From contig NZ_CP034835.1 in assembly GCF_004014715.1 (NCBI RefSeq), positions 3,224,001 to 3,288,000 on the forward strand: a stretch of DNA of 64,000 bases. Reading direction: 5' to 3'. The notes beneath the pieces are model-generated. The model saw only the letters and a program-made list of their open reading frames with translations, was not told the origin of the DNA and did not search any database. Both the position numbers and the translations under genes were made by a program. How positions within the stretch are numbered: position 1 is the stretch's first letter; every line of letters starts with the position of its first letter. This stretch comes from Pseudoalteromonas sp. R3. Its GTDB lineage: Bacteria; Pseudomonadota; Gammaproteobacteria; Enterobacterales; Alteromonadaceae. This document shows positions 1 to 64,000 of the stretch, in pieces.

Positions 1-561
1 CGACATACTTCTACCATTAATGCGCTGCATAAGGCTATGAAGCGATTGGGGATAACAGTAGAAAAAGTCTCTGGTCAGATTGCTACCCGAGGGCTTGAGA
101 TTGGTTCGTCTCCGCAGTCAGGCTATCGCCTGTTCAGCCCAGACAGTGAACTGGCGACTCTATGGCTGGCTTCCGATTTCAAGCAACACTATGCGGTTTC
201 TGAACAAGCGCTTCAGGAGCGCTTGCTTGCCGTCTCCGCACAACCCAACTTTATGCAGGTACGCCTTGCAGCAACAGGACCTGATGACTGGGTGAATTTA
301 TCGCAACAACAGAGACAAAGACTCGACACCACAATCAGCCGCTATGCACAAACCCAGCACCTGCCTTGGTTAAGTGCCTTATGCGACGGACTATCAGGCT
401 GCACCCTGCAAGCAATCAGACTTTCCGACAATGGGTTACTCGGACTGCAACTACAGTTGGCAGGCAAAACCGCAGCGGTTTACCTTGCTCAGCGCAACCG
501 GCTAATAACGCTTGAAGCACTCGAGCAAATGATGCAAGGAGGGCCAAATGTACTGGATTAA
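1..561 (+). CDS. unidentified protein of the PgsB-like operon, C-terminal part (5' end outside window)
   Basis: The reading frame is open from base 1, so this is the last 186 residues of a longer protein whose start lies left of the window. The visible part is soluble, rich in Gln and Leu, and has no membrane segment, signal or catalytic motif that I recognise. Its end overlaps the start of the next gene by 14 bases, so the two are very likely cotranslated. Position in a PgsB-like operon makes a role in polymer synthesis or export likely, but that is inference from context only. A PgsC- or PgsA-like gene might lie just upstream, outside view. Confidence 0.7.
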   Translation, partial: RHTSTINALHKAMKRLGITVEKVSGQIATRGLEIGSSPQSGYRLFSPDSELATLWLASDFKQHYAVSEQALQERLLAVSAQPNFMQVRLAATGPDDWVNLSQQQRQRLDTTISRYAQTQHLPWLSALCDGLSGCTLQAIRLSDNGLLGLQLQLAGKTAAVYLAQRNRLITLEALEQMMQGGPNVLD

Positions 562-2844
562 GCGAGTACTACAGGCGCTGCTGATAATCCTCGTGCTACT
601 GGCCGGATACCGTGTTGCACTGCATTTTTATGTCTGGCTGAACTCAGCTGAGCGTATTGCGGCGCGCAGTGAAGAAGAAACCCGCTCTGTGGTGCATTGG
701 CTAAGCCCGGATCGTCCGCTCATTTATACTTTTCCTACTTCACGGACCGTTGCTATTCGCGTGCTGTCAAACGCAATATTTGCCAGCCAAACCGTTTTCG
801 ATAAACCCATCAATTATGCAATCGAATACCGGCTGCTGGACAGTCAGGATAATGAACTGGAGAAACATGTTTATCATCATGCGTCAAAGCTTGCACTGGA
901 AGAAGGCCAGCAACAGGTTAAACAATTGATTGAGGACCGCCAGGCGCTGGCTGTCACATCTGGTCAGTCATTTTATGTTGACTGGCAACAACTGACTCGC
1001 GCCAGTAAAATTTCCTTACGGTTAATTCCGGAAGAGCCCAGTCTACGTGGCGTTGTGGTGCGTATCCATGGTAAGACCCCAACCAACGCGGATGATGTAA
1101 CCCGAACCTGGCTGAAGCTGCCCGAGCAATGGCGGGAGCGGATGACCAGTTATCACACATTGGGCAGTAGTGGTCTGCAGCCGTTGCAAATTACCAATGC
1201 GGTCTCTTACGACTGGCGAAAACTGGCACCACAAGGGATCCCAGGTATCGATTTTGACGCCGATATTCTCTATGAGTCTCTGCCCTATAATGTGATCACC
1301 TATGACTTTTCTGCCGAGCAGTTTGATTTGGATGGATATTACACCCGGCCTGGACTTGCCGCTTCTATACGCCTTACCAACACTGGGGATCTGAGCATAC
1401 AAACCCAAGGCGACACCAGAGATCTGCAACTGGTCTGGCACGACCTTACACAGCACCGGGCTCCAGTGACACTGAGCCTGATTGATACAGATGATCCGAC
1501 ACGATTCGAGCTACCGAACCTGGAACCTGGATTACTGGTGATCCGTTCTCGTTCTGAAATGATCACCACCTGGCGGGACGAATTGGACCAAGTCGTTGCT
1601 CCCCTTCACAGCTATTACTATCAGCTGGATGAGGCCAACCAGGCCGAGTTCACGGTCCAAGGCGGCAGCGATATCCAGCTCGATATGCGTGGCCCTGCTG
1701 GCAGCACAGTACAAGCAAAGGTGTATGACTCCCAACAGCGATTGCTGCGCTCTGAGGAACTCGTCCTGACGGGGGTGAGCAGTGGCTTTGACCGTTTAAT
1801 CACTCCGGAAACCCGACGAGAAGCCATTTCCGACAGCGAAAAAAGATTTCTGCGTCTGAGCCTTGAAGCATATAGAATCACGCTCAGCAGTACCGAACAA
1901 GTAGCTGTAAAATGCAGAGCCGTCATGGTGCAATGCATCATCAGAACTATGTCTGTGCCACGCTCTGTGACGCGCCACAAACCGGCTTCACTGAGGTCGG
2001 CGCCTGGTTTAGCCAAAGTGCCGATAACGAATTTGATTTTATTGAGCAGCAGAAGATCCTCAAAGTACGGCTATTCAGCGCACCACCCCCTTTAGAGGAA
2101 AAACAAACCGGCTATCTGTCTCAGGCCCTGTTTGTGCGCTTACCGGTATCAAATACTGCAATTGTCTACAGTCCGCCCAAATACTTTGCGCCACCGCAAC
2201 CAGCAGCCCCGTTTCAGTATGCGCCGTTAGAAAGTCTGGCGCAGCTGCAACGTGCTCAGCTCAGCCTACAACAAAGCGATCCCGCCTCTGCGCCGGTTCC
2301 CAGATTAATTACTCTCAGTGATAATGGGATCCGCTACACCGAACAGGACATCACGCAGCTGGGCAGCTTACCTGATTTATCAAATACGTCTTCGCAGTAT
2401 TTTATCAATCAGGGAACGCCTCGAGATTACTGGAAAGTACGTCTGTTCCAGCTACAACCCGGGCAGACCCTGATACAGGATTATCGTGCCAAAGACAAAC
2501 CGATGGCGATAGTCATAAAACCCTTTTTCAGGGGCAATCGTCCTGAGCATCCACTCGTGATGAGTACCCAACTGGATGGGCGTTTTAGTCGTGCCTTTAG
2601 CGATGAATACAGCATTTCGCGTAAGCGCTATGCTTTGGCTCCTGAGCAAGATTTACCCGCTTTTTTACTGCACCCGAAAAACCCGGAACTAACTGCATAC
2701 CCTTCAGTCACTCTGACTGTTGGCTCAGACATTGAACAGTTACATCAGTTAAGTCTGTCGGCGGAGCAAACCCTGTGGTTTGCTTTGCTGGAAGAATATG
2801 CGACACCTCCTCCTCAACCGCAATGGTGGCAACATGAATATTAA
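548..2844 (+). CDS. membrane-anchored periplasmic protein of the polymer operon (one-base frameshift)
   Basis: The start at 548 follows a strong GGAGG site. Residues about 5-27 form one hydrophobic helix after a short basic N-terminus, so the rest is probably periplasmic and anchored in the inner membrane. The body looks rich in beta strands, and I recognise no family. The reading frame breaks at the AAAA run at 1909-1912: frame 548-1911 continues sensibly only in the frame that opens at 1912. One more A would give a single protein of about 765 residues. The two pieces should be read as one gene, either mis-sequenced or recently damaged. The end overlaps the next gene by 11 bases. A role as inner-membrane or periplasmic partner of the synthase and the outer-membrane barrel is inferred from position. 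Confidence 0.65.
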
Positions 2845-3591
2845 AGCGCTTTTTTTCCTGTCATTACTGCTGCTAGCTGGTAAGGGGCACACCAATGAGG
2901 CACCCGAGCTGCAAAGCCCCAGCTGGCAAGTGCTGTACAATTGGTTTGCACAGCCGGTTGCCTTGCCCCCTGGCAATTGCGAAGTAGGCCTGGGCTGATA
3001 ACTTTGCATGCCAGCTCTAATCAGTTTGGTGGTGGAGATTTGTATTTCCACCCTAAGGGAAGCGCCTGTATGCTCTCTGTGCCTCATCAGTTTCATGATC
3101 AACTGACCGGCAAAATAGGCAAGGCCCTGTTCAATACTCGCTGCCAGGTCATGGTTATCAATACAGAGCACCGTAATGAGCCAAGTCCTGATCTGTACAG
3201 TATGGACTATTCACACCGTCCCAGTGGCTTGCATGCCGCCGCAGCGCAGGCTTTCGCTCGACGCTATCCTGCCAGTCATTTGTATCAAATACATGGCTTT
3301 AATCAGGACAAGCGCCGCACAGCACATGGCCGCCTGGCAGATTTCATTATTAGTCAGGGCAGACAAAATACCCCAGCTTTGGCACAATTAGGTCAATGTC
3401 TGTCAAAGGTAAGCGAGCATACCTATCAATATCCACATCAGGTATCTGAGCTGGGTGGTACACGCAATGTAATGCATCGCCTCGGCTTGCCTGCGGGGTT
3501 CTTTATTCATATTGAGATCAGTCGCCCAATGCGAGAGCGACTGGTATCAAACCCTCATACACTGGAACAGTTTGCTCTATGCCTTATTTGA
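2834..3591 (+). CDS. secreted hydrolase-like protein, possibly a polyglutamate hydrolase (frameshift)
   Basis: The start at 2834 (MNIKALFFLS) opens a clear signal peptide. The frame then shifts by one base somewhere between the CCCCC run at 2966-2970 and GGG at 2992-2994. Restoring one base gives about 252 residues. The body carries well-spaced conserved-looking motifs: VPHQFHD, NTEHRN, YQIHGF, ELGGTRN and HIEIS. Such His/Glu motifs suit a zinc-dependent amidohydrolase or carboxypeptidase-like fold. The order of an H-G-[FY] motif followed by a late E-I-S motif recalls phage poly-gamma-glutamate hydrolase (PghP), and the neighbouring PgsB-like gene makes that attractive. The likeness is from memory and weak, so the function is tentative. 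It overlaps both neighbours by about 11-13 bases. Confidence 0.55.
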
Positions 3592-6500
3592 TTGTTTTGC
3601 TTCTGACAAGCGTTCTGCTGCCTGCGCTGGCACAGCCCGCGGCACTGCATCGTGCTCCGGACTGGTTCGAGCCCGACACACTGCAGCTGCATCGTAATGC
3701 CGCAGACATCAACCTGGGTGCCAAACAATCCCGTTTTATCCTGCTTCCGGCTGGACGCTGGCTCAGCATGCAGAGCGAAACAGACGTCATTCAAATGTGG
3801 CAAGGACAATCTCCTCACGTCATGAAGCGCGTTACGCGGGCTGACCTCCACTGCGAACAAAAACAATGTCAGTTACCAGCCGCAGCTACTACGCGCCTGA
3901 TCCGCTTTTACAATCCAAATGAAAAGGTCCAGCAATTCTCAGCCTGGCAAGGGCTATTTCATCAACACCGGGATCCGTTTCGCATTCCTGTCAAGCTGGC
4001 GCTACCGGCAATGCAGCTCTATGAAGCGCAGACCCACACGACACATTACCGCTTAAACGACAGGCAGAGTATTCAATTGTTTTTTGCCGAGGCAACTAAG
4101 CTCAGATTAAACGCCCGGCGTATTCTGCCCGACCCGACTCAGCCAGGTATTGTCTCTGCCCGACTGAATGATGCTTTAATCAGTCAGATAGGCCTGAGCG
4201 ATACCCCCGCCGAGGAATTTACTCCTCAGTTGCGCAAATATCGTCTGGGCCATGACGTAAAACTCAATGATGACCAGGTTATCGGCCTGGCTAGTAGTGA
4301 CTACATCGCCGTGCCGGCTGGGGGTTATTTGCGGCTCGAGGCACAGGGCAATATCCTGCTAAACCTAGTGCGTATGGAGCGTGGTTTGTTTGATACCGAC
4401 GCCGCACAAACCTGGCCAGAAACCCTGTTTAACCCATACTGGACAGATAACTTGCAGTGGCACCTGGAGCAGCTCTACCAGCACCACACTATTTCGGCTT
4501 TACACTCGGCGGATCTGGCACGAAGCAGTGCACTAGGACGTCAGCGATTGTCTGAGTTACAAGATACGGTAGGCACAGTGCGTTTTTTGCAACCAAAACG
4601 CGCAGAACACCCATTTACCACTCACGTTAGCGAGCAAACGGTGACGCAGGCTTATCGCCTTGCAACCGACCGCCTTTATGCAACCCAGCAGCGTCAGTTA
4701 CTGCACTATCACGCCATCTCGGGTCCGGTCCAGTTTGAGCTGATTGATCAGCAACGCCTGTCCCCAACACTCAGGCTATATGCACGCACAACCAGCGCTA
4801 CCCAACTGATAGTGGAAATAGACAGTTATCGGCACACCATAGATCTCTTGCCATCTAAACATTTTGCAATGCTGGAGCTGCCTCTGCCACTGGACGCACA
4901 GCAACTCAGCGTCACTGTCAGCGATCCCATTAAAGTGGACCTGGCTTTACGTGTCAGAGAGTTACAATCTTTGCCAAACAATGCAGTGTTATATCAACGC
5001 CCGGGGCTGCTCAGAGATAAAAGCCCGGCAATTGCCTACCGCCTGGAGCAACAGTTACAAAGACTTGCCCATTCCTATCAGCAAGGTTTGTCTCGGTTTG
5101 AGCTGACTCAACCGCAACACGAGAGCACTAAAAACAGCCTCAGTACCAGCCATTGGCACTATCGCCTCGGCGAAGCAGAAATGATGGTAAAACAAGACCC
5201 TTTGCAGGCTTTACCTTTATTGAAGTCACTGATAGACAGCCCGCATCAGGAAGTCGTGATCAGAGCTTGGCAGCTGCGCCTTGCCGCTTTTTCTGAGCTG
5301 GAGAGCATAATACGGTTGAGCGTTACTTGGGCGCTCTGTTAAGCCACGCTTACCCTCAGTTACAACACTATGCTGCTCAGCAACTATTGGATCACTACCA
5401 GCGTACTCGCTCGATTCATAACATTCAGGGGTTGTGCAGTATGTGGCACACAAGGTTACCAGCCTGCGAAGAAGCACTGCGCACCAGTTTTGTCGAATTA
5501 CAACAAAACCTTTATGCTCTGTGGTTAGGCCATGACACGCGTAAAGACAATGATGCCTTGCGCCCTGTCCGTCAGCAACTTGGCTATACTGTGCCTGCCA
5601 GCCATCCACCAGCTGTTGACTATTCACTACATCATCATGGTGTCAGTACACTGCTCAGTGAAACAAGCAATACCTCGGCGTACCCAATCGTCAATCAAAG
5701 TATTACTGTCACCGCCCATCGCCCTATGCTGCTCAAAGTCAGTGCCAGGGCAAAGGCAGCAGAGACACAACAAGGTGAGATAGTCTGGCTGCGTGCACAT
5801 CGCTCTGCACAAAGTGACATTATGCCGATATTTAACGACGTGCCTGCGACCACCACGCTGCGTATTGACGAGCAAGATCAGCCACGCTTATCCATAGCCA
5901 GTACCGGCTATTTTTCGCTTCAACCAGCAGAGCAACTGACCTTTAGTAGCGACCAACTAATACTGCTACAGTTTGATGCTTTACCGCCTGCGCATGCTGT
6001 CACGTCAGGCCAGGATCTAAAGGGGACTTTATGGCAGGACGACTTTATGTCGCTGCTCTATCAAACACCGCTCGAAAGTGCACAGTCTGGTGCTTTGCAA
6101 CGCACCCTGTTACTCAATGCACTTTATCGTCTTGAGCAACACACTCTCAGTGAACATGAATATACCGCCCTGTCCGCAAGGCTGATGCAATCCCCGCCAA
6201 ACCCGGCTCTGGGCATTCTGTATAACCGTATCCAGAGCTTTGGTCACTGGCAAGCATTCGAAGCTTATCAAAACTATGCGGGTACCCAACTGGTCGATTT
6301 ATCTGCGCTGTCTACACGCAGTGTCGCAGAGCAGTTTAGCCGTCATACCAGTCGCGATGACGCGTTACCAGGACTGATCTTACGTCCTAACCATAGCCTT
6401 GCACTGGATCTGAGAGAATTACAGTCATTGCAAATCAGGCTGGTCTTACACTTCGCCAATGCGGAGTTATTGCAACAACATCAGCGACCGCAACTGAGTG

Positions 6501-7906
6501 TTGAGCGTGCCGATGGCAACGTGCACTGGCGTCTTGATAGCAACCGAAGTGAGCTCGGATTAACGCGTGCAGATTTAGCCAGCGGGAGACTGGTATTGCG
6601 TTGGCTCAACCCGTTTGCCGCACAGTTGCTGAGTGTTGAGGTAGAGGCCTATCAACAAGGCCGCTGGCAAACTATCGACTTGGGTGCTGAGCAACTCTTT
6701 TACTATGGCAATGAACGCAACCCGATCACCGCGAAACTGAGTAAAGACGCCATCCTGAAGCTGGAATATGTCGAGCAGGATACCCGTCGGGAGCAATCAG
6801 GCTTTTATCCAGCCGGACTACTGACCCTTGCACCGCAAACGTCGAGTCTGGCCAGACTCTACCGTTGGCAACTTGATCCCAATCGCCATAAACTGGCCGT
6901 AGCCCCGCCCGTACAACCACACAGAGTGCGCCAGCCCACACTGGTGTATACCCCAACAAAAACTCATTACCGTGAACCCATTATGCAGAGCGATGGCAAC
7001 CTCACCCATGTTGAAGGCGTCATGCAATACAATCGGGATGGCATCTATCAAAGTAGTGAGCCGTTGGGGTCTGAACACACGCTGGACCTGGGCATACGGT
7101 TGCGTAACCGACACAAGCAACACTGGTATCGGCTGGAGAGCTTCTTCCGCCTGAATAACACCAGTGAACCGTCATTCAGTATCAATGGCCAGTATGACTG
7201 GCTTGATGATGAAGATGACTGGTTCGCCAAAGCGTTGTGGAACAACCGCTGGCAAGAGTCGCCACAAAGCCGGGAAACACACCTGACCAGCCAGTGGGCC
7301 ATGACCATTGGAGAGATTTGGCGAGAGGATCAGCACTGGCGCCACCAATGGTGGTGGCAACCATTTTATTACTACACCAGTATTGAAAAAGACGAGTATC
7401 TGGCGGATGAAACCATTAGCAATGCCATGTTCAATTTTTACCGTCATAACCACAGCCATGGCTGGCGTGGCGGTTACCGTATCCGCCATCAGAGTCGCGT
7501 AGACAGTCAGCTCAGCGCCGAAATTACCACGACTTCCAATGAAGACTGGACCTCACTCGATGTAGCTTCACTAAGTGGTGTCTGGCAACAATATTATCGG
7601 GGTCATATTTTTTCTGTCGGCCTGAGCAGTGGCTATGTGTTTGCCGATGATCACCGCCCCAATGCGACCTGGCAGTATCTGACTACACTGGGCTGGCAAA
7701 CGCTGTTCGACTTTAGCGAAAACACTGGCGGCTGGATCAGTCTGAACTGGACACAGGATTGGTTCCGAAATAACCATAGCATTCGTTTTGAGGTCACACT
7801 GGGCAATTTGCAGCGCAGCGGCTTTGACCCGTTTGCGCATGATGAGATTATCTTTGAATCGCTGCAATTGACGCATTTTTTAGAGCAGGATTTGTATGGC
7901 AGATAA
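3579..7906 (+). CDS. giant outer-membrane beta-barrel protein, candidate polymer export channel (frameshift)
   Basis: The protein begins with a signal peptide (MPYLIVLLLTS, cleavage near ALA-Q). It has a long beta-rich N-terminal part, a helical-repeat stretch around residues 500-640, another beta-rich part, and from about residue 1160 an alternating aromatic/polar pattern typical of outer-membrane barrel strands, ending near Asp-Leu-Tyr-Gly-Arg. The frame breaks once near 5304-5308: one extra base gives Glu-Ser-His-Asn-Thr-Val in place of the early stop at 5342, and a protein of about 1442 residues. The layout (periplasmic helical repeats plus C-terminal barrel) resembles exopolysaccharide porins such as PgaA or AlgK/AlgE in design, not in recognisable sequence. 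An outer-membrane exit route for the operon's product is inferred. It overlaps both neighbours by about 11-13 bases. Confidence 0.6.
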
Positions 7907-10900
7907 CCAATTAAAAACCCAGCTTCAGGCAATCTTATTTGCCGATACAGAACAGTTCTGGTTGAATCTGCACCGTCATAAGTACCAGCAGCTGATTGAG
8001 GAGCTAGCCGGTTGGGAGCTATTACAAGATCAGCCAAAAGACGAGCAGCTAAACTATTGGCAGCTGCTGCAAAGCATTGCGTTTTTGCGCCATAAAATTG
8101 AGCGGCTTCATGAGCAGCTGGAAGGGCATGATGCAGATTATCAGTCGTTTGTAGAACGGCTCAGCAAAGCCGAGCTGGCTACCGAGAAACAGCTACATAT
8201 CCTCAAGTATGCAGAAACGTTGGGGGCTTCTGGCACCCAGCTGCAACAGGACAAGCAAGCGTTTACTCGCTGGTTTGATGAAGGTGCGGTCATTGGCCGC
8301 TATCAAACACTGGTTGCCGATCTGGAGCAAGATCTGCGCTTTTTTATTGCCAAACTCGGTGCCCTAACCAACCGCTATCTGCGTATGTCAGATAATGAGC
8401 TGGAACAGGCCTGGAAAAAGTTGGATTTACAGCCTTTTTTCCTGCGCTTAATGGCCACCAGTAACAACGCCCACGTCCGTCATGGCATGATCCGCGCTCT
8501 GGTCAATCAGGTTTCCGTGATCAATGAATTTAAAGCCGATCCGGACTTAGACAGCGAACTGGTTGCCGAACTCATAGAGCTACTGGATGCAGAAAATACC
8601 CCTTATCAGGCCATTATCGATATTCTTGAAATTCTGATCCACCAGCGCCCGACCTTTGTACGCAGTTATATGTGGGCCTATGTAGAGACAACGCTTGGTG
8701 ATAATACCTCTTTGCATAAGCATAATGATCAGCTGTTCATTGTGGCTGCAATGCCTCGAATTCTGGCCAATAAGTATCCACTGGCAGAACGGGATATTCC
8801 ACTACTGCGTGAACTGACACAACACCCGTTTGCGCGTGTACGCCAGGTGTGTATTGAGCAATTGCGCAACCTGCCTGACAAGTTGGCTAGAGAATTACTG
8901 GAACAACGCTTCGAAAAGGAAGTAGTCGACTCCGTACGTTTCACCCTGGTTAAGCAGCTTACCGCTGCTCGTTTTGCTGCTGACGGGTATGCGTTTGAAT
9001 TATGGCGCTCCCATCTTCTTGGCGAAGAATGTCTGGAAGTTAAGCGTATGTTGTTGGAGCAAAGCCCCAGACTCATGCTAAATGAGGCCGTTGAAGTAAC
9101 ACTGGACGATACCTCAAGCAATCAAGACACAGTTTTAATGCAACGTTATCTGGGTGTATTAAATCAGGCGCTGGAGCGTGACCCCAACCTGGCAGTCAGA
9201 CGCTATATTGCACGTACCAGGGAGCAGCTAATCAGCTTCACGCATCAAAGTCTGCACGCACAACTTGCCCAGGCACTGGCTGAGCAAGAAACTGTATACC
9301 TGCCCGGCGATATCGATCAGGATACACTGGGACGAGCGCTCAGCATGCTGGCTCAGCACGAGCAAAGCTTTAACGCCTATCGTGAAAAGCAAGGCTGGCG
9401 GATCCAGATAGATTACAAACGCCGCCGGCGCTTCTGGCGAGTCTGGCATGAGTTTTTTACACCCAGTACAGATAAACGTCAGAGCTTTAGCCATACCCGG
9501 GCCAAAATCCCCTCTGCACAACTTCATGTGCCCAGTTGTACCACAGCAGAGATCAGTGCCACAAATGTCCCGGGTGAAGCGCTTTACCACCTCAAAGAAG
9601 CCAGCGCACGGCCACATTTACCCCTGCCTGACTATTTATTGTCGGTACTCAGTCAGGATCAACTCAAGACCAGTGGTAAAAACTACACTCCCGATGGTAT
9701 TTTGGTGGTGACACCGCCAAAGCGCCTGTGGCAGCGGGTTCGGGCTTACTGGCACTTGTCAGTCAACTACGCTGAAATCGATGGCCTGCGCAAGGGCAAT
9801 GCGCTGGAGCAGCAAAATTATATTGCACAACTGCGCAAACTGGGCTTTGGTCTGGAGTTTAAACCTTATGGCAGCGAACTTGGCTGCACCTTTTCGGTTG
9901 AGCCGGGTATTGCAAAATTGTTTGCTCGGGCAGGCGTACCTGGGGTACTGGTTAATCTGGGCTACAGTTTTAAAGAATACCTGTATTCAATTTATCAAAA
10001 CAGCATAGGTCAGCTGGTATTTTTTGTGTCGACCTTTATCGCTTATTTCTGGTTGCGTCATATTCGGCTAAATCGCAAAATTCGCAGCAACCGAGCCAAG
10101 ATCCCCGTCACAATTGGGGCTGGGGCACTCGAGGAAAGTCGGGTACCGAGCGACTCAAAGCGGCATTGTTCAGTAGCCTGGCACTGCGCGTGGTCACTAA
10201 AACAACCGGGTGTGAGGCCATGATGATTTTCGCTCGCAGCTCAGGGGAGCAGTATGAATTGCCGCTGTTCAGACCCTTCGATAAAGCCAGTATCTGGGAG
10301 CAAAGTGATGTACTGGATTTTGCCCGCTCGGTGCGCGCAGATGTCTTTTTATGGGAATGCATGGGCCTGACACCCAGATATGTGCGGATCCTGCGTCGCT
10401 GGATGCGCGATAACTTCACCACCATCACCAACACTTACCCGGATCATGAGGATATCCTTGGCCCGAGCGGTGTTGATGTTGCACGGGAAATGGCCGCCTT
10501 TATTGGAAGCAACACCCAGATTTTTACCGCCGAACAAACCATGGCCCCGATTCTGAATCGGGCAGCGGACCACAAGCAATCCACCCTGATCCAATTGCAC
10601 TGGGGTGATGGCTTTCAAATCACGCCCGACATCCGTGCCCTGTACCCATATGAAGAGCACCCGGACAACATTGCTTTGGTATGTAAAATGGCCCAGTACA
10701 TCGGCATTGACAAAGATTACGTTTATAAAGAGACCGCCGAGCGTATTGTACCGGATGTTGGCGTATTACAGCATTTTACCGCTGCACCGGTCGATCACCT
10801 GACTCAATCTTTCGTCAATAGTATGTCAGCCAATGAGCGTCTGGCAACTCTGGAGAACTGGCGCCGTCTTGGCTTATTTGATCTGAACGACAAGCCTGAG

Positions 10901-12004
10901 ACACAAACCATTGCGCTGCTGAACAACCGTAATGACCGGGTTGCACGGTCAAAAGTATTTGCACAGATCCTGGTGGAGGACCTCAGTTTCGACCATATTG
11001 TGGTGATCGGGAGTAATGTCGATGGCTTCGAGGCATATCTGGATCAGGCACTGGATACCCGGGTAAATCGACTGATTGACAATAATGACAAGCAAGATCT
11101 GGTACGCCTGCTGGCACAATGGAAATGTGGAGAAAGCCCGGAGCACTTTATTCAACAGTTAAACAGCCTGTTTGAAACTCCCATACTGGATACTGCTCAC
11201 TTGTTTGATGACAACCTGCTGGCGACGGCACTCACTGAACATATTGATGATAAAGCCCAGCAAGGCATTGTCCGGCTGCGGGTTCAGAATTGGCAATTGG
11301 CACACTCCCTCAGAACATTGGAAGACCTGGCAGCAAACCGCAAGCAACTGAACCGAGTTCTGAGTAGTATCTTGCACAGCAAATTACTCTTACTAGACAA
11401 TCCGCATATTACCGCGGATGAGCTCACCAATCGGATCGCTCGTCTGGGGCTGGCCGGACAACATCAGTTAATTGTGGGCATGCAAAACATCAAGGGGCCG
11501 GGATTAAACTATGTTTATGCCTGGCAGCACTGGCATGCTTTGCATGCCAGCTGTGAGCGCCTACTGGAACCACAGATCAGTCATGCTCAGTTTCGTCGTG
11601 ACCTTAATAAGTTAACACAACTTGATAAGGTCAATCGTATCGAGCGCGACTATTTTTCGCAGATGCTACAAACCTTCAGCAAACTCCCTCAAGCACAAAG
11701 CGAATTTGCCCAGGCCGAACTCAGCCATCTGGCAGAGCGACTTACCCAACAAAGCGCCAGTGATGGACAAGCTGCCGGACCTGAGAGCCTCTCAGGTGTT
11801 ACACGCTTTGTGCTGCAAGTGGTTGAGTCGTTTCTCGACGCCGGCGCTGCGGTCAAAAGAAAGAAAACCGCTCAACAGGTTTATCAGGATATTGCCACAC
11901 AACGGATCACGCCGGAGCGCGCCATCACGGTTCTGGCAGCACTAAACCGGGGCCAAAAACCGGGCTGGCTAACGGAGCGCTGGCTTAATCGCGGCAAGGA
12001 TTAA
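7896..12004 (+). CDS. PgsB/CapB-like poly-gamma-glutamate synthase with a very long N-terminal extension (frameshift)
   Basis: The C-terminal half matches the PgsB/CapB family (Mur-ligase-like ATP-dependent amide ligases) motif by motif: a GTRGKSG P-loop near residue 745, VVTKTTG, ECMGLTP near 820, NTYPDHEDILGP, HPDNIAL, FVNSMSANE and NNRNDRVARS. Bacillus PgsB has equivalents of each in the same order. Residues about 700-722 form a membrane helix just before the P-loop, as in PgsB. Unusually, about 700 helical residues precede this helix, whereas ordinary PgsB is about 390 residues long. A further helical tail of about 300 residues follows the ligase core. The frame breaks at GGGG, 10116-10119; one more G gives Ile-Gly-Gly-Trp-Gly-Thr-Arg-Gly-Lys, restoring the P-loop and 1369 residues. 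The likely activity is polymerising glutamate or another amino acid at the inner membrane. Confidence 0.75.
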
Positions 12005-12396
12005 CAGCGCTCATGCATCTGTTTAGCAGCACCAGGCCTGTGTAGGCATGCTCCTTGCTCTGATCATCTGTGAATGACTTAAAAACGGTGTCATTTCGCA
12101 GTGTTCAATTTTATTAAGCGAAATGGCCGGGACAGGCGTCGCAAAATGCAAAACAGTGCAAAATGCGAACTGTGACTGTCCAGATGACATGTAAAAGTAT
12201 TAGGTACAGAGGCAATGATAGTTAATCCTTTGGTACCAATTTTATATTGTAATACTGAGGCATAAATCGGAACTAACAGTCATTTTTTGATTTCTAATTG
12301 ACCAAACCGCACAAAAGTAAGAAAATGGGATTAGTTAAAATTGATTAGGGATAACATTTTATTTACACAAATAGAATTTAGCCCTGGAGTATGTCT
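12005..12396. other. intergenic region after the polymer operon
   Basis: About 390 bases without a credible gene. I see no clear hairpin terminator for the upstream operon. There is a short near-repeat (AAAATGCAAAACAGTGCAAAATGCG around 12143, abbreviated here to its AAAATGC units). The AT-rich last 120 bases probably hold the promoter of the next gene. Confidence 0.4.
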
Positions 12397-13605
12397 ATGA
12401 AATTATCAGTTCTTGCGCTTGGCCTGAGTGCCGCCCTAATCAGCAGCTTTGCTGCAAACGCCAGTGAAAACCTGATCACTAATGGCTCTTTTGAACAGTC
12501 TGATGCTGTTAATGGCTCCTGGAGTCTGTTCAGAACTTTGCCCGGCTGGAGCCGCAGCTCCGCTAAGTTTGAAATTCAGACTAACCGCCTTGGCCTTATC
12601 CAGGCACAAGATGGTGAGCAATATCTTGAACTGGATTCTACCCGTAACTACAGCGCATACCAAAGTATCGCTACGGAAGCTGGCAAACAGTATGTCGTGA
12701 GCTTTTACTATTCACCACGTGTTAATAACAACAGCACCACCAACAAAGCAACCGTATATTGGGACGACCAGGTCATCGCTGAACTAAATGGTACGCAACG
12801 AGGCTGGCAACACTACACCATCACAGTAACGGCAAATAGCGACGCAAGTACTTTGAAATTCGTTGGTGCTGGTAACTCAGACTCATACGGTGCGCTACTG
12901 GACAACGTCTCGGTAACAGCTGATTGCATCACAGGCTTATTTGGCATAAATAACTATGGCTCCGCGCAAAGTGGTTACGTGTATCACTTTAATGTTGACG
13001 CTGGTCAGTACAGCACAGTATCTGGTGTAACACACACCGCATCTAACATCGCAAGCAAAGACGGTGTGCTTTATTTCATGGAGCAGACTGACAGCAAATC
13101 TAAAGCTTCGACCTTGTGGGCGCTGGATCTCAATGGCAACCAGCAATATAGCGTGGCGAATGCAACTTCATGGCCTTTGTATCGCTCAGCTGTTACACCA
13201 GATGGCGTGTCTTTACGCAGCACCAGTAAAACCTACATGTACGACTTTGACATGAACAGTGGTGAAAAAACCGTACTGGGTAAATTGTCGTACCCGGGCG
13301 ATGATTTCAGTCATGGTGACATTGCGTACTCAGCAGATGGCAACATCCTTTACGTGTTGACAGGTAAGGCACTGTATACGCTGGATGAAGGTAATATGGA
13401 ACTGACTAAAATTGGTGAGCACGGTGTTAACTGGGCTTCCGGTCTGGCCATTACTGCTGACGGCAAACTGTATGTCTCTGGTCGCGAAGCAGGCAGCAAC
13501 GCGCAAATCTGGCAAATGAACCCAAACACAGCCGTTGCAACTTTAGTGATGGAAGGTCCTGAGCATATTAACGACCTGACCTTTGTCGACAATTTCTGTC
13601 GATAA
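12397..13605 (+). CDS. secreted DUF642-like protein with C-terminal beta-propeller-like repeats
   Basis: The start at 12397 is preferred over the ATG at 12391 because GGAG at 12386-12389 is 7 bases from it. The 402-residue product has a signal peptide ending near Ala-Asn-Ala-Ser. It then has a jelly-roll-like segment starting NLITNGSFE and closing with LLDNVSV, the hallmark of DUF642/PEP-CTERM-type carbohydrate-binding modules. The second half (from about residue 185) contains repeated strands such as YAVTPDG/YSADGN/ITADGK, suggesting a small beta-propeller. No sorting signal is visible at the C-terminus (Asp-Asn-Phe-Cys-Arg). An extracellular binding protein is likely, with its ligand unknown. 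It stands alone between an upstream gap and its own terminator. Confidence 0.7.
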   Translation: MKLSVLALGLSAALISSFAANASENLITNGSFEQSDAVNGSWSLFRTLPGWSRSSAKFEIQTNRLGLIQAQDGEQYLELDSTRNYSAYQSIATEAGKQYVVSFYYSPRVNNNSTTNKATVYWDDQVIAELNGTQRGWQHYTITVTANSDASTLKFVGAGNSDSYGALLDNVSVTADCITGLFGINNYGSAQSGYVYHFNVDAGQYSTVSGVTHTASNIASKDGVLYFMEQTDSKSKASTLWALDLNGNQQYSVANATSWPLYRSAVTPDGVSLRSTSKTYMYDFDMNSGEKTVLGKLSYPGDDFSHGDIAYSADGNILYVLTGKALYTLDEGNMELTKIGEHGVNWASGLAITADGKLYVSGREAGSNAQIWQMNPNTAVATLVMEGPEHINDLTFVDNFCR

Positions 13606-13632
13606 CCGAAACAATCGCTCTAGATGCGCAAA

Positions 13633-13659
13633 AACCAGCCAGGCAGGCTGGTTTTTTTG
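13633..13659 (+). terminator. rho-independent terminator
   Basis: AACCAGCC and GGCTGGTT pair around a 5-base loop and are followed by a run of T, 28 bases after the stop of the DUF642-like gene. Confidence 0.85.
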
Positions 13660-13883
13660 TATACAAAAGCGTCTAACCCAGCTGGTAAGGCTTCCCCATC
13701 GCCATCCCACTAGGTATACTGACGCACTTTTAATGAATAGTTAGTCAACACTGACCTAACTTGGAAATCATTTGGGGACTGGCCACCCGTTCAAAGTATG
13801 TTTGATATGACTGTCATCTTCAGTACGTTCGACATCGATAATATTAAGGCCAAAACAACACATTTGATTGAAATGGGAATAAT

Positions 13884-15320
13884 ATGAATTCATTACCTAA
13901 TCGCGGTGAGTTTCTGGGTCATCCAAAAGGCCTGTTCTTACTCTTCGGCACGGAAATGTGGGAGCGCTTTGGCTACTACGGAATGCGTGCAATACTCGTT
14001 TTATATTTGGTTGCTCAGGTACAAAATGGCGGCTTCGGCTGGACCAACGCCGATGCACTGAGCCTTTATGGTACCTTTACCATGGCGGTATACCTGACAC
14101 CTTTGATCGGTGGTTGGTTAGCCGATAACGTACTGGGTCAGCGTAAAGCCATTATCATTGGTGGTATCCTGATGGCCGCTGGTCACTTTACTATGGGTAT
14201 TCCGCATGGTCTGGTTGCCGGCATGGAAGAACAAGTCTTCTATGTGGGTCTGGCATTATTATGTGCCGGTAACGGTCTGTTCAAGCCAAACATCTCTACC
14301 ATGGTTGGCGACCTGTACCAGGAAGGTGATAAACGTCGTGACGGTGCTTTCACTATTTTCTACATGGGTATTAACTTAGGTGGCGCACTGGGCCCACTTA
14401 TCGCCGGTTATGTTGCAGCACAAATTAACTGGCAAGCCGGTTTCATCGCTGCCGGTATTGGTATGGTGATCTCTGTTGTCATGCAACTCCTACTGAGCCA
14501 GAAATATCTGGGCGACATCGGCGTAGTGCCAGCAGCCAAGCTGTCTCAGCAGCAATCTGCCAGCAACACCAAAGAGCCACTGACAAGTCAGGAAAAAGAC
14601 CGTATTCGCGTTATCTTCACTATGAGTGTGTTCAGCATTATCTTTTGGATGGGCTTTGAGCAGGCCGGTGGTCTGATGAACCTGTTTGCTGCTGACTATA
14701 CCGACCGTATGCTGATGGGTTTTGAAATCCCAGCGTCATGGTTCCAGTCTTTGAACTCTATCTTTATTATTATCTTCGCACCACTGGTGGCCATGATCTG
14801 GCTTAAACTGGACAAGCGTGAGCCAAACTCTCCGGTTAAGTTTGCTATCGCGTTAGTATTTCTGGCGCTGGGCTTTTTGACCATGATGATGGCGCTGATC
14901 ACTGAAGGCAGTGATGCAGGCAACCTGCAAATCAGCATGATGTGGTTGGTGCTTTTCTATCTGTTCCACACACTGGGCGAGCTATGTCTGTCGCCAATTG
15001 GTCTGTCTATGGTGAGCAAGCTGGCTCCACTGCGTTTGGCATCTCTGCTAATGGGTCTGTGGTTCCTGTGTACAGCGGTTGCGAACAAAATCGCGGGCTT
15101 TGTTGGTTCCTTCATCGGCGAAGGCCAGGAAGCAATGAATAACGCGATGAGTATCTTCATTGGTCTGGGTGCAACTGCACTATTGTCTGCACTGGCGATG
15201 TATCTGCTTAGTAACAAGCTGGTTGACTGGATGCATGGTGCGGAAGGAACGACTGATGAACCACATACTCAAGAGCACTATCTTGAGAAAGAGCTAGAGA
15301 TCTCTGGCGAAAGACAGTAA
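13884..15320 (+). CDS. POT-family proton-coupled oligopeptide transporter
   Basis: The 478-residue polytopic protein has the POT/PTR2 signature EMWERFGYYGMR (the ExxERFxYYG proton-coupling motif) in the first helix and about 12-14 hydrophobic segments. The family imports di- and tripeptides with protons across the inner membrane. The length is normal and the ends look intact. It has its own promoter region (about 220 bases after the previous terminator) and its own terminator, so it is probably monocistronic. The exact paralogue (DtpA, DtpB or a Shewanella-type PepT) cannot be decided by eye. Confidence 0.9.
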   Translation: MNSLPNRGEFLGHPKGLFLLFGTEMWERFGYYGMRAILVLYLVAQVQNGGFGWTNADALSLYGTFTMAVYLTPLIGGWLADNVLGQRKAIIIGGILMAAGHFTMGIPHGLVAGMEEQVFYVGLALLCAGNGLFKPNISTMVGDLYQEGDKRRDGAFTIFYMGINLGGALGPLIAGYVAAQINWQAGFIAAGIGMVISVVMQLLLSQKYLGDIGVVPAAKLSQQQSASNTKEPLTSQEKDRIRVIFTMSVFSIIFWMGFEQAGGLMNLFAADYTDRMLMGFEIPASWFQSLNSIFIIIFAPLVAMIWLKLDKREPNSPVKFAIALVFLALGFLTMMMALITEGSDAGNLQISMMWLVLFYLFHTLGELCLSPIGLSMVSKLAPLRLASLLMGLWFLCTAVANKIAGFVGSFIGEGQEAMNNAMSIFIGLGATALLSALAMYLLSNKLVDWMHGAEGTTDEPHTQEHYLEKELEISGERQ

Positions 15321-15341
15321 TTTCTAATTCCTAACTCGTGT

Positions 15342-15370
15342 AAAAGCCGCACTAAATTTGTGCGGCTTTT
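15342..15370 (+). terminator. rho-independent terminator
   Basis: AAAAGCCGCAC and GTGCGGCTTTT form an 11-base stem just after the peptide transporter. The downstream side is T-rich. Confidence 0.85.
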
Positions 15371-15749
15371 CTGTTTTCAGCCCTCATTTGTAAACTTATC
15401 AATACAGCAACGGGAGATTTTACCTCTGCTGTATCTGTCTCTGTATCAATAACAAGGTGATATCGCTGTCAACGCCAAACTTTAAAACCTTTATTTTTCA
15501 GATAGATAAATAAAAGCCCGCTGAAAAACCACTCGTAATACAATCCATTTTTAAGAACAAATAAGGCCTTTTAATCGATAAATTTATCCTGTTCACGCAA
15601 TCCGTATAACCCGGACAATTTGTACGACAGAATTTACATTTTCCCCGCTTGCTAATTCATGCCGATAGCTTCCCCTTTTGAGCATTTTGATTAATCATCC
15701 ACAGCACAAAACAAATAGCGATCCAGTGCTTTTAAGCGGGAGTATGACA
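15371..15749. other. upstream region of hpd
   Basis: About 380 AT-rich bases with no credible gene. It holds the candidate TyrR box at 15621-15638 and must contain the hpd promoter. Confidence 0.5.
15621..15638. promoter_or_regulatory. candidate TyrR box upstream of hpd
   Basis: The sequence TGTACG-6 bases-TTTACA matches the TyrR consensus TGTAAA-N6-TTTACA at 10 of 12 fixed positions. It lies 111 bases before the hpd start. TyrR controls aromatic amino acid genes in gammaproteobacteria, so the site fits the downstream pathway. It is a single motif match with no experimental support. Confidence 0.45.
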
Positions 15750-16796
15750 ATGAGTGAAGTAACAAATCCTCTAGGCCTAGTTGGCATTGAGTTTACCGAG
15801 TACGCAACACCAGATGCGGACTACATGGAAAAGATTTTTGCCGATTTTGGTTTTTCTAAACTGAAAAAGTTTAAAGACAAAGACATCCTATACTACAACC
15901 AGCACGACATTCACTTCCTGCTGAATAAAGAGCGTGGTGGTTTCTCTGCTGAGTTCGCTAAGAGCCACGGTCCGGCTATCTGCTCTATGGGCTGGCGTGT
16001 AGAAGACGCACAAAAAGCGTTTGAAACCGCTGTTGAGCGCGGTGCAAAACCAGCAACTGATTCAACCCACAAAGACTTGCCTTACCCTGCTATCTACGGC
16101 ATCGGTGACAGCCTGATCTACTTCATCGACGTATTCGGTGATAAAGGTTCTATCTTCGAGCAAGACTTTGTTGATTTGGAAGAGCAAGTGGTTGTTGAAG
16201 ACAAAGGCTTCCTGCGTATCGACCACCTGACTAACAACGTGTACAAAGGCACCATGGAAACATGGGCAAACTTCTATAAAGATGTATTCGGCTTTACTGA
16301 AGTTCGCTACTTCGACATCAAAGGTCAGAAGACGGCGCTGTTGTCATACGCACTGAAATCTCCGTGCGGCACCTTCTCCATTCCAATCAATGAAGGTAAA
16401 GACGACAACAACAACCAGATCGACGAGTACCTGGACGAGTACAATGGCCCGGGCGTACAGCACCTGGCATTTTTGACCAACGACCTGGTTGCGTCACTGG
16501 ATAAACTTGACCAGACTAACATTGCAACATTAGACATTGTTGATCACTACTACGACACCATCTTTGACCGTGTACCTTGGGTTAAAGAAGACCGTGAAAA
16601 GATCAAAGAGCATCAAATCCTGGTAGACAGCCAGAGCGAAGATTGCTACCTGCTGCAGATCTTCACTAAGAACCTGTTTGGTCCTATCTTTATCGAGATG
16701 ATCCAACGTGTTGACGACGGTGGATTCGGTGAAGGTAACTTCCAGGCGCTGTTCGAGTCTATCGAGCGTGATCAGGAACGCCGCGGCGTGATCTAA
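15750..16796 (+). CDS. hpd: 4-hydroxyphenylpyruvate dioxygenase
   Basis: This Fe(II) enzyme converts 4-hydroxyphenylpyruvate to homogentisate in tyrosine degradation (EC 1.13.11.27). The 348-residue product has the two-barrel VOC fold. The iron ligands are visible as His in RIDHLTNNV, His in GVQHLAFLT and Glu in FIEMIQR, followed by the C-terminal helix GFGEGNFQALF. I chose the start at 15750 because GGGAG lies 7 bases upstream; an in-frame ATG at 15744 is too close. The next gene, fahA, catalyses the last step of the same pathway. The intermediate genes (hmgA, maiA) are not in the window. Homogentisate can also polymerise to brown pyomelanin if hmgA is weak or absent. Confidence 0.95.
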   Translation: MSEVTNPLGLVGIEFTEYATPDADYMEKIFADFGFSKLKKFKDKDILYYNQHDIHFLLNKERGGFSAEFAKSHGPAICSMGWRVEDAQKAFETAVERGAKPATDSTHKDLPYPAIYGIGDSLIYFIDVFGDKGSIFEQDFVDLEEQVVVEDKGFLRIDHLTNNVYKGTMETWANFYKDVFGFTEVRYFDIKGQKTALLSYALKSPCGTFSIPINEGKDDNNNQIDEYLDEYNGPGVQHLAFLTNDLVASLDKLDQTNIATLDIVDHYYDTIFDRVPWVKEDREKIKEHQILVDSQSEDCYLLQIFTKNLFGPIFIEMIQRVDDGGFGEGNFQALFESIERDQERRGVI

Positions 16797-16819
16797 TTCT
16801 CCTTTGAGAGTAGAAAATT

Positions 16820-16855
16820 AAAAGCAGCTTGGGGCGAAGCCTTGTGGCTGCTTTT
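16820..16855 (+). terminator. hairpin between hpd and fahA
   Basis: AAAAGCAGC pairs with GCTGCTTTT, with an inner GGC-GAA-GCC stem. It lies 23 bases after hpd and may terminate or attenuate transcription into fahA. Confidence 0.6.
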
Positions 16856-16953
16856 GCCGTTTTAATTTGTCTGAGACTCAGGTGTTGCATTGAAAAATCA
16901 GAACACTATCACCACATCTGAGAACAGCCTCAAACTTGCAAAAAGGAAAGACC

Positions 16954-18267
16954 ATGTCTTTTATCAACGAAACGCATGATATTAATCTGAAGAGCTGGGT
17001 TGCCAGCGCCAACCAGGCTGGCAGCGACTTCCCAATTCAAAACCTGCCTTTTGCCTCATTCCGTCGTAAAGACAGTGCCGAAGAGTTCCGTGGTGGTGTT
17101 GCCATTGGCGACCAGGTACTGGATTTGGCAGTGGTTGCTGCGGCAGGCATCTTCAGTGGTGAAGCACAGGACGCAGTAGAAGCGGCCAACGCGCCTAAAC
17201 TGAATGAATTTATGGGTATGGGTCAAAATTATTGGTCTGCCCTGCGTCTGGCATTATCTCGTGCTCTTCGTGAAGGCTCTGAGCACCAGGGCGCATTGGA
17301 AGCGGCATTAGTTGCTCAATCTGACGTTGAATATGCATTGCCGTGTCACATTGGCGATTACACCGATTTCTACACCTCAATCTACCATGCTACAGCGGTA
17401 GGTAGCTTGTTCCGTCCGGACAACCCTTTGCTGCCTAACTATAAGTGGGTACCAATCGGTTACCACGGCCGTGCTTCATCGATTGACGTGTCAGGTCAAA
17501 ACTTCCCACGTCCTAAAGGTCAGACTAAAGCACCAGATGCAGATACACCGTCTTTCGGTCCTTGTAAGCGCCTGGACTACGAACTGGAGCTGGGTATCTA
17601 CCTGGGTAAAGGCAACGAGCTGGGTGACTCTATTTCGATTGAAGATGCCGAAAGTCATGTGTTTGGTTTCTGTCTGTTCAACGACTGGTCTGCCCGTGAC
17701 CTTCAGGCTTGGGAATATCAGCCGTTAGGCCCGTTCCTGGCGAAAAACTTTGCCTCGACCGTATCACCGTGGATTGTCACCACAGAAGCGCTGGCGCCGT
17801 ATCGCACTAACTGGCACCGTGATGAGCAAGATCCTCAGCCTCTGGAATACCTGGAGTCTGCACAAAACCGTGAATCTGGCGCGTTTGATATCCAGATGGA
17901 CGTACTGCTTGAAACAGCGAAAATGCGCGAAGCCAATGCTGCACCAAGCAAGCTGTCAGAATCAAGCTTCAAGCACAGCTACTGGACTGTGGCACAAATG
18001 GTAACTCACCACACCGTAAACGGCTGTAACTTCCTGCCGGGCGACATGCTGGGTTCAGGTACTCAGTCTGGTCCAGAGCATGAAGAAGCAGGCTCACTGC
18101 TTGAGCTTTCTCGTGGCGGTAAAGAGACCATCACCCTGGATAATGGTGAAGAGCGTAAGTTCTTAGAAGACGGCGACAAGGTCATTATGCGTGGCTGGTG
18201 TGAAGCCGATGGCTTTGCACGCATTGGGTTTGGCTCAGTCGAAGGCACTATCCTGCCGGCTAAATAG
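16954..18267 (+). CDS. fahA: fumarylacetoacetase
   Basis: The enzyme hydrolyses fumarylacetoacetate to fumarate and acetoacetate, the final step of tyrosine degradation (EC 3.7.1.2). The 437-residue product starts at 16954 behind AAAGGAAAG. It shows the typical N-terminal SH3-like domain and the C-terminal FAH domain: YHGRASS with the catalytic His, then DYELELG with metal-binding Glu residues, FNDWSARD, and GDMLGSGT near the end. Length is as in two-domain FahA enzymes. It lies 157 bases after hpd with a hairpin between, so it may be cotranscribed in part or have its own promoter. Confidence 0.95.
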   Translation: MSFINETHDINLKSWVASANQAGSDFPIQNLPFASFRRKDSAEEFRGGVAIGDQVLDLAVVAAAGIFSGEAQDAVEAANAPKLNEFMGMGQNYWSALRLALSRALREGSEHQGALEAALVAQSDVEYALPCHIGDYTDFYTSIYHATAVGSLFRPDNPLLPNYKWVPIGYHGRASSIDVSGQNFPRPKGQTKAPDADTPSFGPCKRLDYELELGIYLGKGNELGDSISIEDAESHVFGFCLFNDWSARDLQAWEYQPLGPFLAKNFASTVSPWIVTTEALAPYRTNWHRDEQDPQPLEYLESAQNRESGAFDIQMDVLLETAKMREANAAPSKLSESSFKHSYWTVAQMVTHHTVNGCNFLPGDMLGSGTQSGPEHEEAGSLLELSRGGKETITLDNGEERKFLEDGDKVIMRGWCEADGFARIGFGSVEGTILPAK

Positions 18268-18297
18268 CCCAATCGCAAAAGCTTTTCTATATAAAAC

Positions 18298-18328
18298 AAA
18301 GGTGTGCTTAAGTACACCTTTTTTTTGT
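18298..18328 (+). terminator. rho-independent terminator after fahA
   Basis: AAAGGTGTGCTT and AAGTACACCTTT form a stem with a G-T pair, followed by a T run. Confidence 0.85.
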
Positions 18329-18394
18329 AAGTAAATACTGGCTTTTTGCATAAAAATTGTTAGAGTGAGTCGTTATTTTTAATTTTTATATGTT

Positions 18395-19492
18395 ATGTTT
18401 CGCTATATCAAACGCCTGATCACATCGCTATTTCAATCTAAACAGCTAATGATGCGCCAGAATGGCCAGGTTAGTTTGATGGTTGTGCCTGGCTGGTTGC
18501 AATTTATTGCGCTAGTGCTGGTTTGTGGTGCTCTTACCTGGTTAGTTATCAGTACATCAGCGTTTTTTAAACAACAAGAAACGGTTAATATCCTACAGAC
18601 TGAGCTGCAAACTCAACAGCAAGCTTGGGCAAAGGAAAAGCAGCAACTGGCTGCACAGCTCGCGGAGCAGCAAACTCAGCTTGCAACTCTGAACGAGCAA
18701 CATACGGTACTCAGCGAAATAGTCAGTGCCCTGCCGACATCAATTACCGAACAAGCAGACACGCCAGCCCTTTTACCTGAAGCTGAGAACCAAGTTGACG
18801 TAGCTCCGACAGTCAACGATGAGCATGAGTTTGAAGTACACAGTACAGACCTCAATGATGCGCAAGCGAGCCTCCTTATTAGATTACAGACAATCATTTC
18901 AGCGCGTCATGATCAGCTTATGGCTGGGTTTAGTGAAGCAGGTCTGACACTCATCCCCGAGAGCAATTCAGCACAGGGGGGCCCCTACCATCAGGTCGAC
19001 GCGACCTTATTAAACACCCGCTACACCCAGCTAATTGATGATTCAGTGCAACTCAACGAGCTGGAGAGCCTGTTGCAATCAACACCTAAGATGATGCCGG
19101 TAGCTCACGATAAGTATTATATTTCCAGCGCTTTTGGCTTTCGCAAAGACCCGCTCACGGGCCGTCGTGCCTACCATAAAGGCGTAGATATGGCTGGTTG
19201 GCATAAAACCCAGATCATTGCGCCTGCTGATGGTGTGGTGAGTAAAGCAGGCAAAAATGGTGGTTACGGTAAGTTTATTGAAATTCAACATGCCAACGGC
19301 ATTGTCACTCGTTATGGTCATCTGCATACCATCAAGGTTAAAAAAGGTCAGTCAGTCAAACAATCCGATGTGATCGCATTGATGGGCAGTACAGGTCGCA
19401 GTACCAGTACACACTTGCATTATGAGGTGTTACAGGATAAAAAGCATATAAACCCTGTAAAACTGGCAAGAGTGCTCAAACGTGTTCAATAA
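18395..19492 (+). CDS. membrane-anchored M23 (LytM) peptidoglycan endopeptidase
   Basis: The 365-residue protein has one N-terminal membrane helix (about residues 30-52) after a basic cytoplasmic end, and a coiled coil (about 60-110). A C-terminal M23 domain from about residue 235 has the zinc motifs HKGVDMA (HxxxD) and HLHYE (HxH). Both motifs are intact, so it should be an active endopeptidase that cuts peptidoglycan cross-links in the periplasm. The gene overlaps the bactofilin gene by 11 bases. M23-bactofilin pairs control cell shape in Helicobacter, Caulobacter relatives and others, so the two products probably act together, with the bactofilin scaffold placing the hydrolase. Confidence 0.9.
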   Translation: MFRYIKRLITSLFQSKQLMMRQNGQVSLMVVPGWLQFIALVLVCGALTWLVISTSAFFKQQETVNILQTELQTQQQAWAKEKQQLAAQLAEQQTQLATLNEQHTVLSEIVSALPTSITEQADTPALLPEAENQVDVAPTVNDEHEFEVHSTDLNDAQASLLIRLQTIISARHDQLMAGFSEAGLTLIPESNSAQGGPYHQVDATLLNTRYTQLIDDSVQLNELESLLQSTPKMMPVAHDKYYISSAFGFRKDPLTGRRAYHKGVDMAGWHKTQIIAPADGVVSKAGKNGGYGKFIEIQHANGIVTRYGHLHTIKVKKGQSVKQSDVIALMGSTGRSTSTHLHYEVLQDKKHINPVKLARVLKRVQ

Positions 19493-19859
19493 AAAGAAAA
19501 ACTCATTTCCTTTCTCGCTCATTTCTCCCGACACCACAATCACAGGTAACATCCAGTGCGATGGTGAAATTCAAATCGATGGCAAAGTGGTTGGCGACCT
19601 GCAAGTGACCCAGTTGATCATTGGCGAATCGGGTGTCGTCGAGGGTAATATCGTTGCAAACCAGGTTCAGGTTCGAGGAAAAGTACAAGGCGGGATCAGC
19701 GCAGACAGTGTTACACTTGAACCCAGTGCCAGAGTCACCGGTGATATTGCACATGATACTTTATGTATTCAGGCTGGTGCCCATATACAAGGTCAGTTGA
19801 ACCATCGTGCAGAGCAATCAAATGTCACGCCTCTGGACAAAGCCAGCAAGGCTGAATAA
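19482..19859 (+). CDS. bactofilin (polymer-forming cytoskeletal protein)
   Basis: The 125-residue product starts at GTG 19482 inside the end of the M23 gene. Residues about 12-105 show the right-handed beta-helix repeat of bactofilins: TTITGNIQCDGEIQIDG, then short strands with conserved Gly such as VVEGNIVANQ and ARVTGDIAHD. The short N-terminal tail is typical. Bactofilins assemble filaments without nucleotide at the inner membrane face. Translation is coupled to the upstream peptidase gene. Confidence 0.92.
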   Translation: MFNKKKNSFPFSLISPDTTITGNIQCDGEIQIDGKVVGDLQVTQLIIGESGVVEGNIVANQVQVRGKVQGGISADSVTLEPSARVTGDIAHDTLCIQAGAHIQGQLNHRAEQSNVTPLDKASKAE

Positions 19860-19964
19860 CTCGCCCCAAATGAGCCACCGGTAACATTTCATAACACAAA
19901 ACATAGACTTAGCCTTTCACTTCTGTATCTTAAAATGATACATTTCTGCCGTATTTGAAGCACC

Positions 19965-19990
19965 AAGCGAGTATCACACGCTCGCTTTTG
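19965..19990 (+). terminator. possible terminator after bactofilin
   Basis: AAGCGAG and CTCGCTT pair around a 9-base loop, followed by a few T. The stem is short, so the call is weak. Confidence 0.4.
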
Positions 19991-20022
19991 ACAACACACT
20001 GAAGTAATTAAAAGGATATAGA

Positions 20023-20625
20023 GTGAACAAGCATATTTTAGGCCTGTTACTGGCTACAGCATCTTTAGGCTCTCAGGCTAGTGAGCTAAGTAAAAGTTAC
20101 CTGGAAGTAGGTTATGGTGAGACTAGCCTGGATGGCGCACCAAGTTCAGTTGACCCTCAGGGGTTTATCATTGCGGGAAGCTATGAGTTTGCTAACGGCA
20201 TTTTCATGGGGCTCAAAATCGATCAGCACTCAGACAGCCTAAATGTTCTGGATGACCTTTTCAGTGACGATTATGATGTTGACGAAACAACTTTTAATCT
20301 GGGCTATATTCTGCGAGCGACAGATAAAGGACGCTTTGCGGTCGGCGCTCAAGTTGGTGAATTTGAAGTATCAACTAAACGTACTAACTCAACGATAGAT
20401 ACCCGTCGTATATACGGTGAGTATGAGCATGCTTTTGGCAAGCGCATCAGCGCCTATGGTCAGGCAGGCTATGAGTTGCTGGACAACTCTACAGATGATG
20501 AAGATGGTGTATTTATCAATCTGGGTTTGCGATTCAACTTTACGCCAAGCTCAGCGGTTGTACTTGAGTACACCAATGGTGTCGAATACACCCAGACAGA
20601 AGTAAAATATCGCTATACTTTCTGA
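20023..20625 (+). CDS. small outer-membrane beta-barrel protein
   Basis: The 200-residue product starts at GTG 20023 behind AAAAGGATA. It has a signal peptide cleaved near SQA-SEL, then eight or so amphipathic strands, and ends in Tyr-Thr-Phe with the terminal aromatic residue typical of barrels folded by the BAM complex. Acidic loops (such as DDLFSDDYDVDE) are probably extracellular. It resembles the OmpX/Ail-like or OmpA-barrel class in form, but I cannot name an orthologue or a function. Confidence 0.75.
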   Translation: MNKHILGLLLATASLGSQASELSKSYLEVGYGETSLDGAPSSVDPQGFIIAGSYEFANGIFMGLKIDQHSDSLNVLDDLFSDDYDVDETTFNLGYILRATDKGRFAVGAQVGEFEVSTKRTNSTIDTRRIYGEYEHAFGKRISAYGQAGYELLDNSTDDEDGVFINLGLRFNFTPSSAVVLEYTNGVEYTQTEVKYRYTF

Positions 20626-20633
20626 TAGAGAAG

Positions 20634-20652
20634 GGCCCGCAACTTGCGGGCC
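20634..20652. terminator. bidirectional hairpin between convergent genes
   Basis: GGCCCGC and GCGGGCC form a 7-base GC stem around AACTT, in the 32-base gap between two convergent genes. T-richness is weak on both sides. Confidence 0.6.
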
Positions 20653-20657
20653 AAGCA

Positions 20658-21125
20658 CTATTTTTTCGCTGAGATATACATAGTCACATCGGCGTGAAAA
20701 ACCTTAACGCCTTCACGATTAAATACCTCAACCGGTACAATGAGCTCTTCTTTGTCCTGCCATTGGCGCGGTAATGGAATGATTGCTTCTGCGCGTAAGT
20801 CAGTGTCCGCTTTTTTCAGATATTGCACTGTCATCCCCTTCGGGATCCAGCGATGTGTTTTCGATGGAATACTGGCATCAGTCACCACCCCTGCGCATAA
20901 TTCTGCAAGGTTACACTGAGCAATTGCATGCACTGTCCCAATGTGATTGTGGACTGCCTTTCGATTAGGCATCTGAGCCGTAATACGGCCTTCACTGAGA
21001 TGGGTGATCTTAGGCTTGATAGTGCCAAAATAAGGTGCCCTTTTACAGACCGCCTTGCTGAATAGCCAGTTGCCAAAGGGCAACCATTTAAACTTCTTAT
21101 AGGTTTTTAATAAGGGTGTTGCCAT
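20658..21125 (-). CDS. DUF4442 hot-dog-fold protein (thioesterase-like)
   Basis: I place the start at ATG 21125 (MATPLLKTYK); an upstream in-frame start at 21155 is less likely. The 155-residue product fits DUF4442 proteins, which have the hot-dog fold of acyl-CoA thioesterases. The segment HNHIGTVHAIAQCNLAELCAG is the usual long helix region with the conserved polar residue. No substrate is known for this family. It is convergent with the barrel gene and isolated upstream. Confidence 0.75.
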   Translation of the reverse strand: MATPLLKTYKKFKWLPFGNWLFSKAVCKRAPYFGTIKPKITHLSEGRITAQMPNRKAVHNHIGTVHAIAQCNLAELCAGVVTDASIPSKTHRWIPKGMTVQYLKKADTDLRAEAIIPLPRQWQDKEELIVPVEVFNREGVKVFHADVTMYISAKK

Positions 21126-21767
21126 AACGCTTAACCTGTTGGATTTGAATAACACCTCACACTAACACATCTGACCAGTTAGTTCAGCCCTGTTTGTTGG
21201 TTTATTTACTCACCTTTTACAATGAATATCATTGTATTAGGTCAGATATCAGAAGGTTACAAACTTATAATTGCCTTTTTCACAACAATATAAATACCAG
21301 GCAGGCTCACCCTGACAGCATCCTTGTATTTATATCATACCCAAAAAAATCGCCTGCCAAGTTTGCACAGCAAAGATATAAAATATTTCATAGCATGGCA
21401 GCCAGGTACAATTGTTTTTCCTCTAATTGACTGCAAACTTCACTTCACACCTTCGTGATCCACCCGACATATTTTATAATAAACAAAGGCATAGGATGGA
21501 TTTTACATTATTCAGAACCGTTCTAATAAAAAGCACTTTATCCCTATTTTTTAAGTAAACCTGGAGCTTTCTTTCATAAAAACAAAATTGGAACGATTCA
21601 AGAACAAAGATTTAAAACAATCAACAAAAAACAACAAGTCTGTATGTCTCTAATACTTTGACTAAAGATAAAACTTGTCATTTTTTGCAATTAACGACTT
21701 TAATTATGGACGACAATATAATGAAAAGTACGCCACGGATGACGCCTCTTTCGAACTTGGTGATTCT
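21126..21767. other. long intergenic region between the DUF4442 and chemoreceptor genes
   Basis: About 640 AT-rich bases. Short open frames here (for example 21194-21430) lack ribosome sites and look random. The only clear element is the Fur-like palindrome at 21218-21236. Promoters for both divergent genes should lie here. Confidence 0.5.
21218..21236. promoter_or_regulatory. Fur-box-like palindrome
   Basis: TACAATGA-ATA-TCATTGTA is a perfect 8-3-8 palindrome. It matches the 19-base Fur consensus at about 13 positions, including the AATGA/TCATT core. It lies 93 bases upstream of the DUF4442 start and 532 bases upstream of the chemoreceptor. No iron gene is adjacent, so the assignment is uncertain. 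Confidence 0.4.
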
Positions 21768-23779
21768 ATGAAACTCAGTAACAAACTCTACTCAGCCTTT
21801 GGTGTTCTTATTGTGCTGATGGTGATGTCCAGTACACTCGTCTGGTTTAAAGTCGCCACCGAAACGGCCCGGGCTCAGGAAGTCACAGGCGATGATCTTC
21901 CAGGCATGATCCTCTATAGCCGTTTACTCGACACTGAACACCAGCTTAAAAGTGCAGCGCTCGAATATATGAACGGGGATACCAGTAAAAAATCCACGTT
22001 TAACGAGGTATTTCGAAAGTTCAAAGAAGTACACACGGAGTTATACCGCTATGAATCCGCCAAGCAGGCTGACCGGGAAAAAATGGCCCATATTCTCAAA
22101 AGCATTACCACGTATCATCAGCGCGTCAATCAGGATGTTTTTGGTCGCTATGACCCCGATGCCTACCAGCGTATCAAAACCCGGGTGGACCGTCTTGAGT
22201 CGACCACAGGAGAGCAGCTAGAAGCTCTGCTGGATAAGCTTAAAGAGCAGGAGTTTAGCGATGCCATGCAATCAACCGATTTGCAGGAGTCACTTAACGA
22301 TGACTTGCCAGGTGTCCGTTACTATTTAGAGCTTGTCGATGAAGCCGGCGATATGATAGCCGCGATTATTTCACATACAACGGGTAATACGAATGCAGAA
22401 GCTGACTTTAATGACGACGCTGCCAGCTTTGAAGAATACCTGAATTTATTGATACCGCTTGAGCAAAAGCCAAATGAGCTGCAAGATATCGCGACCATCA
22501 AACGCTTATACAAAACGATACGTGACGAGGCGACTGTCGTGTTTAGTAGCTATGACCCGACGGCCTTTAAACAAGCCACTGCAATGCTCAGCGAACTGGA
22601 CAGAAAGTATATTCAGGACATAGCAAAAATCCTCGACGTATCTGCGAAAGAAGAAATCGATGATGCAACAGGCGCACTGGAACTGTTGGTTGAGGGACTC
22701 AATTCGACGTCTATCGTGATTATTGTGATCACACTGATCGCTGCGATTCTCGGTATCGCCATTGCTTATATCATTAGCCACTCAATCGTATCCAGACTCA
22801 ATCAAGTACTCGGCGTGGCTGAGCGGATCAGTGCCGGTGATATCTCTGACAGAGATATTATGCACAAAGGCCAGGACGAAATTGACGGTCTGGCGGAAGC
22901 CACCAACAAAATGGCTCGCTCTTTAAACGAATTATTGCACTCTATTGCTCAGGTGGTAGATGATGTACGCACCTCTAGCCATGATATTGCCGAAGCCAAC
23001 GACCAAATCGCCTCGCGCAGCCGCTCATCTGCCGATCAATCAACTCAGGTTGCTACGGCCATTGAAGAAATGAGCGCCACAGTCTCAGAGGTTGCATCAC
23101 AAAGCCAGGTAGCAGCCAGCCACGCCGATCAGGCGCGTACACTGGCCTCAGGAGGCGGAGATACCGTCGGACAAACCGTCAGTAAGATTAAAACGGCCTC
23201 ACAAAACGTGCAGAAAACCGCTGAAAACGTGACCCACCTGGGCGAACTAAGTAGCCAAATAGGAAACGTGATTGGCGTGATTGGCAGTATTGCCGAGCAG
23301 ACCAACCTGCTCGCCTTAAACGCGGCAATTGAGGCTGCGCGAGCCGGCGAACAAGGCCGTGGTTTTGCGGTGGTTGCCGATGAAGTCAGAACGCTTGCTG
23401 AGCGCACCTCAAAAGCGACAGAGGAAGTGGTTTCAACAGTTCAGTCAATTCAGTCGCAGACCGAACATGCCGTCAACTCAATGCAAAACAGCGTGTCTCA
23501 GGTTGATCAAAGTGTGTCTATGGCGGAAGCTGCGGGGCTCAGCTGGATGATATCGTTCGCGGTGCGTCTGAGATTGCCGCCATGATCCAGTCGATAGCGA
23601 CAGCAACAGAGGAACAATCAGTCGTTGCTGGAGAAATGGCTCAGGATATCTCGAAGATAGAGCAATCAAGCCAAAGCTCACTACAGGATACTCAGGTTGC
23701 GGCTTTGTCTGCACAGCAGCTCAATAAACAAGCCGAGCAACTGGCTCAGTTAGTGCGTAAGTTCAGACTCAGAACTTAA
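21768..23779 (+). CDS. methyl-accepting chemotaxis protein with HBM sensor domain (one-base frameshift)
   Basis: The start at 21768 ([11 protein letters not shown]) leads directly into the first membrane helix; a second helix lies near residue 310. The periplasmic part holds two helical modules, each opening with Asp-Asp-Leu-Pro-Gly, as in helical bimodular (HBM) sensors like McpS of Pseudomonas putida. HAMP follows, then a signalling domain with the conserved tip [20 protein letters not shown]. The frame breaks at GGGG 23534-23537: one more G joins the tail from 23582 in frame and gives about 670 residues. No CheR-binding pentapeptide is seen at the C-terminus. The ligand cannot be read from sequence; known HBM receptors bind organic acids. 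Confidence 0.85.
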
Positions 23780-23962
23780 TCACTCCGCCCATCAAATATT
23801 TCGATATATCACTAACCGGGGCCCAGAGTAGCACCGGTTAGTGATAGAGACCTTCATTTTTGTCTGCACAGTGATACACTGCCCCTCCCTTTTCCCGGCA
23901 CACCTGTCGCGAAATGTACATCGGCCTTAGTGAGGCTAGTTTATAAAATATAAGGACAATAT

Positions 23963-25300
23963 ATGAATAACAAAGTGACTTTGATCGGTCTTTTGCTGAT
24001 CTCCTCTTCCGCAGTAGCTCTGGACGCAGACACTATTTCAATCACTGACGCGCGTTTTGGTGCCGTTGCCAACGATAATCGTGACGACTCTGCACAAATT
24101 CAGGCAGCCATTGATTACGCAGTACAAAACGATAAAAGTGTCTACATTCCTGCTGGTACATTTAATATTTCTAGTACTTTGGATGTAACACGTGTCAAGG
24201 GCTCGCATAATTCACGAATTAAACTGTATGGGGAAAAGCGCAACCTGTCCAGACTGACCACCAGTGCCAACATCAGTCTGCTAAAAGTGGCGCACAATGT
24301 TGAGGTGCATGATCTGGCTCTGGTGCAGACGGCAAGCTTTAAACAAGGCACCGCGATTGATATCCCTTTCGCCTCTTATCGCTCTAATTTTTCTAAGCTG
24401 GATATTTCCGGGTTTGATAATGGTATTTACGGTAAATGGGTGATCTGGAGTCGCTTTGAAGATCTGTTTATTGCCAACGTTAATAGCGGTATTCATTTAC
24501 ATGGTAATGGCAGTGATCCTGCATACTGGAACATAGAACCTAACGGTTGGTTTAACAATGTCAACGTGTTCGATAATATCTATGTTGAGGGATCACACAC
24601 AGGCCTTAAACTTGCAGCCATGGGCAGTAATATCACCAATTCAACTGTTCAGAATTCTCAGGTCGGTGTTGAGATATATGGCCCGGCGGATCACCATACC
24701 TGGAACAACCAAATCAGTAACTTTTATGCTGAAGGCGTCAAAACCGTATTCAAGGTCAAAAACTCAAGAACTCTGGATATCAATGGGGTATTTGCTCAGG
24801 GTGGACCAAGTAATAACCGTGCCTATACAGTTATTGATGCCAACAATGGCGGTATTATCACAGTCAATGGTATGACAGGCCAGGACTGGTGGAGCCATAA
24901 CGTGATTCTGAAAAACACCACAGTCAAAGGTCACGTACCAGCCATTGGTGGCACAACCTCTGCAGACTCAGGATCAACCTATTTGCCAGGTAAACTGACA
25001 GCCAGTATCAGCTTACCAGCAAACAGTAGCTGGGTTGCGTTACCTGCATATATGACCATAGCGGGTAACAGCGCTTATAAAATCATGATCTCCGGTATTC
25101 GGGATGGCTATGAGCCAGTTTTGGAAGAGTACGCAATTTTCAACTGGAATGGTGCCAGTCAGTACGCTAAGGTACATCAGATTGCCGGTATTGGCCGCAT
25201 CAAATTCAAGGTCGATGGCGGCAAACTATACGCCAAGCTGGATTACAATGGTGGTGGCGGATTGTCTGGTGGCAAGGTAACGTTAGAGCGCATCCACTAA
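23963..25300 (+). CDS. secreted parallel beta-helix protein (pectate-lyase-superfamily fold)
   Basis: The 445-residue product has a signal peptide ending near AVA-LDA. It then has the typical opening of pectate_lyase_3-type proteins: DARFGAVANDNRDDSAQIQAAIDYA, here noted as the FGA-x4-NRDDSAQIQ core. Beta-helix rungs follow to about residue 330. The last 110 residues form a separate beta-rich domain beginning near KLTASISLP, perhaps a binding or trimer-tail domain. Relatives include polysaccharide lyases, glycosidases and phage tail-spikes. No catalytic residues can be assigned by eye. It is probably an extracellular polysaccharide-acting protein. Confidence 0.75.
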   Translation: MNNKVTLIGLLLISSSAVALDADTISITDARFGAVANDNRDDSAQIQAAIDYAVQNDKSVYIPAGTFNISSTLDVTRVKGSHNSRIKLYGEKRNLSRLTTSANISLLKVAHNVEVHDLALVQTASFKQGTAIDIPFASYRSNFSKLDISGFDNGIYGKWVIWSRFEDLFIANVNSGIHLHGNGSDPAYWNIEPNGWFNNVNVFDNIYVEGSHTGLKLAAMGSNITNSTVQNSQVGVEIYGPADHHTWNNQISNFYAEGVKTVFKVKNSRTLDINGVFAQGGPSNNRAYTVIDANNGGIITVNGMTGQDWWSHNVILKNTTVKGHVPAIGGTTSADSGSTYLPGKLTASISLPANSSWVALPAYMTIAGNSAYKIMISGIRDGYEPVLEEYAIFNWNGASQYAKVHQIAGIGRIKFKVDGGKLYAKLDYNGGGGLSGGKVTLERIH

Positions 25301-25342
25301 ACACAGCTAAAGTTGTATGCAACTGACGGTGCTAAGTTGAGT

Positions 25343-25366
25343 AAAGGTAGCCGGATGGCTACCTTT
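25343..25366. terminator. bidirectional terminator
   Basis: AAAGGTAGCC and GGCTACCTTT form a 10-base stem around GGAT in the gap between the convergent beta-helix and dnaE2 genes. Confidence 0.8.
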
Positions 25367-25463
25367 GTCTGTTTCATTCAATTTGCTTTTTGCTGTCAAC
25401 TCGATAGGTCTGCGTACTACATATGACAACAAGGCCTGCCACCAGCTCTGCATTCATATTCGT

Positions 25464-28400
25464 TCAATGAAAGTCCCGAGACTTACTATGCAAGGCACCC
25501 AGGACCTCACTGCGGTCAATCAGCCGACCAGCGATAACATGGATCACCTCGCCCTCTTTTTCAACAATGCCTTTTACTTCCAGTAGCTTAGCACTGAGAT
25601 AAGCCTGCTTTTGGGCACGTGCAGTACCCGCCCATACCACCACATTAATATTGCCTGTGTCATCTTCAAGCGTAAAAAAGGTCACCCCACCTGCGGTGCC
25701 CGGCGCCTGCTTGCCAGTCACAATCCCTATTACGGTCACCAGAGATTTATGCCGACAAGCACTGAGCTGCGCCATGCGAGTAAAACGCCCCAGTTTACCA
25801 GCCTTGTCGAGCAGCGTTACCGGATGTTGCCCCAAAGTGAGACCCAATGCGGCATAGTCTTCCACCAGATCGTCCATGTCATCTGGCTGAAAAACACAAG
25901 ATTGCGATTCCGCCAACGAATGTGCACCGTCAACCTCTGTGCGTATGGCAAATAAAGGTAAGGTCTGCTCCTGATCCATCAGTGTCCAACGGGCCGAATA
26001 ACGATCGCCCTGTAACGCTTTAAGCGCATTGGCAGACGCCAGACACTCCAGCGCATTACCAGACAATCCTATGCGCTGTAGCTCAGCCATATTCTGAAAC
26101 CCTTTACCCGGGCGAGCAGCCAGTAACTGCTCGGCACTATAACGCTGTAAGCCTTTTACCAAGCGTAGTCCAAGTCGAATCGCAAATCTCTGCTGTTGCT
26201 GGCAAATATAATGATCGTACTCAGAGGCATTGACACAAACAGGCAAAACCTCAACCTGATGGCGTCTGGCATCCTGGATCAACTGAGAGGCACTGTAAAA
26301 TCCCATTGGCAGGCTGTTTAATAGTGCGGTATAAAACATCGCCGGATAGTAGTGTTTCAACCAGGCTGATGCATAAGCCAGCACAGCAAAGGACGCGGAA
26401 TGACTTTCCGGAAATCCATATTCGCCAAAGCCACAGATCTGCTCAAAAATACGCTCGGCAAAACTCACCTCATAACCGCGCTGTTGCATGCCATTGATCA
26501 GTTTTTCTTTGAACTGCATTAGCTCACCACTTTTTTTCCACGACGCCATTGCCCGGCGCAGTTGATCCGCCTCCCCACCAGAAAAGCCCGCCGCGACCAT
26601 CGCCAGTTTAATCACCTGCTCCTGAAAGATAGGAACACCCATAGTGCGAGACAACACAGACTTCACCTCCTCGGAAGGGTAAGTCACGGCTTCTTCACCG
26701 TTGCGACGCTTTAAGAAAGGGTGCACCATATCTCCCTGAATGGGCCCGGGTCTGACAATGGCAATTTGAATCACTAAATCGTAATAACATGCCGGCTTTA
26801 GCCGAGGCAGCATACTCATTTGTGCACGAGACTCAATCTGAAACACGCCAACAGTATCTGCCCGCTGAAGCATTTTGTATACCTGAGGGTCATCACCCAT
26901 TCGGGTTAACTCGGCCAAGTCCAGTTGCCTTGATGTGTGCTGTGCGATCAGTGCAAACGTTTTACGAATGGCACTCAGCATACCCAATGCCAGTACATCG
27001 ACTTTAAGCAGTTTAAGGCTTTCAAGGTCGTCTTTATCCCACTGGATCACTGTACGCTCTGCCATCGCAGCATTTTCTATGGGCACCAGGTCATGTAAAG
27101 GACCTGCGGAGATCACAAAGCCACCCACATGCTGAGAAAGGTGACGGGGAAAGCCCATGATCTCTTCAACCAGGCTGATAAAGTGCTGCCCTTTCAGAGA
27201 GTCTGGCTGCAGGCCTAGCTCACTCAGCTGAGTTTGCCAGTTTTGACCACGGTCACGACGGTTCACATTGCGGATAAAATAGTCCAGCTGAGTTGCTTCA
27301 ATTCCCAACGCTTTCCCGACATCTCTGACTGCACTCTTAAAACGATAGCTGATCACCGTTGCAGCCAGCGCGGCGCGCTTGCGGCCATATTTATGGTAAA
27401 TATACTGGATCACCTCTTCACGACGTTCATGTTCAAAATCAACATCTATATCTGGCGGCTCGTTACGTTCTTTACTAATAAAGCGCTCGAACAACACCGA
27501 CACCTGGCGAGGATCTACCGCAGTGATCTCCAGGCAGTAACACACCACCGAATTAGCTGCCGAGCCCCGCCCCTGATACAAAATCGCTTTGCTACGCGCA
27601 AAACGTACCAAATCATGAATGGTGAGAAAAAAGTAGGGATAGTCCAGCTCCTCAATCAGTGCCAGCTCTTTGGTAATGATCTCAGCTATCTCTGACGGCA
27701 CGCCTTGTGGAAAGCGCGCTTTTTGCCCACTTTTTACTAAATCGCGTAAATGCTGCATCGCCGTTTTTCCCGAGGGCACCAGCTCTGCCGGATACTGATA
27801 ACGCAAAGAGTCCAGATTAAAGTGACAGCGCTTGGCTATGCGTAAAGATTCTGCCAGCCAGGGAGCTTTAAATAGCTTGCTGAGTTTTTCACGGCTGCGC
27901 AATGCGCGCTCCGCATTCACCAACAACCTTCCTTTGACTTGTTCAAGTGGCAGGTTAAGCCGGATTGCAGTCAATGTCTGTTGCAGCCTGAGTCGCTCAC
28001 TGTTATGCATTAACACGCCGCCACATGCTGTAATGGGTAACTGATGGCGCACAGCTAATGCCTCGCAGTGGGCAATAAAGCGTTGTTCCTGATTTACTAA
28101 ATGACGCTGTATACCCACCCAACTACGATGTGCATGATGACGTGTCAGCCAGGCTCCCCAGTGCTCATCTCGATCATCTCCCTTAGGTAACCAGATAAGC
28201 AGGCAGTGACGTAACGACAATAAATCCCATTCGGCCAGCTGATAGTAGCCTTTTTCGGCACGCCGCCTGGCATTGGTGATCACCCGGCATAACTCACTGT
28301 AGGCGGTTTTATCCGGACAAAGTAGCACCACATCCAGTGACTCAAAACGCATCAGACTGCCTACAATTAGTTGTAAATCAAGTTGCTGATCCCTGATAAG

Positions 28401-28661
28401 CGTATGCGCTCTGACCACTCCAGCCAATGAGCATTCATCAGTGATGGCAAGCGCGCTATAAGCGAGAAAATCAGCCTGACGCACCAGTTCCTCTGGTCTC
28501 GATGCGCCCTCCAAAAAAGAGAAGTTAGTTTGACAAAACAGCTCTGCATAACCAGGCAGCTTGGCGCCTCCGGGTGGCTCCCTCGTCCCCTGGCCAAGCG
28601 TCTGCGTTATCCTCTGCGAAGAAACGGGTAAAGCGAACATAGTTGACTTCTTTGCAGCCAT
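25464..28661 (-). CDS. dnaE2: error-prone DNA polymerase DnaE2 (ImuC)
   Basis: This is the catalytic subunit of the SOS mutasome, which copies past DNA lesions and causes damage-induced mutation. The 1065-residue product has the N-terminal PHP domain (YAELFCQTNFSFLEGAS, with the variant used by DnaE2), the C-family polymerase palm with PDIDVDFEHERR, and GRGSAANS. A C-terminal OB fold lies near residues 960-1040. I place the start at 28661, where ATG overlaps the TGA of imuB (TGATG), so translation is coupled. The longer frame to 28715 lies inside imuB. It is the last gene of the imuA-imuB-dnaE2 operon under a LexA box. Confidence 0.95.
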   Translation of the reverse strand: MAAKKSTMFALPVSSQRITQTLGQGTREPPGGAKLPGYAELFCQTNFSFLEGASRPEELVRQADFLAYSALAITDECSLAGVVRAHTLIRDQQLDLQLIVGSLMRFESLDVVLLCPDKTAYSELCRVITNARRRAEKGYYQLAEWDLLSLRHCLLIWLPKGDDRDEHWGAWLTRHHAHRSWVGIQRHLVNQEQRFIAHCEALAVRHQLPITACGGVLMHNSERLRLQQTLTAIRLNLPLEQVKGRLLVNAERALRSREKLSKLFKAPWLAESLRIAKRCHFNLDSLRYQYPAELVPSGKTAMQHLRDLVKSGQKARFPQGVPSEIAEIITKELALIEELDYPYFFLTIHDLVRFARSKAILYQGRGSAANSVVCYCLEITAVDPRQVSVLFERFISKERNEPPDIDVDFEHERREEVIQYIYHKYGRKRAALAATVISYRFKSAVRDVGKALGIEATQLDYFIRNVNRRDRGQNWQTQLSELGLQPDSLKGQHFISLVEEIMGFPRHLSQHVGGFVISAGPLHDLVPIENAAMAERTVIQWDKDDLESLKLLKVDVLALGMLSAIRKTFALIAQHTSRQLDLAELTRMGDDPQVYKMLQRADTVGVFQIESRAQMSMLPRLKPACYYDLVIQIAIVRPGPIQGDMVHPFLKRRNGEEAVTYPSEEVKSVLSRTMGVPIFQEQVIKLAMVAAGFSGGEADQLRRAMASWKKSGELMQFKEKLINGMQQRGYEVSFAERIFEQICGFGEYGFPESHSASFAVLAYASAWLKHYYPAMFYTALLNSLPMGFYSASQLIQDARRHQVEVLPVCVNASEYDHYICQQQQRFAIRLGLRLVKGLQRYSAEQLLAARPGKGFQNMAELQRIGLSGNALECLASANALKALQGDRYSARWTLMDQEQTLPLFAIRTEVDGAHSLAESQSCVFQPDDMDDLVEDYAALGLTLGQHPVTLLDKAGKLGRFTRMAQLSACRHKSLVTVIGIVTGKQAPGTAGGVTFFTLEDDTGNINVVVWAGTARAQKQAYLSAKLLEVKGIVEKEGEVIHVIAGRLIDRSEVLGALHSKSRDFH

Positions 28662-30154
28662 CAGCTGAAAACCCCATGGCAAAACCAACGCTGCTGACGA
28701 TCCCGGAACACCCACAACCAGCGCCCTTGTGTATCCTGGGCCACAAAATAATCTCGCTCAACCTCATGGCCATCCCACCAGCCAGTACAGATCCGCTCAG
28801 GGCCTAAGTGCACATTAATTTTATGCTGCAGTGGCTGGATACTTGGCAGTAAAAAGGCCGGTCTGAGATAGCCCATTTCAGGGTAGAGCAAAGGTGTTTC
28901 CGAAAAATGCTCCCCCGACAAGGGGGCTCCCAGCACACTCAGTGGCGTACAGTACCCAGTTGCCAGCTCAGGACGCGAATCATCACCGGCAGCCAGCCCC
29001 TGCACAGCTCGTTCACCTAATTTAGCCTGCAATACCGCAACCAGACCTGCGGGCGTCATCATGCCGCGTTGCTCGGCAAACAAGTCATGCATCAATTCAT
29101 CTGGCTGACAAATCTGAGCGACTTTCAGCCCTATTGCCTGCACCGGACCACTGAGTGTCACTGAGCTGAGTTTGAGGTTGCATAAGTTCAACCACAGGTC
29201 GGCCCGATCTGTGCCCTCTGCACGACCCACTTCAAGCTTCAAGGGTTCTGCATCACGCTGATACAAAGTCAGTATTAGTTGCCTGGCATGCCGATTACGT
29301 AACCGTAAAAACTGCTCCTGTTGCACCAAGAGTTTAAGCAGCGGTTTATTCAGCCAATCCAGGTTTTCTATGTCATATAACAGTGGCAGATAGCGTTCAA
29401 ACTCAGCCTCGGGTTGATAGAAAGTGACAGGGTGAGGTACTTTCCCTCGTAACCTGGACACATACTGTACCAGCTCGCAGTCAAAGCGTTTTCCAAGCTC
29501 CACCAGGGGTAAGGCAAACAAGTCTCCAACTGTTTTAAACCCCACACGTTGTAACCGTTCAAGCTGCTTAGCTGGCAGTGATAACACCACCAACGGCAGA
29601 CCATGCAGGGCTTTTTCAAGCACCTCTGGGTCCTGAGTTGCCAAAGCGCCATGCTGTTTTGCCAGCAACCGGGCAGCCTCCGGAGAGTAGCCAAATGCAA
29701 ACCGATAAGTAAAAGACTGTGTATCCAGATGTGAGCGCAGCGTGCTCAGGTAGTGAGATAAATCCAGGTACATGGCTAGCATACCACTGACTTTCAGTAA
29801 TACACCCTGAGGCGCAAACAGGGCTATATCTGCCGTGATCAAATACAACCACTGCGCAATTTCACGAATCGTCCGGCTTTCATCAACTTCATCATAGGGG
29901 TGTACAACCAGCTCTCGACTTCGTGCCGCCGCAGCGGCCAGCCCCATGCCCGCCGAAATTCCCAATTGCTGAGCCGCCTGATCCAGTTGCATCACCCTGT
30001 TGTCTCGTCCACCTACAATGATGCAGGGGCGGGATAGCTCAGAGGTTATAACGTCAAGCTCTGTCTCATCAGGTTTTTGCGTTTGCTCTGCAATTTTCAG
30101 TTTATCGAGCTGAATAGCAGGAAAGTGTAAATACAACCACAAAGTCACTGCCAC
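28661..30154 (-). CDS. imuB: Y-family-like mutasome protein ImuB
   Basis: The 497-residue product resembles Y-family polymerases (LWLYLHFPAIQLDKL at the start, finger/thumb region with HhH around residue 200). It lacks an intact set of palm acidic residues, as is known for ImuB. In other bacteria it acts as hub, binding the sliding clamp, ImuA and DnaE2. The start is GTG at 30154, overlapping the last base of the imuA stop (TAGTG). The end overlaps dnaE2 by three bases. Confidence 0.92.
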   Translation of the reverse strand: MAVTLWLYLHFPAIQLDKLKIAEQTQKPDETELDVITSELSRPCIIVGGRDNRVMQLDQAAQQLGISAGMGLAAAAARSRELVVHPYDEVDESRTIREIAQWLYLITADIALFAPQGVLLKVSGMLAMYLDLSHYLSTLRSHLDTQSFTYRFAFGYSPEAARLLAKQHGALATQDPEVLEKALHGLPLVVLSLPAKQLERLQRVGFKTVGDLFALPLVELGKRFDCELVQYVSRLRGKVPHPVTFYQPEAEFERYLPLLYDIENLDWLNKPLLKLLVQQEQFLRLRNRHARQLILTLYQRDAEPLKLEVGRAEGTDRADLWLNLCNLKLSSVTLSGPVQAIGLKVAQICQPDELMHDLFAEQRGMMTPAGLVAVLQAKLGERAVQGLAAGDDSRPELATGYCTPLSVLGAPLSGEHFSETPLLYPEMGYLRPAFLLPSIQPLQHKINVHLGPERICTGWWDGHEVERDYFVAQDTQGRWLWVFRDRQQRWFCHGVFS

Positions 30155-30849
30155 TACCTGCCTGCAAAATACTGCCGCGCAACATCTGGCACTGGTTTAC
30201 TCTGGGTATGAAATTGCTCAGTCAGCTCAGGCCAGTGCAACGACATATCCAGTGCAAACTGGGACTGAGCCCAGCCACCTTTGCGCTTTTTAACTGTGAT
30301 ATTCAAACCTTTAATATGTGGACTAAGTCCCAGGCTTAAAGAAACCGGCAAGGTGCCCTCGCCTTGGTGTTCACGGCGTAAAAGATACAGACACGCCTCA
30401 CCAGTCTGAGCTGCCAGCTGCAAACGCTTGACCTGATGCACCTGTAGCGCTCCATGCCATATCAATACACTGTTGCAGGCACCGCTTTTCAGGCACTGCT
30501 CTGCAGCCCATAGTGCTTCTTGTGGGCACCCGGGTGTGATCTCCAGCAGCTTACTGGTGTCCATTCCGATGCGCTGTAAAGCGTCAGCATTCAGGCGAGC
30601 CGGCGGGTTAATGACCGCAGTTAAACCATTTTGCTGCATCAGGCTGGGCAATAACAACCTCAGCTCACCAATACCCAGCTCTGTATGCAAATCCACTACA
30701 CCCACTTTAGGAAAGCCACCCTGTAAATGTTTATCCAGTTCTGTATATCCTGTCGCCGTGAGCGCTTTACTGTGTTGCTGGCGCCCAATCAACCCTGAGC
30801 CCTGCCAAACCAAATCCTGACGCTGTAATCGTTCAATTAAATTGCTCAT
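30154..30849 (-). CDS. imuA: SOS mutasome protein ImuA
   Basis: The 231-residue product is a RecA-like protein of the ImuA/SulA-like family: LTATGYTELDKHLQGGFPKVGVVDL is the usual start of its domain, here noted by its TGYTELDKHL core. It supports ImuB and DnaE2 in translesion synthesis. I choose ATG 30849 (MSNLIERL), which follows GAGGTG, over an in-frame upstream start at 30861 that would fall next to the LexA box. It is the first gene of the operon. Confidence 0.92.
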   Translation of the reverse strand: MSNLIERLQRQDLVWQGSGLIGRQQHSKALTATGYTELDKHLQGGFPKVGVVDLHTELGIGELRLLLPSLMQQNGLTAVINPPARLNADALQRIGMDTSKLLEITPGCPQEALWAAEQCLKSGACNSVLIWHGALQVHQVKRLQLAAQTGEACLYLLRREHQGEGTLPVSLSLGLSPHIKGLNITVKKRKGGWAQSQFALDMSLHWPELTEQFHTQSKPVPDVARQYFAGR

Positions 30850-30862
30850 AACACACCTCAAA

Positions 30863-30897
30863 CTGTATATTTATACAGTATAATTACTGTTGACCAA
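30863..30897 (-). promoter_or_regulatory. LexA box overlapping the imuA promoter
   Basis: CTGTATATTTATACAG at 30863-30878 is a near-perfect LexA (SOS) box; CTGT and ACAG are intact. On the minus strand a -35 TTGGTC (30892-30897) and a -10 TATAAA (30870-30875) are 16 bases apart, so the -10 sits inside the box. LexA bound here would block RNA polymerase. The box is 14 bases upstream of imuA. Confidence 0.92.
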
Positions 30898-31028
30898 AGT
30901 GCAAGCATGCTGTGTATCTCGCAGCAGGCAAGCCCACTAAAAAGCCACAGAGAGCACATAACGGTTAATCCAGATCAAGCAGTGACAGCCAGAGTCAGCT
31001 AAAGTAACAAAGACAACAGGAGCGTATT

Positions 31029-31742
31029 ATGTGTGGACGATTAAATATCACCGATGATCCCTTTGTGATCGAGATATTAGAAGAGCTGGGCATTGCGAAC
31101 CCGAGAGAAAACATGCACTTTGGGCGCTTTAAAAAAGCAGCGGACAACATCAGTATTGTGCATGAAGAAAATGGCCAGCGGCAACTCAGTAGTGCAACCT
31201 GGTGGCTATTACTGGATCCAAAGCCCGGACAGGGTTTTAGACCATCCAAATACACGTCATTTAATAGTCGCTATGACAAGCTACACGTTAAAGGTAGTGC
31301 TGCTTATCGGCCATTTCATTACAGCCGCTGTATTATCGTGGTAAAAGGCTTTGGTGAAACCCTTTTCACCAAAGGGAAACCACAGCATTATTATGATTTT
31401 ATCGCCCCTGATGGCGCACTATGCTTAGGCGGATTATATAAAGTGTGGCACCACCCGGACAATGGGCAAAAACATTACTCCTGCTCCGTGATAACCCTGC
31501 CTGCACACCCTAAACTGCGCCGTTATCACGACAAAGCCAGCCCCCTGATTTTGCCTCCTTCACCCGCAGAGCTCAATGCCTGGCTAGACAGCACACAACA
31601 CAACGGCGGCGGCTTTACCCATTTGCTGATCCCACATTTATATCAGCGTCTGGTTGCTCTGCAGATAGATAAACCCAGTAGTTACAACCCGCTGGGCGAG
31701 GTGGCTTATATTGCCAAAGATCCTCCCCGCAACAGACAGTAA
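31029..31742 (+). CDS. SRAP-domain protein (YedK/HMCES family)
   Basis: The family forms a stable thiazolidine crosslink with abasic sites in single-stranded DNA through Cys2. The 237-residue product starts MCGRLN, with Cys exposed after Met removal. Likely equivalents of the other active residues are visible: Asn in FNSRYD, Glu in GFGET and His in YHDKASP. The surrounding motifs differ from the common NARAE, GFYEW and HxRMP forms, so this is a divergent branch. The start follows AGGAG. It diverges from imuA across a 179-base gap with one LexA box nearer to imuA, so SOS control of both is possible. Confidence 0.85.
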   Translation: MCGRLNITDDPFVIEILEELGIANPRENMHFGRFKKAADNISIVHEENGQRQLSSATWWLLLDPKPGQGFRPSKYTSFNSRYDKLHVKGSAAYRPFHYSRCIIVVKGFGETLFTKGKPQHYYDFIAPDGALCLGGLYKVWHHPDNGQKHYSCSVITLPAHPKLRRYHDKASPLILPPSPAELNAWLDSTQHNGGGFTHLLIPHLYQRLVALQIDKPSSYNPLGEVAYIAKDPPRNRQ

Positions 31743-31745
31743 AAA

Positions 31746-34055
31746 TTATACTTGATAACGTGCCAGAATATCGTCCAGCTGAACAGCAAGTTTCGCCAAA
31801 TGCTGTGATCGGTCGTCAATATCCTGGCTACGCCCCAGATTACCATTAGCCTCCTCACTAATGGTACTGATGGCCTGACTGATCTGTGCCACAACCGCAG
31901 ATTGCTCTTCTGCTGCCGTCGCAACCTGAGTATTCATCGCCACAATCTGCTCAATGGCATCAGACACATCGATCAGCGAGTCTTTTGCCCGCTCAGAAGT
32001 CTTTGCATTGTCAACGGAGCGTTCACGGCTTTGCTGCACTGACTGACGAGCTTCACCAACACCATTTTGCAGTGCCTTGATCATCTGCTCAATTTCTTCG
32101 GTTGCCTGTTGAGTACGCTGCGCCAGACCCCGCACTTCATCTGCTACTACAGCAAAACCTCGTCCCGATTCACCGGCCCGCGCAGCCTCAATTGCGGCAT
32201 TCAATGCCAATAGATTGGTTTGCTCTGCAATGGACTGAATCACATCAAGCACACTCCCGATCTGCTCACTGTGAGAAGACAGGCCATTCATCACATCCCC
32301 GACCTTGTCCATTTCTTCAGCCAGCTGCTCTGACACCTCTGCGCAATGCTCTACTAACTGATTGGTTTGACTGGTCAAAGAGCTCACCTGGTGGGTCTGC
32401 TCTGAAGTATTGAGTGCGCTGCTGGCTACCTCCTGCACCGTATACTGCATTTGTTGCCCGGCCGTAGCTGACTGCTCACAATCCCGCGACTGCTTATTCA
32501 CGCCATCAATGAGGCCCGCCACGCGATCAGATAGCGCCACTGACATTTCTTTGAGTGTATGGGCACTGTGTAGTAAATCGGCAAAGTTATGCTGTAATCT
32601 TTCTACCAGACTATTGACTGATCGACTTAAATCACGGATCTCGTCATCACCTTCATCAGGCGCACGCAGTCTGAAATCGTTATTGTCAGCAATGCCGCGG
32701 ATAGCTTTACTGGCAGCAATAACAGGCCGTGTAACACGATTAGCCACATAGAAACCAACCAAACTAGCGATGATCGCAGCCACTGAAACAAACAAAATTG
32801 AAGAGCTAAGCACGGCGTATTTCAGCTCAGAAATCATAGCAAACGCTTCACTTTCATCGATTTCACTCACAATCGCCCAATGTAACCCGTCAATATCCAA
32901 CGGCGCATAGGCCGATGCGACAGGCACGTTCCGATAGTCCGAAAAAATGGCAAAGCCACTTTGGCCAGCCAGCGCAGCGCGGGTACCCGGAGAATCAATC
33001 TGGAGTGTACCTATGGTTGTGTGCTTCTGCTCAATGTTATCCACCATAGCTTTATCAACATCAAAGGTTCTGAGCTGAGCGATAAAGCCTCCCGGATCTT
33101 CGACAAAAAATCGGCTGTTATTGAGTAATAGCTTACTTTGATTAACCAGGTACACTTCACCACTGTCTCCCAGCCCCTGAGCATGCCACTGTCCGTCCAG
33201 CGTCAACATACGATTGATCTCATCAACGGGTAACTGAAAGATCAAAGTACCGATCAGCGTGCCATCATCAGCCAGAATAGCGGAACTGACGAAACCAGCC
33301 GCCGCATTGTAAGAAGGCATATAGGGACTAAAATCCACAAAGTGACCCTGACGCATCTGCTGAGAACGAGCCGCTTCATAGGCCTGTGCTAAACCAGACC
33401 CCTGGAAAGGCCCACTGATTAAGGAGGTCGCGAAATCCAGCTCCTTAAATACAGAGTACACCACATCGCCCTGAGGGTTGGTAATAAATATATCGTAAAA
33501 GCCAAATCGCGCCTGAAACTCTCGTAGTGCTTTGTGATAGCGGCGGTGAACAGCACTATAGGTACTGTTGTCGCCCGCATCCAGAAGCTGATCTTTACTG
33601 CCCAAAGGATTGGGATTAGCAGCAATATAATGAGTTTGTAAAGCCTGAGCCCTGGGGCTTAAACCAGCTAGCAGCCGACTCAGATTTAGGCTCTCACCAC
33701 GGTTTTTTTGCTCATATTGGTAGAGAAACTGAGTGTTATAATACCGGCTCAGAGCCGGATCTTGACCTGAGGTTGCATGCGGATAGCTTGCAAATGCCTG
33801 CGAAAAAGCCCGACTAGCGTCGACCACCATGGTGGATGCTGCCAGTGTTACTACCTGATCCGAAATAGTTTTAAAATAACGCTCTACCTGAGATTGCATT
33901 GCGTTACGACGCGATACCAGGTTGTTTTCAATTTCCTTTGTTACAGCGGCCTTTCCTTCCTGATAAGCAAGCAGACCAATAACAAAACAGGTAATAAGCA
34001 AGGGAATTACAGCAAGCAGAACAGCAACGATACTCAAACGGTTTTTTAATTGCAC
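31746..34055 (-). CDS. methyl-accepting chemotaxis protein with double-Cache sensor domain
   Basis: I place the start at GTG 34055, 6 bases after AGGAG, which puts the first membrane helix at residues 8-30. The 769-residue product has a large periplasmic sensor (about 35-370) with dCache features, such as GEVYLVNQ and [11 protein letters not shown] second membrane helix, HAMP, and a signalling domain with [20 protein letters not shown] follow. There is no CheR pentapeptide at the end. It converges with the SRAP gene, with only 3 bases between stops. Confidence 0.9.
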
Positions 34056-34537
34056 GTAAACTCCTACAGCACAAAGCAGCTCAGTTCCAGGCTGGGGGAA
34101 CCGGAAAATGTATACCACAGCCAGCTCTGATGTAGCCCTAGATAGCGAGCGGGTGCTTTAACTACATCAGAAGTGGCACATACACCATGTCAGACTATAG
34201 CCAGGCCTGTCTTAATGAAAAGGCATTCATGACTGACGCATCCTTGACATGAATTAGTTATTAAAATTAATTTGATGCATGAACTAACCTACACCTTTTA
34301 ATACTTTGATACTAGTAATAAAAGATTGGTTTTTGATGTCAATCAGGTATGACCAATGAGATAGAGTGAGTTCGAAGACGATATTTTTGGTAGTTAAAAG
34401 CCGAAACACGTTAGTCGATATAGAATAAGACACAATGAAAAAGCAATTCGGTGCTAATCTGAATTAATGAGTTCGAGGGTTTGTGCAGCATTGATGGCAG
34501 GCGTTTCACTGAGGAATTGAGCGTTTCCCTCTTTAAG

Positions 34538-34568
34538 CTGAATAAGGCCTTTTACTGGCCTTATTCAG
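34538..34568 (-). terminator. hairpin downstream of the GG-leader peptide genes
   Basis: CTGAATAAGGCC and GGCCTTATTCAG form a perfect 12-base stem with a 7-base loop. It lies 38 bases after the stop of the 46-residue peptide gene. The T tract is weak, but a terminator is the simplest reading. Confidence 0.6.
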
Positions 34569-34575
34569 GATAACT

Positions 34576-34593
34576 TAATGTGTCAACACATTA
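34576..34593. repeat. short perfect palindrome
   Basis: TAATGTGT-CA-ACACATTA is a perfect 8-2-8 palindrome between the hairpin and the peptide stop. It could be a regulator site or part of a compound terminator. Confidence 0.4.
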
Positions 34594-34605
34594 GTCACTG
34601 CAAGC

Positions 34606-34746
34606 TTAGTGATACTGGCAGCCTTTCTCGTAACATCCAGTTTGTGTAGTCCAACCACCGCCAGCAATACGCTTGGTTTCCTTAAGGGCCAGTTGCTCTT
34701 GTTGATTTAGGTTTTTTAGATTTTGTTTTTTTAAAGATAAGTTCAT
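34606..34746 (-). CDS. GG-leader peptide 1 (46 residues), RiPP/bacteriocin-like precursor
   Basis: The peptide starts MNLSLKKQNLKNLNQQEQ and continues LALKETKRIAGG, then GWTTQTGCYEKGCQYH. The Lys/Leu/Asn-rich leader of about 30 residues ends at a Gly-Gly step, and the short core has two Cys and no Ser/Thr-rich lanthipeptide array. AAAAGGAAATTAAG precedes the ATG, a good ribosome site. A second peptide with the same leader style lies 141 bases upstream. No modification enzyme, C39 peptidase or ABC exporter is adjacent, so processing enzymes, if any, act from elsewhere. Confidence 0.75.
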   Translation of the reverse strand: MNLSLKKQNLKNLNQQEQLALKETKRIAGGGWTTQTGCYEKGCQYH

Positions 34747-34887
34747 CTTAATTTCCTTTTACGTTACTTTTATTAACCTAAATCAATGAAACACCGAAAA
34801 TAAAATTTTGTCAAACAAAAAAAGGTGAAAACGGGCCGTATAAAAATACATTTCAACGCCCGTTTATTACATACAAAAACTAAATAA

Positions 34888-35040
34888 TTACATTTCAGGA
34901 ATAATACCACAACCGCTTACACAGCCTGTACAGGGCTTAACCGGTGCACCACCAGCCACTTGAGGTGTCAACTCCTTCGCAAATGGCTTGGCATTATCAG
35001 AAAGTTTCGCAAGATTCTTTTTATTGAGTTTAAGTTTCAT
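34888..35040 (-). CDS. GG-leader peptide 2 (50 residues), RiPP/bacteriocin-like precursor
   Basis: The peptide starts MKLKLNKKNLAKLSDNAK, continues PFAKELTPQVAGG, and ends APVKPCTGCVSGCGIIPEM. The leader closely matches the MKLKLNKK...TPxVAGG type often annotated as class I lanthipeptide-like in Pseudoalteromonas and Bacteroidetes. The core holds three Cys in 7 residues (C-x2-C-x3-C), suggesting disulfides, thioethers or metal binding. AAGGATGG precedes the ATG. The name lanthipeptide would be unsafe without a LanB/LanC pair, which is not in this window. Confidence 0.8.
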   Translation of the reverse strand: MKLKLNKKNLAKLSDNAKPFAKELTPQVAGGAPVKPCTGCVSGCGIIPEM

Positions 35041-35214
35041 ATTAACCATCCTTATTTAGTAAAAAAACGCCGCAAAGCGATAAAAAGCAGCACTTTATCA
35101 GCAGCAAATAAACTACCCAACAAAATCAAAATTAGCAATGAAAATATTCATAAAACATAAAATAAAACAAATAAAAAACCTGTTAAACATAATTAAAACA
35201 AAAAGTAAGACATT

Positions 35215-35493
35215 ATGAATTATTGCACTCTTACACATAAAACATTAATTAACTTTCCACACCATGAAAACAAAAAACTCAATAATGAGACGATTAAGGC
35301 ATCACAACATGATTTTGACATAAAGTTGAAAGCATTTTTTCACATCTTGTCTCTAAAATGGCGCCTCTCTCAAGCGGAAGAGAGCTTCCCATGCACTGAT
35401 ACTCTGCAATTTGCAAAGAAAATCTGGGTTGAATTAACAAAGGACCTACAAACAGAATGTGCGAGCACAAACGTGTCGCTCTGCTTACGTTAA
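35215..35493 (+). CDS. doubtful small ORF upstream of the phosphatase gene
   Basis: A 92-residue frame beginning MNYCTLTHKT. It has no clear ribosome site, runs 14 bases short of the phosphatase start, and I recognise no family. The C-terminal half (WRLSQAEESFPCTDTLQF) looks somewhat protein-like. It may be a real orphan or just the promoter region of the next gene. Confidence 0.25.
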   Translation: MNYCTLTHKTLINFPHHENKKLNNETIKASQHDFDIKLKAFFHILSLKWRLSQAEESFPCTDTLQFAKKIWVELTKDLQTECASTNVSLCLR

Positions 35494-35507
35494 TACCAGG
35501 TAAAACA

Positions 35508-37220
35508 ATGAAAAAAATACGCTTATTACTTAGCATCAGTGCTGCGCTTAGCAGTTTCCACTCTCTTAGCGCTCCCGAAGTGCATTACGACCAATGTCAG
35601 AGTACCTTTAGCTATCTGGGAGCCAGCTATCAGGGCACCACAGACAAAAATAACTCTGGCAACCAATGGTGTTATCTGAAACAAGCCATTGATGGCTCCA
35701 GCTGGGGTAATGTCCGGGTTGAGACGATTCCAACGTTTACCACTGTCACGGGAAAAAGCTGTAACCTCCCCTCCAAATATCAGGGAGAGCAATTCTATGG
35801 TTGTACAACGCGCAATCACAGTGCCCCCTGGTGTTATGTTGATGAGCAAAGTAGCTGGGAGGAGTGTGCCACCGCTGAGCCTGAACCACTCATGAGCCAC
35901 ACGCACCCTCAGCCGAATAAACGCCTTGACCGTGTTGCACTGGGCTCTTGCTTTAAAACACGGGGCGATATGCCTGAAGCGCTTGCACGTTTGATAGGGC
36001 ACAAACCCGATTTATTCTTCTGGCTGGGCGACAATATCTATGCAGACACTACAGATATGAACACCATGCGACAGAAATATGATGATAAGAAACGCAATAT
36101 TGAATATCAAAAGTTTCTGGCAGCCGGGATCCCAGTCATGGCAACTTGGGATGACCATGACTTTGGTCGCAATAATGACGGCAAACACTATCCTAAACGT
36201 GCACAAAGCCAGCTCGAATACTTAAGACACTTTGATGCGCCCGCAGATGATCCCAGACTAAATGGCCGGGCGGGCATTTATGAAGCCAAAATGCTGGGAC
36301 AAAAAGGCGAGCAAACCCATGTCATAACACTGGACGCACGATACTTCCGCTCTCCCACCTTTTCTAATTATGGCGCATGTGAAGGCGACGCCACGACGAT
36401 ACTTGGTGATCAACAGTGGCAATGGCTGGAACAGGAACTTAACAAGCCCTCTGAAATAAAGCTCATTGCCAGCGGGATCCAAGTCCTTCCTCCTTTATAT
36501 CAGGGTCGCAGTCGTAACAGTTACTGTGCATATGGTGATGGCAAGAAATTTGAGCAGGTACTCAGTAACTTGCAAGAATCAGAGATGTCTGGCACCAGTT
36601 ATGAGTCCTGGGCAGAAGTTCCACTGGAGCGTGAACGCCTGTTAAGGTTAGTACAAAAATCAATCAACGCAGGCAACGCAAAGGCCGTGATTTTTTTATC
36701 CGGCGACCAGCATTGGGGTGAACTATTACAAAAAGACATTCCGGCCAGTACAGAGCACGGCAAAATGGCCAGAGTCTATGAGGTAACAGCTTCCGGGTTT
36801 GGCCAAAACTGGCCCTATCATATTGAAAATCCGCTGCGATTACCTGTATACGCTGATAGCAAAGGAGATGGCAACTACACTAAACAATGTAAGTTTCCAG
36901 CCAAATATGCTGCCGTGACCTATCAGGGCTGTATCACCCGGGACCACGACAAACCTTGGTGTTACACCGAGGTAGACGAGAATGGCAATGGCATAAAAGG
37001 TGAGTGGGGTAACTGTGCAGCCAGTGGTGCGACCATTCCGACAGGCCAGGTTGGTGTAGTCAGCAAAGATATTGCAAATTTGACTACCAGTCACCGTCAC
37101 CTGATCAACAAGTCTGGCAGCAACTACGGCATGCTAGACATAGACTGGCAAAAACGTACCATTAAAATGTCGATAGAAACAGCGGAGGAAGAGGCCGTAT
37201 CGACTATCATTAATTTCTAA
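35508..37220 (+). CDS. secreted PhoD-like phosphatase/phosphodiesterase with fibronectin type II-like modules
   Basis: I place the start at 35508 (MKKIRLLLSIS), giving a signal peptide cleaved near LSA-PEV and a 570-residue protein. The metallophosphatase core has PhoD-type motifs: GSCFKTRG, LGDNIYAD, TWDDHDFG and SGDQHWGE. Residues 85-120 and 461-504 each follow the fibronectin type II pattern: Cys, Pro-x-Lys-Tyr, YxGC[TI]TR, H, PWCY, then W-x2-C. The second module is inserted before the last strand of the phosphatase domain (tail GMLDIDWQKRTI). A half-similar Cys segment lies at residues 30-70. The enzyme probably hydrolyses phosphate esters outside the cell while the modules bind a polymer. 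It stands alone between peptide genes. Confidence 0.85.
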   Translation: MKKIRLLLSISAALSSFHSLSAPEVHYDQCQSTFSYLGASYQGTTDKNNSGNQWCYLKQAIDGSSWGNVRVETIPTFTTVTGKSCNLPSKYQGEQFYGCTTRNHSAPWCYVDEQSSWEECATAEPEPLMSHTHPQPNKRLDRVALGSCFKTRGDMPEALARLIGHKPDLFFWLGDNIYADTTDMNTMRQKYDDKKRNIEYQKFLAAGIPVMATWDDHDFGRNNDGKHYPKRAQSQLEYLRHFDAPADDPRLNGRAGIYEAKMLGQKGEQTHVITLDARYFRSPTFSNYGACEGDATTILGDQQWQWLEQELNKPSEIKLIASGIQVLPPLYQGRSRNSYCAYGDGKKFEQVLSNLQESEMSGTSYESWAEVPLERERLLRLVQKSINAGNAKAVIFLSGDQHWGELLQKDIPASTEHGKMARVYEVTASGFGQNWPYHIENPLRLPVYADSKGDGNYTKQCKFPAKYAAVTYQGCITRDHDKPWCYTEVDENGNGIKGEWGNCAASGATIPTGQVGVVSKDIANLTTSHRHLINKSGSNYGMLDIDWQKRTIKMSIETAEEEAVSTIINF

Positions 37221-37300
37221 AGATATAATACACAACCCATCTGCTGGCCTGATGAACACAGGTCAGCACTAAGTATAAGTGCCCAATTAAGCCTAAAAGG

Positions 37301-37642
37301 TTATTTGACGACCTTAAGATCAAACCTTGATGCAGATGAAGGCGTCGACACTGAGTGTTCTGTCGCCCTGGCACGAAAGGCTCGGGCCCGGTCGTGTGCA
37401 CTACGAACCGCATCACATTGTGCGATAATATCTTCTTCATCAAGCGCCTCGCCCAAATCCATAACAATCCGATACGCAGATTCATATAATTCTTGTTTGG
37501 TATCTTCTTCAGCACGAAATCGCATAAAGAACCTCTGCACTTTTTGCTCTGGTCCATGTAGTTCAGTACCCTGGATGCATGCCCCTATCATAATCGCAAG
37601 CAGTAAAATGAGCGCAAAAAATGTTAATGTGAGCAATAGCAT
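37301..37642 (-). CDS. small membrane-anchored protein of unknown function
   Basis: The 113-residue product has one N-terminal hydrophobic stretch (residues 1-22) without basic residues and ending Ile-Gly-Ala-Cys. That stretch could be a membrane helix or a weak lipobox. A charged helical domain follows (FRAEEDTKQELYESAYR). AGGAGG lies 7 bases before the ATG. It is the third gene of a peptide-membrane protein operon (2 bases after the previous stop). I recognise no family. Confidence 0.65.
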   Translation of the reverse strand: MLLLTLTFFALILLLAIMIGACIQGTELHGPEQKVQRFFMRFRAEEDTKQELYESAYRIVMDLGEALDEEDIIAQCDAVRSAHDRARAFRARATEHSVSTPSSASRFDLKVVK

Positions 37643-37644
37643 AA

Positions 37645-38196
37645 TTATGCCTCCTGCCTGATCCGGGATTCCATAAATTTATAGAAAGGATACTTGGCAA
37701 CAATTAACCAGATCATAATATTGGCGCACACTGTTATTGGGCCGTATAAAACATAAATCGCATCGCTTTCAAGGAAGCCTCTTAATATCAATTGTAACGC
37801 ATTCAGCACAACCAGTAAGAAGCTAATATATAAAGTATAGCGCGCAGCTTGCGTGAACAAACAACCCCTGATCAAGTGCACAATATACAAAGTAACCGCA
37901 TAGCAAACCCCTGAACACACCAAGGTGAAGTAATATATCTGGATCTTTATCTGCAGATCGATCTCCAGGGCAAGGATAAATGCTGCCAGTTGACCACTTG
38001 TTATATTGAAAATCAAACACGTCAGAGCAGTCAAGAAACATGAATGAAGTTTATGATCTGAGATTGTTTTAAGACTCGCTTTTCCACCGAACAGAAGATT
38101 AAATCTGTACTGTTTGAAATAATACAACAAATATATAACAACCATCAGCTGTAAACATCGTAACGTCCATCCCGTTACTACATAAAACTCACTCAT
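37645..38196 (-). CDS. polytopic membrane protein of unknown function
   Basis: The 183-residue product has about five hydrophobic segments (near 10-27, 50-75, 85-108, 118-136 and 150-170) and a short charged C-terminus. AAAGGAC precedes the ATG. It lies 25 bases after a GG-type peptide gene and 2 bases before the next gene, so the three are probably one operon. Size and position would suit an immunity, export or receptor role for the peptide, but no family is recognised and this is inference only. Confidence 0.7.
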   Translation of the reverse strand: MSEFYVVTGWTLRCLQLMVVIYLLYYFKQYRFNLLFGGKASLKTISDHKLHSCFLTALTCLIFNITSGQLAAFILALEIDLQIKIQIYYFTLVCSGVCYAVTLYIVHLIRGCLFTQAARYTLYISFLLVVLNALQLILRGFLESDAIYVLYGPITVCANIMIWLIVAKYPFYKFMESRIRQEA

Positions 38197-38221
38197 GTTT
38201 TGTCCTTTCTAAAGCGCCGCA

Positions 38222-38401
38222 CTAGCAGTATTGCGACGACAAAATGCTCTGCTGCCAGTCTCTGGGCTGGTCTCCATCAGAAGTTATGCCGCCATATACC
38301 TCAGCGAGCTGTTTTAGTGACAAGCTATAAGCGTTTAACTGCTTTAATTTTTTTGCTTTCACACTTAAACGGCGGTCATATTGTTTAATAGTAGCTTTCA
38401 T
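38222..38401 (-). CDS. GG-type peptide 3 (59 residues), candidate secreted peptide precursor
   Basis: The peptide starts MKATIKQYDRRLSVKAKK, continues LKQLNAYSLSLKQLAEVYGG, and ends ITSDGDQPRDWQQSILSSQYC. A basic amphipathic leader of about 38 residues ends in Gly-Gly, with the hydrophobic residues at positions -4 and -7 that C39 peptidases prefer (Leu, Val). The 21-residue remainder is acidic and ends in Cys. AAAGGAAAAGCCC precedes the ATG. It is the first gene of an operon with two membrane proteins. It resembles neither of the other two GG peptides in core sequence. A bacteriocin or signalling peptide is possible. Confidence 0.65.
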   Translation of the reverse strand: MKATIKQYDRRLSVKAKKLKQLNAYSLSLKQLAEVYGGITSDGDQPRDWQQSILSSQYC

Positions 38402-38744
38402 GGGCTTTTCCTTTCATTTCTTTTTAGATAGAACAATCTCAGCCGCCTGCTGCAATCATGTTAAACAAGGAAAACACAAACCTCAACTTTAAATTAACAT
38501 TAATTTAACCAAAGCAGTGCGACGAGACACATTTAGCAGGTATATCCAAAGTTAAGTTACCATGAAAATATTTATATTAAAGGCGCAGTCAAAAAATACA
38601 ATGCACTAGCAGCGTTGTGCTGGCTATTTGCCACATGGTCGTTTGCCAGCTCGACATCAGCAAGGGTCCATCGTTAAGCGATATACGAAACCCTGCTCAG
38701 ATTAAACTTAACCTGCTATTGAGAATAAACCCACCGGCTTGTTA
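38402..38744. other. intergenic region upstream of the peptide operon
   Basis: About 340 bases, AT-rich at 38460-38600. It should hold the promoter of the peptide operon. No gene or strong hairpin is seen, and no terminator for hrpB is obvious. Confidence 0.4.
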
Positions 38745-41189
38745 TCACATACGGCTCTTTACCCGATTAGTAGCCTGGGCCGTTGCCGGATCATCTGGCC
38801 AAAAGTGCTTGGGGTAACGTCCTTTCATCTCTTTTTGTACTTCACGATAACTGGATTGCCAGAAATGCGCCAGGTCCTGAGTCAGCTGCAAAGGACGCTG
38901 CGCCGGAGAAAGTAGCTCCATCAGTACCGGTAAACGCCCCTCACACAGTACCGGACTGTGGCTCATCCCATATACTTCCTGCATCCGCACTGATAATCGG
39001 GCCGGGCCATCAAGTTGATAATGGATGCGTATATTTGACCCGCTTGGAACGGTGATCCGCTGTGGTAATAGTACATTCAGGCGCTGCTGTTGAGCCCACT
39101 CCAGATTGCTTAACAAGGCCGTATACAAATCAAGCTTTTTTAACTGAGGAAGTTGTTTCACATCGTTCAGGTAAGGAGCGAGCCAAGCTTCTACTTTTGC
39201 CAGTAAACCCGCTTCATCAATCGCCTGAAACTCCTGAGGGTATAACGTTTGCGCTAACGTCATCCGAGTCAATAACTCTTCACAATTTGCATAGTCTTTA
39301 AATATCGACAAACCTTGCTGGCGGACCAGGGTTAACCAAGCTTCTGTGCGCAACTGCGTGTCTATCGGACCCGGCGCAGGCTTTGCTGTATAAATCCAGT
39401 GTCCCAGGTATAGCCGTTGTTCATGAACAAACTGTCCTGATTTTTGCTCAAATTCACATATATCCCGTTCAGTAAACAAATGAGGCAATGCACTTTGTAG
39501 ATGTTTGGGCTCGAAAGCTGTCGCGCTAAATATTTGCTGACCTTTATATCCGCCTAAGTCGGCAATTGCCAGGTAGTTAGCATCCTGCCAAAACTCCTTG
39601 TGTGCACTTACACCAGCGCCATTAGCCAGCACCCAGCCCTGCCCACGACGTTTCGCAAGACGGTCTGGAAAGGCTAGTGCAACCACCAGCGGTAAATGCT
39701 CTATAGCTAGTTCGCCGGACGTATGTTGCAAACGTGCACGACGCAGCCAGAATAACAGTTGCTGACGAAAAGCAGGGTGTGGACGAGTCGCTTGCTGTTG
39801 CAGTGCAACACTGAGCTCTGCAGGTGCCGATATGCGACTTTCTAACAGCGCAACAAAATAACAGCCAAGTTCCACAATACCCGGGTATTCAGTTTCCAGT
39901 TCTTGTGATTTTAGTAACATATGGCCAAAACGAGGATCCGCGCCCAGCGACTGAACCTGTTTACCCAAGGGCGTAACCCGTCCACGGCTATCCAGGAGTT
40001 CCAAAGCGCTTAGCAACTCATTCGCCTTCGCAAGCTGCGCATCTGTGGGCATATCGAGTAATGCCAGTTCACAAATTTCGCTGCCCCACACTTTGGCCTC
40101 AAGCATCAGACCGCTCAGATCACTGCACAATATATCAGGCCGGTCATGGGCATCTCGACGCTCAAACAGCGCCTTACTCCCCAACCGATAAACGACCCCG
40201 GCTTCAATACGCCCTGCCCGCCCTGCTCGTTGCACCGCAGAGCTGCGAGAAATAGACTGGGTAATCAGCTCACTTACACCTGTGCGCAGGTTGTATTGAG
40301 CCGCTCGTCGCTTGCCACTGTCTACAACAACACGAATACCTTCTATCGTCAGTGAGGTTTCGGCTACATTGGTAGTCAGTACCACCTTACGCATTCCTTT
40401 AGGTGCAGGTACAATGGCAGCCTGCTGAGTTTGCTTATCCTGCTCCCCGGATAATGTTGCTAACACCCATTGTGGATCTGAAGCGATCGTATCCTGAAGT
40501 GCGCCGGATACATATCGAATTTCTTTCTGCCCAGGCAAAAACACCAGGATACTTCCGGTCTGGTCACTGAGAGCCTGACAGACTATTGACGGAATTTGCT
40601 CTAACCAGCGGCTTTCATCTTTGAGTGGAATGTATATCTCATCAATTGGAAAACTGCGGCCATCGGAGCGTACCACAGGGCAATCCAGAAATTGCTGATA
40701 GCGCTCACTATCCAGGGTTGCCGACATAACCAGTATATGCAGGTCATCACGTAAAGCCTGTTGCGATTCCAGTGCGAATGCCAACGCCGTATCTGCTGCC
40801 AAAGATCGCTCGTGAAACTCATCAAAGATAAGTAAGTCGACCCCCTCCAGCTCAGGGTCAGCCTGAAGTAAACGCGTTAATGTCCCTTCGGTAACAATTT
40901 CAAGCTGGGTACGCGCGGACACTTTAACTTCCTGACGGATCCTGAGGCCCACCCGCTCACCGACAGCCTCATTCAGCTGTGCAGCCAGAAAACGAGCAAT
41001 GTTGCGTGCAGCCAGTCGCCTGGGTTCCAGCATAATAATGCGTTTAAAATGCCCACCCAGCATCAGTTGCATCGGTAACCAGGTCGACTTACCCGCACCT
41101 GGTGGCGCTTGCAACAAGACACGGGGTTGTGTAGTTAGCTGCGATAGAAGTTGATCATAAACGGCCTGGATAGGTAGCACTGTGCTCAT
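38745..41189 (-). CDS. hrpB: ATP-dependent RNA helicase HrpB
   Basis: The 814-residue DEAH/DExH helicase matches E. coli HrpB in length and layout. It has the Walker A GAGKST, motif II variant DEFHERS, motif III SAT, motif VI QRAGRAGR, then helicase-associated and HrpB C-terminal domains (with HFWQSSYREVQKEMKGRYPKH near the end, noted by YPKHFW). Its role in RNA metabolism is poorly known. It appears monocistronic. Confidence 0.95.
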   Translation of the reverse strand: MSTVLPIQAVYDQLLSQLTTQPRVLLQAPPGAGKSTWLPMQLMLGGHFKRIIMLEPRRLAARNIARFLAAQLNEAVGERVGLRIRQEVKVSARTQLEIVTEGTLTRLLQADPELEGVDLLIFDEFHERSLAADTALAFALESQQALRDDLHILVMSATLDSERYQQFLDCPVVRSDGRSFPIDEIYIPLKDESRWLEQIPSIVCQALSDQTGSILVFLPGQKEIRYVSGALQDTIASDPQWVLATLSGEQDKQTQQAAIVPAPKGMRKVVLTTNVAETSLTIEGIRVVVDSGKRRAAQYNLRTGVSELITQSISRSSAVQRAGRAGRIEAGVVYRLGSKALFERRDAHDRPDILCSDLSGLMLEAKVWGSEICELALLDMPTDAQLAKANELLSALELLDSRGRVTPLGKQVQSLGADPRFGHMLLKSQELETEYPGIVELGCYFVALLESRISAPAELSVALQQQATRPHPAFRQQLLFWLRRARLQHTSGELAIEHLPLVVALAFPDRLAKRRGQGWVLANGAGVSAHKEFWQDANYLAIADLGGYKGQQIFSATAFEPKHLQSALPHLFTERDICEFEQKSGQFVHEQRLYLGHWIYTAKPAPGPIDTQLRTEAWLTLVRQQGLSIFKDYANCEELLTRMTLAQTLYPQEFQAIDEAGLLAKVEAWLAPYLNDVKQLPQLKKLDLYTALLSNLEWAQQQRLNVLLPQRITVPSGSNIRIHYQLDGPARLSVRMQEVYGMSHSPVLCEGRLPVLMELLSPAQRPLQLTQDLAHFWQSSYREVQKEMKGRYPKHFWPDDPATAQATNRVKSRM

Positions 41190-41313
41190 TTTTATTGCTT
41201 TATCTAATTTGCTGTGGGGCTAGTTTATACCAATTTGCTTAATTAAGTGCTCTATCTTGAGGGAGAAAATAGGGTCGATAACACCGCTCCCGCGTCCTGC
41301 TATCGCTGAGGCA

Positions 41314-41329
41314 CCTACATCCATGTAGG
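41314..41329. repeat. short inverted repeat
   Basis: CCTACAT-CC-ATGTAGG is a perfect 7-2-7 palindrome in the gap between hrpB and the YdjM-like gene. Similar ACATCCATGT hairpins are scattered in gaps of related marine genomes, so it may be a dispersed repeat. Confidence 0.35.
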
Positions 41330-41497
41330 CGAGGCAAAAATTTTGCATTGTTACAAACCGTAAAGTTTATTGAAGCATAATTTTGGGTCCCCGAGCAAAG
41401 CTCAACTTTGACCTGAAAAAGTGGACAGACATCGCTTTGAATGGGATTATCCTTGCCATATGACATGCTGCGCAATAGACGAGTAAAAGAGGAATGC

Positions 41498-42046
41498 ATG
41501 ACCCCCAGTGGACACCTGATGATGAGCTGGCTATGCGGTGCCAGTACAGTCTCAACGAAACGAGAACGGATACTGATCACGTTAGCCGGCCTATCTCCCG
41601 ATGCAGATGGCATCGGCCTGCTGGCTGACTGGATCACAGGCACTACGCGTCTCTACCATCAGTGGCATCATGTTTTAGGCCATAACCTGCTGTTTGCGCT
41701 AAGTATCGCAACTTGTGCAAGTTTACTGGCCCATACCGGAAAAAAGTGTGTATGGCTGATGTCATTTGTCGCAATCCATTTGCACCTGCTCACCGATCTA
41801 ACCGGCTCAAAGGGACCGGATGGGTATCAATGGCCAATCCAATATTTTTATCCATTCAATCATGCCGGGTACACCTGGCAGGGCCAATGGGCTCTGAATG
41901 CCTGGCAAAATCATCTTATTTGGTTATGCCTGGCACTGATCTGTATCGGATACATACGACGCTGCAACATTTCATTTTTTGAACTGTTTGGTTCCAAATT
42001 GGATGAAGCTGCACGCAGGCTGTGCACCAGACTATTGTCGAGATAG
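41498..42046 (+). CDS. YdjM-like membrane protein (LexA-regulated hydrolase family, PF04307)
   Basis: I place the start at 41498 (MTPSGHLMMSW) behind AAGAGGA. The 182-residue product has the family's conserved His/Asp set: TPSGHL, SPDADGIG, HQWHHVLGHN and HLLTDLTG, with about four membrane helices. These residues could bind a metal, and the family is annotated as metal-dependent hydrolase. E. coli YdjM is LexA-regulated, but no LexA box is seen here. Function is unknown. Confidence 0.85.
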   Translation: MTPSGHLMMSWLCGASTVSTKRERILITLAGLSPDADGIGLLADWITGTTRLYHQWHHVLGHNLLFALSIATCASLLAHTGKKCVWLMSFVAIHLHLLTDLTGSKGPDGYQWPIQYFYPFNHAGYTWQGQWALNAWQNHLIWLCLALICIGYIRRCNISFFELFGSKLDEAARRLCTRLLSR

Positions 42047-42151
42047 CACACAAAGCTGTAAAGCCCTGTTATTCACCAATAACTTAAACTGGGTGGGCTG
42101 CACTGAAAACACGATGTGCAGCAAGCGGATTAAATAATAAAAACTGCCGTT

Positions 42152-43084
42152 TTATGAAGACGATACCGTCGTACATACCTGATATTGATTACGGCCAGAC
42201 TCTTTCGCGTTATACAGCGCGCTGTCAGCTTGCTCAATCAGTTCGGCGGGCGTAGCGGCCTTGGTACTACCTGTACAAGACAAGCCCACACTCACAGTCA
42301 CAAAGCGATGAGGAGAAGACGGATGAGCAATCGCCAGGTCTGCTATGCTTTGTACTACCTCAGATGCAAACTGTTGCGCACTGTGTATTGACGTGTCTGG
42401 TAACAGTACCGCAATTTCCTCGCCGCCATAGCGACATACCAAATCTACTGGGCGCCGGGCACACTCAGATACTTGCCTGGTCACGCTTTTCAGTGCTTGA
42501 TCCCCTTCCAGGTGACCCAGACTGTCATTAAATTTTTTAAAAAAATCGATATCAATCAGCAACAGGGTCAAGGGCACGCGGCGCCTTAAACTGTCCTTTA
42601 ACAGGCGGTCGATTTCGATATCAAAAAAGCGACGGTTATACAGCTCGGTGAGGCCATCAACAAAGGATTGTTTGGTCAGGATATCGGCCTGCACTTTGTA
42701 CTTTAGGTGGGTGGTAATACGTTTCACCAGCGTACTGGCAACCAACGGTTTTTCAATGAAATCTACAGCGCCTGCATCCCAACATTTCTCCTGTACTTTT
42801 GGCTCCTGGCTTGAGGTGATAAAAAGCAGTGGAATATCAGCCAGTTCGGGTTGTGACTTAAGCGCTTTACATGCTTCAAGCCCTGACATCCCCTCTAAAT
42901 TAATATCCATTACAATTAAGTCAGGCTTAATTTTGTGACACACTTTTAACGCTGTTTCTGCACTTTCAAAGCTGACTGTGCGACAAACTGGCTTTAGTAT
43001 TCTGCTAACCAGTTTGCGGACCAACTTTGAATCGTCGACCACCAATACCGTACAACTTTCGATACTGTGTACAATTTCAAACAT
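42152..43084 (-). CDS. response regulator with GGDEF output (diguanylate cyclase)
   Basis: The 310-residue cytoplasmic protein has a receiver domain (DD near 17-18, phosphoacceptor Asp60 in IVMDIN, Lys in EKPL). It ends with a GGDEF domain carrying the active motif GGEEI (220-224) and a complete inhibitory site RPVD (211-214) five residues before it. It should make cyclic di-GMP when phosphorylated and be subject to product inhibition, like WspR. It lies 104 bases downstream of a hybrid kinase on the same strand, a plausible phosphodonor. Confidence 0.93.
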   Translation of the reverse strand: MFEIVHSIESCTVLVVDDSKLVRKLVSRILKPVCRTVSFESAETALKVCHKIKPDLIVMDINLEGMSGLEACKALKSQPELADIPLLFITSSQEPKVQEKCWDAGAVDFIEKPLVASTLVKRITTHLKYKVQADILTKQSFVDGLTELYNRRFFDIEIDRLLKDSLRRRVPLTLLLIDIDFFKKFNDSLGHLEGDQALKSVTRQVSECARRPVDLVCRYGGEEIAVLLPDTSIHSAQQFASEVVQSIADLAIAHPSSPHRFVTVSVGLSCTGSTKAATPAELIEQADSALYNAKESGRNQYQVCTTVSSS

Positions 43085-43188
43085 TGAATTCCATCCCGTT
43101 TACCCCGGATTCTGCCATTCTCCCCAACACTAAGACAAGTTAAACAGCCTGAGTTAATTCACGAGGATAACACTACAATCATAGCCTA

Positions 43189-45900
43189 TTATACAGATTT
43201 CAACCGACCCAACGCGTTACCGGGCTGCACAGCACATTCAGAAATCACTTGCCAAAGCACTTTTTGCTCAATGGGCTTAGCGATGTAGCCATCAAAACCT
43301 GCATGCTGATACTTTTGTCGGTCTTCGGTTAACACATTAGCAGTCAGGGCTATCACTGGCAATGTCGGATGTTGCTGCTTTATTAACTTACAGGCTTCAA
43401 GCCCATCCATCACGGGCATCTGAATATCCATCAAGACAAACGCAGGACAGTGTCGATTTACCTGAGTGACAGCTTCCTGCCCGTTTGCCACCAGCACCAC
43501 ATCTGCATTACTTTTATCTAGCAATGCACGGATCACCAGCTGGTTAATTTCATTGTCTTCCGCAACCAAAACCCGAACACCAGATAGCTCCACAAGCGCT
43601 ACCTGATCCTCTGACTGATTCATCTGAGCATGAGCACTTTTTTCAAGCGGTAAAAATACCGTAAACACGCTACCCACGTTTTCCATACTTTGCACATCAA
43701 TGCTCCCTGACATCAACTCAACCAGAGAGTGCGTTATAGACAGGCCAAGACCCGTACCGCCGAATTTTCGGGTGGTTGATTTGTCGGCCTGCTCAAAACG
43801 TTGAAACAGTCGTTCCAGTGCCTCTTTACCAATACCCATGCCAGTATCGCGCACGGTAAATACCACGCCAGGCTCACCTTGCACCTCTTCAATCTCGAGG
43901 TCTACACCACCACGTTGGGTAAACTTAATCGCATTAGAAAGCAGATTAAGCAGTATTTGTCTTACCCTGACTGCATCTCCTTCCCAATTAACGTGTTCAA
44001 AGTTGCCCGTCACAGACAAGTAGATCCCTTTCTGAGAGGCCACCGCTTGCAGGTCTGTCTGAATATGGCTAATTAACTCACTCAGATTAAACGGCCGGAT
44101 CTCCAGCGTCAGCTTGCCAGCCTCAATCTTGGAAAAGTCCAGAATATCATTAATAATGGTGATCAAAGCTTTGGCCGAATAGGTGGCCTTTGCCAGATAT
44201 TCCTTCGCTCTGCAGGACAGCGGTTCCTCACTAAGCAGCTGTAAGGTGCCGTACAAACCATTCATGGGTGTACGGATCTCATGGCTCATATTGGCCAAAA
44301 ATTCAGACTTAGCCCGGGTCGCATCCTCTGCCACTTTTTTGGCTTCTGCCAGAGCCTGTTCGTGCTCCAGTTGCTCTGTCAGGTCATACGCGACCCCCAG
44401 AAATCCCACCAGCTGCCCCCGATTATCCTGTAATCGCGATACACTCAGGCGTACGGGTGTGAGTTGCGCGCTCTTTTTCACATAGGTCCAGTTATTGATG
44501 TCATTTTTACCAAGCCGCGCTTTCGCCACAATGGCTTCAAAACCCGGCTCTACAGGATAGTCCAATTCCTGTGATAACTCTTCGGCACGTTGAGCGACTT
44601 CCAGTTCCAAATGAAACACTGCGGGTGTGAGTTTGCCAATCATTTCCTCGGCTTTATAGCCCAGCAGTTTCTCAGCCGCTGGGTTAAACACCGTAATGAT
44701 CCCATTCACATCGGTTGCCACCACCGAATAGGTCGCACTATCTAAAATACTGCGCTGTAGTGCACCCACTTGTTCTATTTCAGCGGTTCGCGCCTGTACT
44801 TTTTGCTCCAACACGACATTGGCTTCAGATAACGCTCTTTCACGGGTTTCAGACAAGTCCAGTTGATGTGCTTTAGACTGATGTGCACGCAATACCAGCA
44901 ACTGCACACAAAACACCACCAGCATCAATGCCAACGTGATCATGACCGCTTCGCGCAGTGCCCGGTATGGACTGGGTAACCCAAGCCCTTGTATGTAATC
45001 GGCTGTGGGGCTTAGTTCGAGCCGCCAGGTGCGGCCGTACAACTGCAGCACACTATGTCCCCGATACTGGCTGAGCTGTGTCTGTGCTTCACCACGACTA
45101 AAAAACAATGTACTGGCTTGGCGGTCTATGTCTTTGATCTTAATTACCAGATTGTGTTTAATCCCTGTTAATGAGCCCAGCACTTCATCAATCAGTATTG
45201 GGCTGTAACTCCAGCCTGCAAGTTGTAACATGCGCTCTTCCGGGGTATCTGGTGCATCGCTTTGGGTATAAACGGGCATCAAAATCAAGAAGCCATGCTG
45301 GACTTTCTGGTTGGCCTGCACCAGAGTGATGGGTGCCGTCAGCATCACTTCGGCGCGTCTGGCTGCATCGGTTGCCGCAACTCGGCGCATTGTTTCAGAG
45401 CCAATATCCAGCCCTACAGCCTGTTTATTACGCGATTCAGGTTCAATAAACTGGATAACATACAAACTTTGTTGATGGGCCGTCAGCTGCTTTATGTCAA
45501 ATTGTTTATCTGGTCGCTGCTGTCGCGCCTCCTGCACAAACACCGATTTATTTTCAAAAGGTACAAAACGGATAAAACCAACCCCCCGTGCACCTGGAAA
45601 TTCCCGTTCATGATAGCGACTGCCGGCATATCGCTGCATGCGCTCATAGTCAAAGTGCTCTGCCCCCACTGTTTGGATGGCACCATGTAAACCAGCCAGA
45701 CCGTATCGATACAACGCCATCCGCTCTTGCACTGCCTGTGTGAGTAATGCTAAGTCGGCTGTCACGGCCTCATTTACCCGTGTATCAATACCTTGCAGAT
45801 GTGACTGGTGGCTATGCCAGGCGCCCAGCGTGCCCAGGCCCATTACGAGCAGCAAAGGCCAAAGCAGTTGCCACAGGGGCCAGCTTTTTTGTCGCGGCAC
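43189..45900 (-). CDS. hybrid histidine kinase with CHASE sensor
   Basis: The 903-residue product has, in order: a signal-anchor helix (about 8-27), a periplasmic CHASE domain (about 50-290) and a second membrane helix (about 313-333). A coiled coil, a PAS domain (SATYSVVATDVNG), HisKA with the phospho-His in NMSHEIRTPMNG, an ATPase domain (DTGMGI, GGTGLGLS) and a receiver (VLMDIQMPVMDG, KPI) follow. There is no HPt domain, so the signal must leave through a separate HPt protein or the upstream neighbour's. The start is GTG at 45900 and is uncertain. CHASE domains bind cytokinin-like or other small molecules in some organisms; the ligand here is unknown. Confidence 0.9.
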   Translation of the reverse strand: MPRQKSWPLWQLLWPLLLVMGLGTLGAWHSHQSHLQGIDTRVNEAVTADLALLTQAVQERMALYRYGLAGLHGAIQTVGAEHFDYERMQRYAGSRYHEREFPGARGVGFIRFVPFENKSVFVQEARQQRPDKQFDIKQLTAHQQSLYVIQFIEPESRNKQAVGLDIGSETMRRVAATDAARRAEVMLTAPITLVQANQKVQHGFLILMPVYTQSDAPDTPEERMLQLAGWSYSPILIDEVLGSLTGIKHNLVIKIKDIDRQASTLFFSRGEAQTQLSQYRGHSVLQLYGRTWRLELSPTADYIQGLGLPSPYRALREAVMITLALMLVVFCVQLLVLRAHQSKAHQLDLSETRERALSEANVVLEQKVQARTAEIEQVGALQRSILDSATYSVVATDVNGIITVFNPAAEKLLGYKAEEMIGKLTPAVFHLELEVAQRAEELSQELDYPVEPGFEAIVAKARLGKNDINNWTYVKKSAQLTPVRLSVSRLQDNRGQLVGFLGVAYDLTEQLEHEQALAEAKKVAEDATRAKSEFLANMSHEIRTPMNGLYGTLQLLSEEPLSCRAKEYLAKATYSAKALITIINDILDFSKIEAGKLTLEIRPFNLSELISHIQTDLQAVASQKGIYLSVTGNFEHVNWEGDAVRVRQILLNLLSNAIKFTQRGGVDLEIEEVQGEPGVVFTVRDTGMGIGKEALERLFQRFEQADKSTTRKFGGTGLGLSITHSLVELMSGSIDVQSMENVGSVFTVFLPLEKSAHAQMNQSEDQVALVELSGVRVLVAEDNEINQLVIRALLDKSNADVVLVANGQEAVTQVNRHCPAFVLMDIQMPVMDGLEACKLIKQQHPTLPVIALTANVLTEDRQKYQHAGFDGYIAKPIEQKVLWQVISECAVQPGNALGRLKSV

Positions 45901-45986
45901 ATCCTTGGGGCTGTCACATTAGTCACCTTCATCCGCCTTACCATAAACTCAATGACACCAGGCACTTTGTCCTTTTTGTCGGACGG

Positions 45987-48900
45987 TTAGTTTTCATTGC
46001 TTTGTTTTGACGCTGGCGACACATTAAAGACGCCTTCTTGCAGCACCTGTTCGAGTACCAGATACTGAGCTTCAATACTGTCGACCAGGGCTTGGTAATC
46101 GGCCCCATTTTCATGCCTGGCGCCTTCTTCCAGCTTGGCCAGTAACTGAGTCAGCCGCTGCGCCCCTATGTCGGCACTTTGTCCGCGCAAAGCATGGCTG
46201 ATCTGCTTAACCTGACCATGATCTTGTTTTTTACAGTGTTCCTTCAGAGATAACAGTTTCTGGGGCGCTTTATTATAAAACAGCATACAAATTTGCAGAT
46301 ACAGCTCAGAGTCACCTTGCAAACGTGCAATGGTCCCCTCTACATCAAGCACTTCGCCCGACAACTCAGGCGTCTGCTCTTCCTTCACAACGGACACACT
46401 CTGCTCTGAAGGTGCTGTTGAAGAAGTACCTTCTAACTGATGTGAAGAATACTGTCTTTGTGGTTGTTGGTATGACTTAAACTTAGACAATACATCAAAC
46501 AACAACTTAGGCTGTATAGGCTTAGTCACGTAGTCATCCATGCCAGCAGCCAGGCACCGTTCTCGCTCGCCTGACATCGCATTCGCCGTCATCGCAATAA
46601 CCGGGATATGACGGAAAGACTCGCCCCCTTTTCCTTCACGGATTAAGCGCGTTGCCTGATAGCCATCCATGGTTGGCATATTGCAGTCCATTAAAACAGC
46701 AAACACAGGCTGGTTATTTTTTTCAGCGTTTAATAGTCCGCTCAACGCCTCGTGGCCCGATTGGCAAGTGACAACATGAGCATGGATCCCCTGCAGGATC
46801 CCTCGGGCTACTTCCCGATTGATCTGATTATCATCTACAATCATCACCGTAGCACCGCCCAGGTCGTTCTGCTCCGTACATTGTATACTGGGCACCATGA
46901 CCTGATGCTGATTTTTTAGCATCTTAGCAATTGCATCCTGGTCAAAGACCGACAGGAACGCCCCCAAACGAATAGGTTTCACCAACTTAGCTAGATATCC
47001 CTGGGCGACATTCTGATGAGTAAATTCACTATAAAGCACTATGGCTCGCTTATACACAGGGGTATCGAGCAAATTCTGCATATGGGGATGGTCGTGGTCA
47101 AGCACCACAAATTCACCATCATGCTCCACCAAAATACCACCATATTTATCTATCACATGTGAAAGATAGCTGTGCTCGCGAGCATCTTCGACATGAAGCT
47201 CGAAGCGCCGGCCATCCAGGGTATTTTCATGAGGCTTGGGCTTGGCCGTATCCAGTGCAAACGGCAAAGTAAAATAAAACTTGCTGCCGACGTTTTTCTG
47301 CGATTCAAAGCCGATTTCTCCGCCCATTAATTCACAGAGATTTTTGCAAATCGACAAACCCAGCCCGGTGCCACCAAACTCTGCACTGACACCACTGTCT
47401 TCCTGAGTAAAGGCAGAGAAAATTTTATGATGATTATGTTTATCTATCCCAACTCCTGTGTCTTCCACGGTCACAGTGAGATACACTTTGCCCTCCTCCT
47501 TAGTCGTCAGAGCACGTACGCAAACACATCCCTTACTGGTAAATTTAATGGCATTGCTCACCAGGTTGAAGACCACCTGCTTAATGCGCCCGGCATCTCC
47601 CGCCAGCTCAACAAAATCAATGTCTGTTACATCTACCACAAGGGTCAGCTGTTTTTCATACGCTTTTAGTGAAATGGAGGTGACAACATGCTCGACCACG
47701 GAAATAGGATTGAGTGGCTCCTGTTCCAGCTCCAATTTACCAGCCTCAATTTTAGACAAATCGAGAATATCGTTGATCAAAGAGGCCAGTGTCGATGAGC
47801 TGGTTTCGGTCATTTCCAGATAAGACAACTGCTTTTTAGTGAGAGGTTCGCGGCGAATGAGGTTCAGCGTGCCCAAAATACCATTCAGTGGGGTGCGCAT
47901 TTCATGGCTGATGGTAGAGATAAAGGCACTCTTAACCGCCGACGCTTTCACTGCCTTGGCTTTTTCTGCTTCCAGCTCTGCCGTGCGCGCTTGTACCAAA
48001 CGCTCCAAACTTTCGTTGGCACTTTTAACTTGCTGCTCGCTAATCTTTTCTTTGGTTGTGTCGCGACCAAACAAGGTGATCCCAACCAGCTGATTATCGG
48101 GACCTCGCACAGGGGAGACGGTAAAGTTTACATGCCGGGTCTGGTCTTGTAGCGTGTAGCTTTCATACCAATCGGTATCTTTTGATTTTGAGCCGTCTTC
48201 ATTTTTGAAATAAGACATAGCATCCTGCAAACGATCCATGGGTAACTCAATCAGATCGGTAATTTTGTGCTGTCGCTCACTGGCCGCCAGACTGGGGAAA
48301 ATCAGTAAAGACGCACTGTTGTACGTCTGAACATTCAACTGCATATCAAAGCTGATGATTGGCTCATCAGCCCCGTCAATAATAGACTCATAGACAGCCT
48401 TGTCTTCCTGATACTGCTCACGACTACGATAGAAAAGTACAATGCCCCCATAAACAACAGCAGCACTAAGGTTACGACTGTCAGAAGCATATAACTTGAC
48501 AAGCGCCGCTCATTTAATAGTGCGCCAGCCTGCTGCGGCAAGGCAATAGCGGTAATAAACATTTCGTGCCCAGGCCCCTGATAACCGCTGTTTAACTCTC
48601 TCTGTATGGCGACCTGCATTGCCGAAGAGCCATGCTTTGCAGCACCGTCAACCCGCCCTTTTGCCGTGCTGTGTAACCTAAAATCATCATCAAACAAACG
48701 TGGCCGGGCCAAGTCCCGGGTGTAATGAAACACCGGCTCAGGGCCATAAATATAGTGCCCCTGGTGATCGGTCAGATAATACTCTCCGGTGTCATCATTG
48801 AGTAATTCAATCAGCTGCCAAGCGCTGGAATTAAGTACCAGTAAGCCAAACAGATCGTTGTCTGCATCAAACAAAGGCATGGCGATACGCAGCACAGGAT

Positions 48901-49477
48901 TGAACGGACGCTGCACTTTGTTATTCTCAAAATTCAGGGAAATACGCGATGCAAAGTGCATTTCTTCGGACAAGTTCAGAGTTTCCTGAACATAATCTTT
49001 ATGCGATTTATCCTGCAGTTTGGCTTCGGGGATCCGCTCTACCTTGCCACGCCGCCGGTCAACCCGAACAAACTCTCGTCCATCCGGCATGATTATCCGC
49101 AGCTGCAATAACTCCGAGTTATTATGGATAAGGGATTTAAAAATGGTGGCAATGCGCGTTTTCCACAGTTCAATGGGCTGATTGTCCTTTGGGTCAACGC
49201 CATTGTTTTTCAGTGCACGAGCAATGCCCGGAAAAGGCGGGGTATCTTTTAAAAAGTGTAGGTAGCTTAAATCAGCCCGATAGCGCCGCTCAAATTGCTG
49301 CGCAATATGCGCGGTATTTTGTCTGAGCTGATTTTCTACTTCAAACTGTACTTCACGTTGCAGCTTACGTTCAAAGAAAAACACAGCCAGTACAATCAGC
49401 AATAGTAAGAATACGCTGAACACGCTCGCGAACCAAGGTGTTTGCTTACCTAGCTTTGCCGACAGGATCCTTATCAT
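45987..49477 (-). CDS. hybrid histidine kinase with Cache sensor, receiver and HPt (one-base frameshift)
   Basis: The frame from 49477 holds a membrane anchor, a double-Cache-like sensor and the second membrane helix. The frame from 48344 holds PAS, HisKA (TISHEMRTPLNG), ATPase (DTGVGI, GGTGLGLS), a degenerate receiver, a full receiver (VLMDCNMPTMDG) and an HPt domain (SHALRGQSADIG). Between them one G is missing in the run that reads CCCCC on the plus strand at 48445-48449. With it, helix LLLFMGGIVLFYRS continues into the PAS in frame, giving about 1163 residues. It is therefore one gene. It lies 86 bases upstream of the CHASE kinase and could pass phosphate through its HPt. Confidence 0.88.
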
Positions 49478-49792
49478 AGTATGACCTTTCCCCTGTATAC
49501 AGGGTGTATTCTAACGGTTTTTTACTGATATCAGCTTGGTCATAAGCCTGCACAGAAAGGGGGCTTTAGACCGAAAAATAACTTTGAAAACAGCTGTTAC
49601 ACACAAACTATAGTCCATGACGCGTACTTTACATGGCTCCTGTAAAGACTTTTCACTTTTAGCTGAATTCTCACGAGCAAGTTATTTATATTTCCCTTAT
49701 CTACAGAGCATAGGCCAAACTCATCAGTTTAACACCCCGCCCTTCAACAATCGTAATGTTTTATTCTTTACTCCCTTTTTGATTAAAAAGAC
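49478..49792. other. intergenic region between the TPR-GGDEF and kinase genes
   Basis: About 310 AT-rich bases; it should hold the promoter of the Cache kinase. No gene, clear terminator or known operator is seen. Confidence 0.4.
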
Positions 49793-51631
49793 TTACCCGG
49801 CAAGTTTTGTACTGCTTACGGTAAATGCATCCAAATTTTGCTGCACTTGCTGCAACGTCATACCCAGCGGCTGGGCCGGCAGGTTCAGGCCAACCCAGGC
49901 ATTACGGCCACCATGTTTAGCCCGATACAAGCAATTATCCGCCAACTCCAACACCTGCTCCCAGCTGCCAAGCTGTGTCTCGGCCAAACGTAAGGGGAAA
50001 GCAGCAAAGCCAATCGAGCAGGTGCAGCTCAGCGGCTGACTGTCCTGACAAAATGTAAACTGTGCCACCGCATTGTGAAGCCGCTCAACTATCTGTTGTG
50101 CGGTTGTCATATCGGTCTGGGGCATCACCAATAAAAACTCCTCCCCTCCCCAGCGGATCAGCTCATCCTGGCCTCTGAGCTCCTTTGTAACCACCTCAGC
50201 AAATTGCTGTAACACCAAATCGCCCGTCGCATGACCATAGCTGTCATTAATCAATTTAAAGTGGTCGATGTCTATCAGGCAAAAAATTGTACTGTGCGAT
50301 ACACTCCGCTCTTGCGTCAGGAGATTATCAGCCTCACTGAAGAAATAATGGCGGTTATGCAAACCGGTCAGGCTGTCGGAGTAACTCAGCGCTTGCAACT
50401 GGCGATTTCGCTCGTCCAGCTCAGCTGTTCTTTGCTTCACCTGCTCTTCAAGTAAAGATAAATAACGCTTATTCTGCCACCGCCAGTATATGAACCCCAA
50501 TAATGCCAGTGCCAGCAGCAGCAACAAAGCGCCGCGTTGCTGCGCCAGACGGGTATTTTCAAGAATTTGTTGGTGCCGAAAGATCTCTTGCGCTTTTAAG
50601 GCATTGTCTTTCTCCAGTAGGCTTAGTTGCTGCTTTTGTGTTGCCAGTGCGTACTGTGATTCCAGTTGCAGTAACTTGTTGTTACGCTTTTGAAAGTTAA
50701 GTGCATCTTTGGTTAGTGCATAGCGCTTCAGATATAGGTGAGCCTGCTGATAATCTCCCAGCTGTACATAAGCGTTGGACAGCACAAACTGCAGTTCAGC
50801 CTGCTCTTCCAAAAACCGCGTCGCAAAGGTTGCCATTAACGCTGGCATGGCCGTTTCCAGTGTTTGCTGAAAATCGCCCGACTGTAACCAGGCCATAGAC
50901 TGTAATAGCTTGAACCGGATCTTCATTCTTTGATTACGAATGAGCATGTCGCTTTGTGCAACACGATTGAGGATAGGTTGTGCCTGCTTAAAACGGCCAA
51001 GTTTGAGCAATGCCCAGGCCCGCACCAGGTACAATTTATCGACCAGCTCTGGCGCCCCGGTGACCACCACATCATCAGTATGCAGCACAGCCACCGCCTG
51101 GTGATAGCTACCAAGCAACACATACAAATATCCTTGCCATAACCTGTGTTCTAAAAGCAGTAGTTGAGCAACATAAGGCATTGTCTGGGTATTATTGTTC
51201 AATTGGGTGATCAGCTGGTGCACGTCATCCAAAGAGCGCTGTGCATAGTTATAACGCTCAAGATCCATTTCTAACCTGGCAATGGCCAATCGGCTTTGCG
51301 CCATCAGAACCATATCTTTTCGCTTAATAGCCAGCTGTAATGCATCGTTGTGTAATATCAGGCTCTGTTGATAATCACCATATTGCTGACGGATCTGGCC
51401 TTCAAGTAACAGGGTTTGAGCGACAATATCCAACGCGTCAATTGCCTTGGCGTCGCGCCGCAATGCCCTTAATTCGGGTAACAACGAGAGGTCAAAGTCA
51501 CTTTTAAGCGTATCACTTAACTCGGCCAGCGACTTTTCAAGTACACTAGGTGACGCCAGCTCTGCAGCTGTGGTACTCACGCTGAACACAAAGCATAGCA
51601 GCCAGCCTGTCATAGAACCTAAGCGGATCAT
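49793..51631 (-). CDS. periplasmic TPR-sensor diguanylate cyclase
   Basis: The 612-residue product has a signal peptide (cleaved near TAA-ELA) and TPR-like helical repeats in the periplasm (about 60-340). A membrane helix (about 366-386), a coiled coil, and a GGDEF domain with the active motif GGEEF and inhibitory site RGQD five residues before it follow. It should convert GTP to cyclic di-GMP in response to a periplasmic protein contact. Its ATG overlaps the stop of the upstream binding-protein gene (ATGA), so the two are translationally coupled and probably work as one sensor. Confidence 0.92.
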   Translation of the reverse strand: MIRLGSMTGWLLCFVFSVSTTAAELASPSVLEKSLAELSDTLKSDFDLSLLPELRALRRDAKAIDALDIVAQTLLLEGQIRQQYGDYQQSLILHNDALQLAIKRKDMVLMAQSRLAIARLEMDLERYNYAQRSLDDVHQLITQLNNNTQTMPYVAQLLLLEHRLWQGYLYVLLGSYHQAVAVLHTDDVVVTGAPELVDKLYLVRAWALLKLGRFKQAQPILNRVAQSDMLIRNQRMKIRFKLLQSMAWLQSGDFQQTLETAMPALMATFATRFLEEQAELQFVLSNAYVQLGDYQQAHLYLKRYALTKDALNFQKRNNKLLQLESQYALATQKQQLSLLEKDNALKAQEIFRHQQILENTRLAQQRGALLLLLALALLGFIYWRWQNKRYLSLLEEQVKQRTAELDERNRQLQALSYSDSLTGLHNRHYFFSEADNLLTQERSVSHSTIFCLIDIDHFKLINDSYGHATGDLVLQQFAEVVTKELRGQDELIRWGGEEFLLVMPQTDMTTAQQIVERLHNAVAQFTFCQDSQPLSCTCSIGFAAFPLRLAETQLGSWEQVLELADNCLYRAKHGGRNAWVGLNLPAQPLGMTLQQVQQNLDAFTVSSTKLAG

Positions 51632-52515
51632 GGTCTGGATCCCTGCGGCAACATAGCCCGATTAATGACGCTCCAGTTCTGTACCTTGCGATTAATGAAC
51701 CCGGACTCCGTCAACGCTTTGCGGATCACCCCACGACGCCTGAGTTCTTTGAGACCGCGATTTAATGCTGCAAATATCTGAGCGCCTTCAGGGTGACGCT
51801 TGCTGACAATAAAGTGACGCGAGTCGGGCAATACCATTTTCACCCCCTCTATGGGCACATAGTCACGCCCTTCAAACACCAACTGTAGAGATTCACTCAC
51901 ACTAAAATTTACCAGCATGCCATCGACAATGTCGGTTTCGACCATATTCAGCATACTTTCCCATGGGCCAATAAAGCTCACCAGGTTCATTTTACTGTTC
52001 GTCAGGGCGTGCCAGTCTACCCGCCAGCGAGGATTGGCCACCAGCGTCAGTTGCTCAAGCCCATCCCGTGTGGTCTGGTGCAGCGCCTGATTGCGCTTTG
52101 CTACATATATACCGGCTTCGTACTCTCCGAATTTGACGACCGGATCACTGACGTACACTGAGCCACGATAATTAATCACATCCTCATGCCAGACGGTACG
52201 CGCCAGGATCAGGCTCTCTCCGGCTATCATGTCTGTGAATTCGAGGATGTTGACTGAGGGTTTAGGATTGAATATCACCTCCCGAGTTTCGCCACCCAGG
52301 AACAAGGCTTGCTGCAACAACACCATTTCGATGATTTCAATATGAGAGCCCTGCGTGGTTGGCCGAAAGTCAGTTACATCAAGCACCGAACGGCCCTGCA
52401 AAAATGCCTGGTAACGCTGAGAAAAATTCTCGCTACTGATGATATCAACAATCAAAGGGTTGTGGGCTTTGGCACATTGCGACACAACAAGCAATAACAA
52501 CACCAAAAACTTCAT
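51628..52515 (-). CDS. periplasmic solute-binding-like protein coupled to a diguanylate cyclase
   Basis: I place the start at 52515 (MKFLVLLLLVVS) behind GGGGAGG, giving a clean signal peptide (cleaved near AKA-HNP) and about 295 residues. The fold pattern is that of type 2 periplasmic binding proteins (SBP_bac_3-like), with a weak consensus. No transporter genes are adjacent. Instead the gene overlaps a TPR-GGDEF gene by 4 bases, so the bound ligand probably reports to the cyclase, as in other binding-protein/sensor pairs. The ligand is unknown. Confidence 0.8.
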   Translation of the reverse strand: MKFLVLLLLVVSQCAKAHNPLIVDIISSENFSQRYQAFLQGRSVLDVTDFRPTTQGSHIEIIEMVLLQQALFLGGETREVIFNPKPSVNILEFTDMIAGESLILARTVWHEDVINYRGSVYVSDPVVKFGEYEAGIYVAKRNQALHQTTRDGLEQLTLVANPRWRVDWHALTNSKMNLVSFIGPWESMLNMVETDIVDGMLVNFSVSESLQLVFEGRDYVPIEGVKMVLPDSRHFIVSKRHPEGAQIFAALNRGLKELRRRGVIRKALTESGFINRKVQNWSVINRAMLPQGSRP

Positions 52516-52827
52516 TTGCCTCCCCAGCACACAGATCAATCACAGCATTGTCTAGTATACAGGAAGGAGCGAGCGCAAGTTAACCTTAGAATAACAAAAA
52601 ATAAGCACAATGAAGTAAAAACAAGTTATAAATCACGATTTCCAGAACAATAAGAAGAGCTTAAAAGAAATTAAAATAGTTCATTTAAAAGCCTGGGTGT
52701 TTTTACTGTAGAAAATGCGTGGACTGCTAACCAAAAAAGAAAAAGGCCTCACTGAGGCCTTACAAGAATAGCGGTTGCGAGCTGCAAACAGACGCCCATC
52801 AATAGCCAATTGTATTGGCTCCCTCTA
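52516..52827. other. intergenic region with terminator
   Basis: About 310 bases upstream of the binding-protein gene. It holds the terminator of the M48 gene (52735-52761) and AT-rich promoter-like sequence; no gene is seen. Confidence 0.5.
52735..52761 (-). terminator. rho-independent terminator after the M48 gene
   Basis: On the minus strand AAGGCCTC and GAGGCCTT form a stem around a 3-base loop, followed by TTTTCTTTTTT. It lies about 67 bases after the M48 stop. Confidence 0.88.
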
Positions 52828-53844
52828 TCAAGGAGATGGAGTATAATTTCTGGCGTGCTCAATGCGCTCCTGCAAACTGGGATGCGTAGACAGGTATTTT
52901 AACCAATTTTGCTCATCTGTCTCACCTAGTCCAGCAAGTGACTCCAGTGCCTGAGCAAAATGCTCACCGCTGTAGTCCAGACGATGAAGCTGCGCCAGCG
53001 CATAGTTATCTGCTTCCCACTCCATATCTTGAGAAAATTGCAGATCCAGCAGAGCACTGCCTGACCCCAAAACCACCTCAGCAACTATGTCCATGTCACC
53101 CACCAGCATGGCAATGGCAATACTGGCCACCGCCGCCTGAGACGCCAGGCGTACGCTATGCATGCGCTCTACGTGACCTATCTCGTGTAACAAAATAGCT
53201 CTGAGCGCATCCGGGTTGTCGGCCAGTAGTCTTGCCAACTCATCGGTCACCACGACCTGTCCATGTGGCAGCGCAAAGGCATTGGCGCCAAAATGCTCAG
53301 AGTGATAGACATCAACGCGATATTTCTGCGCTGACAGGTCAAGCTGTGCAACGGTGTCTTGCCACAATTGCTCAATGACCGCCTGTTCTTCCTCTGAGAG
53401 CTCAGTAGGCGATAACACGGTACGCTCAATGAGCACCATAGATTGCTGGCCCATTTGCTCCACGACCGCATCTGGCATGGTCTGTACGGCTGTCACCGCA
53501 ATTCCGGGGACCAGTTTAAAGAGCAAGGCATAGAGCAATACAGGTGTCGCTACCAAGGCACATACTATCAGGGCCAGATTGGACTCAAGAGTAGCCAGTA
53601 GCGAACTCTTACCTGACTGAAATGCCCAACGATATGACACATCCAGCGGCACAAAGCGCGCTCCGTCAGTGAAAGTCAGCTCACTGGCCTGTCCGGGTAA
53701 GTGAGCCGAAACGGTGAGCGTCTCAACCGAACTTTCGCACACACTCTCATCGTTCACGTAAATGACAATGTGGCTGTCGCTGAGCCGGGCAACGGCTTCT
53801 TGCACCCGGCTGCTGTTTGGCTGGTAAAAGTATCCCCGGATCAT
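52828..53844 (-). CDS. membrane-associated M48 zinc metallopeptidase
   Basis: The 338-residue product has a beta-rich N-terminal segment (about 1-70), a membrane helix (about 87-112), and an M48 peptidase domain with the zinc motif HEIGH (220-224) and the third ligand Glu in MEWEAD. All catalytic residues are present. Its ATG overlaps the stop of the DUF898 gene (TGATG). DUF898-M48 pairs occur in many gammaproteobacteria, so the two probably act together at the inner membrane in envelope quality control. Confidence 0.9.
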   Translation of the reverse strand: MIRGYFYQPNSSRVQEAVARLSDSHIVIYVNDESVCESSVETLTVSAHLPGQASELTFTDGARFVPLDVSYRWAFQSGKSSLLATLESNLALIVCALVATPVLLYALLFKLVPGIAVTAVQTMPDAVVEQMGQQSMVLIERTVLSPTELSEEEQAVIEQLWQDTVAQLDLSAQKYRVDVYHSEHFGANAFALPHGQVVVTDELARLLADNPDALRAILLHEIGHVERMHSVRLASQAAVASIAIAMLVGDMDIVAEVVLGSGSALLDLQFSQDMEWEADNYALAQLHRLDYSGEHFAQALESLAGLGETDEQNWLKYLSTHPSLQERIEHARNYTPSP

Positions 53845-54917
53845 CAGGTCAACGAGATATCAACGTCGAACACATTGGCGGCTTCTTCAGCAAAGGAAGA
53901 TTCAGCCTGCTGCGCCGTATCCAGCACCAGGTCTGCACCTGGCAGCAACACCACCTGAGTCGCCTCAGCCAGCGCCCTGACCTTACGCACTTTTGCCCAG
54001 GGGAATGCCAGGCCTGCGGTCAATACAATCGCAGCTGCGTTGGTTGCCAGGATCAAGGCATAACGCTGCGGTGCCAGAGTTGATTTAAATTCTGCAACCT
54101 CGTCAATTTGCGCATTGTTCAGAATATGATTGCGGATCAGCGCCTGGTAGATACCTTGCAATGCACTAATCACAAACAAATACAGAGGGACAATCAGGAA
54201 CATGCCAAAGTTAACCGCTCCCAGCTCATCAGGGTTAATGTTGATACCACCTATCAGGCTGAATGCAAGGCCCAGTAGCATCATCACAAGTATGCCCAGC
54301 AACATCACCAGAATTGCAGCTGCATAGTATTCTTTGCCCTGTAATTGTACTTTTACTGGTTTATCACCGTAGCTAATATTATTGTGAATATACGCATCAA
54401 TACGCTTGAGCACCCAGGGCATCAACAAATATAAGGTAAAAATACTGGCAAATGGTAACACCACAAAGTTCACTATCGCCTCGCCATAGCTGCCTTTAAA
54501 AGCAAAGCGAATATTGCGATAACGGGTCATACGCATACTGAACTTAAGGCCCTGATTTATCATCCATGGAACCAATAGTGCCAGTGCTAATGCCATCATC
54601 GCACCCACAAGCGGGAAATAGCTTGATATCATACTGTAGATAACGAACAGGCCAACAGCGAGTAAGCGGCCTTTGAGTATCTGTATGGGTGTTGCAAGAT
54701 AATCAAACCTGTGCCCGTCAAGCAAGGTATGACCATAGAAATACTGTTTTGTCCGAACCGTCGCCCAGGCTGAGTAAATACCCAGTGTCACCAGTGTCAG
54801 TAACATGTTGACAATCCAGATACCAAAATACTCCTTACCGTTACCGGTAAATTGCAGTTGGGATGGTGTAGGTTGACTGCCCGATTCGGCAGTAGTGGTA
54901 GTAGAAGTCGAGTCCAT
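53844..54917 (-). CDS. DUF898 (YjgN-like) polytopic membrane protein
   Basis: The 357-residue product has about eight membrane helices and the DUF898 hallmark pattern: FTGNGKEYFGIW, LTLVTLGIYSAWATVRTKQYF (noted by GIYSAWA), and RYRNIRF. A second GKEYYA copy near residue 205 fits the internal repeat of the family. The first 20 residues are Ser/Thr-rich and soluble. Function is unknown; it is coupled to the M48 gene downstream. Confidence 0.9.
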   Translation of the reverse strand: MDSTSTTTTAESGSQPTPSQLQFTGNGKEYFGIWIVNMLLTLVTLGIYSAWATVRTKQYFYGHTLLDGHRFDYLATPIQILKGRLLAVGLFVIYSMISSYFPLVGAMMALALALLVPWMINQGLKFSMRMTRYRNIRFAFKGSYGEAIVNFVVLPFASIFTLYLLMPWVLKRIDAYIHNNISYGDKPVKVQLQGKEYYAAAILVMLLGILVMMLLGLAFSLIGGININPDELGAVNFGMFLIVPLYLFVISALQGIYQALIRNHILNNAQIDEVAEFKSTLAPQRYALILATNAAAIVLTAGLAFPWAKVRKVRALAEATQVVLLPGADLVLDTAQQAESSFAEEAANVFDVDISLT

Positions 54918-55034
54918 TGTTGGCTTCCTAATATCGTTATTCTTTTGTTTTCACATTGTTAACGTTTTCATGGAGATATGTTCCCACGAAAACTACGGGA
55001 AGGTACATTAGAAAAGCAACCAGTGCAACGTCTA

Positions 55035-55073
55035 AAAGCAAAACGCCGACGTAACTTGTCAGTTACCTCGGCG
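55035..55073 (-). terminator. rho-independent terminator
   Basis: CGCCGAGGTAACT and AGTTACGTCGGCG (minus strand) pair with one mismatch, followed by TTTTGCTTTT. It terminates the small gene at 55103-55273. Confidence 0.88.
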
Positions 55074-55102
55074 CTGTGTCTGAGTTGATGAGCTTGTTTT
55101 AC

Positions 55103-55273
55103 TTAGCAAGCACGAGTCAACCAGTTCAGGAAGTGACGGGCTTCGCTGCCACTTGAGAATTGCGTTTGTTTGCGGCCTGTGCCATCAGCAAAAACGACTT
55201 TTGATTTGTTCACCGAAATTGAGCGAATAGGTTGCTCAACACGGATCTCTGTTCCGTTGTATGTATAAGACAT
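55103..55273 (-). CDS. 56-residue protein of unknown function
   Basis: I place the start at ATG 55273 (MSYTYNGTEIRVEQP); the longer frame to 55453 has no ribosome site. The product is basic and predicted soluble, with a beta-rich first half and an amphipathic C-terminus ending Thr-Arg-Ala-Cys. A strong terminator follows directly, which supports a real gene. I recognise no family. Confidence 0.65.
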   Translation of the reverse strand: MSYTYNGTEIRVEQPIRSISVNKSKVVFADGTGRKQTQFSSGSEARHFLNWLTRAC

Positions 55274-55638
55274 AATAAAACTCACTTTTATAATGCGCAG
55301 CCTGAGGGCTAACGCTTTAAACATTAAACGAGCTTTATGACAGTTTGATACCAAACCTGAAAAAATCTGCGAACAATTTCTCGACACTTTTGAGTCAACA
55401 AACCGACGCGCTTCAAGAGAAATGGTACTGGCGATCTTAATATCTGCATTCACAACGTCCCCGGCTGGGGTAACTGCAGTGGTATATCGCCTGACTATAA
55501 TAAGCTCTACTTGTAATTTTTAATGCGGGCTTACTGGATCAAGGCAAGAGGGCATTACTTCTATGACGCTTTAAATCAGAGGTTATTTAAAGCAAGGGAC
55601 AAATAATAACTAAATAATTATCCAAACACAAGGATAAT
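55274..55638. other. intergenic region around the small gene's promoter
   Basis: About 365 bases. No other gene or element is seen; the frame at 55274-55453 is an extension of the small gene without a start signal. Confidence 0.4.
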
Positions 55639-56370
55639 TTAGGGGGTCACCACCTGATAATGCCCTCTTGATAACAGAGGAAACTGATCAGAAATTGCGT
55701 ATATCTCAACCCGATAGCGGCCAGCAGGCCAAAAGGGCTTATGATAACGCACAAAATGCTGACTATCTGCAGATTTAATCGCAACATTGCGAAACACGAC
55801 GATTTGATTGTCGTCTTCTCTAACCCATTTCACCAGCACTTTATGACCATAATCAGCACCGGTTTCAAAAATAGCGGTTATATCGCCTGCGTTCGCAGGG
55901 AAAATATTCTGTACAGCGTACCCGGCCTCAAACTCTGCCTGAGACGAGAAAAGTATTATAGAGTTGCCATGATTCAGCTGTTCCGTTTGTTCTTGTAAAT
56001 CACTGTTTAGCGCAATGTCTGCAAGCCTTTGAGCGGCAGCACGAACGTCCGTGATCTGCAGTAAACTGTCTTCATCCAGAATACCATGAGACGCTGCAAA
56101 CTGAGCCAGCGTGTCTTCATCTGCAAAACGGATCGCCGTTTCGACCATAGTGTTGTTGATGAGCTCAGTACCTGCAGGCGCAGTGTGTGTATGAACCTCT
56201 GTCTTTGGCTGGCTCTGTGCCCTTTGCGGTTCACTTTTCGAGCTCTGAATCAGAGCTGTAGCTAAGCCCTTTTCCTCTGCAACGGGTGGCGCCACAGCGG
56301 CACCACGCAGAATCCAGCCTGAGACCATACCTACCAAAAAGATCAGCAACATGTAACGGATCACAGGCAT
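55639..56370 (-). CDS. membrane-anchored protein with C-terminal beta domain, unknown function
   Basis: The 243-residue product has one N-terminal membrane helix (about 5-24), a low-complexity linker (about 30-70), a helical segment, and a C-terminal beta-sandwich-like domain (about 130-243, with GHKVLVKWVRED and WPAGRYRVEIY). I recognise no family. It follows the lipoprotein gene by 7 bases and is probably cotranscribed. An envelope role is inferred. Confidence 0.7.
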   Translation of the reverse strand: MPVIRYMLLIFLVGMVSGWILRGAAVAPPVAEEKGLATALIQSSKSEPQRAQSQPKTEVHTHTAPAGTELINNTMVETAIRFADEDTLAQFAASHGILDEDSLLQITDVRAAAQRLADIALNSDLQEQTEQLNHGNSIILFSSQAEFEAGYAVQNIFPANAGDITAIFETGADYGHKVLVKWVREDDNQIVVFRNVAIKSADSQHFVRYHKPFWPAGRYRVEIYAISDQFPLLSRGHYQVVTP

Positions 56371-56377
56371 TCCTCAC

Positions 56378-57007
56378 TTAGTTATTGAAAGCGTTTTTTA
56401 CCCAGCTATCACGCTCGGTGATACAGGCAGAAGATGTTTCAAAGCTTTTTAAGTAATTGACACGGTTATCACCACACTCGGTGTTGTGCTGTTTAACAGG
56501 TCCATAGCAAACGCCCAATGCTTTTTTACCATCATCAATATAACCAACACACAAGTTGTGTTGCACGACATTCGTATCCGGAACTATGACGCCACCACTT
56601 GATTGGCCACTTGAGTTCGCCCCACAGTTCATCTGATCAACCACTGTGAGCGCATATTCAGACGCTTGCTTATAAACATCATACGTATCTTTATATGTTG
56701 TTGTGCGACCGGTTTTAGGGTCTGTGCCCGTCTCGCCACTACGGCACGCTTTGACAGCAGCGGTGTAATAAACATCTGCATTTGCTATCTGAGATGACGC
56801 CTGAACACCACACGCATTGGCCGCTTCTCTGTCAGCATCCGTAATAAGTTCCTGTAAATTACAGCTGTTACCACTGCTGGAAAGATTACTACCTGAACCC
56901 GATGAGATATCGCCGTTCGCTTCCTCTTCACCAACGCCTTCACACCCCGATAACGCGAATAAGCCCATTAGGACTAGTGCCACTTTACTTGCGCTGTTCA
57001 CCTTCAT
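56378..57007 (-). CDS. lipoprotein of unknown function
   Basis: I place the start at 57007 (MKVNSASKVALVLMGLFALSGCEG), noted by its lipobox Leu-Ser-Gly-Cys at residues 19-22. The mature 188 residues begin with an acidic, Ser/Gly-rich linker and contain about ten more Cys, suggesting disulfides. The residue after the lipid Cys is Glu, not Asp, which favours sorting to the outer membrane. It is the first gene of a two-gene unit with the membrane-anchored protein downstream. Confidence 0.75.
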   Translation of the reverse strand: MKVNSASKVALVLMGLFALSGCEGVGEEEANGDISSGSGSNLSSSGNSCNLQELITDADREAANACGVQASSQIANADVYYTAAVKACRSGETGTDPKTGRTTTYKDTYDVYKQASEYALTVVDQMNCGANSSGQSSGGVIVPDTNVVQHNLCVGYIDDGKKALGVCYGPVKQHNTECGDNRVNYLKSFETSSACITERDSWVKNAFNN

Positions 57008-57147
57008 ATCCCGATTTCCCCATGAATAAAAGCCGCACAATCTATTGCAATAAACGCAATAGATCAAGCCCAACCGTAATCAAATGTAACAAACCAAAAG
57101 ATTCAGAAATCAGCTGATGCGCAAAGGATCAACACAATATTTTGAAA

Positions 57148-57175
57148 GTAAAAGAAAAGGCGCGGGTCACGCGCC
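57148..57175 (-). terminator. rho-independent terminator after metH
   Basis: GGCGCG and CGCGCC (minus strand) pair around a 5-base loop, followed by TTTTCTTTTACTTT, 34 bases after the metH stop. Confidence 0.88.
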
Positions 57176-57209
57176 TAACAGATGAGCTGATGGATCTCAT
57201 GTTAGTTGG

Positions 57210-59843
57210 TTATGGTTGTGGTTCATACCCCAGGTTGGGCGAAAGCCAGCGCTCGGCTTCTGCCAACGTCATATTGCTACGTTTGGCATAATCTTCAACC
57301 TGATCCTGCTGAATGGCTGCCACGGCAAAGTATTTGGAGTCCGGATGCGAGAAGTACCAGCCTGATACCGCCGCGCCCGGCCACATGGCATAAGAGCTGG
57401 TGAGCTTCATGCCAATGCGGTTTTCCACATCCAACAACTGCCAGATTTTATCTTTTTCAGTGTGCTCAGGACATGCAGGATAGCCCGGTGCCGGACGGAT
57501 CCCCTGATAGTTCTCGCGGATCAGTTCTTCATTACTAAGCTTTTCATCTTCAGCAAAGCCCCAGTATTGCTTACGCACCTGTTCATGCAGGTATTCTGCA
57601 AAGGCCTCAGCCAGACGATCTGCCACCGCTTTCACCATGATTTTGTTGTAATCGTCCTGCTGCTGCTCAAACACCTCAGCTAAATCATCCTCTTCCAGAC
57701 CACCGGTGACCGCAAACGCACCAAAATAATCCGGCGTGCCTTTCGGCGCGATATAATCGGCCAGACAATAGTTCGGAAAATCGGTTTTTTCGGTCTGCTG
57801 GCGCAACTGACAAGACTTCAGCAGCACTTCTTCACGGCTTTCATCGCGATAGATTTCAATGTCATCACCCACCCGGTTTGCCGGGAATAAACCAATTACA
57901 CCCAGCGGTTGTAAACTGCCTTTAGCAATCAGCTCGTCAAGCATAGTATTGGCATCGGCAAAGAGCTTTTTCGCTTCCTCACCCACTACTTCATCTTCAA
58001 GAATACGCGGGTATTTACCGGCCAGCGTCCAGGTCATGAAAAAGGGCGTCCAGTCGATATACTCACGCAAGGTAGCGATACTGACATCTTTAAACTCAGT
58101 GATGCCCAGCTTTTTGGGTACCGGTGGGGTGTAATTGTCCCAGTCGAGTTTAACCGCATTGTCACGTGCGCGGGCCAATGTCACGGGTTTTGAGCGGGGC
58201 TTTTTACGCGCCTGCTGGTCACGCACCTTAACATATTCACTGGCGGTTTTTTCCAAAAAGCCCGGCTTTTGTGAAGCGCTCAGTAAACTGGAAACCACTC
58301 CCACCGCACGGCTGGCATTGTTAACATAAACCACCCCTTTGTCATACTGAGGTTCAATCTTGACCGCCGTATGCGCCTTCGACGTGGTTGCCCCGCCAAT
58401 CAACAGCGGGATCTCAAACCCCCGACGAGTCATTTCTTTAGCGACATGTACCATTTCATCCAGCGACGGGGTGATCAAACCCGACAACCCAATGGCATCG
58501 GCATTTTCATCTATGGCTGTTTGCAGAATTTTCTCTGCCGGCACCATCACACCCAAGTCCACGACCTCGTAGTTATTACATTGCAGCACCACACCGACAA
58601 TGTTTTTACCTATATCATGAACATCGCCCTTTACCGTGGCCATGATGATCTTACCGTTGCTCTGACCGGCCTGCTTCTCAGCCTCAATATAAGGGTCCAG
58701 ATAGGCCACCGCTCGCTTCATAACACGTGCAGATTTAACTACCTGAGGCAGAAACATTTTACCGGCACCAAATAAATCACCGACCACGTTCATACCGTCC
58801 ATCAATGGACCTTCGATCACCTCGATGGGTTTATCAAACTGCTGGCGACAGGCTTCTGTGTCTTCTTCAATAAATTCAGTAATGCCTTTGACCAGCGCAT
58901 GCTCCAGGCGTTTGGCCACAGGCCAGCTACGCCACTCCTGATCTTCGGCTTTCTCAGCCTGTGCCATCCCCGAGTAATTAGGCGCTATCTCTACCAGACG
59001 CTCACCGGCACCGGGATCGGTATTGAGGACCACATCTTCTACCGCCTTGCGCAGTTCATCGGGAATATCATCGTATACCGTCAGCTGACCGGCGTTGACA
59101 ATGCCCATGTCCATACCGGCCTGAATAGCATGATATAAAAACACCGAATGAATGGCTTCACGCACCGGGTTATTACCCCGGAATGAAAAAGACACATTCG
59201 ACACCCCGCCCGACACTTTACAGTGCGGCAGATTCTGTTTAATGCGTCGGGTACCTTCGATAAACTCAACGGCATAGTTATCGTGTTCTTCAATACCAGT
59301 CGCAACAGCAAAGATATTGGGATCAAAAATAATGTCTTCAGGCGGGAAACCCAGCTCATCCACCAGAATGCGATAAGAACGCTCACAGATCTCAAACTTG
59401 CGGTCGGCCGTTTCTGCCTGACCCGTTTCATCAAACGCCATCACCACCACAGCAGCGCCAAAGCGCTTAATGATTTTCGCCTGGCGTTCAAACGGCTCGC
59501 GGCCCTCTTTGAGCGAAATAGAATTAACGATGGCCTTGCCCTGAATACACTTCAAACCCGCTTCAATCACTTCCCATTTAGAGGAGTCGACCATGATTGG
59601 CACGCGGGAAATATCCGGCTCTGAGGCAATCAGGTTCAGGAACTTAACCATGGCGGCCTTGGAATCCAGCATGGCCTCATCCATATTGATGTCGATCACC
59701 TGCGCGCCGTTTTCCACCTGGCTGCGTGCGACATCCAGTGCGGCTTCATAATCTTCTTCCAGGATCAAACGCTTAAAACGCGCCGAGCCGGTCACATTGG
59801 TTCTTTCACCAACGTTAGTAAAAATGGCTGTAGATTGCGTCAT
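57210..59843 (-). CDS. metH: cobalamin-dependent methionine synthase, C-terminal part (pterin, B12 and activation domains)
   Basis: The 877-residue product has the folate-binding domain from its very start ([16 protein letters not shown], residues 8-23). The B12 cap and binding domains follow with DVHDIG (407-412, His409 the cobalt ligand), and then the SAM-binding activation domain ([12 protein letters not shown] and GAAVSGWYF). With the upstream homocysteine domain (362 residues) it makes up a full MetH of about 1239, close to E. coli (1227). It begins 11 bases after the stop of that gene with a good AGGAAG site, so a natural split is plausible. One missing T near 59855 would also join them. 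Confidence 0.92.
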
Positions 59844-59854
59844 ATCAGTACTTC

Positions 59855-60943
59855 CTAATTAAGATTACAGGCTTCAAGGCCCGCCAGGCGCATTCTTACT
59901 TCAAGCTCAGGCAACGTGCGTGGTGCCACCTGTTCCAGCCCTTTCACAAAAGCGCGAATATGGTCGGGTGTTGTACCACAGCAACCACCAACAATGTTGA
60001 TAAAGCCTTCCTTCCCCCAGTCGATGATTTCTTTTGCCATTTCAGGGGCTTCCAGATCGTACTCCCCAAACTCGTTGGGCAGACCCGCATTCGGATGTAC
60101 CGACGTATAGGTTTCACACACCCGCGACAGCTCTTCGACATAGGCACGCAGTAGATCCGGTCCCAGCGCGCAATTCAGTCCGATGGAAATCGGTTTGATA
60201 TGACGGATAGAGTTGTAAAAGGCTTCGGTCGTTTGGCCCGACAAGGTACGTCCCGAGGCGTCGGTAATTGTGCCGGAGATCATCACAGGCAAGGTTATAC
60301 CGGTACGCTCAAAGGCTTCTTCCACCCCATACGCCGCCGCTTTAGCATTCAGTGTATCGAAGATGGTTTCAATCAAAATCAGGTGCGCGCCGCCTTCAAT
60401 TAAGGCTTCGGTCGACTCAATATAGGCCGTAACCAGCTGATCGAATGACACATTGCGATAACCCGGGTCATTGACATCCGGTGAAATTGAACAGGTTTTT
60501 GAGGTTGGCCCAAGGACACCGGCCACATAACGCGGTTTACTCGGGTCTTTCGCGGTAAACTCATCACACACAGCCCTTGCCAGACGAGCCGACTCGACGT
60601 TAATCTCCCGGCTGAGGCTGGCCATATCGTAGTCTTCCATCGAAATAGTGGTGGCGTTAAAAGTATTGGTTTCAATAATGTCCGCACCCGCTTCAAGATA
60701 TTCACGGTGGATCTGACGGATCACCTCAGGCTGAGTCAGGCTTAACAGGTCGTTATTACCTTTGATCAGGACATGCCAGTCTTTAAAACGCTCGCCCCGA
60801 TAGTCCTCTTCCTCAAATTTGTGTTTTTGGATCATGGTGCCCATAGCACCGTCGAGGATCAAAATACGCTGTTGCATGGCCGTTTTAAGTTCATCGGCAA
60901 TGGCTGCGCCGTCAATCGCGGTGGTGATATCTTTATTCGGCAT
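59855..60943 (-). CDS. metH: methionine synthase, N-terminal homocysteine-binding part
   Basis: The 362-residue product is the homocysteine S-methyltransferase domain of MetH, with DGAMGTMIQ at residues about 31-39 and the zinc-binding Cys in GLNCALG and GGCCGTTP. It transfers the methyl group from methylcobalamin to homocysteine, and so must work with the B12 domain encoded next. The start follows AAGGAC and overlaps the end of metA by 11 bases. Its stop lies 11 bases before the second metH gene. Confidence 0.92.
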
Positions 60944-61880
60944 AATTGTTAGTCCTTACATCCTGGCTAACCAGATTAATATCGTACGGAGTGGTCTGGT
61001 AAACATAGTAGTTTAACCAGTTGGAGAATAACAAAAAGGCATGGCTTTGCCATGTCTTAGATGGCTTGGCGTTAACATCATCTTCAGGAAAATAATTTTC
61101 CGGCTTGGGTGCATCCGGCCCTTTTTCGCAATCCCGAAAATACTCTTTACTCAAAGTGTCGGCATCGTATTCCGGATGCCCGGTAATATATACCTGACTG
61201 CCAGACACATTTTTAATTAAATAGGCGCCGACTCGCTCAGAACCAGCCAGTGTCACCAGCTCCTCACAGGCATCGATTTTACTGGCCTCAATATGGCCAT
61301 AACGGGAATGGGGCACCAAAAATTCATCGTCAAAGCCACGGGTTAGTGCACCATGTTCAAAGTAGCAGCGGTGGCGAAACACCCCGCACAGCTTGTCTTT
61401 TTTAAGTTCCCGCTTCAGACCATGATGATGAAACAGACCCGCATGTGCCGCCCAGCAGGAGAACAATGTCGATGTCACATGGTGCTCGGCCCAGTCGAAA
61501 AACGCCTGCAACTCCTCCCAGTAAGTCACTTCTTCATATTCCAGGTGAGCAAGTGGTGCGCCGGTAACAATCAGCGCATCATAATTTTCTTCTCTGACAT
61601 CCGAAAAGTAACGGTAAAACATATTCAGATGCTGCTCGGAGTTGTCGGAGCTACGGTGGGTGTCCAGGCGCAGCAGATCCACATTCACCTGCAAGGGCGT
61701 GTTGGCCAGCAGACGAATAAACTGCACTTCGGTTTCTACTTTATTGGGCATTAAATTGAGTATTGCCAGCCGCATTGGTCGGATCTCCTGCGTACTGGCA
61801 CGGCTTTGTGGCATCACGAAGACATTTTCGTGGCGCAAATGGCTAATGGCAGGTAAGTCGTCGGTGACTGTGATTGGCAT
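60933..61880 (-). CDS. metA: homoserine O-succinyltransferase
   Basis: MetA activates homoserine for methionine synthesis. The 315-residue product aligns with E. coli MetA along its length: NVFVM at 19-23, catalytic Cys142 in FSCWAAHAG, and His235 and Glu237 in TGHPEYD. Residue 111, which decides between succinyl-CoA (Gly) and acetyl-CoA (Glu), is Ala here (GAPLAHLE). A small residue suggests succinyl-CoA. It is first in an operon with metH, an arrangement that joins the first and last steps of the pathway. Confidence 0.95.
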
Positions 61881-62007
61881 GATATTCCCCTCAGTGACTA
61901 GGACCGTTAAAGATAGATCCGTTAACTTGAGACATTATGAAGCAACAGGAATAAATTTCAACTTCTAGATGTTTAGCCGTCCAAATAAACCCTCTTTTAC
62001 TCACCTC

Positions 62008-63999
62008 CTAAAATGCCGCTTTGAGCAGATGGAAGGAACGCGTCAATACGTCTTCGAGTTCCAGAATCAAATTTGCCTGCTGGGGACTTTGCTGCACAAT
62101 GGCCAGCTCCAACTGCGCAGCAAGCTCAGCACAGCGCACCAGCCCAAGATAACCAGCCTGTCCTTTTAATGTATGTGCCATTCTGGCTGCCTCTTCAATA
62201 TCCTCTACTTGCAGCCTTTGCCTCAGCCGTGTACAAAACCCTTTCTGTGCATCAATAAACTTATCAGACATTTTATGATAAAACGCCTCGTTGCCATTAA
62301 CATGTCTGAGCCCTTGCGCCACATCGAGCAATTCACTTTGTGCATTATCCTGCGTTGGTATTATCGTTGATAAGTGCATATCGGCAGACTCTGTGACCAC
62401 AGGCACCTCATCACGAGTCGGCTTCTGTTTACGGCTAAGCCATTGATATATTTTTTGATAAGCCAACTCAACGTTTATTGGCTTGGCGATATGATCGTCC
62501 ATACCACAGGCTTTGATTTCCTGCAGATCATGTTGCATAACATTTGCGGTCAGCGCGATGATCGGCACCTCTCGACAGACTGCGCTTTTTCTAATCTCCC
62601 GGGTTGCGGTATAACCGTCCATGACCGGCATTTGGCAATCCATCAGGATCAGATCAACTGGAGTTTCCTGTAATAGCTCCAGCGCTTCTTCTCCATGTTC
62701 GGCAGTAAGCACCTGCATACCCGCGTCAGTCAGTATCTCCTGTGCAATTTCCCGATTGATATCGTTGTCCTCAACCAGAAGTACCTGTGCTCCTCCTAGT
62801 AGTTCTGGCAAGGCCCCCTGCTCAATCTGCGTACCAATTTGCGGTGGAGATTCAGTCGTGGCGGTTGCAATGGGAAAGTCGATTTCCACGAAAAAACGTG
62901 TACCTTTCCCCACAGAGCTTTCACACCAAATCCTGCCATCCATCAGTTTCACCAGGTTTTTGCTGATTGCCAGACCCAGGCCGGTTCCACCGTACTGACG
63001 AGTTGTTGATGCATCCGCCTGAGTAAAAGGAGTAAACAAGGTTTGCAGCTGCTCCGGTGAAATGCCTATGCCGGAATCAGATACGGTGAACACAATTTTT
63101 GCACTGGACTCCGTCAGGGTCTTAATCGCCAACTGCAAAGATAGACTGCCATAATGAGGTGTGAATTTAACTGCGTTACTGAGTAAATTGAGCAATATCT
63201 GACTGAGCCTGAGTGAATCTCCCATCAGGACCTCGGGTAACGCGGGGTCCTGGTTTACCTCAAAATCCAGCTGTTTTTCATCAATACGCGCAGCAATCAG
63301 ACCACAAATATGCTCAATAAGTATTTGTGGACGAAACGGCACAGATTCCACACTCAATTTGCCCGCCTCAATTTTAGAAATATCCAAAATATCATTCAGG
63401 ATCACCAAAAGGTTATCCGCGGCATAACGTATTTTTTTCAGATAGTTATGCATTTTTGGTGGCGCATCCATTTTGAGCGCTAAATGGGTTAACCCGGTGA
63501 TTGCATGCATGGGAGTACGAATCTCATGAGACATATTGGCAAGAAACTGCGACTTAGCACGGGTCGCACTTTGTGCGGCCTCCATTGCTTTAAGGAGCTT
63601 TTTCTCTGCCTCTTTACGGTCTGTAATATCCCGAATGATGGCGGTGAAATAATTCACTTCCCCCACTTTAGTTTCTGCAACAGCCAAGTCGATGGGAAAA
63701 CACTGGCCATTTTTCTTGCGTGCGGTCACCTCACGTTTGTTATCGATGACTTTTTTAATGCCCGTATCAAAGTAGTTCTGCATATACTGATCATGGCTGC
63801 TTCGATTTGGTTCTGGCATCAGCATACGCAAATTGTTTCCTAACACTTCGTCTCGCGCGTAACCAAACATTTCCTCCGCAGCCGGGCTAAACTCTTGAAC
63901 TTCTCCTTGAATATTGATCACTATGATGGCATCGGCTGCCGTATCAATAATGGCGCGAGTCATGGCCTGATTTTCTATTAGCGAGCGCTCTTTGCGCAT
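62008..63999 (-). CDS. hybrid histidine kinase, PAS-HisKA-ATPase-receiver-HPt (5' end probably outside window)
   Basis: The frame is open to the right edge, so the start is probably missing and the visible 663 residues are the C-terminal part. Domains in order: PAS (AADAIIVINIQGEVQEFSP, noted by IVINIQGE), HisKA with NMSHEIRTPMHA, ATPase (DSGIGIS, GGTGLGLAIS), receiver (DLILMDCQMPVMDG, KPI) and HPt (AHTLKGQAGYLG). It has no visible membrane part; a sensor may lie upstream. All relay residues are present, so it can work as a complete His-Asp-His relay. Confidence 0.9.
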   Translation of the reverse strand: MRKERSLIENQAMTRAIIDTAADAIIVINIQGEVQEFSPAAEEMFGYARDEVLGNNLRMLMPEPNRSSHDQYMQNYFDTGIKKVIDNKREVTARKKNGQCFPIDLAVAETKVGEVNYFTAIIRDITDRKEAEKKLLKAMEAAQSATRAKSQFLANMSHEIRTPMHAITGLTHLALKMDAPPKMHNYLKKIRYAADNLLVILNDILDISKIEAGKLSVESVPFRPQILIEHICGLIAARIDEKQLDFEVNQDPALPEVLMGDSLRLSQILLNLLSNAVKFTPHYGSLSLQLAIKTLTESSAKIVFTVSDSGIGISPEQLQTLFTPFTQADASTTRQYGGTGLGLAISKNLVKLMDGRIWCESSVGKGTRFFVEIDFPIATATTESPPQIGTQIEQGALPELLGGAQVLLVEDNDINREIAQEILTDAGMQVLTAEHGEEALELLQETPVDLILMDCQMPVMDGYTATREIRKSAVCREVPIIALTANVMQHDLQEIKACGMDDHIAKPINVELAYQKIYQWLSRKQKPTRDEVPVVTESADMHLSTIIPTQDNAQSELLDVAQGLRHVNGNEAFYHKMSDKFIDAQKGFCTRLRQRLQVEDIEEAARMAHTLKGQAGYLGLVRCAELAAQLELAIVQQSPQQANLILELEDVLTRSFHLLKAAF

Positions 64000-64000
64000 T

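Follow-up and report, generated by a model that had tools for sequence, protein, structure and literature searches.

A Candidate Gram-Negative Operon for Making Gamma-Polyglutamate and Carrying It Over Both Membranes

Introduction

Can a single operon make a chain of glutamate and carry it over the two membranes of a Gram-negative cell? In the passages of the literature covered here we found no explanation of how gamma-polyglutamate (gamma-PGA) crosses the outer membrane, and no outer-membrane part of a PGA system is described in the titles and abstracts of the top-ranked PubMed Central results (a scope outside which most subscription papers lie). The covered portions of individual papers report PGA systems from most phyla (PMC5542703) and PgsB together with PgsC from 250 bacterial species in 58 genera (PMC4497714). 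They cite Fusobacterium nucleatum as the first Gram-negative shown to make polyglutamate (PMC3815933) and give a Cloacimonadota species with three genes arranged as in Gram-positives (PMC13082233).

The window analyzed here is a stretch of 64,000 nucleotides from Pseudoalteromonas sp. R3 (G000:C2:3224001-3288000), whose genome of 5.8 Mb is in two contigs. The left edge of the window falls inside a seven-gene operon, A-B-C-D-E-F-G, whose neighboring genes overlap. We characterized the operon by computing its gene content, gene order, family matches, predicted folds and invariant residues. The reading that we prefer, at a probability of about 0.75, is that the operon encodes a Gram-negative synthase-dependent secretion system for gamma-PGA or a closely similar polymer of gamma-linked glutamate.

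Operon Layout and Frameshifts in the Window Strain

Positions 1-12004 of the window are filled by five overlapping genes of the + strand, the tail of C followed by D, E, F, and G, with 11-14 bases per overlap. An earlier sequence-only reading had recognized here a PgsB-type ligase, an anchored periplasmic protein, a secreted hydrolase-like protein and a giant barrel. The positions it gave for the genes were correct, with the correction that four of them (D-G) are split over two frames in this genome, so that the open frames are fragments. Its expectation that partner genes would lie left of the window was borne out: a PgsC-type protein (PF14102) and a PGA_cap (PgsA/CapA) lipoprotein are located there, together with a sensor-like protein.

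Since frameshifts interrupt five of the seven genes (B and D-G), the operon is probably inactive or decayed in the window strain. There is one frameshift in D (near 1910-1920), one in F (near 5300), one in G (near 10118) and one in the N-terminal part of E, where the start and the core are in different frames and the catalytic core is in one. When compared with the intact proteins of a relative (G033), A and C match whole and the matches of B, D, F, and G are each divided between two frames; relatives carry these operon genes as single open frames.

Could the breaks be sequencing errors and the operon in fact work in this strain? We consider this a real possibility, although the less probable one. 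A and C are intact, most neighbors are whole (32 G033 proteins match the region in one piece, at 68-99.6% identity), and two further stretches within 80 kb are likewise split relative to G033. However, the breaks are concentrated in the operon: 4 of the 6 operon genes tested are in pieces vs. 2 of the 31 clearly matched genes in the rest of the 80 kb (Fisher P ~0.003, or 0.0008 if E, which is outside the tested set, is counted as broken). Moreover, base runs at the break points of B, D, F, and G do not exceed 5 bases. Behind these counts are eight broken or partial proteins (four operon genes, two that make one stretch and were counted once, one separate gene, and a partial protein of 197 aa and 47% identity that was left out) and 29 whole ones, which are the 32 minus A, C, and a neighbor listed twice. 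The operon genes are long, so the chance of a break in them is also higher.

The Synthase: PgsB- and PgsC-Type Proteins

G (7896..12004, +; 1,355-1,396 aa in relatives) is a PgsB/CapB amide ligase with an N-terminal extension. The sequence-only reading had typed it as PgsB, with folate and Mur ligases as the identities to test against, and the profiles agree. In the window, the ligase half matches TIGR04012 (PgsB) at 1e-54 (185.8 bits) vs. 0.0016 (17.9 bits) for FolC; for the intact orthologue of locus L033 the values are 1.6e-64 (218.1 bits) and 3.7e-4 (20.0 bits). PgsB is thus ahead by ~170-200 bits, and no Mur model is listed for G from NCBIfam or Pfam. A folate or Mur ligase identity is ruled out by these scores. 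The equivalog cut-off of TIGR04012 is 222.7 bits, a value that the L033 orthologue falls below and that is exceeded in 3 of 60 genomes (own included) and in none of 398 genomes of the phylum; in most genomes PgsB is slightly below it. The extension of 700 aa has HEAT-type repeats, with HEAT_2 barely at the Pfam cut-off in the window piece and below it in L033. No membrane helix was found in G by a Kyte-Doolittle scan at 1.6.

C (L002:13448-16561, 1037 aa, intact) starts ~2,550 bases before the window edge and ends in window 1..561 (+). It matches Caps_synth_CapC (PF14102, cut-off 27) with 95.4 bits in L033 (4.1e-27, two stretches) and 123.4 bits in L034. With TIGR04011 the same orthologues score 39.7 and 56.2 bits. 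As this is below the equivalog cut-off of 96.45, we call C a PgsC-type fusion protein, not PgsC proper. In the same type of scan, its 11 overlapping hydrophobic stretches are all within residues 13-366, and the large soluble domain holds two degenerate domains that resemble the hydrolase-like protein E.

Upstream Genes: PgsA-Like Lipoprotein and Sensor

A (L002:9240-11453, 737 aa), a PGA_cap (PgsA/CapA) lipoprotein left of the window, scores 167.8 bits with PF09587 (cut-off 27) in the window genome, the one Pseudoalteromonas in which that profile was run. Of 12 Pseudoalteromonas loci fetched, 10 have before B a frame that resembles A and starts like a lipoprotein, a count that comes from a lipobox script keyed on the motif GGD; the lipoboxes of 8 of the 10 were read by eye. 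A Ser or Lys after the lipobox Cys would suit an outer-membrane location. Among 20 genomes of other genera, PGA_cap has no match in 12, some of which are incomplete bins, and in the remaining 8 it is outside the operon (on another contig in 7, ~18 kb from C in 1). Thus, among the loci looked at, PgsA appears from sequence to belong to the operon only in Pseudoalteromonas. In B. subtilis, according to the portion of the report covered, pgsBC alone gives L-rich PGA (D/L 5/95) and pgsBCA gives 75/25 (PMC6029982). A core without PgsA should therefore be workable, and for such a core an L-rich product is predicted.

B (L002:11479-13448, in two frames) is also left of the window. One orthologue matches CHASE2 (0.0085) and the unrelated QWRF (0.0022), both below their cut-offs, and a second matches only GAF_3 (0.088) and AnfG_VnfG (0.089); we regard B as a membrane protein of uncertain family. 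A homologue of 679-975 aa stands directly before C in all 12 non-Pseudoalteromonas loci with a left flank, and is longer than the Pseudoalteromonas B. In 5 of these 12 a frame of 120-134 aa, receiver-like by eye, lies between B and C. In L039, which comes from a different family within the order, B matches a histidine-kinase ATPase (0.00027, below the cut-off) and a receiver protein follows. The receiver protein is present in L034, too.

Periplasmic and Outer-Membrane Proteins

D (548..2844, +; 754-839 aa in relatives) is predicted by the Kyte-Doolittle scan at 1.6 to have a single N-terminal membrane stretch, followed by a large periplasmic part. It has no Pfam or NCBIfam family and is unrelated to C in direct comparison. 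The comparison of D with F gave beta domains in common at just 78.7%, which we keep as a hint.

E (2834..3591, +; 247-312 aa in relatives) has a signal peptide, read by eye, and no membrane stretch in the scan. Sequence searches place it in no Pfam family and return 0 matches from the PDB at E up to 10. A profile match to PF05908 is also absent: hhalign gave a probability of 1.7% against 8 PF05908 proteins and nothing in global mode. On this value E was dropped as a sequence relative of PF05908, the relation in fold being kept. The confident model of E, among the matches listed, has its best VIA alignments with an N-formylglutamate amidohydrolase and three poly-gamma-glutamate hydrolases. The top two of the listed matches are not PGA hydrolases, and 2odf is without a named activity. 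Foldseek alone puts carboxypeptidases first and PghP fifth among its listed matches. The residues of E that correspond to the zinc and catalytic positions of PGA hydrolases are invariant. The second metal position differs (D89 and H+4 in E vs. E46 and H+5 in PghL). As modeled, E thus has the fold and the zinc and catalytic residues of a gamma-PGA hydrolase of the PghP/PghL type.

It is here that the cargo can be questioned. The same machine might export a different amide polymer, composed of some other amino acid or of mixed peptide units. PgsB and C are below their equivalog cut-offs in most genomes, E is related to the PGA hydrolases by fold alone, and the fold also serves N-formylglutamate amidohydrolase and carboxypeptidases. 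We nevertheless find another cargo unlikely. The named enzymes that rank above carboxypeptidases in the VIA matches listed all act on glutamate compounds, and the PghL residue pattern is retained in E.

F (3579..7906, +; 1,407-1,733 aa in relatives) has a signal peptide and one hydrophobic stretch in the scan at 1.6. Its model (L049:7420-10008) has helices and beta-sandwiches followed by a C-terminal 14-strand barrel. Among the matches listed, the barrel is closest to the porins CymA and OmpG and less close to BcsC (14.9) and PelB (14.7). F of L033 has no Pfam or NCBIfam match, to a known exporter family or otherwise. Helical repeats followed by a barrel are the build of BcsC and PelB. Going by its model, F would have the helical-repeat periplasmic part and C-terminal barrel of synthase-dependent exporters (BcsC/PelB/PgaA type).

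Conservation and Co-occurrence

A strong PgsB is present in 18 of 35 genomes of the same genus and in two genomes from other families of the order. The 20 loci from these PgsB-strong genomes have B, then C (1,019-1,073 aa), D, E, F, and G in this order and in single frames, with a few exceptions: C is in two pieces in L044, its start is masked in L034, and B is cut by the end of the stretch in L034 and L048.

A genome-wide scan with a PgsB alignment found 305 relatives, from which 78 named loci were kept. Eight of the 78, with <4.1 kb of upstream sequence, show F-G or G alone and were set aside, leaving 70. The sequence-only reading had called for a survey of gene order in relatives, and the order is indeed kept: C-D-E-F-G follow one another on one strand in 68 of the 70. 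These comprise 63 loci read directly, 2 with F in two genes and 3 completed by a six-frame look (2 of them with F in two pieces). The six-frame profiles were of use because antisense frames had masked E (L103, L112, and L122) and G (L112) from the generic ORF caller. The incomplete loci are L110, with a partial set, and L124, where D and E are divergent and F was undetected. Pseudoalteromonas accounts for 48 of the 78. The other hosts are Marinobacter, Halomonas/Vreelandella, Pseudidiomarina, Marinobacterium, Crenothrix and other methanotrophs, and Thiodiazotropha, with further bins, possibly mis-sorted, of one Nitrosomonas and one each labeled Nitrospirae and Deltaproteobacteria.

As the 78 loci were picked by PgsB, the behavior of F elsewhere cannot be read from them, and a sample of 398 genomes of the phylum (own included) gives a second view. 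Seven of them give a strong match to the E profile (E below 1e-50) and two a weak one. TIGR04012 exceeds 180 bits in 7, and the other 36 matching genomes reach at most 26.3 bits. E and PgsB are both strong in 6 genomes (hypergeometric P ~9e-12, a value that is overstated, since a single family, f55, supplies 5 of these genomes). Among the PgsB-strong genomes, the six besides that of the window have PgsB frames of 1,109-1,431 aa; the short Bacillus-type PgsB was therefore not seen in the sample. One genome (G240) has PgsB without E, its contig ending inside F, and another (G133) has E without PgsB, where E rests on one profile search and the ORF caller shows none in L179. Of the 8 E-picked genomes, 5 contain F, exactly those 5 with PgsB.

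An alternative is that no free polymer is exported: the operon might instead build a glutamate coat bound to the surface or linked to the envelope, or F might take up PGA for E to digest. This agrees with the porin likeness of the barrel and with stand-alone E-like proteins in genomes without a PgsB match, but we hold it very improbable: F adjoins a PgsB/PgsC-type synthase in the loci seen (PgsB-picked though they are), keeps company with PgsB among the E-picked genomes as well, and is very large on the periplasmic side, with repeats and barrel as in BcsC and PelB, and uptake has no need of a synthase.

A Model for Polymer Export

The sequence-only reading had proposed a Gram-negative operon for the synthesis and export of an amino-acid polymer. 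Family matches, gene order, the barrel model and the PGA-hydrolase-like fold of E support the proposal, and gamma-PGA is the probable polymer. The operon is real and conserved, and by analogy it most probably operates in the manner of cellulose secretion, a PgsB/PgsC-type synthase replacing the sugar polymerase.

From the computed features we infer the substrate, the direction of transport and the role of each periplasmic part as follows. G would activate glutamate with ATP and, with C, lengthen the chain on the cytoplasmic side of the inner membrane, the membrane helices of C providing the exit path. In the periplasm the chain would run along the two degenerate, probably non-catalytic hydrolase-like domains of C and along D, anchored in the inner membrane. 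F would then carry the chain across the outer membrane by its helical-repeat/beta-sandwich periplasmic part and 14-strand barrel. E, as a zinc gamma-PGA-hydrolase-like periplasmic enzyme, may trim or clear chains, much as BcsZ acts on cellulose chains. The membrane sensor B would switch production; it may be kinase-like in other genera, where it is longer and in several cases adjoins a receiver protein. PgsA would be an add-on in Pseudoalteromonas.

Several observations were counted against the gamma-PGA reading: the sub-cut-off scores of PgsB and C, the position of E outside PF05908 and its fold ranking, the barrel of F nearer porins, the difference in the metal site of E, G133, L124 and the frameshifts.

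A bolder version of the model we would back at even odds. Here the operon is a widespread and undescribed machine moving gamma-PGA over both membranes, in which a PgsB/PgsC synthase has been coupled to a Bcs-like route with its own hydrolase and sensor kinase. A copy of the hydrolase fold would have entered PgsC to guide the chain in the periplasm, the core without PgsA would make an L-rich polymer, and PgsA would have been added in Pseudoalteromonas as an outer-membrane-type lipoprotein.

If the model is right, the operon is a complete candidate machine for the passage of gamma-PGA over the outer membrane, and extends the logic of synthase-dependent export from sugars to amino-acid polymers. 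It brings in three protein families (D, E, and F) without a Pfam match, and the question is testable in culturable marine bacteria. The model would also suggest Gram-negatives from which an industrial polymer and the matching hydrolase could be obtained, and supply capsule-finding tools with an outer-membrane component to search for.

Relation to Known Systems

The operon shares with PgsBCA/CapBCA of Bacillus a PgsB-type ligase and a PgsC-type protein (PF14102) in one operon, and in Pseudoalteromonas PGA_cap too. It differs in the 700-aa extension of G, the large soluble domain of C with two hydrolase-like folds, the extra genes B, D, E, and F, and the place of PgsA outside the operon in the other genera examined. 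Bcs cellulose secretion (BcsA-BcsB-BcsZ-BcsC), which has Pel and Pga as relatives in design, employs a glycosyltransferase where the present operon has an amide ligase. No Pfam sequence relation to Bcs was found, and the F model has 14 strands. Unlike PghP and YndL (PghL) of PF05908, with which it has no sequence match, E is predicted to be secreted and is encoded inside a biosynthesis operon.

The PGA capsule systems of CapsuleFinder similarly have CapB and CapC as their defining components, CapA and CapE being accessory, but the portion of the source covered names none of D, E, and F and gives no outer-membrane part (PMC5542703). A mutation in CapB is one among many in a mutator study of P. 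lipolytica, as far as the covered portion of that report goes (PMC10634453).

Operon genes in other genomes

In methanotrophs, the outer-membrane barrel protein F is encoded by two genes, one for a periplasmic half and the other for a barrel half (L098:4563-9899, L103:4445-9948 and L108:4205-9765). The barrel half starts with a lipobox-like sequence in L098 and L103. Proteins like E, the secreted enzyme with a gamma-PGA hydrolase/N-formylglutamate amidohydrolase fold, are also found free-standing in genomes without a PgsB match (L134:904-2226 and L135:823-2199); the former begins with a lipobox-like sequence and also carries a PKD domain. These two may be secreted PGA-degrading enzymes. An E-like domain is also present in a 516-aa protein (L173:9476-11026) at a second locus of the Nitrospirae bin, where its gene is paired, on the opposite strand, with that of a 769-aa PgsA-like protein (L173:6139-8448).

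Other genes of the window

About 390 bases after the ligase gene PgsB lies the gene of a 404-aa secreted protein (window 12391-13605), which occupies this place in this genome and several other Pseudoalteromonas but not all, and which was left out of the operon gene set. Comparison with the relative G033 revealed a further broken gene that does not belong to the operon: window 45990-49495 matches, in two frames, a G033 gene of 1,168 aa. Two adjacent G033 proteins, of 681 and 581 aa, both match one stretch (window 21738-23776), again in two frames; this is possibly a duplicated pair, since reduced or recombined.
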